A stretch of 37,428 bases of DNA from Deltaproteobacteria bacterium. GTDB lineage: Bacteria > Desulfobacterota > Binatia > UBA9968. The notes beneath the pieces are model-generated. The model did no database searches. It saw only the letters and a program-made list of their open reading frames with translations, and was not told where the DNA came from. The stretch spans positions 1-37,428 of the forward strand of contig VGTH01000051.1 in NCBI GenBank assembly GCA_016874755.1, read 5' to 3'. Numbering within the stretch: position 1 is the first letter of the stretch; every line of letters begins with the position of its first letter. Positions 1 to 37,428 of this stretch are shown piece by piece. Both the position numbers and the translations under genes were made by a program.

Positions 1-113
1 AAGGCCGTCTACAAACGCCCCTGAGGGCGGAGACTTTGAGCCGGCTCTTAGCCGGAACCAGGACTTTCAGTCCGTTATCCGATGCCACCGCCTTTTAGGC
101 GGTGGTTGTTCAC
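1..113 (+). ncRNA. Probable right end / guide RNA scaffold of an IS200/IS605-type (TnpB) element
   Basis: Four compact hairpins follow each other: CGCCC/GGGCG (16-29), CCGGC/GCCGG (41-55), GGACT/AGTCC (61-73) and CCACCGCC/GGCGGTGG with a TTTTA loop (85-105), and the run stops at TTCAC (109-113). A terminal strong hairpin with a short T/A loop followed a few bases later by a TCAC-type end is the usual look of IS605-family right ends, which in TnpB-bearing elements also encode the omega (right-end) RNA. The bases after 113 would then be the guide. No tnpB is visible; it would lie to the left, outside the window. Family recognition is from pattern memory, so the call is moderate. Confidence 0.45.
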
Positions 114-506
114 TCTCCATTCTTAGTCTGCTCAACGGGTTAACCGGGCGTGCGCTGAATCGCACCCCCGCGCCTGGATTGTTCACGTGATGAAGTCGAT
201 TGAGGTGAAACGCTGGAGCAGCGAAGACATCAGAGCGAAACTTTCGTTTTGTTTGCCGCTGCTTTGAAAATCATCCTCGACCCTTTCATCGCAAGTCGTA
301 AAATACCGGCGACCGCCGGTCGCCCCGACATCGCGGCGTGAACGCGATGCCTGTTGGCTTCGCTCCGGAAGGCTTTCACTTCGTTCGACTTCACATGGCG
401 AACAATCCGGGCTGCGGACATACTCAGACTTGACTGTCCGGGAGGCTGACGTTAGGAAGTACCCATCACAATTTTGCCGGCTCGTTCGAGCCGTGCACGA
501 GGTTTC
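114..506. other. Intergenic stretch without a supportable gene
   Basis: I see no convincing coding sequence. The only open frame of note, 63 codons on the minus strand (230-421), has no ribosome binding site and crosses two perfect hairpins, so I treat it as spurious. The stretch holds a GTGCG/CGCAC hairpin (150-165), a second copy of TTGTTCAC (179-186, first copy 106-113 at the putative IS605 end) and the hairpin pair at 308-349. It reads like repeat or insertion-sequence debris. Confidence 0.5.
308..349. repeat. Two adjacent perfect 7-bp hairpins
   Basis: GGCGACC/GGTCGCC with a GCC loop (308-324) is followed after four bases by CATCGCG/CGCGATG with a 7-nt loop (329-349). There is no T tract, so they are not intrinsic terminators. 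They resemble a REP-like or insertion-sequence end structure. Confidence 0.5.
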
Positions 507-1682
507 ATGAGCGGAGCACTTTCAGGGATCAAAATCATCGAAGCGGCGAGCTACGTTACCGGCCCGTTTGCCGCGCAGCTGCTGGCCGATTTGGGTGCGG
601 ACGTCATCAAAGTCGAAGAGCCCAAGCGCGGCGATCCCTTTCGCGGTTGGGGCGATCGCAACTACGCGGCGACTTTTTGCAGTCTTAACCGCAACAAGAA
701 AAGCGTCACCGTTGATTTTCGCAGCGATGAAGGGCGCGATGTGTTGTTCAAGCTGATTGCCGGTGCCGATGTTTTCATTCAGAACTTTCGTCCCGGTGTG
801 TTGGATAAACGCCGCCTGGGCTACGACAGTTTCAAGGACATTAATCCGACGTTGGTCTACTGTTCGATTTCCGGTTTCGGACCCAAAGGACCCTATCGCG
901 ACATGCCGGGCTACGACACCATCGGGCAGGCGCGCAGCGGCTTACTCAGTATGCTCACCGACCCCGGCAAGCCGCAGGGCATGGGCATTTCTTTCTCGGA
1001 TCATCTGACCGGCATGTATGCCTGCTACGGCGTGTTGGGCGCGTTGATGAACCGCATGCTCAGCGGCCAGGGGCAGCATGTGGAGACGTCGCTCTTGCGC
1101 GCCTCGGTTTCGTTTGTCAGCGAGAACGCCGCGCGCTATTTCGAGAACGGTCATGTGCCGAGGCGCAAGCACCGCACGACAACGGCCGGCGTGTTCGCTT
1201 TTGAAGACCAGGGCGGCCTGCCGTTTGTTTTGCATATGTCATCGCCCGATAAGTTCTGGTTGGGGCTTTTCGATGTCGTGGGCAAGCCGGAGTGGGCGCA
1301 GGATAGCCGATTTAACAACCGCAAAGCCCGGATCGACAACTACGATGTGCTGGTGGAAAATCTCGGCCCGATCTTCCGCCTGGGCAAACGCGACGATTGG
1401 TTGCGCCGGTTGATCGAGAAAGATGTGCCGGCGGCGCCGATCAACACGCTGGACGAAGTTTTCGCCGACCCGCAGGTGGCGACCTATGGTTTTCCACAAG
1501 ATGTCGTGCACCCCAAGATGGGCAAAATGAAGCTGGTGGGCAATGCGGTCGATATGTCGCGCACGCCACCCAGCATCGACCGGCCGCCACCGGTGTTGGG
1601 TGAACACACCGAGGAAATTCTCGGCGCTCTAGGCTACGACCAGAACGCACTGGCAACGCTGCGCGAAAAGGGCGCGGTGTGA
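507..1682 (+). CDS. CaiB/BaiF family (class III) CoA transferase
   Basis: The 391-residue product is a class III CoA transferase, the family of formyl-CoA transferase and CaiB, which moves CoA between carboxylic acids through an enzyme-bound acyl intermediate. The N-terminus (GIKIIEAASYVTGPFAAQLL, then LGADVIKVE) is the typical Rossmann-type opening. The catalytic aspartate is probably D137 in GYDTIGQA. Length is normal for the family (about 380-420). I chose the ATG at 507 because GAGG lies just upstream (499-502); the frame is open to a TTG at 474 with no site before it. The stop overlaps the next start by GTGA, so the hemerythrin gene is probably co-transcribed. The substrate cannot be read from the sequence. 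Confidence 0.93.
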   Translation: MSGALSGIKIIEAASYVTGPFAAQLLADLGADVIKVEEPKRGDPFRGWGDRNYAATFCSLNRNKKSVTVDFRSDEGRDVLFKLIAGADVFIQNFRPGVLDKRRLGYDSFKDINPTLVYCSISGFGPKGPYRDMPGYDTIGQARSGLLSMLTDPGKPQGMGISFSDHLTGMYACYGVLGALMNRMLSGQGQHVETSLLRASVSFVSENAARYFENGHVPRRKHRTTTAGVFAFEDQGGLPFVLHMSSPDKFWLGLFDVVGKPEWAQDSRFNNRKARIDNYDVLVENLGPIFRLGKRDDWLRRLIEKDVPAAPINTLDEVFADPQVATYGFPQDVVHPKMGKMKLVGNAVDMSRTPPSIDRPPPVLGEHTEEILGALGYDQNALATLREKGAV

Positions 1683-2143
1683 CACGCCACCCCAGTCTGA
1701 TTCCGCTGTCGCAGGACCACCATCACGCGCTCGCGCTGGCGCTGCGCTGCCGCAAGCAAGCGCTCGGTCAGATCAAGCCGATGGGTGTGGTGGGTTTGGC
1801 GGAACGGGCCAAAGAGTTTCTAGATTTTTACGAAAAAAATCTGCGGGCGCATTTCGCTGCTGAGGAGCAAGAACTGTTTCCGTGGATGCGCAGCCACATT
1901 GCCGCAAGCGCGGTCATGATTGATGAACTGCTGCGCCAGCACGAAGAGCTGCGCCAGTTTGCCGCCAAGATTGCAGCGGGGGTGGGCTTGGCGAAATTGA
2001 TTTTCGACCTGGGCGATTTGCTTGAGCGTCACGTGCGCAAAGAGGAACGGGAGCTTTTCCCGCTCTTTGAGGCGCAAGCACGGGAGTCCGAAGCACAGCA
2101 GCTAGGTTCAGCCATCCAGCGGCTCCTGTCACAAACAGGGTAG
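1679..2143 (+). CDS. Hemerythrin HHE domain protein
   Basis: The 154-residue product is a single helical HHE cation-binding domain, which holds a di-iron centre and binds oxygen, nitric oxide or iron. The expected ligands are visible in order: SQDHHHAL near the N-terminus, RAHFAAEEQELFP in the middle, RQHEELRQF, and ERHVRKEERELFP toward the end, giving paired His and Glu residues on four helices. It starts on GTG and overlaps the stop of the CoA transferase gene (GTGA), which points to translational coupling. No signal peptide is seen, so it is cytoplasmic. A link between the two functions is not obvious. Confidence 0.88.
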   Translation: MTRHPSLIPLSQDHHHALALALRCRKQALGQIKPMGVVGLAERAKEFLDFYEKNLRAHFAAEEQELFPWMRSHIAASAVMIDELLRQHEELRQFAAKIAAGVGLAKLIFDLGDLLERHVRKEERELFPLFEAQARESEAQQLGSAIQRLLSQTG

Positions 2144-2204
2144 CATTCCGCTTTCTGGTTTGGCTCCCCGCTCCCTGCGCTTAGCCCTTTGCCTTTAGCT
2201 GAGT

Positions 2205-2558
2205 TCAGTCCATCAACTTCAGCAGCACATGGCGGCGATTCTTCGTGTGCGGCCGCACTTGGCCCGGCCAGCGGCCTTCTTCGATCGCTTTGTCCCAGGC
2301 CGGGCTGGTTAGCACGTCCGGGCTTTCCAATTCGTAGATCGCCGTGTAGGTCGGCTCGTTGGGGATCTCGATGGTCTTTCTCTCGCCGCCGATGTTCATG
2401 GTCAACGTGCCGCGTTTGTAACGCGAGACACCGAGCACGCCGGGGACTTTCAACAGATTGGGCACATGTTCTTTGTCGTAGACTTCATTGAAGATCGCGT
2501 CATGCTCGGCGTCGACGTCCATGCTCGCGATCATCAGATACTTTGCTTTGCCTGCCAT
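2205..2558 (-). CDS. EthD/DUF4286-like small dimeric alpha+beta barrel protein
   Basis: The 117-residue product begins KYLMIASMDVDAEHDAIFN followed by a VYDKEHVPNLLKVPGV segment, the layout of the EthD/DUF4286 group of the dimeric ferredoxin-like fold. Such proteins accompany degradative pathways, but their biochemical role is often unknown. The start is backed by a GGAGAG site a few bases upstream on the minus strand. It lies 68 bp downstream of the cupin gene in the same direction, so the two probably form a unit; both are small proteins of catabolic neighbourhoods. Confidence 0.75.
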   Translation of the reverse strand: MAGKAKYLMIASMDVDAEHDAIFNEVYDKEHVPNLLKVPGVLGVSRYKRGTLTMNIGGERKTIEIPNEPTYTAIYELESPDVLTSPAWDKAIEEGRWPGQVRPHTKNRRHVLLKLMD

Positions 2559-2570
2559 GTTACTCTCCTA

Positions 2571-2614
2571 AATCTCTTTTCCGAACTTCGTGTCCTTCGC
2601 GCCTTCGTGGTGAA
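2571..2614. repeat. Dispersed CACGAAG-type repeat arm
   Basis: The gap between the two small minus-strand genes contains, read on the minus strand, TTCACCACGAAGG followed by further GGACACGAAG-like units. This is the style of the widespread dispersed CACGAAG/CACGGAG palindromic repeats of environmental bacterial genomes. Only one arm is present. A related, full palindrome sits at 11636-11744. Confidence 0.55.
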
Positions 2615-2626
2615 TGTGGATTCCCT

Positions 2627-2989
2627 CTACATGCCTAGGAAGCTGCCGATCTCCGGCGCCGGCGATTTGATCTCGACGACGATCGACTCTTCGATGCCTT
2701 CGACGCCGTGCGGCACGCCCTTGGGGTGGCGGCAGACATCGCCGGGGCCGAGAATATATTCCTCTTTGCCGACGGTCATTTTGACTTTGCCTTTGACGAC
2801 GTAGGCCAGCGACTCGTGGTTGTGTACATGCAGCGGCGCGCCGACGCCGGGCGTGTAATGAATTTCCAAGAAAGTCATTTCGTCGCCTTTGATCAGCGGC
2901 TTGACGAGCAAGTCGCCGCCATACATCGGTTTGCCTTCAATCGCTTTGACTGTGATCGCTTTGACGTCGGAGTTCTTCGATAGAATCAT
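2627..2989 (-). CDS. Cupin domain protein
   Basis: The 120-residue product is a single cupin beta-barrel. Cupin motif 1 is seen as HVHNHESLAYVVKGK (two or three His and a Glu as metal ligands) and motif 2 as GDVCRHPKGVPHGV. Members bind a divalent metal and act as dioxygenases, isomerases or ligand sensors; the sequence does not decide which. The start follows AAGGAGC on the minus strand. It precedes the EthD-like gene in the same direction and is divergent from the VOC gene at 3114. Confidence 0.88.
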   Translation of the reverse strand: MILSKNSDVKAITVKAIEGKPMYGGDLLVKPLIKGDEMTFLEIHYTPGVGAPLHVHNHESLAYVVKGKVKMTVGKEEYILGPGDVCRHPKGVPHGVEGIEESIVVEIKSPAPEIGSFLGM

Positions 2990-3055
2990 GCTGGCTCCTT
3001 ACTGAACGATGAATGGTTCATTATCAAGATTTGCCGAGTCAGTCTATCGCCGTCG

Positions 3056-3085
3056 TTGACAGGGTTGTTTGCGTCGCCCTATAGT
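3056..3085 (+). promoter_or_regulatory. Sigma-70-type promoter for the VOC gene
   Basis: TTGACA (3056-3061) and TATAGT (3080-3085) are separated by 18 bp. Transcription would begin near 3092, leaving a leader of about 20 nt that carries the GGAGG of the next gene. Confidence 0.6.
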
Positions 3086-3113
3086 CCGGTAAAAAGCGCC
3101 GGAGGTGGGTGAA

Positions 3114-3947
3114 TTGTTAGTCGAGGGTTTCGATCATTTCGTCGTGCCGGTCAATGACGTGGTGGTTGCTGAAGAGTTTTATTGCCAGGTTTTTGGCGGC
3201 GCGATCGCCAGGCGCAACGGGCTCAACGTGCGCTCGCAGCCGCTCGGGCCGCACACTTTTTTCAACCTGGCCGGAAAGCGCATTGGCGTTTATCTGCAGA
3301 AAGAAGAACGCGGCACGGCTGTCACCACGCGCGGGGCGCCGACGTTTTCTTTTACGACCACAGCAAAGGGCCTGCAGGAAGTAGTGGCGGTGCTCGAGCG
3401 CTGGAAACTCAAGTTCGAGGGGCCGGTGCCGCACAGCCACTCATTCGCTCTATCGACATTGTTCTTTGCTGACCCCGCGGGGAATCATTTTGCGATTTAT
3501 GTGCCGAGCAAAAATGGCAGCGCGACTGGGGCGCAGCGTCTGACTGGTGTTGGCTATTTGGAGTTAGAGGCGCCAAAGCTCGACGCCTCGATTAAATTCT
3601 ATGAGCAAGTGCTGGGCTTCGCGCTTGTCAGCCGCGGCGTCGATCCCCAGTCTGGAAAGAATCAAGCGACCCTGCGCATGGGCGGCGGGCAGATATTGTT
3701 CCTCACCGAAGTGGCGTTCGGTCCCAAAGGCTACCCGATGAGCCGGCTGATTCCCGGGCCGCATTTGGGCTTTTACGTCGCGCCGGCGCAATGGCGCGAG
3801 GCGTTGGCGCAGCTCGATCGTCTAGGCATTCCCAATGGCGATCGCGGCGAAGAGGCCAAAGGCCGGACAGCCGGCGGCACGCAGGGGACCTACATGGACG
3901 ATCCGGCCGGCAATGTCATTCAGTACATCACCGAAGGTATGCAATAA
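3114..3947 (+). CDS. Two-domain VOC (glyoxalase/extradiol dioxygenase) family protein
   Basis: The 277-residue product has two vicinal-oxygen-chelate modules, roughly residues 4-130 and 145-275. Module 1 opens FDHFVVPVNDVVVAEEFY and closes with FADPAGNHFAIYV; module 2 opens GVGYLELEAPKLDASIKFYE and closes with DDPAGNVIQYI. The His/Glu metal-ligand pattern fits a metal-dependent dioxygenase or lyase, but the substrate is unknown. I prefer the TTG at 3114, which has GGAGG (3101-3105) eight bases upstream; the GTG at 3105 overlaps that site. The amidohydrolase gene follows after 27 bp with its own strong site, so the two are probably one operon. Confidence 0.85.
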   Translation: MLVEGFDHFVVPVNDVVVAEEFYCQVFGGAIARRNGLNVRSQPLGPHTFFNLAGKRIGVYLQKEERGTAVTTRGAPTFSFTTTAKGLQEVVAVLERWKLKFEGPVPHSHSFALSTLFFADPAGNHFAIYVPSKNGSATGAQRLTGVGYLELEAPKLDASIKFYEQVLGFALVSRGVDPQSGKNQATLRMGGGQILFLTEVAFGPKGYPMSRLIPGPHLGFYVAPAQWREALAQLDRLGIPNGDRGEEAKGRTAGGTQGTYMDDPAGNVIQYITEGMQ

Positions 3948-3974
3948 CGGCAGCAACTTTCACAGGAGGAGTTT

Positions 3975-4997
3975 ATGGCTAACAATTATGTCGACGCGGA
4001 CGGGCACGTCATGGAAGATGCCGAAGATATTCTCTCGTACGTCAGGGCGCCGATGAACAATCGCGGCACCCGCAATTGGCTGCCGAGTCTGGACCATTTT
4101 CATACGCCGGCCGATGGCACGCCGCGCACGCCGGGAACTTTCGATCCGAAGACCGGCCCGGAGGAGTGGCTGCAATTTCTCGACAAGACCGGCACCGATT
4201 ATACGGTGCTCTATCCGACGGCTGGCTTGGCCTATGGCAATGTCGCCTATCCCCAGTGGGCGCTCGCCTATGCCCAGGGTTACAACGACTATATTCATAA
4301 ACGTTACTTGCAGCGCAGCCCCAAGTTCCAGGCCGTGTCGCTGATCCCGATGCAAAACGTTTCCGATGCGGTGAAAGAATTGCGCCGCTCGGTGAAGGAT
4401 TTGGGTTTCATCGGCGCGATGATTCCGTCCAATGGTTTAACTCGCCACGTTAGCCACGAAGAGTTCTGGCCAATCTACGAAGAGGCGGAAAAGTTGAACT
4501 GTGTCGTGGCCGTGCACGGCGGCAGCTATATCAATCTTGGCTTCAACACTTACACGGTGTTTCCGGCGACGCGCGCGCTGGGCATGCCATTCCCCTTGGC
4601 GATTGCCGCCACCGGCATGATCGTCGATGGCGTCTTCGATCGCTTCCCCAAACTGCGCGTCGGTTTTATGGAAGGCGGCACGGCGTGGATACCGCTGGTC
4701 ATCGACCGTCTGGAACGCGAGCTCGAGTACGGAGGCCTCAAGCTCAAACGCCATCCCGAAGATTATTTCAAAGACGACCGCATCTTTATCGGCTGCGAAG
4801 GCAACGAAAAGGCGTTGGCTTATGCCATCGAACGGGTCGGCCCGAAGCCGTTCATGTTTGCCTCTGACTTCCCGCACGAAATCTCGATCGCTAACTGCAT
4901 GGAGGAGATCGACGAAGTTCTCGAGCGCACGGATCTCAAAAAAGAGCACAAGGCGGCGATTCTCGGCGACAACGCGCGGCGTTTTTACGGCAAATAG
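3975..4997 (+). CDS. Amidohydrolase (Amidohydro_2, metal-dependent TIM-barrel hydrolase/decarboxylase)
   Basis: The 340-residue product matches the Amidohydro_2 group that includes ACMSD and gamma-resorcylate decarboxylase. The N-terminal metal site is seen as DADGHVMED (D7, D9, H11 region), a central His in VAVHGG, and the late barrel Asp in ASDFPHE, followed by the usual DNARRFYG ending. Length is normal. AGGAGG lies just before the ATG. Such proteins decarboxylate or hydrolyse aromatic or heterocyclic acids; pairing with a VOC protein suggests an aromatic ring degradation step, but that is inference from context. Confidence 0.88.
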   Translation: MANNYVDADGHVMEDAEDILSYVRAPMNNRGTRNWLPSLDHFHTPADGTPRTPGTFDPKTGPEEWLQFLDKTGTDYTVLYPTAGLAYGNVAYPQWALAYAQGYNDYIHKRYLQRSPKFQAVSLIPMQNVSDAVKELRRSVKDLGFIGAMIPSNGLTRHVSHEEFWPIYEEAEKLNCVVAVHGGSYINLGFNTYTVFPATRALGMPFPLAIAATGMIVDGVFDRFPKLRVGFMEGGTAWIPLVIDRLERELEYGGLKLKRHPEDYFKDDRIFIGCEGNEKALAYAIERVGPKPFMFASDFPHEISIANCMEEIDEVLERTDLKKEHKAAILGDNARRFYGK

Positions 4998-5122
4998 GCG
5001 GCAGGGGCGGCCGGTGGGTTGCCCGCGCCTATCCTCGCGCTGTTTTCAGACCTTTGCCGTCAGGGGCTTTTGTAGAATGCAGCCATAGTTGAGCGTGAAG
5101 CTCTTTCCCTTGTCGAGGCGAT

Positions 5123-5752
5123 CTAAATAGTAGCACGCGTAAGGAACGATAAAGCGCAGAAAAGCCGCGCCGGGTGACGGATCGGAGCGTCGAGAATTTT
5201 CCAGAGCGCGCGCCGCTTGTTGGGAAACAGATAACGGTATGAAAGCGACACGCGGTGGCCCAAGTACCAGAAAAACCCGCCCATGGGCGCGATCGATACC
5301 GGTTCAAGCCCCGCCTGTTCGCTGAGATAGCGTATACCGGATGAGGTGAAGCGGAAATAGTCGTTCGGCATGCCGTGTTCTTGCCAGCCCTGCGGTGCGA
5401 TGAGAAAAAGCTTGCCCCCCGGTTCGAGCACCCGGGCAAATTCTTTTAGTGCCGCCAAGGGCTCCCTTAGATGTTCGATCACGTCGACGTTGATCGCCGC
5501 TGGTATGCTGTTGCTGCGAAACGGCAGATGGTACAGGTTGGCGGCCAAGTCGACGTCGCCGTAGGCGCGCTTTTTGACCGGTTTCATGTCGAACGCAAGA
5601 TAGCGAGCATGGGGGGAAAAATTCTTGTGTTTGCAGTTGCCGGCGCCGGCGTCGAGCACGATGGCACCAGGTTTCACTTCCGCGGCGACCTGCAGCAAGA
5701 AATGATCGGTGGCATGGCGCGCTAAACGCACCTTGGATGCGGGTTTTACCAC
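5123..5752 (-). CDS. SAM-dependent methyltransferase (class I, Methyltransf_11 type)
   Basis: The 209-residue product carries the class I methyltransferase signature: motif I as VLDAGAGNCKHK, an acidic residue ending the second strand (YLAFDMKP), a DVDLAANLYHLPF region, and NVDVIEHLREP with LEPGGKLFLIAPQG as the post-motifs. It starts on GTG six bases after the nitrilase-family gene, so both are probably translated from one message. No membrane segment is clear. The acceptor molecule is unknown. Confidence 0.85.
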   Translation of the reverse strand: MVKPASKVRLARHATDHFLLQVAAEVKPGAIVLDAGAGNCKHKNFSPHARYLAFDMKPVKKRAYGDVDLAANLYHLPFRSNSIPAAINVDVIEHLREPLAALKEFARVLEPGGKLFLIAPQGWQEHGMPNDYFRFTSSGIRYLSEQAGLEPVSIAPMGGFFWYLGHRVSLSYRYLFPNKRRALWKILDAPIRHPARLFCALSFLTRATI

Positions 5753-5758
5753 GGGGCG

Positions 5759-6574
5759 TTATCTTCTTGATAAGTATTTTTGATAAACGTCGTCACGGCG
5801 ATTCTTTAGGAGAGGCAGTTTTTCTCTGACCTCGTCGACGAGGGCGAGGTCCGCTTCGACGACGGCCAGTCCTTCGCTATCACCTAGCTCGGCAAGTGTT
5901 CGGCCGAGCGGGTCGACCGCCATGCTGTGGCCAGTGTAGATATTGCCAACCTGATTGGGCGCAACCACGAAGCAACCGTTCTCTAGTGCCCGCGCTTTGA
6001 TCATGGTCTGCCAGTGCTCGACCTTCAAATCTCCTTGCACCCAGCCCGACGGCGCCACCAGCACGTTGGCGCCTTGCAGCGCCAACATGCGCGCCATTTC
6101 CGGAAAGCGTAGATCGTAACAGATCATCGTGCCGATGTTGGCCGCGGCGATCTTGAGCTGCGCTCCGAGCTCTGCGCCGGGGTGAAATTTGTCGGACTCT
6201 TTAAATCCAAAGGCGTCGTATAGGTGGAGCTTTCGATAGCTTGACGCGACCTTGCCGTCGGAGCCGATCCAAACCGCGGTGTCGTAGACGCGCTCTTTGA
6301 CTTGGCAGGTTTCGTAGATCGCCGCCAGGACGAAAAGACGCGCCTGCTTTGCGGCATCGCACAGCGGCGCGATGAAGGCGCCGTCTAGCGTTTCCGCCAT
6401 CTGGCTTAGCTCGGACGCACTCTGACTGCCCGGCGAAAAAGCCATCAGGAATTCCGGAAAGACGATGAGCTCGGCGTTTTGTTTTTTGGCCGCGCCGATC
6501 AGCTCAAGGGCCACCTGCAAATTTTCCTTCTTATCCGTTGTAGATTTTACTTGCGCGATGGCGATTTTGAGCAT
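5759..6574 (-). CDS. Carbon-nitrogen hydrolase (nitrilase superfamily, Nit/omega-amidase-like)
   Basis: The 271-residue product shows the nitrilase-superfamily triad in order: Glu in LIVFPEFLM, Lys in YRKLHLYDAF, and Cys in GTMICYDLRFPE. Members hydrolyse amides of small molecules; the closest look is the Nit1/Nit2 and omega-amidase branch. I place the start at the ATG at 6574 (MLKIAIAQV), where family homology begins. The open frame continues 22 codons further to 6640 but that part does not resemble the family and would almost touch the divergent MFS gene. Downstream, the methyltransferase gene follows at 6 bp. Confidence 0.9.
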   Translation of the reverse strand: MLKIAIAQVKSTTDKKENLQVALELIGAAKKQNAELIVFPEFLMAFSPGSQSASELSQMAETLDGAFIAPLCDAAKQARLFVLAAIYETCQVKERVYDTAVWIGSDGKVASSYRKLHLYDAFGFKESDKFHPGAELGAQLKIAAANIGTMICYDLRFPEMARMLALQGANVLVAPSGWVQGDLKVEHWQTMIKARALENGCFVVAPNQVGNIYTGHSMAVDPLGRTLAELGDSEGLAVVEADLALVDEVREKLPLLKNRRDDVYQKYLSRR

Positions 6575-6645
6575 CGTAGATTCGCTTTCCGCTGGATTAT
6601 CGTTGGGACTCAAGCTATCCAAGTGGTAACTCGCCGTCAACTCTC

Positions 6646-8073
6646 ATGGCCGACCAGCGGATCACACCACGCCTACAAAGGCTTGCACTGGCTAACGTTT
6701 GTTTAGGGCAATTTATCAGCGCGCTCGATTCGCGGTCAGTTAATGTCGCGCTGCCGACCCTGTCGCTCTACTTTGATGACTCCATGGCGGTGGTGCAGTG
6801 GATACCGCTGGCCTATCAGTTGACCATCGTTGGTTTGGTGCTGAGCATGGCGCGTCTTGGCGATATGCTGGGGCGCAAGAAAATTTATGCGCTGGGCTTT
6901 GCGCTGTTAGGCTTGGGCTCGGCGTTGTGCGGCCTCAGTCCGCAGCTTTGGCAAATCATCGTTTTTCGTGTGGTCGAGGCGGTGGGCGGCGCTCTGGTCT
7001 TGGCCAATGGCCGAGCCATCGCTTCGTCGCTCTATTCGGAGGCCGGCCGGGGCCGCGCCCTGGGCATGATGTCGATGTCGTTTCATCTGGGCTACATCAC
7101 CGGGCCGTCGGTGGGCGGTTTTCTTGTCGACACGGTGGGTTGGCGTTGGATCTTTTTCATGAACTTGCCCGTCGCCGCCGCGGCAGGGTACATGGCGTGG
7201 CGAATTCTCCCCGAGACCGTGACCGAGAAGCGCGATTACTCGATCGATCCGATCGGCATGATCACGCTGCTCGTCTCGGTTGTCGGTTTGATCGTCGGCT
7301 TGCAGCAAATCGCCAAGTCTGGCTTCGGCCTTTACGCGCTTGCGGCCATTGCGGTGGCGCTCACGTCCTTTGCCTTACTCCTGCACTTCGAACGCAAGGC
7401 TGCGGCGCCGCTGCTCGATCTTTCGCTGTTCAAAACGCGGCTGTTGTCGGCCGGCATCGTCAGCCATTTCTTCGTGACTTTGTCGCATACCTCGACGTTT
7501 TTCCTGCTGCCGTTTTATCTCCAAGGCGTGCTGCACTATTCCCCGACGGAGGTCGGCATCACCATTGTCTTTTTCTCCCTGGTGATCGTCTTTCTCGCGC
7601 CGCTCGGCGGTTGGCTGGGCGACCGCTTGGGCTCGCGGCTGCTCTGCACCGCGGGCGCGGCGGTGACAGTGGCAAGCATGGTCGGTTTCGCGCAGCTCGA
7701 CGCCGGCAGCGGACGCGTCGCCGTGATGGTGCCGCTGATGCTGCTCGGTTTAGGCTGGTCGCTGTTTCAGTCGCCCAATCTGAGCGGCATGTTCAAAGCC
7801 GTGGCGCCGCGCTACATCGGCGCGGTGAGCGGTTTGTCGCTGACCTCGGCGAATATCGGCAACGCCATGGGGGTCGCCGTGGGTAGCGTGTTGTTTTTGC
7901 GCTGGCTGCATTTCTACGGCTTGGCCGGCAGCGCCATCCCGCCCTACACGGAATGGGCCAACAATCCCGCGGTCTTTAACAATGCGTTTCAGAGCTCATG
8001 GCTGGTGATTGCCGGTATGACTGCGATCGCGATTGCCGCTTCGGCGCTGCGCGGTGCAGACCGGCGAAAATGA
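6646..8073 (+). CDS. MFS transporter, DHA2 family (EmrB/QacA-like efflux)
   Basis: The 475-residue product is highly hydrophobic with about 14 predicted transmembrane segments. The DHA2 signs are visible: ALDSRSVNVALPTLS in TM1, WIPLAYQLTIVGLVL in TM2, and the loop motif RLGDMLGRKK. A second half begins near residue 265. Such pumps exchange protons for drugs or metabolites at the inner membrane. The gene is divergent from the nitrilase-family gene, and the interval between them must hold both promoters. Confidence 0.92.
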   Translation: MADQRITPRLQRLALANVCLGQFISALDSRSVNVALPTLSLYFDDSMAVVQWIPLAYQLTIVGLVLSMARLGDMLGRKKIYALGFALLGLGSALCGLSPQLWQIIVFRVVEAVGGALVLANGRAIASSLYSEAGRGRALGMMSMSFHLGYITGPSVGGFLVDTVGWRWIFFMNLPVAAAAGYMAWRILPETVTEKRDYSIDPIGMITLLVSVVGLIVGLQQIAKSGFGLYALAAIAVALTSFALLLHFERKAAAPLLDLSLFKTRLLSAGIVSHFFVTLSHTSTFFLLPFYLQGVLHYSPTEVGITIVFFSLVIVFLAPLGGWLGDRLGSRLLCTAGAAVTVASMVGFAQLDAGSGRVAVMVPLMLLGLGWSLFQSPNLSGMFKAVAPRYIGAVSGLSLTSANIGNAMGVAVGSVLFLRWLHFYGLAGSAIPPYTEWANNPAVFNNAFQSSWLVIAGMTAIAIAASALRGADRRK

Positions 8074-8181
8074 GACTTTCGGCATATGGTGGATGGAGAA
8101 TAAGCTGCTAGTCTTGGGACAGTTTGACAACAGGTGTTATAGGTTGACAATAGAAGTCCCGTTAGCGATGGGTGATGCGCA

Positions 8182-8976
8182 ATGATGCGCCAGTGGGTTT
8201 GGGCAGACTCTGATCAGCAGCAGGAAGCGGCGTTAGCGCAAGTCCGTGGTTTTGAATTCGAACAGTTCGTCGCTCTCCTAGGCGCAACCCCGGTGCGGGT
8301 GTTGGAACTTGGCGCCGGTCATGGTTGGTTGGCGCGGCGCTTTTCGTTGAGCGGCCATACCGTCGTAGCCCTCGATATCCCCGCGTCCGAATGGCGCCAG
8401 CACTGGTCGCCTACCACGATTGCCTATGATGGTGTGAACCTCCCGCTACCGAGCCTGAGTGTCGATGTCATCGTGTCATCCCATGTTCTCATGCAAGTTG
8501 CGAGACTCAGCGAGCTTCACAGGGAGATGCGCCGCGTGCTCAAGCCGGGCGGTTATTGTTTACACTCCTTGCCGACGCCGGCGTGGCGTTTGTGGACGAC
8601 CGTGATTAGCCCGGTCGTGGGAGTGCGCAAGGCGATCTTTTGCCCGGCGCCGAAACTGGGCAAGCGCGCGGGCCACATCCCGCGTTTTCTCCATCCCGCG
8701 ATAGCGCGCGGCCTGGTCGGATACTACGCAGTGAAGTCCGGGGTCAGACTCGATGGCAGCCGCCGCTCGTTTCTCGGCGAGATTATCGCTTTTTCGGAGC
8801 CGCGCTGGCGGCAGCTTTTCTCTCAGGACGGCTTTAGCGTCGACATGAGTTGGCCGATGGGCATTTTCTATACTGGCCACTCGCTGTTGGGAAACGAACT
8901 TCCCGTGGACTTTCGCCGGCAGCTTGCGCGGATGATCGGGTCATCATCGCGGCTCTATAAAGTGTGCCCGATCTGA
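8182..8976 (+). CDS. SAM-dependent methyltransferase
   Basis: The 264-residue product has motif I as VLELGAGHGWLARRF, an acidic end of strand 2 (VVALDIP), the SVDVIVSSHVLMQV segment and VLKPGGYCLHSLPTP, all typical of class I methyltransferases of the Methyltransf_11 type. The C-terminal third is not conserved to my eye and may bind the acceptor. ATG at 8182 is the first of two tandem ATGs. The 108 bp upstream hold a TTGACAA direct repeat (8124-8130 and 8144-8150), possibly part of a promoter, but no good -10 follows. Confidence 0.85.
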   Translation: MMRQWVWADSDQQQEAALAQVRGFEFEQFVALLGATPVRVLELGAGHGWLARRFSLSGHTVVALDIPASEWRQHWSPTTIAYDGVNLPLPSLSVDVIVSSHVLMQVARLSELHREMRRVLKPGGYCLHSLPTPAWRLWTTVISPVVGVRKAIFCPAPKLGKRAGHIPRFLHPAIARGLVGYYAVKSGVRLDGSRRSFLGEIIAFSEPRWRQLFSQDGFSVDMSWPMGIFYTGHSLLGNELPVDFRRQLARMIGSSSRLYKVCPI

Positions 8977-8997
8977 TGGCGTGTGTTGGTGCGAACT

Positions 8998-10053
8998 TCA
9001 AACGTTTAGCTGGGTGCCGGCTTTTTTCTTGAGGATATTTTCCAGCACCTTGGCCCCCAGCGCCACATCGGCGACCCCCTGGCCGGCGTTGTTCTTGTAG
9101 AACGTGATCTGGTCGAGCCTCGTGCGGCCTTCGTTGTTGCCGGCGAGGATGGAGCCGATCTCGATCAGTTGCTCCCACTTGATGACGCCGCGGTTGACCG
9201 GGTCGAAGATATCGGCTTGCTCGTCTTGGACCGCCTGTTGGATCGACACGATGCCGTGCACGTTACTTTTTGCCAACGTCGCGTCGTCGATCTCACGCCG
9301 CTTGGCGGCGGTGAAGCCGCCTTTGACCAGGCCGACGTTGCTGCCGACGATGGTCGTCACATGCTGGCCCGGCTCGAGCAGCTGGCCGTCGAACACCGGC
9401 ACGCTCGAGTTGGTCGCGGCGAGGATAATATCCATGCCGCGCACGGCGTCGTCGGGTTTATCGACTGGGACGATGTTGATGTTGGTGATCGGTCCCATCT
9501 CATCGGCGAACTGTTTTCGATTGGCCGGATTGCGGCTGTAGACTTTGACCTCCGTCAATTTGCGCACCTGCATGAGCGCCAGGAGATGATTCTTGGCCTG
9601 GCCGGCGGCGCCAAAGAGGCCGAGGCGTTTGGCATCGGGCCGCGCTAAAATGTCGGTTCCCACCGCGCTGGTGGCCGCGGTGCGCAGGCCGGTGACCGCG
9701 ATGTTGTCGGGCAGCTCCGAGCAGGTGATCTCGCCGATGATGATGCCTTTCAGTTCGCCTTCGGCGGAATCGTAAAGCACGATGACGGGGTGATTGAGGC
9801 GCGGATAGACCTGCTCCTGCGCCATCGGCTTGACCCATTCGCAATGGGTCATCAGCCCCGTCGCTTTCGCCGCCGGCACGCCGCCCTGATGCACGCTGAC
9901 GCGCACACCCGTAGGAATGTGAATGCGCCGGCGCGGCGCATTGATCTGGGGATTTTCGCCCCACTCGCGAAAGCCGAGCCGCACGGCTTCGACGGCTTCC
10001 GACATGGTGACGATGCCGCGGATCTCTTGGGGGGTGACGAGAGTTGGGAACAT
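8998..10053 (-). CDS. Ornithine cyclodeaminase / mu-crystallin family protein
   Basis: The 351-residue product belongs to the OCD/mu-crystallin NAD(P)-binding family. Visible signs are the substrate-side segment GLMTHCEWVKP, a long first domain, and a Rossmann fold as RLGLFGAAGQAKNHLLAL (glycine-rich loop with AA in place of the common GxGxxA spacing), followed by EVKVYSRNPANRKQFADEM. Family members include ornithine cyclodeaminase, ketimine reductases and alanine dehydrogenase; the specific substrate is not clear. GGAGT lies just before the ATG. A palindromic repeat (10067-10164) separates it from the GST-like gene upstream. Confidence 0.88.
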   Translation of the reverse strand: MFPTLVTPQEIRGIVTMSEAVEAVRLGFREWGENPQINAPRRRIHIPTGVRVSVHQGGVPAAKATGLMTHCEWVKPMAQEQVYPRLNHPVIVLYDSAEGELKGIIIGEITCSELPDNIAVTGLRTAATSAVGTDILARPDAKRLGLFGAAGQAKNHLLALMQVRKLTEVKVYSRNPANRKQFADEMGPITNINIVPVDKPDDAVRGMDIILAATNSSVPVFDGQLLEPGQHVTTIVGSNVGLVKGGFTAAKRREIDDATLAKSNVHGIVSIQQAVQDEQADIFDPVNRGVIKWEQLIEIGSILAGNNEGRTRLDQITFYKNNAGQGVADVALGAKVLENILKKKAGTQLNV

Positions 10054-10066
10054 GGGAACTCCGGAT

Positions 10067-10164
10067 AAGTATGAATTATGAAAGCGGAATTATGAATTAA
10101 CCAGACGAGACAACGCTAACGTCGCCGGCCCCGTTTCCGCTTTCATAATTCGGCCTTCATACTT
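10067..10164. repeat. 98-bp imperfect palindrome (MITE-like)
   Basis: The left arm begins AAGTATGAATTATGAAAGCG and the reverse complement of the right arm begins AAGTATGAAGGCCGAATTATG and continues AAAGCGGAA, so the two arms match apart from a small shift. It fills the whole gap between the GST-like stop and the start of the OCD-family gene and looks like a small non-autonomous dispersed repeat. Confidence 0.7.
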
Positions 10165-10167
10165 TCT

Positions 10168-10731
10168 CTAAAGCGTCTTCGCCACCTCGGGCCGCGCAAT
10201 CAACGCTTCCCCCCAACGTTTGAGATTCGGGTAGTTGGCGTTGATCTCGACCGTGTAGCGCTGGCGCCGGGTGTAGAAGGGAATATAGGTGACGTCGGCC
10301 AAGGTCATATGCTTGCCGACGAGAAACTCTCGGCCGGTCATTTCTTTTTCGAGCGTGTCGAGATGCTGCTTCATGCGCTCGCGGGCTTTTTCGGGCTCGC
10401 GCTGCTTTTGCAGATCGGACGCTGTCGGATGCACCCGGCTATTGAAGAAGTCGACCCAGATTCTCACTTTGGAGCGCTCCACCAAGTCGCTCGGCAAAAG
10501 CCGCGGCTCGGGGAATTTCTCTTGGAGGTATTCGTTGATAATCGCGGATTCGTAGATCACCGCTCCATCATCAACCAGAACCGGGACTTTGCCGTAGGGA
10601 TTCTGCTGCACCAGATCGCTCGGTTTATTTTTCAGGTCGACCTCGATCAAGTCATAGGGAATGCGCTTCTCAGACAGGACAATCCTAGTCCTGTGCGCGT
10701 AGGGTCAGGTGTGAGCGGAATAGAGTTTCAT
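10168..10731 (-). CDS. Probable selenocysteine-containing SspA/GST-like protein
   Basis: Reading from the ATG at 10731 gives MKLYSAHT, then TGA at codon 9, then PYAHRTRIVLSEKRIP and an uninterrupted frame to 10168 (187 codons). SspA-type glutathione transferases have Cys exactly at this spot (CP[FY]xHR at the end of the first thioredoxin-fold strand). Downstream the thioredoxin half (NPYGKVPVLV, YESAIINEYL) and the helical GST half (LADVTYIPFY) are intact. A strong AGGAGGT (10739-10745) sits seven bases before the ATG, and a promoter-like pair lies at 10755-10783. A 7-bp hairpin begins ten bases after the TGA. Seen: all of this. Inferred: UGA is read as selenocysteine. Otherwise it is a single-nonsense pseudogene, or a product that starts at the TTG at 10650 without the active site. 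Confidence 0.8.
10674..10694 (-). promoter_or_regulatory. SECIS-like hairpin after the in-frame TGA
   Basis: On the coding (minus) strand ACAGGAC and GTCCTGT pair perfectly around the 7-nt loop TAGGATT. The stem begins 10 nt and the loop 17 nt after the TGA. Bacterial SECIS elements lie inside the coding region just after UGA with a G-bearing apical loop; here GG occupies loop positions 3-4, slightly later than the textbook first or second position. Confidence 0.65.
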
Positions 10732-10754
10732 CGGCGTGACCTCCTGTTTCTGCC

Positions 10755-10783
10755 TAAGTATCACCCTCACAGAAATGGTTCAA
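10755..10783 (-). promoter_or_regulatory. Promoter for the SspA/GST-like selenoprotein gene
   Basis: On the minus strand TTGAAC (10783-10778) and TACTTA (10760-10755) are 17 bp apart. Transcription would start near 10748, giving a leader of under 20 nt that still holds AGGAGGT. Confidence 0.45.
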
Positions 10784-10958
10784 ACCTCGTGTTGGTTGAG
10801 CCACTCCCGCAGTGCATCTCCGACTAGATTGAGAGCCAGCACGGAACTGTCGCCCTTCGTTTAGCATTGTGCCCACGATGGCTTCGGCGGCTCGACGCCG
10901 AGGCCCAAAAAACTCAAGCTGCCTTCGGCGACGATGGCCGCTGCTAGGCCGAGCCGTT
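10780..10958 (-). pseudogene. Decayed C-terminal piece of a dipeptide-type ABC permease (dppC paralogue)
   Basis: Read on the minus strand this encodes RLGLAAAIVAEGSLSFLGLG and VEPPKPSW, nearly identical to the intact permease at 12119-12919. One base is missing right after that tryptophan codon: restoring a G gives GTMLNEGRQF, matching the intact GSMLNDGRQF. About 18 codons are then deleted, and VLALNLVGDALREWL, the normal C-terminus, follows to a stop at 10780. The N-terminal two thirds are gone, replaced by the IS91-type remnant. It records either a former tandem duplicate of the importer or a copy moved by the transposon. Confidence 0.8.
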
Positions 10959-11635
10959 GAATACTGAATGTATTTTTCAGTATGCCGGCTTTCTGGTCAA
11001 GCGGGCGGGCTTTAAACTTAGCCGAGCCAACACTGGCGCGGTCACACTCATCCAGCGTTTCGGCTCGGCGGCCAATCTGAATGTTCATCTGCATTGCCTG
11101 GTGCTCGACGGTGTCTACCTAAACCGCGACGGCGTGCCGGTCTTGCACGAGGCGGCAGCTCCCACGGTGGAAGAGCTGGAAGTTTTACTCGCTAAGATTA
11201 TCACGCGCACCATGCGCCTATTGACACGCTTGGGCGCTGTCAGCGAAGAACCAGATCAGACATAGCTCGCCGAAATGGATACCGACGGCGCGCTCAAGGC
11301 TCTGCAAGTTGCCTCCTGCACTTATCGTATTGCGCTCGGCCCACGCGCTGGGCAGAAAGTGCTGAGCTTGCAAAGCCTGCCGAGCAGAGCCAGGGTGTCC
11401 GCCCCGGAGCTGCAGGTCAACGCGCACGGCTTTAACCTGCACGCAGCGGTGCGCTGGCGCGCCGATCAGCGTAAAGAACTCGAGCAGCTCTGCCGCTATA
11501 TCCACCGGCCGGCCCTCGCCAACGAACGGATCAAACGTAATCGCGCTGGCCAAGTCGTGCTGCAACTGAAGAGTCCCTACAAAGACGGCACCACCCATAT
11601 CGTCATGAGCTGCTTGTGCAAACTTTCTGAAAACA

Positions 11636-11744
11636 CACCACAGAGGTCACGGAGAACACAGAGGAAAAGACAGAGAGAAAAACTATTTTGAAAAAATCAC
11701 ACTCCCTCTCTCTTCCCTCTGTGAACTCCGTGTGCTCCGTGGTG
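11636..11744. repeat. 109-bp palindromic dispersed repeat inserted in the IS91-type remnant
   Basis: The left arm runs CACCACAGAGGTCACGGAG then AACACAGAGG; the reverse complement of the right arm runs CACCACGGAGCACACGGAG then TTCACAGAGG. The arms are about four fifths identical and lie around an AT-rich centre. It interrupts the transposase between the GTTHIVMS and CPNCGG segments, so it arrived after, or with, the decay. It is the full-length relative of the single arm at 2571-2614. Confidence 0.8.
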
Positions 11745-11810
11745 AGAGATTCCCGTTGCTCCGTGGAGCATTGCCCCAACTGCGGCGGCGATTTGAAGAT
11801 CATCGCCTGT

Positions 11811-11834
11811 CCTGAGCATCGTCGAAGGCCGGCG
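11811..11834. repeat. 24-bp in-frame insertion of a CGTCGAAGG-type repeat
   Basis: IS91 transposases read IIAC directly followed by IEDPPV. Here eight residues (PEHRRRPA) stand between them, encoded by CCTGAGCATCGTCGAAGG plus six bases. The inserted bases resemble the common extragenic CCTGAGC..TCGAAGG repeat, a relative of the element at 15391-15425. Confidence 0.6.
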
Positions 11835-12118
11835 ATCGAAGATCCGCCGGTGACTGAGAAGATCCTCTCCCATCTGGGCCTGCCGACCCGCGTCCCGCCG
11901 CGCGCGCCGGCTCGTCGAGTCGATCTGTTCCAGACCATCTGACAGCCAAAAACCGCCTGCCAATGCAAGCCGACGCAGCCGCTCGCTCCGAGGGGCGATA
12001 CAGAACACTTCGCGCGCTGCCGAGCGCTGCGCGGCCCAAGCCGACCGAAGCCAAGCCGCAAATCTCAGCGATATATTTCCGGCCAGGGAAAAAGATGGTT
12101 TGAATCTCTTATACTTAA

Positions 12119-12919
12119 CTAGCGGCTGCCGAGCCGCTCCTGGAGGCCGTCGCCCACCAGATTCAGCGCCAAGACGGTAATCATGATCGCCAGTCCGGGG
12201 TAAGTGGTCAGGTGCGGCGCGACGAGCAGAAATTGTCGGCCGTCATTGAGCATGGATCCCCATGAAGGCGTTGGCGGTTCCACACCGAGGCCGAGAAAAC
12301 TTAGACTGCCTTCGGCAACGATGGCGGCGGCAAGGCCGAAGGTCGCTTGGATCATCAGCGGCGGCAGCAGGTTGGGGAGCAGATGGCGAAAAATGATTCG
12401 TCGTGGTGCCCCGCCGAGGGCTTGCGCTGCTTGAATAAACTCGCGCTCACGCAGCGCAAGGATTTCGCCACGCACCAGCCGGGCGTAGCCGGTCCAGCCA
12501 ATTAAACAAAGAGCGAGAATCACATGCTGCAGGCCAGGTCCCAATACCGCGGTAAACGCGATGGCGAGGAGAATGCCGGGAAACGCTAGCAGGATGTCGA
12601 CCACCCGCATAACGGCCAGATCGACCCAGCCGCCAAGATAGCCCGCCAAGGCGCCGAGGCAGAGCCCGATGGTGAGCGAGATGGTCACCGTGGCGATGCC
12701 CACCGTCAAAGAGATGCGACCGCCGTAAATCACCCGACTCAAGATGTCGCGGCCAAGCTTGTCGGTGCCCAATGGGTGGTCGCTGGAATAGCTGATCAAA
12801 TCGCGGTCGAGTTGTTGCCGGGTCGGTGGATAGGGCGCCAACAGCGGAGCGAACAGCGCGCTGGCGGCGAGCAGTAATAAAATCGCCGCGCCACTGATCA
12901 ACCAAGTTCTACTTGTCAT
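12119..12919 (-). CDS. Peptide/nickel-type ABC transporter permease (DppC-like)
   Basis: The 266-residue product is an inner-membrane permease of the DppC/OppC family with about six transmembrane segments. The N-terminal PLGTDKLGRDILSRVIYGGR is the family hallmark, and the EAA loop reads AAQALGGAPRRIIFRHLLPN, where the ATPase subunit docks. The C-terminus is typical (SFLGLGVEPPTPSWGSML). It overlaps the end of the DppB-like gene by 11 bases, so the two are co-translated. No ATPase genes follow; the IS91-type and permease debris lies directly downstream, which may explain a lost downstream part of the operon. Confidence 0.92.
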   Translation of the reverse strand: MTSRTWLISGAAILLLLAASALFAPLLAPYPPTRQQLDRDLISYSSDHPLGTDKLGRDILSRVIYGGRISLTVGIATVTISLTIGLCLGALAGYLGGWVDLAVMRVVDILLAFPGILLAIAFTAVLGPGLQHVILALCLIGWTGYARLVRGEILALREREFIQAAQALGGAPRRIIFRHLLPNLLPPLMIQATFGLAAAIVAEGSLSFLGLGVEPPTPSWGSMLNDGRQFLLVAPHLTTYPGLAIMITVLALNLVGDGLQERLGSR

Positions 12920-13832
12920 AGCTAATCCGTGGATCGACGACGCGGTAGAGTAAGTCGGTCAGCAGATTGACCAGAACGTAGGAGAGCGCAATCACCAACA
13001 CACAACCCTGCACCACCGGATAATCGCGGGTTTGGATCGCCTGCACGGTCAGCCGTCCAATGCCGGGCCAGGCGAAGACTGTCTCGGTGATGATCGAGCC
13101 GGCGAGCAAGCTGCCGAATTGCAGGCTCATGATCGTGATCACCGAGAGCAGCGCATTGCGCAGCGTATGTTTGAGCCAAACAAGTTGTTCTTTTAGGCCT
13201 TTGGCGCGAGCCGTGCGGACGTAATCGGCGTCGATCACCTGGAGCAAACTGGCGCGCAGGATGCGCGTGAGGATGGCAGCCATGCCGAGCCCGAGTGTCA
13301 GGGCCGGCAAGACGATCGATGTCAATGCGCCTCGGCCCGATACCGGCAGCCAGCCCAGTTGAATGGCAAACACGATCATCAAGAGCGGGCCGAGCCAAAA
13401 GTTGGGCATGGACAGGCCGAGCAGGGAAAAAGTCAGGGCGGCACGGTCGTTGATCTTTCCCTTGTTCATCGCCGCGCCGATGGCGAGTGGAAATGAGATT
13501 ACCACTGCCATTAGCATCGCGAAGGCCGTCAGCTCAACGGTCGCAGGCAAGCGAGCCGCGATCAGTTGGCCGACGCTCGCTTGCTCATAGAGCGATCGCC
13601 CAAGGTCGCCCTGCAGCAATCCGAGTAGAAAATTGCCGTACTGCGCGAAGAGCGGCTGGTCGAGACCGAGGGCGCGGCGCAGCTCTGCTTTGTCGGCGCC
13701 GCTGGCGGTTTCGCCGAGCATGACTTCGACGGGATCGCCCGGGACCAGGTGAATCAAAAAGAACACCAGCGTGATGGCGCCCAATAGCGTCGGCACAAGC
13801 AGCAGCAAACGATGCAGCAGGTAGCGTCTCAC
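12909..13832 (-). CDS. Peptide/nickel-type ABC transporter permease (DppB-like)
   Basis: The 307-residue product starts VRRYLLHRLLLLVPTLLGAI, the classic DppB/OppB opening, and continues with HLVPGDPVEVMLGE, GDLGRSLYEQASVGQLI and the EAA loop TARAKGLKEQLVWLKHTLRN. About six membrane segments are visible. I chose the GTG at 13832, which overlaps the stop of the binding-protein gene (GTGA); the frame is open upstream to 13934 but that part lies inside the binding-protein gene and has no family resemblance. It forms the transmembrane pore together with the DppC-like partner. Confidence 0.92.
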   Translation of the reverse strand: MRRYLLHRLLLLVPTLLGAITLVFFLIHLVPGDPVEVMLGETASGADKAELRRALGLDQPLFAQYGNFLLGLLQGDLGRSLYEQASVGQLIAARLPATVELTAFAMLMAVVISFPLAIGAAMNKGKINDRAALTFSLLGLSMPNFWLGPLLMIVFAIQLGWLPVSGRGALTSIVLPALTLGLGMAAILTRILRASLLQVIDADYVRTARAKGLKEQLVWLKHTLRNALLSVITIMSLQFGSLLAGSIITETVFAWPGIGRLTVQAIQTRDYPVVQGCVLVIALSYVLVNLLTDLLYRVVDPRISYDK

Positions 13833-15352
13833 GGGGTTACCGACACTTGCTTGAATGACACAAAGCTGCCGTCGGGGTAAGGGACGAATCCTTGCAAGTT
13901 GCGTTTGTGCGCGACGACATTTTTGACCCACCACAGCGGAATGTAGGGCAGCTCGCTGGCAAGAATCTGTTGCACTTGGCCGTAGATTTTTCTGCGTGTA
14001 AATAGGTCGGTTGTCGTCCTGCCATCTTCGAGCAGCGCGTCGAGCTGAGCATTGCTGTAGCGACCGCGGTTGTCGCCGTTGGGTGGAAAGCTCGCCGAGT
14101 GAAAAAGTTGGTAGTAAATATCGGGATCGTGAATGCCCACCCAGGCCAGTGAGAACAGGTGAAAGTTGCCTTTCTTGACGTCGCTAAAAAACGTGCCCCA
14201 TTCGTAGGTGCGTATTTCTAGCTCGATGCCCACTTGCGCCAGCTGTTCTTTCAACGCCTCGGCGATGCGCCGGCGCAAATCGATGTTGGTGGTCTTGTAG
14301 GACAGACGAAAGCGCGGCCGGGGGCCGTCGCCGTCAGGGTCGGGATAGCCCGCCTGGTCGAGCAACAGTTTCGCTTTGGCTCGATCGCGGGGCCAACCTG
14401 GCACTTGATCGTTGTAGGCCCAGTTGAGCGGCGAAAGCAGCCCGCTGGCGGCGACGCCAGTGCCGTTGAGCAAATGGCGGATGATCGCGTCGCGGTCGAT
14501 GGCATGGGCAAGCGCCCGGCGCACTCGCGCATCGCGCAAAATCGGCTGACTGCAGTTGATGCCGATGTATTGAAACGTCGTCCCCTGGTTGGCTTGGAGC
14601 GAGGCATTTTCCTGCTTGGCGAGCCAAGGGATGACCTCCGGCTCGATGTCGTTTTGCAAAAAATCGATGCTGCCTTTCTTGAATTCCAAAACCCGAACCA
14701 TGGCATCGGGAATCGACTTGAATACCAGGCCGAGAGCCTTCGGTCTGTTCTCCCAATAGTTGGCGTTGGCCTTGAGCATCACGCGCTCGCCGGGGTCGAT
14801 CTTTTCTAACATGAACGGGCCGGAGCCGGGCGGCGGCTGGCCGCTCGGACCGATGGCCGTGCCCGCCGGCACAACGCCGATGGTGAAATGCTCGGGAAAG
14901 GGCGCGTGCGGCTGGCTCAAACGAAAACGAATCGTGTGCGAGTCGAGAACGTCGATGCCTGCCAGCGCCTTTAGCAGGCTCCTTTTAGGCGAAAGATTTT
15001 TCGCATCGCCGATCGATTCGTAGGTGTACTTTACATCGGCCGCCGTCAGCAGCCTGCCGTCGTGGAATTTTACGCCCTCGTGCAGCTCGAAAAGATAGCT
15101 GCGCGCATTGGGCATGGTCCAGCGGCGCGCCAGCTCGGGCTGCAGCTGCGATTTTTCATCGACGCGCAAGAGCGCGTTGTAGATCAAGCCGCCGACGCGC
15201 GACGAGTTGGCATCGGTGGCAAAGCGTGGGTCCAGTTGCAGCGGAAAGCTCTCGATGCCGATGGTGATGTATCCCGGAGGGGGTTGCGCCGACGAGCCGC
15301 GGCAGCCGCTTAGGGCGAGCAAAAAAAACAGTAGGAGCAGAATGAGTTGCAA
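13829..15352 (-). CDS. Extracellular solute-binding lipoprotein, family 5 (DppA/OppA-like)
   Basis: The product (507 residues from 15352) is a family 5 periplasmic binding protein for peptides, nickel or similar ligands. A hydrophobic signal ends in the lipobox LALSGC, so it is anchored as a lipoprotein. Family marks include FPLQLDPRFATDANSS, LQPELARRWTM, GVKFHDGRLLTAADVKYTYE and VRRALAHAIDRDAIIRHLLN. The frame is open to a TTG at 15412, but codons upstream of about 15370 are a dispersed repeat, so I prefer the TTG at 15352 (MQLILLLLFFLL). Neither start has a clear ribosome site. It is first in a three-gene unit with the two permeases. Confidence 0.9.
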   Translation of the reverse strand: MQLILLLLFFLLALSGCRGSSAQPPPGYITIGIESFPLQLDPRFATDANSSRVGGLIYNALLRVDEKSQLQPELARRWTMPNARSYLFELHEGVKFHDGRLLTAADVKYTYESIGDAKNLSPKRSLLKALAGIDVLDSHTIRFRLSQPHAPFPEHFTIGVVPAGTAIGPSGQPPPGSGPFMLEKIDPGERVMLKANANYWENRPKALGLVFKSIPDAMVRVLEFKKGSIDFLQNDIEPEVIPWLAKQENASLQANQGTTFQYIGINCSQPILRDARVRRALAHAIDRDAIIRHLLNGTGVAASGLLSPLNWAYNDQVPGWPRDRAKAKLLLDQAGYPDPDGDGPRPRFRLSYKTTNIDLRRRIAEALKEQLAQVGIELEIRTYEWGTFFSDVKKGNFHLFSLAWVGIHDPDIYYQLFHSASFPPNGDNRGRYSNAQLDALLEDGRTTTDLFTRRKIYGQVQQILASELPYIPLWWVKNVVAHKRNLQGFVPYPDGSFVSFKQVSVTP

Positions 15353-15390
15353 AGACAGGCCACAGCAGAGCTGAAGGACGCTTCGGAATC

Positions 15391-15425
15391 CTTCGACAGG
15401 TCTCCGGACCAACGCATTGTCGAAG
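15391..15425. repeat. Palindromic CTTCGACA/TGTCGAAG extragenic repeat
   Basis: CTTCGACA (15391-15398) and TGTCGAAG (15418-15425) are perfect inverted copies around a GC-rich loop. This resembles the common CCTTCGACAGGCTCAGG-type repeat of environmental genomes. It lies where the N-terminal extension of the binding-protein frame would be. Confidence 0.65.
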
Positions 15426-15460
15426 CAGGTTCCGGCCGTTCTTCACCTCCGCGGAAAATT

Positions 15461-15489
15461 TTGACTGAAGATAGCCGGTTTGCTACTAT
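15461..15489 (+). promoter_or_regulatory. Promoter for the lytic transglycosylase gene
   Basis: TTGACT (15461-15466) and TACTAT (15484-15489) are 17 bp apart. Transcription would start near 15496, 15 nt before the ATG at 15511; no ribosome site is evident in that short leader. Confidence 0.6.
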
Positions 15490-15510
15490 GGGTCAATTTT
15501 CCAACCCCAT

Positions 15511-16764
15511 ATGCTCCTCCGGAATTGTCACCGCACGGGTGTGTTGGCGCTGAGCTTTCTGATCGCTCTCTTGCGCCAGGTCTCCCATGGGGTGGCAGCA
15601 GAAAGCGGTCTGGTAGCGCCCAGCGGCCTGGAAAAAAGCGTCGAGTTTTGGCAGCAGGTGTTTGGCAAGTACGATTCCAAGACCGTGCTGTTCTTTGACC
15701 CCTTCGATCAAGCGACGATCTATTCGACCCTGAAAATCAGCGATTCACCGGCGGGGCGGGCGGCACTAGAAAAAGAGCGGCGGCGCGTGCTCGCCGACCA
15801 CGATTTGGATGAAGAGATGGGCCGGCTGCGCACCCAAAGGGGCGCTAAAGACCAGTTTCTCGCGGGCCTGCGCGCCGGCGGCCGCTACTTGCCGGAGATG
15901 AAGAAAATCTTTCGCGACCAGGAGCTGCCCACCGACCTAGCTTATTTGCCGCTGGTGGAATCGTTCTTCAATCTGCGCGCCCGTTCGCCCGTCGGTGCCG
16001 CCGGTATTTGGCAGTTCATGCCCGAGACCGGGCGAAAGTTTTTGCGCATCGATAACACCGTCGACGAGCGTTTGGACCCGATCGCCTCGACGCGTGCTGC
16101 CGCCAAACTACTCAAGGAAAACTATCAAATTCTCGGCAGCTGGCCGCTGGCGATCACCGCCTACAATCACGGCACCGAAGGGTTGTTTCGCGCCATCCAG
16201 GTGACCGGCTCGCGCAATCTGGTCGATATCATTCGCCGCTACAAGTCGGATCGTTTCGGTTTCGCCTCGCAGAATTTCTACGCAGAATTTCTCGCGGTGG
16301 TGTACCTGGCCAAGAACAGCGAGCGCTATTTTCCCTTTCTGCGCATGCAGCCGCCGCTGGTGCTGCGCGAATGGACCGTCAGCCACACAACCAGCGTTGA
16401 AGCGATGTTGAAGCCGGCGGCGATCACCGCCAAAGATTTCTATGGCTGGAACCCGGCGCTTGCACCCGGGCTAAAACAACTCGCCGCCGGTCAACGGATC
16501 AACTTGCCAGCCGACAAATACGACAGCTTTATCATCGCGCAGCGCCGCGCAGCCGACAGCCGCAAGGAAAAAAAACCCACAGTTGTAGTTGCTGCGCCCG
16601 CAACGGCCGCGAGCAAGCCCGCGAGCGCCAAAGCGCCGGCGAAAGTGCGCTTGGCAGCGGCGAAGCCGTCGAAGGTGAGCAAAGCCAGCGTCGAGCGCGC
16701 CGGCGCGGCTGCGCCGCGGCTTAAAATCGCCAGGCGGCGCGACACAGTGGTGCCGGCCGGCTAA
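15511..16764 (+). CDS. Membrane-bound/periplasmic lytic murein transglycosylase (SLT domain, MltD-like)
   Basis: The 417-residue product has an N-terminal hydrophobic segment for export, then an SLT lysozyme-like domain at about residues 125-270. The catalytic Glu is E150 in LPLVESFFN, followed by the family motifs SPVGAAGIWQFMPETGR and ITAYNHGTEGL. Such enzymes cleave the MurNAc-GlcNAc bond to give 1,6-anhydro ends. A weak LysM-like segment (WTVSHTTSVEAMLKP to INLPADKY, about 289-335) follows. The last 70 residues are an Ala/Lys/Pro-rich basic tail of the histone-H1 type, unusual for the family and possibly a wall-polymer binding region. It is divergent from the peptide importer. Confidence 0.9.
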   Translation: MLLRNCHRTGVLALSFLIALLRQVSHGVAAESGLVAPSGLEKSVEFWQQVFGKYDSKTVLFFDPFDQATIYSTLKISDSPAGRAALEKERRRVLADHDLDEEMGRLRTQRGAKDQFLAGLRAGGRYLPEMKKIFRDQELPTDLAYLPLVESFFNLRARSPVGAAGIWQFMPETGRKFLRIDNTVDERLDPIASTRAAAKLLKENYQILGSWPLAITAYNHGTEGLFRAIQVTGSRNLVDIIRRYKSDRFGFASQNFYAEFLAVVYLAKNSERYFPFLRMQPPLVLREWTVSHTTSVEAMLKPAAITAKDFYGWNPALAPGLKQLAAGQRINLPADKYDSFIIAQRRAADSRKEKKPTVVVAAPATAASKPASAKAPAKVRLAAAKPSKVSKASVERAGAAAPRLKIARRRDTVVPAG

Positions 16765-16841
16765 GCGATGGCGGCTTCCTGGCGGACGTCAATTTCCCGT
16801 CGCGCATGCTCGCAATTTTGTGCGCCGCCGGCTATTTGCGC

Positions 16842-16869
16842 TTGAAGGCGGCGAACATTGCCCTATAAT
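16842..16869 (+). promoter_or_regulatory. Promoter of the ccsA-hem cluster, close to leaderless
   Basis: TTGAAG (16842-16847) and a perfect TATAAT (16864-16869) are 16 bp apart. Transcription would begin near 16876, about five bases before the ATG at 16881, and no Shine-Dalgarno sequence precedes that ATG. The first message of the heme cluster may therefore be nearly leaderless. Confidence 0.6.
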
Positions 16870-16880
16870 AACCTCACTCT

Positions 16881-17702
16881 ATGGACGTTTGGCTGCTCAA
16901 GCTGGCCGCATTGGTTTACCTGATTGCGGCGGCGAGTTTTATCACCTATTTGTTCTCGCCCAACACTTCCATCTCAAAGCGTTCGCCGTGGATTTTGTTT
17001 GTTGGTTTCCTGTTCCACAGCGCGGCGCTGGCGGCTCACTTTTTTCTCGCCGGCTATCTCAACGTCGCGCAGTTTCGTGAGGCGGTAACGGTGTATTGCT
17101 GGTTGATGGTGGCCAGCTACTTGATCGTGCAGATCAAATACCACCTGACGGTGCTGGGTGCGATCATCGCGCCTTTGGCTTTGCTCATGACCCTGGCGGC
17201 CTTTGCCTTTGGCAGAGGCGGCGAGCAGCTGCCGCCAGCGCTGCAGACCTATTGGCTGCCGGTGCATGTCACTCTGGCGTTTCTCGGCAACGCGGCGTTC
17301 GCCGTCGCATTCGCTGTCAGTCTGATTTATCTCTTGCAGGAACATAAGCTTAAGCAGAAAAAATTTACCTCATTCATGAAGCGCTTTCCGGCCCTCGAGA
17401 CCCTCGACCGGTTGAACTACGTCTTGCTGGTCTGGGGATTTCCGCTGATGACGCTCGGCATCGTCACGGGCAGTCTGTGGGCCGGGGCCCATTGGGGGCA
17501 GTATTGGTCCTGGGAGCCGCGGCAAATTGCCTCGGGTCTGGTTTGGATGTTTTACGGTGCGCTTTTGCACGGCCGGATCACCGCCGGGTTGCGTGGCAAG
17601 AAGGCCGCGCTGCTCACGATGGTCGGGTTCTTCGTGGTGCTCGGTTATTTCTTGATCGGTGACGCACTTTTCCCCAGTCGTCACGGCGGAAAGTTTGAAT
17701 AG
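16881..17702 (+). CDS. ccsA: Cytochrome c assembly protein CcsA/HemX-like
   Basis: The 273-residue product is an integral membrane protein with about eight hydrophobic segments. The heme-handling tryptophan-rich motif is seen late as WGQYWSWEPRQ (usual form WGxYWxWDPxE), with histidines nearby (AGAHWGQ, LLHGR). Proteins of this type carry heme across the membrane for cytochrome c maturation, or act as HemX, which sets the level of glutamyl-tRNA reductase. Its position three bases before hemA fits either role and is the common order in deltaproteobacteria and Gram-positive bacteria. A promoter overlaps its start region. Confidence 0.85.
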   Translation: MDVWLLKLAALVYLIAAASFITYLFSPNTSISKRSPWILFVGFLFHSAALAAHFFLAGYLNVAQFREAVTVYCWLMVASYLIVQIKYHLTVLGAIIAPLALLMTLAAFAFGRGGEQLPPALQTYWLPVHVTLAFLGNAAFAVAFAVSLIYLLQEHKLKQKKFTSFMKRFPALETLDRLNYVLLVWGFPLMTLGIVTGSLWAGAHWGQYWSWEPRQIASGLVWMFYGALLHGRITAGLRGKKAALLTMVGFFVVLGYFLIGDALFPSRHGGKFE

Positions 17703-17704
17703 CC

Positions 17705-18991
17705 GTGCATAAAGAGATCGTCATTGTCGGCATGAACCATCGCAGCGCCCCCATCGAGGTGCGCGAAAGCGTGGCCTTCGAAGAAGCCTACGTCAACGAC
17801 GCGCTGACGCGCCTGCGCAGTTATCCGACTATCGAAGAAGGCGTGATTCTTTCCACTTGCAATCGAGTTGAAGTGGTCGCTGCCGCGTCCGATGGCCGGT
17901 TGGCCTCGACGGCAATCAAATCGTTTCTTGCCGATCAAAAAGCCCGGCGCCACGCCGGCGATCTCGACGAGCATGTTTACACCTACCTCGGGCCCGACGC
18001 GGTGCGTCATCTGTTTCGGGTGGCGGCTAGTCTTGACTCGATGGTTGTCGGTGAGCCGCAAATACTCGGTCAGTTGAAGGAGTATTACGACGTCGCGCAA
18101 AAGGCCGGCACGGTGGGAACGCTGTTGCACCGGTTGTTTCATCGTTCGTTTTCGGTGGCCAAGCGCGTGCGCACGGAGACCGGTATCGCAAGCCGCGCGG
18201 TGTCGGTGAGCTCGGTGGCGCTTGATTTGGCCAGACGTATCTTCGATCGGCTCGATGACAAGGCTGTGATGCTGATCGGCGCCGGTAAGATGGGTGACCT
18301 GATGGCGCGCCAGCTGCAAAACAACGGTGTGCAAAACTTGATGGTCACCAACCGCACGTTTGAACGAGCGGTGGAGCTGGCCGAGCGCATGCGCGGCAAT
18401 CCGATCCGCTTTGAAGATTTCCCGCGTTACTTGAAGATGGCTGATCTGGTGATCGGTTGCACCGGCGCGCCGGACGTGTTGCTTGACGTTCATGCGGTCG
18501 AGCGCGTTTTGAAAGAACGCAAATACAAGGCGATGTTTTTTATCGACATCGGCGACCGGCGCAACTTCGATAGTCGCATCAACGATCTCGACAACGTTTA
18601 TCTTTACAACATCGATGATCTCAAAACGGTTTCCGAAGAAAATCTCCAGGAGCGTGCCAACGAAGCGCAAAAAGCTGAGGGCATCGTCTTAGAAGAAGTG
18701 CAGAGCTTCGGCCGTTGGATCGAGTCATTGGAACAGGTGCCGACGATTACCGCGCTGCGCCAACGGTTTGATGACATTCGCCGCGGCGAAATCGAGAAAT
18801 CCCTAGCTGGCAGTCTGAAGGGGCTCTCCGAAGAGCAAAAGAAAGCCGTCGAAGATATGACCGCGGCGATGATCAACAAGATGCTCCATGGGCCGACCGC
18901 GCACTTGAAAAATAACGGGCGCAGCGATGACGACGAAAGCCTGCTCTACGTCGCGGCGCTGAAGAAGCTTTTCAACCTGGAGGAAAAGTGA
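17705..18991 (+). CDS. hemA: Glutamyl-tRNA reductase
   Basis: The 428-residue product reduces glutamyl-tRNA to glutamate-1-semialdehyde, the first committed step of C5-pathway tetrapyrrole synthesis. The catalytic Cys is C52 in LSTCNRVEV, preceded by GMNHRSAPIEVRE. The GEPQILGQLKEYY substrate segment, the NADPH-binding VMLIGAGKMGDLMARQL and a C-terminal helical dimerisation domain are all present, and length is normal. It starts on GTG, three bases after ccsA, and its end overlaps the hemC start. Presence of the C5 route excludes ALA synthase as the main source. Confidence 0.96.
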   Translation: MHKEIVIVGMNHRSAPIEVRESVAFEEAYVNDALTRLRSYPTIEEGVILSTCNRVEVVAAASDGRLASTAIKSFLADQKARRHAGDLDEHVYTYLGPDAVRHLFRVAASLDSMVVGEPQILGQLKEYYDVAQKAGTVGTLLHRLFHRSFSVAKRVRTETGIASRAVSVSSVALDLARRIFDRLDDKAVMLIGAGKMGDLMARQLQNNGVQNLMVTNRTFERAVELAERMRGNPIRFEDFPRYLKMADLVIGCTGAPDVLLDVHAVERVLKERKYKAMFFIDIGDRRNFDSRINDLDNVYLYNIDDLKTVSEENLQERANEAQKAEGIVLEEVQSFGRWIESLEQVPTITALRQRFDDIRRGEIEKSLAGSLKGLSEEQKKAVEDMTAAMINKMLHGPTAHLKNNGRSDDDESLLYVAALKKLFNLEEK

Positions 18992-19896
18992 GCCGTATCC
19001 GGCTCGGCACCCGCGGCAGCACCCTGGCGTTGGCGCAAGCCAACTGGGTGAAAGCGCAGATCGAAGCGCGCGGCGACAACGTGGTCGAGCTGTCGATCAT
19101 CAAGACCAGTGGCGACCGCTTTGTCGACACGGCGATTCAAAACATTGGCAGCAAAGGCGTCTTTACCAAAGAGATCGAAGATGCGCTGCTCAACAACGAA
19201 ATCGATTTGGCGGTCCATTCGATGAAGGATCTGCCGACTGAGTTGCCTGACGGATTGGCGATCATCGCTGTGCCGGAGCGCGAAGACGCGCGCGATGTAT
19301 TGGTTACGTCGAAGGGCGCGCGCCTGGCCGAGCTGGCGTCCGGGGCGAAGCTCGGCACCTCGAGCCTGCGCCGGCGCGCCCAGCTGCTGCATTACCGACC
19401 GGATATTTCGGTTGTCAATTTGCGCGGCAACGTCGACACGCGACTAAAAAAACTCGACGCCGGCGCAGTTGACGGGCTGGTGATGGCAGCGGCGGGTTTA
19501 AAGAGAATTGGCCGGCAGGCGCGTATCACGGAATATCTCGACGCCAGCGTTTGTGTGAGCGCCGTGGCCCAAGGGGCTTTGGGCATCGAAGCGCGCGCCG
19601 ATAGCCCGCTCAGGCAAGTGCTTAGTTTTCTCAATCACGCTGCAACGCATACTTGTGTGCGGGCTGAGCGCGCTTTCCTGAGGCGTTTGAGCGGTGGCTG
19701 CCATCTGCCGGTGGGCGGGCATGCGGTTATTACGGACCGCCAGCTAATTTTGCTCGGTATTGTCGCCCAGCCCGATGGCCAGTTGCTTCATCGCGGCGAG
19801 CTTTCGGGGCCTATCGATGGTGCCGAAAAACTTGGCGAGCAGCTTGGCGAAAAATTGTTGGCCGAAGGGGCGGCGAAAATTCTCGCCGCAGTTTAA
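18988..19896 (+). CDS. hemC: Porphobilinogen deaminase (hydroxymethylbilane synthase)
   Basis: The 302-residue enzyme joins four porphobilinogens into hydroxymethylbilane. It begins RIRLGTRGSTLALAQANWVK, contains IKTSGD and KGVFTKEIEDALL, and attaches its dipyrromethane cofactor at C238 in SGGCHLPVGG. The conserved DLAVHSMKDLP and GTSSLRRRAQLL segments are present. The GTG start overlaps the hemA stop (GTGA). Confidence 0.96.
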   Translation: MSRIRLGTRGSTLALAQANWVKAQIEARGDNVVELSIIKTSGDRFVDTAIQNIGSKGVFTKEIEDALLNNEIDLAVHSMKDLPTELPDGLAIIAVPEREDARDVLVTSKGARLAELASGAKLGTSSLRRRAQLLHYRPDISVVNLRGNVDTRLKKLDAGAVDGLVMAAAGLKRIGRQARITEYLDASVCVSAVAQGALGIEARADSPLRQVLSFLNHAATHTCVRAERAFLRRLSGGCHLPVGGHAVITDRQLILLGIVAQPDGQLLHRGELSGPIDGAEKLGEQLGEKLLAEGAAKILAAV

Positions 19897-19908
19897 CAGT
19901 TTGGGAAA

Positions 19909-20751
19909 ATGGCATCGGCTTCAACGCTAACTAGCGACGCCCAACAGGGGCTGGCCGGACGGCGCATCGTGGTCACCCGCGCCCGCGCACAAGCAAACGC
20001 GCTTGCTCAGCGCATTGAAGAATTGGGCGGCGAAATTTTTGAGTTTCCGACGATTGAAATTCAGCCGCCGGAAGATTTCACCGCCTTCGACGCCGCGGTG
20101 CGTAATATTGAAAGCTACGATTGGTTAATCTTCACCAGCGTCAATGGAGTCGCGCCGTTTCTCGATCGCTTGGGGCGATGTGGCAAAGACGAAGGGTTGC
20201 TCGCAGGTATCAACGTCGGCGCCATCGGCCCCGAGACGGCGAAGACCTTGGAAGGGGCTGGGATCAAGGCCGAGCTGGTGCCGCAACAATTTCAAGCGGA
20301 AGGGATTCTGGAGACCTTGAGCCCGGCGATGATGCGTGGCAAGCGCGTGCTGATGCCGCGCGCGGCCAAAGCGCGCGAGATCTTGCCGGACACGTTGCGC
20401 CAGTGGGGCGCTACGGTGGATGTGGTGGTGGCCTATCAAACGGTGTTGCCGGCGCCGGATACGGCGCCGCTCGCTCGGCTGATTCATGCTCGTGCCATCG
20501 ACGCGATCACGTTTACGAGCTCGAGCACGGTGAGCAATTTTGTGCGGCTGTTCCAGCAGCAGAAACTTTCTGAGATCGTTGGCGACACGCCGCTGGCGTG
20601 TATCGGTCCGATTACGGCGAAGACGGTGAGCGATTTGGGTGGCACGGCGCAGATCGTTGCCCAGGAGTTTACTATTCCGGGATTAGTCGCCGCGTTGGTG
20701 GATTTTTTCGGGCGATCCGACCGCTCGCCGCGCAGGGGATCAGAGGCATAA
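19909..20751 (+). CDS. hemD: Uroporphyrinogen-III synthase
   Basis: The 280-residue product cyclises hydroxymethylbilane with inversion of ring D. This family is poorly conserved, but the opening LAGRRIVVTRARAQANALAQ, the DWLIFTSVNGVAPFLDRL segment, GAIGPETAKTLEGAGIKAEL and the C-terminal half with TFTSSSTVSNFV and CIGPITAKTVSDLGG give the two-domain pattern clearly. It lies 12 bases after hemC and ends directly before the hemB start. It is not fused to a methyltransferase, as it is in some relatives. Confidence 0.93.
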   Translation: MASASTLTSDAQQGLAGRRIVVTRARAQANALAQRIEELGGEIFEFPTIEIQPPEDFTAFDAAVRNIESYDWLIFTSVNGVAPFLDRLGRCGKDEGLLAGINVGAIGPETAKTLEGAGIKAELVPQQFQAEGILETLSPAMMRGKRVLMPRAAKAREILPDTLRQWGATVDVVVAYQTVLPAPDTAPLARLIHARAIDAITFTSSSTVSNFVRLFQQQKLSEIVGDTPLACIGPITAKTVSDLGGTAQIVAQEFTIPGLVAALVDFFGRSDRSPRRGSEA

Positions 20752-21729
20752 ATGGACTTTCCGAGCTATCGGCCGCGCCGTTTGCGGCAGAACGAACGGC
20801 TGCGCGGTATGGTGCGCGAGACCGCCTTGAGCGCGCAAAATTTTATCTATCCACTTTTCGTCGGCCCGGGGAATAATAAAGTTCAGCCAGTATCGTCCAT
20901 GCCGGGTGTGGCGCAGCTTTCGGTGGATCGGGCGGTCGGTGAATGCCAAGAGGCGGCCTCCCTAGGCATACCTGCGGTGATCTTGTTCGGCCTGCCGGAA
21001 CATAAAGACGCGCTGGGCAGCGAAGCCTACGACGATGGCGGCATCGTCCAACAGGCGATTCGCGCCATCAAGGCCAAAGTTCCCGAGCTGTTGGTGATCA
21101 CCGATGTTTGTTTGTGCGAGTACACCGATCACGGCCACTGCGGCGTCATCAAAAATAACGATGTCGACAATGACAGCACGCTCGATTTGCTCGTCAAAGA
21201 GGCGCTGTCGCACGCCGGCGCCGGCGCCGATATCGTTGCCCCGTCCGATATGATGGACGGCCGGGTGAGGGCGATTCGCAATGCGCTCGATGACGCCGGG
21301 TTTCACAATACGCCGATCATGGCCTATGCCGCCAAGTACGCGTCGGGATTTTACGGTCCGTTTCGCGAAGCCGCCGAGTCGACGCCGCAGTTCGGCGACC
21401 GGCGGTCGTATCAGATGGACCCGGCCAACGCTGAGGAAGCGTTGCGCGAAGTGGCGCTTGATATTCGCGAAGGGGCCGATATCGTGATGGTCAAACCGGC
21501 GCTGGCCTATTTGGATATTATCTATCGGGTGAAGGAGAAGTTCGGCTATCCGGTGGCTGCCTACAACGTCAGCGGCGAATACTCGATGATCAAAGCGGCG
21601 GGGCAGAATGGTTGGATTGACGAGGCGCGCATCATGATGGAAGTTTTGTTTGCGATCCGGCGCGCCGGGGCGGACATGATCTTGACCTACTTTGCTAAGG
21701 ATGCCGCGCGTTTATTGCGCGGCCAGTAA
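20752..21729 (+). CDS. hemB: Delta-aminolevulinic acid dehydratase (porphobilinogen synthase)
   Basis: The 325-residue enzyme condenses two ALA molecules to porphobilinogen. The zinc-binding cysteines C120, C122 and C130 are intact in [14 protein letters not shown], so it is the Zn-dependent type. The Schiff-base lysine is K248 in [11 protein letters not shown], with the second lysine in [13 protein letters not shown]. The gene starts right after the hemD stop. It stands last among the four heme genes although its reaction comes between those of hemA and hemC. Confidence 0.97.
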
Positions 21730-21749
21730 AACACTTCAGGGAGCTTGGC

Positions 21750-22883
21750 ATGAAAACATTTTTGATTGCGGTGCTTTGGTTTGTGATCGCCGGCATTTGG
21801 AGCCAGGCTCCGGCCGGTGAAGCGTGGCAAGCCAATTGGGAAAAGACCGTCGCAGCGGCAAAGAAAGAAGGCAAGCTGAACCTTTACGTCGGCCGCTATG
21901 GCAGCGAGCCGCTGCTGAACGAATTCCGTAAAGAATTTCCCGAGATCAAATTGGTCACGGTCAACGGTTCCGGCAACAGTCTGGGCACGCGGATCATCAC
22001 CGAGCAGCGCGCCGGCTATGTGGTCGCCGATCTGTTCAGCGGCGGCGCCAATACCAACTATGAAGTCCTCTACGAAGGCAAGGCGCTCGACTCGATCAAG
22101 TCCTTGCTGGTGCTGCCCGAAGTAATCGATGAAAGTAAGTGGTACGAAGGGCGGATTCGCTACACCGACGCCGAGCAGCGCCATGTGTTGGTTTACATCG
22201 CCAACCCGAGCTCGTCAGGATTTTACTACAACACGACGCTGGTCAATCCCAAGGAGTTCAAATCCTACTGGGATCTGGTCGCGCCCAAATGGAAGGGCAA
22301 GATCGTGTCGCAGGACCCCTTGGGCACTGGCCTTGGAGCCTCGCTGCAGCACTACTACTATCATCCGGAACTGGGTCCCGATTTTCTCAAGAAGCTGTTC
22401 GGCGAGATGCAGCCGACGTTCGGACGCGATCGTCGGCAAATCACCGATTGGCTGGCCCAAGGGCGCTTTGCGCTCTGTGTCGGCTGCCGCGATACCAACC
22501 GCGCCAAGCTGCAAGGCTTGCCGGTGGACGAGATGGATCAGGTGGAGTGGAAAGAGGGCTTTAATATTACTTCGGGCGGCGGCTCGATCAGCTTCATTAA
22601 AGGCGCGCCCAATGCCAACGCGGCCAAGGTCTTCGTCAATTGGTTTTTGTCGCGGCGCGGCCAGGTCGCGCTGCAGAAGCATCAAGACCTTTACGGCGAA
22701 GACGCGCCCAATTCGCGGCGCATGGATATCCCCAAAGACATGCTCGCGGCGTCGATGCGCATGACCCCGGGGCGAAAATATTTCGACGTCTCCGACCCGA
22801 AGTACGCCGACATGACACCGATGTTCAATTTGCTTAAAGAGATTGTGAAAGGGAGAGAAGGGAAGACTGAGAGGGGCGGATGA
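21750..22883 (+). CDS. Extracellular solute-binding protein (iron/thiamine-type, SBP_bac family 1-like)
   Basis: The 377-residue product begins with a signal peptide (MKTFLIAVLWFVIAGIWSQ, cut near APAGEA), then WEKTVAAAKKEGKLNLYV, the usual opening of AfuA/FbpA-type periplasmic binding proteins. Family segments include FRKEFPEIKLVTVNGSG, FYYNTTLVNPKEFKSYWDL and AAKVFVNWFLSRRGQ. The ligand could be an anion complex, iron or an organic acid; no permease follows. It starts 20 bp after hemB with a GGGAG-like site and reads into a strong terminator, so it may be co-transcribed with the heme genes. Orphan binding proteins of this type are plentiful in some uncultured lineages. Confidence 0.86.
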   Translation: MKTFLIAVLWFVIAGIWSQAPAGEAWQANWEKTVAAAKKEGKLNLYVGRYGSEPLLNEFRKEFPEIKLVTVNGSGNSLGTRIITEQRAGYVVADLFSGGANTNYEVLYEGKALDSIKSLLVLPEVIDESKWYEGRIRYTDAEQRHVLVYIANPSSSGFYYNTTLVNPKEFKSYWDLVAPKWKGKIVSQDPLGTGLGASLQHYYYHPELGPDFLKKLFGEMQPTFGRDRRQITDWLAQGRFALCVGCRDTNRAKLQGLPVDEMDQVEWKEGFNITSGGGSISFIKGAPNANAAKVFVNWFLSRRGQVALQKHQDLYGEDAPNSRRMDIPKDMLAASMRMTPGRKYFDVSDPKYADMTPMFNLLKEIVKGREGKTERGG

Positions 22884-22915
22884 GAGGGTTGTGAAATAGC
22901 GAGTTGCTGGTGTTG

Positions 22916-23242
22916 CTAACCCCTTGCGCGTGGGGTTTTTTCGATTTTGAGCACCAGCCAATTGTAGAGAATTGCAGATGAGTAGCCGACGACAAAACCA
23001 ACCAGCGCACCGTAGAGCATGCCGATAAAGCTGCCGAGAAGCGTTACCTCATACCCGGGAAAAAACTGATTCAACAGAGACAATCTCGGACCGACGACGT
23101 CGCCACCTTTCAGGACCAGCCACAAGGTAGCGGCAAATAGTCCAAGTCCGCCAATAAAAGCACAGACGACGCCTTGTACCATCGCGTTCAAGCGCAAGGT
23201 GCGCGTGAAAATCAAATCTTCAAGAGACGGTTTTGCTTCCAT
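22916..23242 (-). CDS. Small conserved membrane protein, function unknown
   Basis: The 108-residue product has a short hydrophilic N-terminus (MEAKPSLEDLIFTRTLRLNA), two hydrophobic segments (about 20-45 and 68-95) and a basic C-terminal end. Both segments are rich in glycine (FIGGLGLF, GMLYGALVGFVVG), as in glycine-zipper helical hairpins. I do not recognise a family. Its 3' end and stop lie inside the plus-strand terminator at 22918-22941, so the convergent units share that structure. Confidence 0.65.
   Translation of the reverse strand: MEAKPSLEDLIFTRTLRLNAMVQGVVCAFIGGLGLFAATLWLVLKGGDVVGPRLSLLNQFFPGYEVTLLGSFIGMLYGALVGFVVGYSSAILYNWLVLKIEKTPRARG
22918..22941 (+). terminator. Intrinsic terminator of the heme cluster / binding protein unit
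   Basis: AACCCC (22918-22923) pairs with GGGGTT (22932-22937) around an 8-nt loop and runs into a T tract (22936-22941). On the minus strand there is no T tract after the stem, so it acts for the plus-strand transcript. Confidence 0.85.
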
Positions 23243-23269
23243 CGTGGGACCCTACCAGTGTGGAGTTTA

Positions 23270-24205
23270 TCACAAACTACGATCTGAATTGCAATTGACC
23301 ATCGGAGACGGGAGCGACGCGCCATCAAGCAGAGCCTCGATCACGCTCGCGGGAAGCGGCGCTTTGAGGGTCTCCGAAACATATCCGAGTGTGACGGCCA
23401 AGGGCACCGACAATTGCGCGCGCGCCGTGCACGCGAGTATCAGTTGCCAGTCGAGGTCCGGATGTTTTTCCCCGATACGCCAAACGTCCGAAACCCAGCG
23501 CAGTGAATAGCGATTGGAAGAAGAGAACGCATGCGCGCAAACGTGCAGCAAGCTGTCTTCTGGACTCAGGATGGTAGCGTTGATTCCGAAGACCGGGTGG
23601 CATTGAGCCCGATCCAGCATCTCACCGGCGATCTGGTGCGCATGCGGGGCTTGGAACAACGCCGTGTGCAGCTCCAACGGCAGGCGCGATTGATGATCTA
23701 AACGGACTGACGGCCCGGGTTGCGGCGCAGCCACTCGGTGAAATCCTAGCTCGGTGACAGACTCAGCCGCGAGCGCAATGTCCAACGGGCTGAGCAACAG
23801 ATCGATGTCATGGCAGTGGCGCATGGCTGGCGGATAGACGGTTTCCGCCAATGCCACGCCTTTGAGGACGATCACTGGAATCGCCGCTTGTTGGAGACGC
23901 TCAAGCACGCTGCGAAAGAGCCGCTGATAGATTTCCCGCCGCAGGCCTTCTTTGAAGTAAGATAAGCGCAAAAAGGGTTGGCTCTCTTTGTCCATCGGAA
24001 AGTGGTGCTGCTGGTGCGCTTGCGAGAGGAGTAGGCGCAGTTTCTGAATTGCGGGGTTGTGGCCAATGAATCCGGTTTGCGTGGTGGATTGCCATTGGCG
24101 CCAGGCCGCCGGGTCGCCGAGCAGGCCGGCGCGCAAGAGCAGCGTTTCTTCGCCGCTCGGTAAGATGGCTGCGAAGGGTCGCAAAGGTGTTGGTAGTTCG
24201 TCCAT
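23270..24205 (-). CDS. Nucleotidyltransferase-like protein (NTP_transf_5 type)
   Basis: The 311-residue product shows a minimal nucleotidyltransferase core: IPVIVLKGVALAETVYPP followed by MRHCHDIDLLLSPLDIALA, where DIDLL holds the two metal-binding aspartates. This pattern is that of the uncharacterised nucleotidyltransferase family often found in capsule or glycan clusters. I take the ATG at 24205; a GTG 11 codons earlier (24238) is possible, and neither has a clear ribosome site. It lies 58 bp downstream of the GT-C membrane protein gene in the same direction, matching a glycan-assembly role, but its substrate is unknown. Confidence 0.75.
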   Translation of the reverse strand: MDELPTPLRPFAAILPSGEETLLLRAGLLGDPAAWRQWQSTTQTGFIGHNPAIQKLRLLLSQAHQQHHFPMDKESQPFLRLSYFKEGLRREIYQRLFRSVLERLQQAAIPVIVLKGVALAETVYPPAMRHCHDIDLLLSPLDIALAAESVTELGFHRVAAPQPGPSVRLDHQSRLPLELHTALFQAPHAHQIAGEMLDRAQCHPVFGINATILSPEDSLLHVCAHAFSSSNRYSLRWVSDVWRIGEKHPDLDWQLILACTARAQLSVPLAVTLGYVSETLKAPLPASVIEALLDGASLPSPMVNCNSDRSL

Positions 24206-24263
24206 GGTTGATCGATGACGCAGTGGCTCTTCGTGCACTCGGCGGGACTAGCGTCGATGCCGA

Positions 24264-25769
24264 CTATCGCTCAGTGCGCACCCGATAGATGACAGCCGAT
24301 CCGTTCTCTGCGACCAGCTCCAAGCCGGCCGCATGGCGTCGGATCATCGGCTCCACGTGTTTCCAAATGGTTGTGACTTTTTTATCGCAGTACAGATACG
24401 TCGTCTGTGCCTCTCTGATCTCTCGATATGACTTATCGGGGTCCACCGTAAGTGGCACCGGCCAGACCTTGACTCCGTCTCGCAGGAAATAGCGCAGGAT
24501 GTTGGCATGCATAGTGGCCACGACATCCGATCGGGTCAGCCGGTGCGCGTTCTGCCGGACCAAATCCAGAAACGCCTCGTGGCCCTGATAGGCGACGACC
24601 TCGCCGCGCTTGCGCGCTAGCTCGGCACGCTGCCCTTGCGCATAAGAGTAGCCATTCCACCAATAGGGACTGATACAGATCACCGCAGTGAGGGTGAGCG
24701 CCAGGCCGCCTCTGGCCCAGCTGGGTTTCGGCCAATGGGTTATCCAGCGGGCGCCAGTGAACGCCAGCAGCGCGAGGACCGGGATGATCGGAATGATCAG
24801 GCGCGGCACGCTTTCCCATGCTAGGAGCGCCGCTACGTAGAAGGATAGAATGGTGACGTGTAGTGAGACGCGTTGTTGCACGAATGTCACGACGAAGCCG
24901 AGCGCCATCAGCACGCAAATGACCACCCCTGACAGCCGCAAACCCCTGTCATTCGAAAATATGTAATAGATGTGGCTCAAGACAGTTTTGAGATTGATGG
25001 CGATGCGTGTGCCCCATTCGAGCAGTCCGGGTGAGCCGGAATCCGCGAACCAGGGCTCGCGCATTAACATTATCTTGAAGTAAGAATATTCACCGCGCTG
25101 TCCCAGCAGAGCGACCGGCAGGGCGACCACCATGAAGGCAAGGGCAAGGGCACCGATCGACTTCATTCGGCTGTGGCGCGCCCGCAGGAAAATGCAGGTA
25201 ACGTAGGCGAGAAACACGAAGAGCCCCGTGGTTCTCAGCGCGTAGCACGCAGCGAGCATCAGACCCAATCCCGCGGCCGAGCGCGGGGACATGTTATCAA
25301 GTTGATCGTCGGAGAACTGCCAAATCGTGAGCATAAGCATGGCGCTAAAAGCTGGGTCCGACAGGATATACGTACTAGCTTCGATAACGGTCTGCGACAG
25401 AGCTAGAAAGTGCAAGAGGAGAAGTGCCGCCACCGTGTCTGCGTATCGGCGGGCGATGAAGAAACTCAACCCAATGTACGCGAGCACGAGTAACTTCGTG
25501 AGCAGATTGAAATAGAAATAGTCACCGGACGGCAGTATCGCCGCGAGGGCATAGAGCGCCGAGGTCCCGGGTGGAAAAAAAGTTAGCGATGCCCCCGAAG
25601 CGCTGACATAGCCACGCAGCGTAGCCAAAGAACGGGCCCCTTCGACGTACTGGGTAGAGTCGGGCGAGATGAACCAGGTGCCGCTGTTAAGACCAAGATA
25701 AAACAGCACGACGCAGCTCAATGCTATCCAGCTGACGATGTCGATACCAGTTTTGCCAACCCTGAGCAT
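24264..25769 (-). CDS. GT-C fold membrane glycosyltransferase (GT39/ArnT/PMT-like)
   Basis: The 501-residue product has ten or more hydrophobic segments and a soluble C-terminal part of about 110 residues. The first outer loop contains WFISPDSTQYVEGARSL, with the acidic residue used by GT-C enzymes, which transfer sugars from polyprenyl-phosphate donors on the outer face of the membrane. SYYF-like aromatic runs and the PRLIIPIIPVLALLAF segment are also typical. The acceptor (lipid, glycan or protein) is not shown by the sequence. It is in a same-strand run of glycan genes. Confidence 0.8.
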   Translation of the reverse strand: MLRVGKTGIDIVSWIALSCVVLFYLGLNSGTWFISPDSTQYVEGARSLATLRGYVSASGASLTFFPPGTSALYALAAILPSGDYFYFNLLTKLLVLAYIGLSFFIARRYADTVAALLLLHFLALSQTVIEASTYILSDPAFSAMLMLTIWQFSDDQLDNMSPRSAAGLGLMLAACYALRTTGLFVFLAYVTCIFLRARHSRMKSIGALALAFMVVALPVALLGQRGEYSYFKIMLMREPWFADSGSPGLLEWGTRIAINLKTVLSHIYYIFSNDRGLRLSGVVICVLMALGFVVTFVQQRVSLHVTILSFYVAALLAWESVPRLIIPIIPVLALLAFTGARWITHWPKPSWARGGLALTLTAVICISPYWWNGYSYAQGQRAELARKRGEVVAYQGHEAFLDLVRQNAHRLTRSDVVATMHANILRYFLRDGVKVWPVPLTVDPDKSYREIREAQTTYLYCDKKVTTIWKHVEPMIRRHAAGLELVAENGSAVIYRVRTER

Positions 25770-25811
25770 GCTGAAATTGCCGATCGTTGGACCCGGAGAT
25801 TCAATTAATTG

Positions 25812-26945
25812 CTACAAACCCTGCTGACTCTGCTGCCAGCCGGCAACGACCTTTTTATAAAGCGCGTCGGATTCGTCTACGTAGCGGGTTAGTCCAAACA
25901 AACGATTGGCGCGTAGGCGCCCTGCCTCGCCCATGCGACTGGCGGTTTCGGGATGATCGAGCAAGAAGGCGACTGACTCTGCGAGTTGCTCTGGATTTTC
26001 TTTTTCCACGAGCAGGCCGGTCTCATGGTCTACGATGTTTTCTGGAAGTCCACCAACTCTCGTGGCAACTACCGGACGAGCCATGAGAGCGGCCTCGAGC
26101 GCGACGAGGGGAAATGCCTCCTCGGTGCGAGACGGCACGAGAACCAAGGTCGCCGAATTCAATATTTCCCCAATGCGACCCGGCTCAACCCAACCGAGAA
26201 AATCCACCCGCGCGCGAATGCCCAACTCGGTTGCTTGAATCTCAAGATCTCGGCGTGCAGGTCCGTCGCCGGCGATGATGATTCGGAGGTTGGGATACCG
26301 TTGTTTGATCTGATCGAAGGCGGAGAGCACAAGGTCAAATCCTTTGTCACGTGCCAGGCGGCCGACACACAAGAGACTAGGTTTATCGAATGAGAGCGGT
26401 TTTGTGTTATCAGATGGAGCTCTGACGCCAGGATAGAGGATCGTTGCGCGAACCGTAACTTCGGGGACCAGTAGCTGGGTTTGCTGCAGCAGAGCTTGCG
26501 AGGCAGCAGTCAGCCATTGGGCCGAAACGAGTGTCTTGCGCGCTAGCGAAGACTGCGCCGACTCTGCCCTGGGCAATGCGAGATGGAGTGATACCAGCGT
26601 CGGGGCACTCCACGCTCGCGCCGATTGCCAATGAAAAAACGCCGTCGGATCGGGGAAGTTTAGATGAACTAGATCAGGCTTGAAGCTTCGCTTTAACTCA
26701 AACACTCCTTTTGTCGCACGTGCCAGCAATTCGATATTTCGCTCGTGCAGCGCTTGCCAAAACGGAAAACGATAGACGGAGATGCCATCACTCTCGACTC
26801 TATCGGGAAGGTCATGATCGGCGTGGGAGGTTACGACGACAAACTCGTAGCCGCGCTGCTGCAAGAGAGGCATCGCCTGGCGCGCCAGCGCTTGAATGCC
26901 GCCGACGTGGGGCCAAAAGAGTTCGATCCAGAACAGAATGCGCAC
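25812..26945 (-). CDS. Glycosyltransferase family 4 protein
   Basis: The 377-residue product has the two GT-B domains complete. The N-domain begins MRILFWIELFWPHVGGIQAL (acceptor side) and the C-domain shows LLCVGRLARDKGFDLVLSAF, IIAGDGPARRDLE and PSRTEEAFPLVALEAALMAR, the donor-binding region with the EX7E-type acidic pair. It is a retaining sugar transferase of cytoplasmic glycan assembly. It starts 12 bp after the GT2 gene, so the two are co-transcribed. Confidence 0.93.
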   Translation of the reverse strand: MRILFWIELFWPHVGGIQALARQAMPLLQQRGYEFVVVTSHADHDLPDRVESDGISVYRFPFWQALHERNIELLARATKGVFELKRSFKPDLVHLNFPDPTAFFHWQSARAWSAPTLVSLHLALPRAESAQSSLARKTLVSAQWLTAASQALLQQTQLLVPEVTVRATILYPGVRAPSDNTKPLSFDKPSLLCVGRLARDKGFDLVLSAFDQIKQRYPNLRIIIAGDGPARRDLEIQATELGIRARVDFLGWVEPGRIGEILNSATLVLVPSRTEEAFPLVALEAALMARPVVATRVGGLPENIVDHETGLLVEKENPEQLAESVAFLLDHPETASRMGEAGRLRANRLFGLTRYVDESDALYKKVVAGWQQSQQGL

Positions 26946-26957
26946 GGCAATAAAACG

Positions 26958-27713
26958 TCACAGTTTGCCGGAACGGTCCGATTCTGAATCGAGCTTGGGC
27001 CAACGATAGGGAACTACCGAGCCATCGCGTAAGCGTTTCCGGTCGAGCATGGTTTTTATGATCTGGAGGAATTCTTCCTTGCTGGCGTTCGTGCGGCGCC
27101 GCGTATGATTGGCTGGGTGCATGCGGTGATAGAGCAGCACATCCGGCATAAGTTCCATGATGGCGCCCCGATCCGCCAAGCGTAGAAACCATTCGGTCGC
27201 GTCGCCGAACCATAGGGAGTCGTCAAATCCGCCGTATCTTTCAAAGACTTTTTTCTTTGCGAGCAGCGCCCCCGTCGTATAACCCGGCACAGCCTTGGCC
27301 CGTGGGTGATCGCGCAAGCGCGCGGCTTCCTCGCGCAGCTCATCAACCCAGAAGGGTTGTGCGTGGGCGATGCAAAGATCGAGGTTCGGACGGGCATCGA
27401 AGCGAGCCATCTGACGTGCCAGTTTGTCGGCATGCCAAAGGTCATCTTGATCTAGAAACGCGACAAACTCTCCTGCCGCCGCCTGCCAGCCCAGATTACG
27501 CGTCGCCGATGGGCCGCGATTGTCTAACTGAAGTGTGCGTATGGCCCCTTGCATACCAGCGAGGATTCGGGCTGTACCATCCGTCGAGCCATCGTTCACG
27601 ACAATGATTTCGATGGGTCGGTAGTTCTGTGCCAGGATGCTGTCGAGGGCCTCTTCCAGGTACCGCTCACCGTTGAACACCGGAACAATGCAACTGACAA
27701 GAGGTAGCGCCAT
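26958..27713 (-). CDS. Glycosyltransferase family 2 protein
   Basis: The 251-residue product begins PLVSCIVPVFNGERYLEEAL and continues EIIVVNDGSTDGTARIL, the nucleotide-binding start of GT-A family 2 enzymes. The metal-binding acidic motif is in VAFLDQDDLWHADKL. A later FGDATEWFLRLADRG gives the acceptor-side acidic residue. It is soluble and is the first complete gene of the minus-strand glycan run; the truncated GT4 lies 107 bp upstream. Confidence 0.92.
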   Translation of the reverse strand: MALPLVSCIVPVFNGERYLEEALDSILAQNYRPIEIIVVNDGSTDGTARILAGMQGAIRTLQLDNRGPSATRNLGWQAAAGEFVAFLDQDDLWHADKLARQMARFDARPNLDLCIAHAQPFWVDELREEAARLRDHPRAKAVPGYTTGALLAKKKVFERYGGFDDSLWFGDATEWFLRLADRGAIMELMPDVLLYHRMHPANHTRRRTNASKEEFLQIIKTMLDRKRLRDGSVVPYRWPKLDSESDRSGKL

Positions 27714-27820
27714 AGTCGTCGTTCCTAATCGGTTGCCTGACTTATGGCTGGGGGCGGGGTAATATCTCGTCCGCGAAATTTCGGATTTATTTGTCCTGCA
27801 GGTTGCCCAGGTTGGAGGGT

Positions 27821-28243
27821 TCAGGCAAGGGAGTTCAGCGCTGCGGCGAGTCGCTGAGCCGCGACCTCTTGCGAGTAGTGATGGGTGACTAGCGCCAAGC
27901 CGTGTTCGGCTAAACTTTGAGCTAGATGATCATCATTCCAGAGCGATGCGATCGCCTCAACAAACTCTTCTGCGGTTTCTGCCAAGAGCAGGTGTTTCCC
28001 ATCTTTCACGGTGAGACCCTCGGCACCCAGCGCAGTGCTGATGACGGGGAGCCTTGACGCAAAAGCCTCGAGGATTTTGAAGCGCGTGCCGCTGCCTTGA
28101 AACAGCGGAACGATCATTGCCGAGGCGTTAGCGAAGTAAGGACGCATGTCGGGCACGGCGCCGTACAGAGCTGCGCTGTTGACCTTGGCAAGCATAATCG
28201 TTGCAGCGCCGGCTACGCTAACAAACGGACGGTTAGAGCACAA
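27821..28243 (-). pseudogene. Truncated GT4 glycosyltransferase (C-terminal donor half only)
   Basis: The frame encodes 140 residues that match only the late part of a GT4 enzyme: GAVPDMRPYFANASAMIVPL, QGSGTRFKILEAFASRLPVI, then STALGAEGLTV. The whole N-domain and the start of the C-domain are missing, and an in-frame TAA stands a few codons upstream of the first possible start (TTG). Normal length would be about 370-400. It is most likely a remnant left by a deletion next to the FmdB-type gene, though a short peptide could still be made. Confidence 0.75.
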
Positions 28244-28296
28244 GCTGCCGGCTGTTTTACCGTTTTAAGCCGTCAGAACGTATCGAGAGCTTGCGG

Positions 28297-28530
28297 TTAA
28301 AACTTATCTTTCTTCAAAGACTTTAAGGATGAAGGCCGAGCCCGCAGGGCATCGTCTTTGGTGACCCGGTCGAAAACATGGACACCCGCGTTGTGTAACA
28401 GGGTTGGCTGTGAGATGGCCCGTTTTGCTGTTGCGGAACAGACGGTGCATTTCTTGAGCGGCCGTTCGTTGACCTTTTGAATGGCTTCGAAACGGTGGCC
28501 TTTAGTGCATTGATATTCGTAAAGCGGCAT
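28297..28530 (-). CDS. FmdB-type small zinc ribbon protein
   Basis: The 77-residue product begins MPLYEYQCTKGHRFEAIQKV and has KKCTVCSATAKRAIS, the FmdB/CxxC-CxxC regulatory protein pattern. The first knuckle has one Cys only (CTKGH in place of CxxCGH), a variant that also occurs in the family, with His possibly taking part. I start at the ATG at 28530, where family homology begins; the frame is open to 28605, but that extension would reach into the guaB promoter. It is divergent from guaB. The function of these proteins is not settled. Confidence 0.8.
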   Translation of the reverse strand: MPLYEYQCTKGHRFEAIQKVNERPLKKCTVCSATAKRAISQPTLLHNAGVHVFDRVTKDDALRARPSSLKSLKKDKF

Positions 28531-28594
28531 GGGCGAAATCGTAGCTATCATATCGATCGGAGCGCCACAACTCGACTCAACTCGACGTCTGTTC

Positions 28595-28623
28595 TTGTCA
28601 CCCAAAAAGATTCCTGTTATAAG
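28595..28623 (+). promoter_or_regulatory. Promoter of guaBA
   Basis: TTGTCA (28595-28600) and TATAAG (28618-28623) are 17 bp apart. Transcription would begin near 28630, about 80 nt before the guaB ATG. Confidence 0.65.
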
Positions 28624-28657
28624 ACTCTATGTTTGCAGCGTTTCTTCAAGTGTCAAC

Positions 28658-28688
28658 AAAACCCGGGCAATGGTCTGGGTTTTTTTTT
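28658..28688 (+). terminator. Intrinsic terminator inside the guaB leader (possible attenuator)
   Basis: AAAACCC (28658-28664) pairs with GGGTTTT (28677-28683) around a 12-nt loop and is followed by a tract of eight T (28681-28688). It lies between the guaB promoter and the guaB start, so read-through is needed for guaB expression. Confidence 0.65.
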
Positions 28689-31704
<3,016 letters not shown>

Positions 31705-31735
31705 TTAGAGGTCTTTTTGGGACTCTCAAAATCAC

Positions 31736-31764
31736 TTGAAAAAATCCGAAAATACGAGTAATAT
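31736..31764 (+). promoter_or_regulatory. Promoter for the integrase gene
   Basis: TTGAAA (31736-31741) and TAATAT (31759-31764) are 17 bp apart. The leader to the integrase start is about 170 nt and contains the GACGGTAT repeats, so whatever binds them could also control int. Confidence 0.55.
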
Positions 31765-31820
31765 CAATAACAAAGCTCTCGTTATCTTTCGGCGTCTCTC
31801 AGCGGCAATCAGGTCAATCC

Positions 31821-31916
31821 GACGGTATCGCGAACGGTATTTCCGACGGCTTGCCTGTGATCCCATCAAATACCGTCACGTGGCGCCAGACGGTATCAGA
31901 GCCAAATTGACGGTAT
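31821..31916. repeat. GACGGTAT repeats upstream of int
   Basis: GACGGTAT is at 31821-31828, AACGGTAT at 31833-31840 and GACGGCTT at 31845-31852, each start exactly 12 bp after the last. An inverted copy (ATACCGTC) is at 31870-31877, and direct copies are at 31889-31896 and 31909-31916. The sequence is repeated far too often to be chance. Iterons for a replication protein, or integrase arm-type sites, are the likely roles. Confidence 0.85.
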
Positions 31917-31940
31917 CGGCTCTGGAGCGTGGTGAAGCTA

Positions 31941-33134
31941 ATGGCACTCACAGACATCGCGATCAAAAATCTTAAACCCAAGGAGCGCCTTTACAAGGCA
32001 TCTGATCGGGATGGTCTTTATGTGTCAGTGATGCCTAGTGGATTGAAATCATTTAGATTTGACTACCGATTTGATGGCAGGCGGAAAACGCTAACTGTCG
32101 GCCGCTATGGCGCTGAAGGTATTTCTCTCAGTGAGGCGCGTGAAAAGCTCACTACGATCCGACGCAAACTTCGTGACGGTATCGATCCAGGGTGGGGACA
32201 ATCTGACGGTATTAGCGACGGTATTGAAGCCACAAGAATCTCAGAATTCGCCGAAAAGTGGATTGAAAATGCGAATTTGGCAGACAGCACTTACCTCATG
32301 CGCAAAAGCATCTTGGATCGCGAGATTATTCCTAGGTTTGGAAATAAGCGGCTTGGGGCGCTCAAGGCTTCAGAGATCATAGATTTGTGCGATCAGATCG
32401 TGGCGCGGGGGGCACCCGCCACTGCCGTCCATGTGCGCGAGATCCTGAACCAGATCTATCGATATGCCGCCGATCGGGGCAGTGAAATCGACAATCCGGC
32501 GGCCAAGATCCGAGCGTCAGCAATCGCGACCTTCAAGCCTCGTGACCGAGCTTTAAGTCCGGATGAAATTGGAAAATTCTTTCCAGCGCTTGAGAGAAGT
32601 GCGACCCATCCAGCTCTCAAGATGGCGCTGAAGTTCGTGTTGTTGACCATGCTTAGAAAAGGCGAGCTCATTAATGCTAGATGGGATTGGGTGGACTTTG
32701 AGAAAGCCACTTTCAATGTGCCGGCAGAATTCATGAAGGCTAGGCGCCCCCACATTGTCTTTCTCTCAAAGCAGGCGATCGATTTGTTGGTTGGAATGCG
32801 CGCATGCGCCGGCGCCAGCCGATTTGTTCTTCCCGGCCGATATGATTCTGATCAGCCTATTTCAGCCGCTACTCTAAACCAAACCATTTCGTACGCGTTC
32901 AAGCGTCTCGATGCTGACGGCATAAAAATGGAACGATTCACCGTGCATGATTTAAGGCGGACTACTTCTACTTTGTTGCACGAGGCCGGTTACAACAGTG
33001 ATTGGATTGAAAAGTGTCTTGCGCACGAACAGCGAGGAGTACGCGCTGTATATAACAAAGCTGAATATGCCGATCATCGAAGGGTCATGTTGCAAGAGTG
33101 GGCTGATCGGATGGACTCATGGATCAGAGTTTGA
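31941..33134 (+). CDS. int: Tyrosine integrase with DUF4102 arm-binding domain (P4/CP4-57-like)
   Basis: The 397-residue product begins ALTDIAIKNLKPKERLYKA, the DUF4102 arm-type DNA-binding domain, followed by a SAM-like core-binding domain (about 105-190) and the catalytic domain. Catalytic residues fit: Arg in LRKGELINARW, His-Arg in VHDLRRTTSTL, His in CLAHEQRG and Tyr in VYNKAEYADHRR. I prefer the ATG at 31941 over the GTG at 31929 because family homology starts there. It sits about 240 bp behind guaA and reads away from it, as usual for its attL. Odd point: the linker near residues 80-95 (DGIDPGWGQ, SDGISDGI) is encoded by GACGGTAT repeats. Confidence 0.93.
   Translation: MALTDIAIKNLKPKERLYKASDRDGLYVSVMPSGLKSFRFDYRFDGRRKTLTVGRYGAEGISLSEAREKLTTIRRKLRDGIDPGWGQSDGISDGIEATRISEFAEKWIENANLADSTYLMRKSILDREIIPRFGNKRLGALKASEIIDLCDQIVARGAPATAVHVREILNQIYRYAADRGSEIDNPAAKIRASAIATFKPRDRALSPDEIGKFFPALERSATHPALKMALKFVLLTMLRKGELINARWDWVDFEKATFNVPAEFMKARRPHIVFLSKQAIDLLVGMRACAGASRFVLPGRYDSDQPISAATLNQTISYAFKRLDADGIKMERFTVHDLRRTTSTLLHEAGYNSDWIEKCLAHEQRGVRAVYNKAEYADHRRVMLQEWADRMDSWIRV
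32175..32224. repeat. GACGGTAT repeats inside the int coding sequence
   Basis: Copies are at 32175-32182, 32205-32212 and 32217-32224; the last two starts are again 12 bp apart. All are in the same reading frame and encode Asp-Gly-Ile, giving DGI three times in the linker between the arm-binding and core-binding domains. Confidence 0.8.
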
Positions 33135-33161
33135 GGCTAAAAACCATAAGTTAGGTGAAAC

Positions 33162-33503
33162 ATGCGATCCAAAAAACGATTCCAAGTAGCAAGTCATATC
33201 CTTGCTGAAAAACCCGTCAGAAAGAAGCTTACAAAAAACCAGCGCACGATGCTTGATGCTGCCGGAATCCAAAAGTCAAAAGGGGGAAGAAAGAAAAGAC
33301 CAGAGTCGAAGCGCATGCTCGTTCTCACCACTATCGAAATGGCGCATGCACATGGGCATCCATTGACCTTAAATGAGTCTAGAGTAAAAAATCCTGATAG
33401 AAAAAAGAGCGCATTTGTCTTGGCGTCTGAATTGACAGGAGTGACGCCAGAGGCTGCAAGAAATATTTACAAAACGAGATCGAAAAAAAATTCTTCAGCT
33501 TGA
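33162..33503 (+). CDS. Small basic protein, function unknown
   Basis: The 113-residue product is strongly basic (MRSKKRFQVASHILAEKPVR, then KKLTKNQRTML, GGRKKRPESKRM) with a C-terminal half that looks helical (KSAFVLASELTGVTPEAARN). The latter resembles a helix-turn-helix arrangement by eye, so DNA binding is possible. AGGTGAA precedes the ATG. It lies between int and the AlpA-type gene, the place where excision or control proteins are common in such elements. I do not recognise a family. Confidence 0.55.
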   Translation: MRSKKRFQVASHILAEKPVRKKLTKNQRTMLDAAGIQKSKGGRKKRPESKRMLVLTTIEMAHAHGHPLTLNESRVKNPDRKKSAFVLASELTGVTPEAARNIYKTRSKKNSSA

Positions 33504-33506
33504 GCT

Positions 33507-33564
33507 GTTGCAATTTTCGCAACGGGAATTTATTGATGAATGCGCAACACCTCTCTTAAGGTGT
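33507..33564. promoter_or_regulatory. Two hairpins between the basic protein gene and alpA-like gene
   Basis: GTTGC/GCAAC (33507-33523) and ACACCT/AGGTGT (33547-33564) are perfect short inverted repeats. The second is followed by A7 rather than T, so it does not end the plus-strand transcript. They may be operators for the downstream regulator gene. Confidence 0.35.
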
Positions 33565-33654
33565 CAAAAAAATTCAATCGCCACCCAAAAAACAACTGAA
33601 ATGAAGAAGAGATAAAAAGACACTTTGATCGTCTCGAATCGGAGGTGATCGAAA

Positions 33655-33924
33655 ATGAGCTACGAAACGTTTCTTCGTCGTGAAGAGGTAATAAGCAGGG
33701 TCGGGCTTTCAGACACGACCATCTATAATCTCGAAATTTCCGGTAAGTTTCCTCGCCGTATCGCTATTACGCCTCGGTGTGTTGCGTGGCGTGAAAGCGA
33801 AATACAGGCTTGGATACAGGCGCGCATTGATCGCCCGGTACAGTTAGCGCCACATCCTGATCAATCATTGCGGCAATCTTCGTTGCGTCGTAACCACGCC
33901 CTCAAATCGTCGAAAAGCGAGTAG
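33655..33924 (+). CDS. AlpA-family transcriptional regulator
   Basis: The 89-residue product begins TFLRREEVISRVGLSDTTIY then NLEISGKFPRRIAITPRCVA and WRESEIQAWIQARI, the complete winged helix-turn-helix of the AlpA/Phage_AlpA family. In CP4-57 and P4-like elements these proteins switch integrase or replication genes. GGAGGTGAT sits a good distance before the ATG. The replication ATPase gene follows after 4 bp, so both are on one message. Confidence 0.9.
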   Translation: MSYETFLRREEVISRVGLSDTTIYNLEISGKFPRRIAITPRCVAWRESEIQAWIQARIDRPVQLAPHPDQSLRQSSLRRNHALKSSKSE

Positions 33925-33928
33925 GGCT

Positions 33929-35518
33929 ATGTTACATGCAAATCTGATCCCGCCATCGCTAGTTGACATCAAGGGAGCGGGTCTTAGCCATCGCGAGGCG
34001 CTTCTAACTATCTGTGATGAAGCACACTTATGGCGATCCCCATCGGGAGAAGCTTACGCATCTACGCCTGTTGATGATCATGTCGAGCAGCACGCTATTG
34101 CTTCCCGGGGGTTCCGGTACTGGTTGCTGCATCGCTTGGTTACGAAATTTTCTCAAAATGGCCGTCCCGCGTCAGTCAATGAGAACACATTTAGGGACGT
34201 CCGTAGTGTTTTAGAGGCCAAAGCAATGATTGGCGCGCCAACTTTTTCAACGCCAATTCGGGTGACAGAATTTGCTGCCGGTATCTACATAGATCTCGGA
34301 AGGAAAGACTGGTCATGTGTTCAGATTACAAAAGACGGATCTTTCATCATACCGAGGGCCCCAGTGCCGATACTGCGGAGCAAGCGCACCGGTCCGTTTG
34401 AATTACCTTCGCAAAATGGCAACTTTTCCCCACTTAGGCAGCTTCTTGGCCATTTTGACGAGGATACCTTCATCCTCCTTGTTTCTTGGTGTCTTGGTGC
34501 ATTATTGCCGAAGGGCCCCTACCCACTTTTGGTTTTGGGTGGTGAGCAAGGAGCAGGAAAGAGCACATTAGCTCGATTGGCTCAGCAGTTGGTCGATCCT
34601 GTAAATGGTGATTTGCTGCAGCCACCCCGTGATGACAGGGATTTGATAGCGGCAGCGAAGATGAGTCATGTTTTGTCATTTGATAATCTATCCCTCGTCC
34701 GTGCGGAGCTCGCTGATAGTTTTTGCCGTTTAGCAACGGGCGCAGAAATTGGTGGCCGCGCTCTTTACACAGATAGTGACATGGCGTCCTTTTCAGCTTG
34801 TCGGCCAATTATCATCAATGGAATTCCAGATCTTGCTGGGCGCGGAGATGTCGCTGATCGTTCAATCATTCTTCGTCTGAGTGCTCTGAAAACGCGTGTT
34901 ACAGAGCGCGACTGGCGAGAAGCTGTCACAAAAATTCTACCTAGTACTTTTGCAGCTCTGCTTAACGCGCTTAGTGAAGGGCTAAAAAACGTTGAGAAAA
35001 CCGCAACACCAAATGTTCGGATGGCTGATTTTGCTCGGTTTGTCGTCGCAGCTGAGCAAGCTTTGCCTTGGTCGCCAGGTGCTTTCATGGAGGCTTATAA
35101 ACGTAGCCGATTGGATGCCACAGTAGCTCTGGCTGACGGCGATTCGGTCGTAGGGGCTGTCCTCGATTTCATGGCTAACAAGGACTTCGCATGGAGCGGA
35201 TCGACGTCTGAACTTTATAAAATTCTCACTCGATCGGTTTCAATAGGATCTATGAAGGCGCAAGACTGGCCAGGTAATGCTCGCTGGTTCGGTGATCGCC
35301 TTAGGCGTGCTTCGCCCGTTTTGCGAGCGCACGGAATTGACCGTTATGAATGGCGCGAAGGCGCCGGCAGGATGGTGACACTCAGAAAAATAGAGTCATT
35401 AGGTACATCAACCTCATTTGCAGCATCGGATCCAACAGCGCTCGATCGAGGGAGTGACGCTAATGTAGCTAGCGCTCCGCTGTCGTTGCGCTTATCAGAG
35501 CTAGATAGACGATTTTGA
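33929..35518 (+). CDS. AAA+ replication ATPase/helicase-like protein (P4 primase-helicase-like)
   Basis: The 529-residue product has a clear P-loop at about residues 203-213 (LVLGGEQGAGKSTLARL) and a Walker B-like VLSFDNLS near 250, followed by CRLATGAEIGGRALYTDSD, a sensor-like IIINGIPDLAGRGDVADRSI and an arginine-containing ILRLSAL. This order is that of the ATPase proteins of small integrative elements and resembles SF3/D5-type helicases. The N-terminal 200 residues show no primase motif that I can identify. It probably opens and replicates the excised element. The 12-bp spaced repeats follow directly downstream. It is co-transcribed with the AlpA-like gene. Confidence 0.8.
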   Translation: MLHANLIPPSLVDIKGAGLSHREALLTICDEAHLWRSPSGEAYASTPVDDHVEQHAIASRGFRYWLLHRLVTKFSQNGRPASVNENTFRDVRSVLEAKAMIGAPTFSTPIRVTEFAAGIYIDLGRKDWSCVQITKDGSFIIPRAPVPILRSKRTGPFELPSQNGNFSPLRQLLGHFDEDTFILLVSWCLGALLPKGPYPLLVLGGEQGAGKSTLARLAQQLVDPVNGDLLQPPRDDRDLIAAAKMSHVLSFDNLSLVRAELADSFCRLATGAEIGGRALYTDSDMASFSACRPIIINGIPDLAGRGDVADRSIILRLSALKTRVTERDWREAVTKILPSTFAALLNALSEGLKNVEKTATPNVRMADFARFVVAAEQALPWSPGAFMEAYKRSRLDATVALADGDSVVGAVLDFMANKDFAWSGSTSELYKILTRSVSIGSMKAQDWPGNARWFGDRLRRASPVLRAHGIDRYEWREGAGRMVTLRKIESLGTSTSFAASDPTALDRGSDANVASAPLSLRLSELDRRF

Positions 35519-35566
35519 AGAGGATTTTTTTATTCCATGTCGATTCTGCTATCAGCAGTCAGATTT

Positions 35567-35586
35567 GACGGTATTGGTGACGGTAT
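35567..35586. repeat. GACGGTAT repeat pair after the replication ATPase gene
   Basis: GACGGTATTGGT and GACGGTATTGAA follow each other with starts at 35567 and 35579, 12 bp apart, the same period as in front of and inside int. The pair is close in sequence to the pair at 32205-32224 (GACGGTATTAGC, GACGGTATTGAA). Confidence 0.8.
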
Positions 35587-35824
35587 TGAATATTTCGGGG
35601 GTCGAGAAAAATCGGTTATTTCAGTCGCTTATTGATCCCGAGGATAATTGGGGGCCTAGTGTTTCCGGATTGCTCTGCTCCTGTAATTTCATGAAATTGC
35701 AAAAGCCACAAACATGCACTGAACGGGTGCTCAACGGCCGTTCAACGGGTGTTCGCTCGCGCGCGCGTGCGCGAAGCGTGGCGGAAATTCAATTGAAAGG
35801 CTCGCAAGAAGAAAGGTTTAGGAT

Positions 35825-35956
35825 CCGGGCCTATTGTTTCAGAGCCCTTGACCGGCCACCGAGCTGCTCCGTGGGACTTTACACTTGACATTCGGCCGAA
35901 AAATTTCACTCTAACTTCACCCCTAAAAGTTTTGCCGGGTCCTGAAATAGGCCCGG
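35825..35956. repeat. Inverted repeat of about 17 bp spaced by about 100 bp
   Basis: CCGGGCCTATTGTTTCAG (35825-35842) and CTGAAATAGGCCCGG (35942-35956) are inverted copies except for two or three bases. They flank a segment that includes a TTGACA promoter-like box. A transcript of the whole segment would fold into a long hairpin. Confidence 0.6.
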
Positions 35957-36122
35957 GTTTGTTCTTGGGCCTCGACTCGGCGAGGGCACAGCGGTCTCAT
36001 TCTCGCTGTTGTCATTTTGTCAACGAGCGAGGGAAGGTGTGCTCCGCCTAGTTGGAGGTTGACTTGCCAAATATTTTCGCGTATTTCTCTCAGGTGGCAT
36101 GTGCTTTGGAGGATGCTGTTCA

Positions 36123-37046
36123 ATGCCAGCAATCGCCTTTGTCGCTGATTCCGGCTCCGGCGTCGCGTTTGTGTTCGACGACTGGGGCTCTGCGGTGCGT
36201 GGATTAGACGGCACCTGGCGCTCACCCGCGCCAGCCTCTAAGGTTGGCGACTTCATGGACGAGTATACCACGGCCTCGCCGGCCGACGCCTTGGCGCTGT
36301 CCAAAGAGGCTCGTATAGCCACTCTCGAATTTCCACCCTCTGTCGAATTTTTTGACGTTGAAGGGATACCCGTCACGTTGGGCAACGTGCCAGGCGTCAA
36401 GTTTTCTTGCGCTGCCTGGGACAAGGCCGAGCCGCGCGTATTTGATCCCGTTTCAGCCAGGCGTAACGGTGCTCCAATTTCTGAGCAACGTTTTAGAGAA
36501 CTTTTTGATGAATATAAGGCGGTCAGCCAAGTAGGCATGAAAGAAAAAGATAATGCTATGAAGCGGGCAAATCTGCAACGTGCTATTGAAATTGCAGTGT
36601 CGGCACACAAGAACCAGATCGATAAGGCTGGTTCGCCCTATATTCTTCATCCCATTCGCGTAATGATGTCGCTCTGCACAGAAGAAGAACGTATCGTCGG
36701 GGTCTTGCATGATGTCGTTGAAGACACTGACTGGACGATCAAACTTCTTAGGAAAGAGGGGTTTTCCCAAACCGTCCTGGACGCCTTGCAATCTGTGACA
36801 ATTATGCGCGGAGAAAATTATGAAGAATTTATAAGGCGTGCGAGCCAAAACACAATCGGAAGGAAAGTAAAGATTGCCGATCTTAATGACAATATGGATT
36901 TAAAAAGGATCCTGAAACCGAATGAGCGAGACTTTGAGAGAATGAAAAAATATGCAGAGGCTCTCAATTTTTTGCGGAGAGATGAGAGTTCTACCCAAGA
37001 AACTTCCGAAACAAAAGACGGTTGCCCGCTCATGACCGAACGATAA
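36123..37046 (+). CDS. Fusion of an unknown N-terminal domain with a SpoT/MESH1-like HD hydrolase
   Basis: The 307-residue product has two unlike parts. Residues about 140-290 form an HD domain of the (p)ppGpp-hydrolase type: SAHKNQIDKAGSPYILHPIR, GVLHDVVEDTDW and KIADLNDNMDLKRI hold the His, His-Asp, Glu-Asp and Asp/Asn metal residues in the SpoT order. No synthetase or TGS domain follows, as in small alarmone hydrolases. Residues 1-135 (opening MPAIAFVADSGSGVAFVFDD) match nothing I know. The first part is GC-rich, the HD part AT-rich, with the break near 36480-36540. GGAGGA at 36108-36113 selects the ATG at 36123. An internal ATG at 36538 could yield the HD part alone. Confidence 0.8.
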   Translation: MPAIAFVADSGSGVAFVFDDWGSAVRGLDGTWRSPAPASKVGDFMDEYTTASPADALALSKEARIATLEFPPSVEFFDVEGIPVTLGNVPGVKFSCAAWDKAEPRVFDPVSARRNGAPISEQRFRELFDEYKAVSQVGMKEKDNAMKRANLQRAIEIAVSAHKNQIDKAGSPYILHPIRVMMSLCTEEERIVGVLHDVVEDTDWTIKLLRKEGFSQTVLDALQSVTIMRGENYEEFIRRASQNTIGRKVKIADLNDNMDLKRILKPNERDFERMKKYAEALNFLRRDESSTQETSETKDGCPLMTER

Positions 37047-37209
37047 TTCTGCACGATCTTATCAAAAAGTTGGACCCTGAAGAAGTTCTCGAGATTGAAT
37101 TCTGGGACCAAAGCTAAGCTTTTATGATAGTGCCTTGAGGCCACTAAATTCTGAGAACTTGTCAAATTGTCCAAGTTGGATAACCAAAGGTGCCCACCAA
37201 GGAGCGCCT

Positions 37210-37379
37210 ATGAAAACATCCCCCCAGCGGACGCAAAAAATCACTTCGGTGAATTTGTTGATGCTGCTCGTTTAGAGCCAGTCGCGGTCACCAAATATGA
37301 CAAACCAGTTGTCGTAATTGGTCGGCCCCCATCGAGTGGTCCAGGTGGAATGTTAGTTCAGAGTTGGCCTTTTCGCTAG
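37210..37379 (+). pseudogene. Frameshifted Phd/YefM-type antitoxin
   Basis: AAGGAG (37199-37204) precedes the ATG at 37210, which reads MKT and then leaves frame; one frame over, the protein continues as IPPADAKNHFGEFVDAARLE followed by PVAVTKYDKPVVVI, an almost perfect Phd antitoxin N-domain. A single base is missing near the run of six C (around 37218-37226), so the gene is broken or the sequence has a homopolymer error. After VVVI the antitoxin pattern stops (expected SxxEYE) and the frame ends in GRPPSSGPGG. No toxin gene follows in the remaining bases. Confidence 0.75.
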
Positions 37380-37384
37380 TTGGA

Positions 37385-37427
37385 GCGTGGCCGGCGGCGC
37401 TGGTCGGCGTAGCGCAGCCGGCCACGC
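37385..37427. repeat. Strong hairpin at the end of the window
   Basis: GCGTGGCCGGC (37385-37395) and GCCGGCCACGC (37417-37427) are perfect 11-bp inverted copies; inside them GCGCT (37397-37401) pairs with AGCGC (37411-37415) after one mismatch, leaving a 9-nt loop. There is no T tract. It is much more GC-rich than the element before it and may be a REP-like repeat. Confidence 0.7.
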
Positions 37428-37428
37428 C

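Follow-up and report, generated by a model that had tools for sequence, protein, structure and literature searches.

A predicted selenocysteine form of omega/SspA-like glutathione S-transferases in Candidatus Binatia

An in-frame TGA in a glutathione S-transferase gene

How should a gene be read whose frame is interrupted only by one TGA, nine codons from its start? The question is raised by a gene of the glutathione S-transferase (GST) type on a contig of a Deltaproteobacteria bacterium (assembly GCA_016874755.1, contig VGTH01000051.1), of which we analyzed the whole stretch of 37,428 nucleotides, called here the window. The gene (10168..10731, minus strand) runs from an ATG at 10731-10729 through 187 codons to a TAG stop. 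Codon 9 (10705..10707, minus strand) is the TGA that we read as selenocysteine (Sec), and human GSTO1 and SspA proteins have a Cys aligned with it. A sequence-only reading of this DNA had described the frame as open over 187 codons apart from this TGA, with no other damage and with AGGAGGT seven bases before the ATG. All of this was borne out: between 10731 and 10168 on the minus strand the TGA is the only interruption, with zero other stops or frameshifts, and the Shine-Dalgarno sequence AGGAGGT lies at 10739..10745 (minus strand) with a 7-base spacer.

The mechanical list of open reading frames starts the gene at a TTG at 10650, giving 160 amino acids. When the TGA is read through, the Pfam domain GST_N_3 matches residues 3-76 with 79.3 bits (cut-off 22), against 42.9 bits for the TTG-start form, where the match begins at profile position 28. 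The first strand and the active-site helix are absent from this shorter form, so the loss that the same reading had foreseen for a standard gene caller is seen in the frame list, in the Pfam match and in the structural model. GST_C is also found (50.9 bits, cut-off 20.7), and with the N and C domains both over the Pfam cut-offs the predicted protein falls in the GST superfamily. The promoter-like pair that had been pointed out exists as one site (11000-10972, 9 of 12 matches, 0.2 such sites expected) but stands 241 bases upstream, inside a transposase remnant, and carries little weight as evidence for the gene.

The TGA in related genes

Searching for relatives with the single protein as query confirmed nothing, and an alignment used as query gave 195, of which the best 80 were kept. 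In the 25 genomes of the same family, the matches were 47-72% identical over most of the protein, each with exactly one TGA. The search of 148 genomes of the class gave 40 matches at E <= 1e-38 in 32 genomes, and 40 of 40 hold one TGA; these are 39 members of the subfamily and one diverged copy (41-44% identical) in the genome G427. Together with a contig-end fragment in G005, the subfamily comprises 40 loci from 32 genomes, all 40 with TGA at codon 9 and none with Cys. One of the 32 TGA-carrying genomes is a single-contig assembly, and the source genome has a second TGA copy (C62:19340-19891), 52% identical to the window protein. A sample of 395 genomes of the phylum, which contained 16 of the class and was less useful than the class search, gave three matching genomes at E up to 1e-35, twice the own family with TGA and once G042 with Cys.

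Orthologues with Cys or TGA at this column had been proposed as a check, and they were found, TGA throughout the subfamily and Cys or Ser in distant homologues. Over 121 loci, a set in which the same genomes are repeated, the column holds 68 TGA, 50 Cys and 3 Ser codons. The Cys homologues, 36-44% identical, come from Nostocales and other cyanobacteria, Gallionella, a Nitrosomonadales bacterium, an alphaproteobacterium and Dadabacteria, and also from one deltaproteobacterial metagenome-assembled genome (MAG) and from G042, of the same class as the window. Three other GSTs from genomes of the own family have Ser at the column. Random stops and frameshifts in close relatives, named beforehand as evidence against a selenoprotein, were looked for as well: the relatives share the same TGA and have no random stops. 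Their records are labelled Deltaproteobacteria bacterium, Candidatus Binatia bacterium, one Proteobacteria bacterium and Syntrophobacter sp. SbD2 (two loci, one MAG), from which we infer that the window belongs to Candidatus Binatia.

Selection was estimated on both sides of the TGA. Between the window gene and seven loci (six orthologous or close ones and the paralogue of its own genome), dN/dS at codons 10-13 and 21-187 was 0.09-0.33, several of the pairs being close to saturation at synonymous sites. Codons 1-8, with about five synonymous sites, allowed a value in 4 of the 7 pairs, and it was 0.08-0.26. At the protein level residues 10-16 are conserved, and so is much of the stretch 1-30. 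The gene is very probably intact despite its early stop signal, because the TGA and the signal for reading it are kept in all 40 of the closest relatives found.

A constrained hairpin after the TGA

This signal is a hairpin of the bacterial SECIS type (10675..10693, minus strand; stem CAGGAC/GTCCTG, loop TAGGATT), found within the region (10660-10710) where a search for a SECIS had been suggested, and constrained at synonymous sites. It starts 11 bases after the UGA, and its loop begins 17 nt after it. In the RNA of the subfamily, the stem is AGGAC/GUCCU with a loop around AGG(A/C)U; a U-U opposition at nt 21/27 widens the loop in the window, where most relatives have A-U. Arg14 and Arg16 are each AGG in 27 of the 27 aligned genes, while from codon 25 onward AGG accounts for 25 of 325 Arg codons. 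Excess synonymous identity over the same genes was +0.54 at codons 14-19, the run of six codons with the strongest constraint on silent sites, versus +0.06 at codons 25-187. Five of the seven stem pairs are invariant, and the covariation consists of two pairs (15-33 and 21-27) where two-sided changes keep the pairing, three cells in all. With the pairing in register 96.7% of the cells are paired, and sliding it by 1-3 columns reduces this to 28-45%.

The strength of the fold goes with the TGA. Over nt 13-36 the median energy was -10.8 (range -7.1 to -11.5) in 44 Sec rows, -3.5 (range -0.7 to -8.4) in 25 chosen Cys rows and -3.3 in 10 Ser rows, the Sec and Cys ranges overlapping at their ends. 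In seven Cys homologues the AHRTR peptide is the same and both of its arginines are encoded by CGN; their fold is only -2.1 to -5.8. Among random synonymous recodings of codons 10-22, 24 of 20000 fold into as strong a hairpin as the window. Dinucleotide shuffles of three stretches folded as well as the window in 24/200, 3/200 and 7/200 cases, so that this test is less impressive for one of the three stretches (24/200).

According to PMC13188914, the bSECIS model has a stem of 4-16 bp, a loop of 3-9 nt, a distance of 16-37 nt from the UGA and an energy <= -7.5, with a G in the first two loop positions. The stem of 6-7 bp, the 7-nt loop and the 17 nt spacing of the window are all within this model, and its energy (-8.7 to -16.0, depending on the stretch folded) is lower than the limit; 42 of the 44 Sec rows are at or under -7.5. 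A G occupies one of the first two loop positions in 40 of the 44. In the window and 3 others it is third in the minimum-energy fold, in the window because of the U-U opposition at nt 21/27, and there it comes within the first two positions only if A22-U26 is counted as paired. Rfam, searched with the gene start, yielded three matches under their gathering scores, none of them a SECIS family.

The SECIS of E. coli fdhF is similar, a small hairpin behind a UGA, and its GGU occupies nt 22-24, numbered from the U of the UGA; the fdhF fragment used was confirmed in fdhF and is present in 5368 of 5426 E. coli genomes. The two differ in that the stem sequences are unrelated, the guanines here are G23-G24, and there is no counterpart of the bulged U17 of fdhF.

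Selenocysteine machinery and the genetic code

The sequence-only reading had also asked for selA, selB, selC and selD in the source genome (5.56 Mb, 101 contigs, 99.55% complete). All are there over their cut-offs, selA with 600.3 bits (cut-off 267.9), selB with 411.4 (242.25), selD with 381.7 (125) and tRNA-Sec with 75.9 (47); selA, selB and selD lie side by side on one contig. Of the 28 window genes tallied, 14 end in TGA, so the code is standard. In the class, selA is over the cut-off in 29 of 32 genomes with a TGA-gene match and in 123 of 148 overall. It is thus common, so that its presence is necessary but not telling, and the association is weak evidence alone.

Three genomes (G010, G021 and G022) have an intact TGA gene that keeps the hairpin and neither selA nor selB over the cut-off. 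In G022 a tRNA-Sec scored 74.2 bits, and in G010 and G021 none was over the cut-off among 150 candidates scored of 555 and 473, respectively. G021 has a completeness rating of 100%. In all three, an assembly gap may be the cause, because selA, selB and selD stand next to one another in the source genome and could be missed together; loss of Sec decoding is the other possibility.

The selD of the source genome (L048, G000:C16:6375-7301, minus strand) itself shows an in-frame TGA, after KAAG. Sec-containing SelD proteins have Sec at such a position following KAAG, and the selenophosphate synthetase of this genome is probably a selenoprotein too.

Protein family, fold and proposed chemistry

An AlphaFold2 model from 25 sequences (pLDDT 93.3) has the fold of an SspA/omega-class GST. 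The best solved folds were the SspA homologues 4hoj and 4qq7, both with bound glutathione and among the best matches by sequence as well as by fold, and then tau GSTs. That the TGA takes the place of the redox Cys of SspA-type GSTs, as first proposed, agrees with the sequence alignment, in which SspA chains and human GSTO1 (1eem, 6pnm) put a Cys opposite Sec9; KLYSAHTUPYAHRTRIVL of the window protein aligns with RIYSMRFCPFAERTRLVL of the latter. The omega-class arrangement of a nucleophile just ahead of helix 1 in a CPFAERTR-like context is present, with Sec for Cys, and NKP is shared with GSTO1. The window protein differs from it in the Sec, in being bacterial and in its shorter length (187 aa).

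The label SspA/GST-like given earlier holds for the fold and not for the name. SspA is the best NCBIfam name, yet the curated cut-off is 314 bits and the score 102.6. Of 27 subfamily members, 0 have the PHP motif, which serves in the contact of SspA with RNA polymerase and can be seen in the aligned chains from Burkholderia and Neisseria. Because of the low score and the missing motif, and with Sec for Cys as a further difference, we do not take the protein for SspA proper.

The cysteine of omega-class GSTs forms a mixed disulfide with glutathione, and these enzymes have thioltransferase or dehydroascorbate reductase activity. The source genome has a glutathione synthetase over its cut-off (397.4 bits). 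Given the SspA/omega-like fold, the glutathione synthetase and the differences from SspA proper, we infer an omega-type, glutathione-dependent selenol oxidoreductase. In the mechanism that we propose, SelB with Sec-tRNA would decode the UGA of codon 9 as selenocysteine under the direction of the hairpin 11 bases on. By alignment and model, Sec9 would be located just before helix 1, where omega-class GSTs have their glutathione-reactive cysteine. The enzyme may then act as a thiol transferase, a deglutathionylase or a hydroperoxide reductase rather than as a classical conjugating transferase.

Genomic neighborhood

Upstream of the gene on the minus strand are an OppC-type permease (12119..12919), an OppB-type permease (12909..13934, its listed start probably too early) and an oligopeptide-type, OppA/GsiB-like substrate-binding protein (13829..15412, listed start uncertain). 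We compared 15 of the 31 named TGA loci (L062-L075 and L101, 54-72% identical). Upstream and on the same strand, 12 have the substrate-binding protein, 12 OppB and 13 OppC, the last directly upstream of the Sec-GST, which follows about 30-200 bases past the end of the OppC match. In the window, the intact OppC and the Sec-GST are separated by a Y2 transposase remnant in two pieces (10957..11691, plus strand) and by a second, partial OppC 3' copy (10838..10952, minus strand; 78% identity in 116 aligned columns), which shows that rearrangement has taken place in this region.

Next downstream is a gene of the ornithine cyclodeaminase/mu-crystallin family (8998..10053, minus strand), and further on a carbon-nitrogen hydrolase (5759..6574, minus strand); each is also downstream in 5 of the 15 compared loci. 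The best NCBIfam match of the hydrolase is deaminated glutathione amidase (245.1 bits, the cut-off of 355 not reached), and the substrate-binding protein matches GsiB among others, under cut-off; both names are hints at glutathione or peptide handling. In L069, L074 and the 16 remaining TGA loci, which include the second copies and the loci of the neighboring family, none of these neighbor genes was within the DNA examined. In the subgroup to which the window gene belongs, the enzyme might cooperate with the peptide-type ABC importer whose genes lie immediately upstream of its own.

Elsewhere in the window there is a tyrosine integrase with an Arm DNA-binding domain at 31929-33134, and the open reading frames after it look like those of an integrated element.

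Alternative explanations

That the TGA of codon 9 encodes selenocysteine, as the sequence-only reading had proposed, is strongly supported by its presence in the relatives, by the sel genes and by the constrained hairpin. The rearranged DNA just upstream could suggest instead a pseudogene, or the TGA a sequencing error, the gene being dead or truncated. This is highly improbable and is largely refuted by the relatives: the same TGA occurs in 40 loci of 32 genomes, including the single-contig assembly, dN/dS is far under 1, the window gene has no other stop or frameshift, and silent-site constraint peaks at codons 14-19. We consider it just as improbable that the functional product begins at the internal TTG and that the TGA merely ends a leader, with no Sec involved. 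The 160-aa frame does exist, but a Shine-Dalgarno sequence precedes the ATG, the conserved residues include the first GST strand and the active-site helix, both missing from the short form, and a leader would have no need of a fixed hairpin with AGG codons.

Reading of the TGA as another amino acid (Trp or Cys), through a changed code or a suppressor, would fit the Cys of the distant homologues. It is the alternative to which we give the smallest chance of all, considering that TGA ends half of the window genes tallied and that tRNA-Sec, selA, selB and selD are present. Somewhat more room, though still little, is left for the reading that Sec is right but that the protein is the RNA-polymerase-associated regulator SspA in a Sec form, not an enzyme. 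The NCBIfam name and the nearest structures speak for it; the score far under the curated cut-off, the missing PHP motif and the gene order of the subgroup, with a transporter, speak against it. A selenoprotein of the GST superfamily, with its UGA read by SelB under the guidance of the hairpin and with the probable chemistry of a glutathione-dependent selenol oxidoreductase, is the explanation in which we have very high confidence.

Relation to known selenoproteins

GST-like selenoproteins have been described from marine metagenomes with 4 sequences (PMC1088965, 2005) and later with 12 (PMC2398784), and are listed again in PMC9312934 and PMC13188914. According to PMC1088965, all of its new selenoproteins had bacterial SECIS-like stem-loops. 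The proteins found here resemble the marine ones in belonging to the GST superfamily (COG0625 / PF13409) with a predicted Sec. Compared by description only, the present group differs in coming from MAGs labelled Candidatus Binatia, Deltaproteobacteria and similar names, in having Cys in 0 of 40 loci and in standing, in part, behind an ABC transporter operon. "SspA" is absent from the main text of PMC13188914 and PMC9312934, and "Binatota" from PMC13188914. Among titles and the starts of abstracts in open-licence PMC, searches on Sec in Binatota/Candidatus Binatia, GST-like selenoproteins, SspA and omega GSTs listed none describing this group; one paper, PMC9999580, contains both the words Binatota and selenocysteine. 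The earlier doubt about how widely a Sec form is known is thus answered in two ways: Sec GSTs as a category have been known since 2005, but the present lineage is probably new and, in our assessment, unusually well supported.

Translated by the standard code, the window gene is left without its catalytic residue and without its first strand. The group provides a compact and well-supported example of a GST lineage with fixed Sec and offers a natural Cys/Sec comparison, in which the same peptide has the strong hairpin only with TGA. It gives a concrete target for the role of selenium in a GST active site, known to us only from a plant GST whose Sec form, made by chemical means, gained hydroperoxidase activity (PMC10812501); this gain also speaks for the explanation preferred here.

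Other predicted selenocysteine GSTs in the class

The diverged TGA GST of G427 (L142, contig C626) is single, comes from another family of the class and has the motif UPFAMRTR; in its hairpin the pairing is kept by G-C at 21-27 and by a G-U in the stem. Another subfamily of TGA GSTs, with UPWCQKVR, was found in three genomes (L157, L158 and L159, in G016, G512 and G002) and is about 30% identical to the window protein. Its stem (AGTGC/GCACT) is unrelated to that of the window, and GG is again at nt 23-24. For this subfamily, 29 other matches were listed, 43-48% identical and with no stop, and of the 17 whose codon 9 was read, 10 have Cys and 7 Ser. In a quick tree of 77 rows, three changes are required for Sec and the starred branches force at least two, the stars being less trustworthy with long rows and the deep order staying open; Gallionella, on a long branch, falls next to the main Sec rows, where the forks are open.

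A wider picture would join these observations, and we put it forward tentatively, at less than even odds. Sec would be fixed clade-wide in omega/SspA-like GSTs of Candidatus Binatia, with two to three copies in several genomes and partly within a peptide-importer operon. The enzymes would be glutathione-dependent selenoperoxidases or deglutathionylases for imported peptides or glutathione adducts, and Sec would have entered GST lineages of the class at least twice, with unrelated stems and the same GG position.

One Cys GST of the class (L162, in G524) folds at -8.4 kcal/mol over codons 13-20, the strongest of the 25 Cys rows. This hairpin, within the range of the Sec rows, is either chance or a former SECIS.
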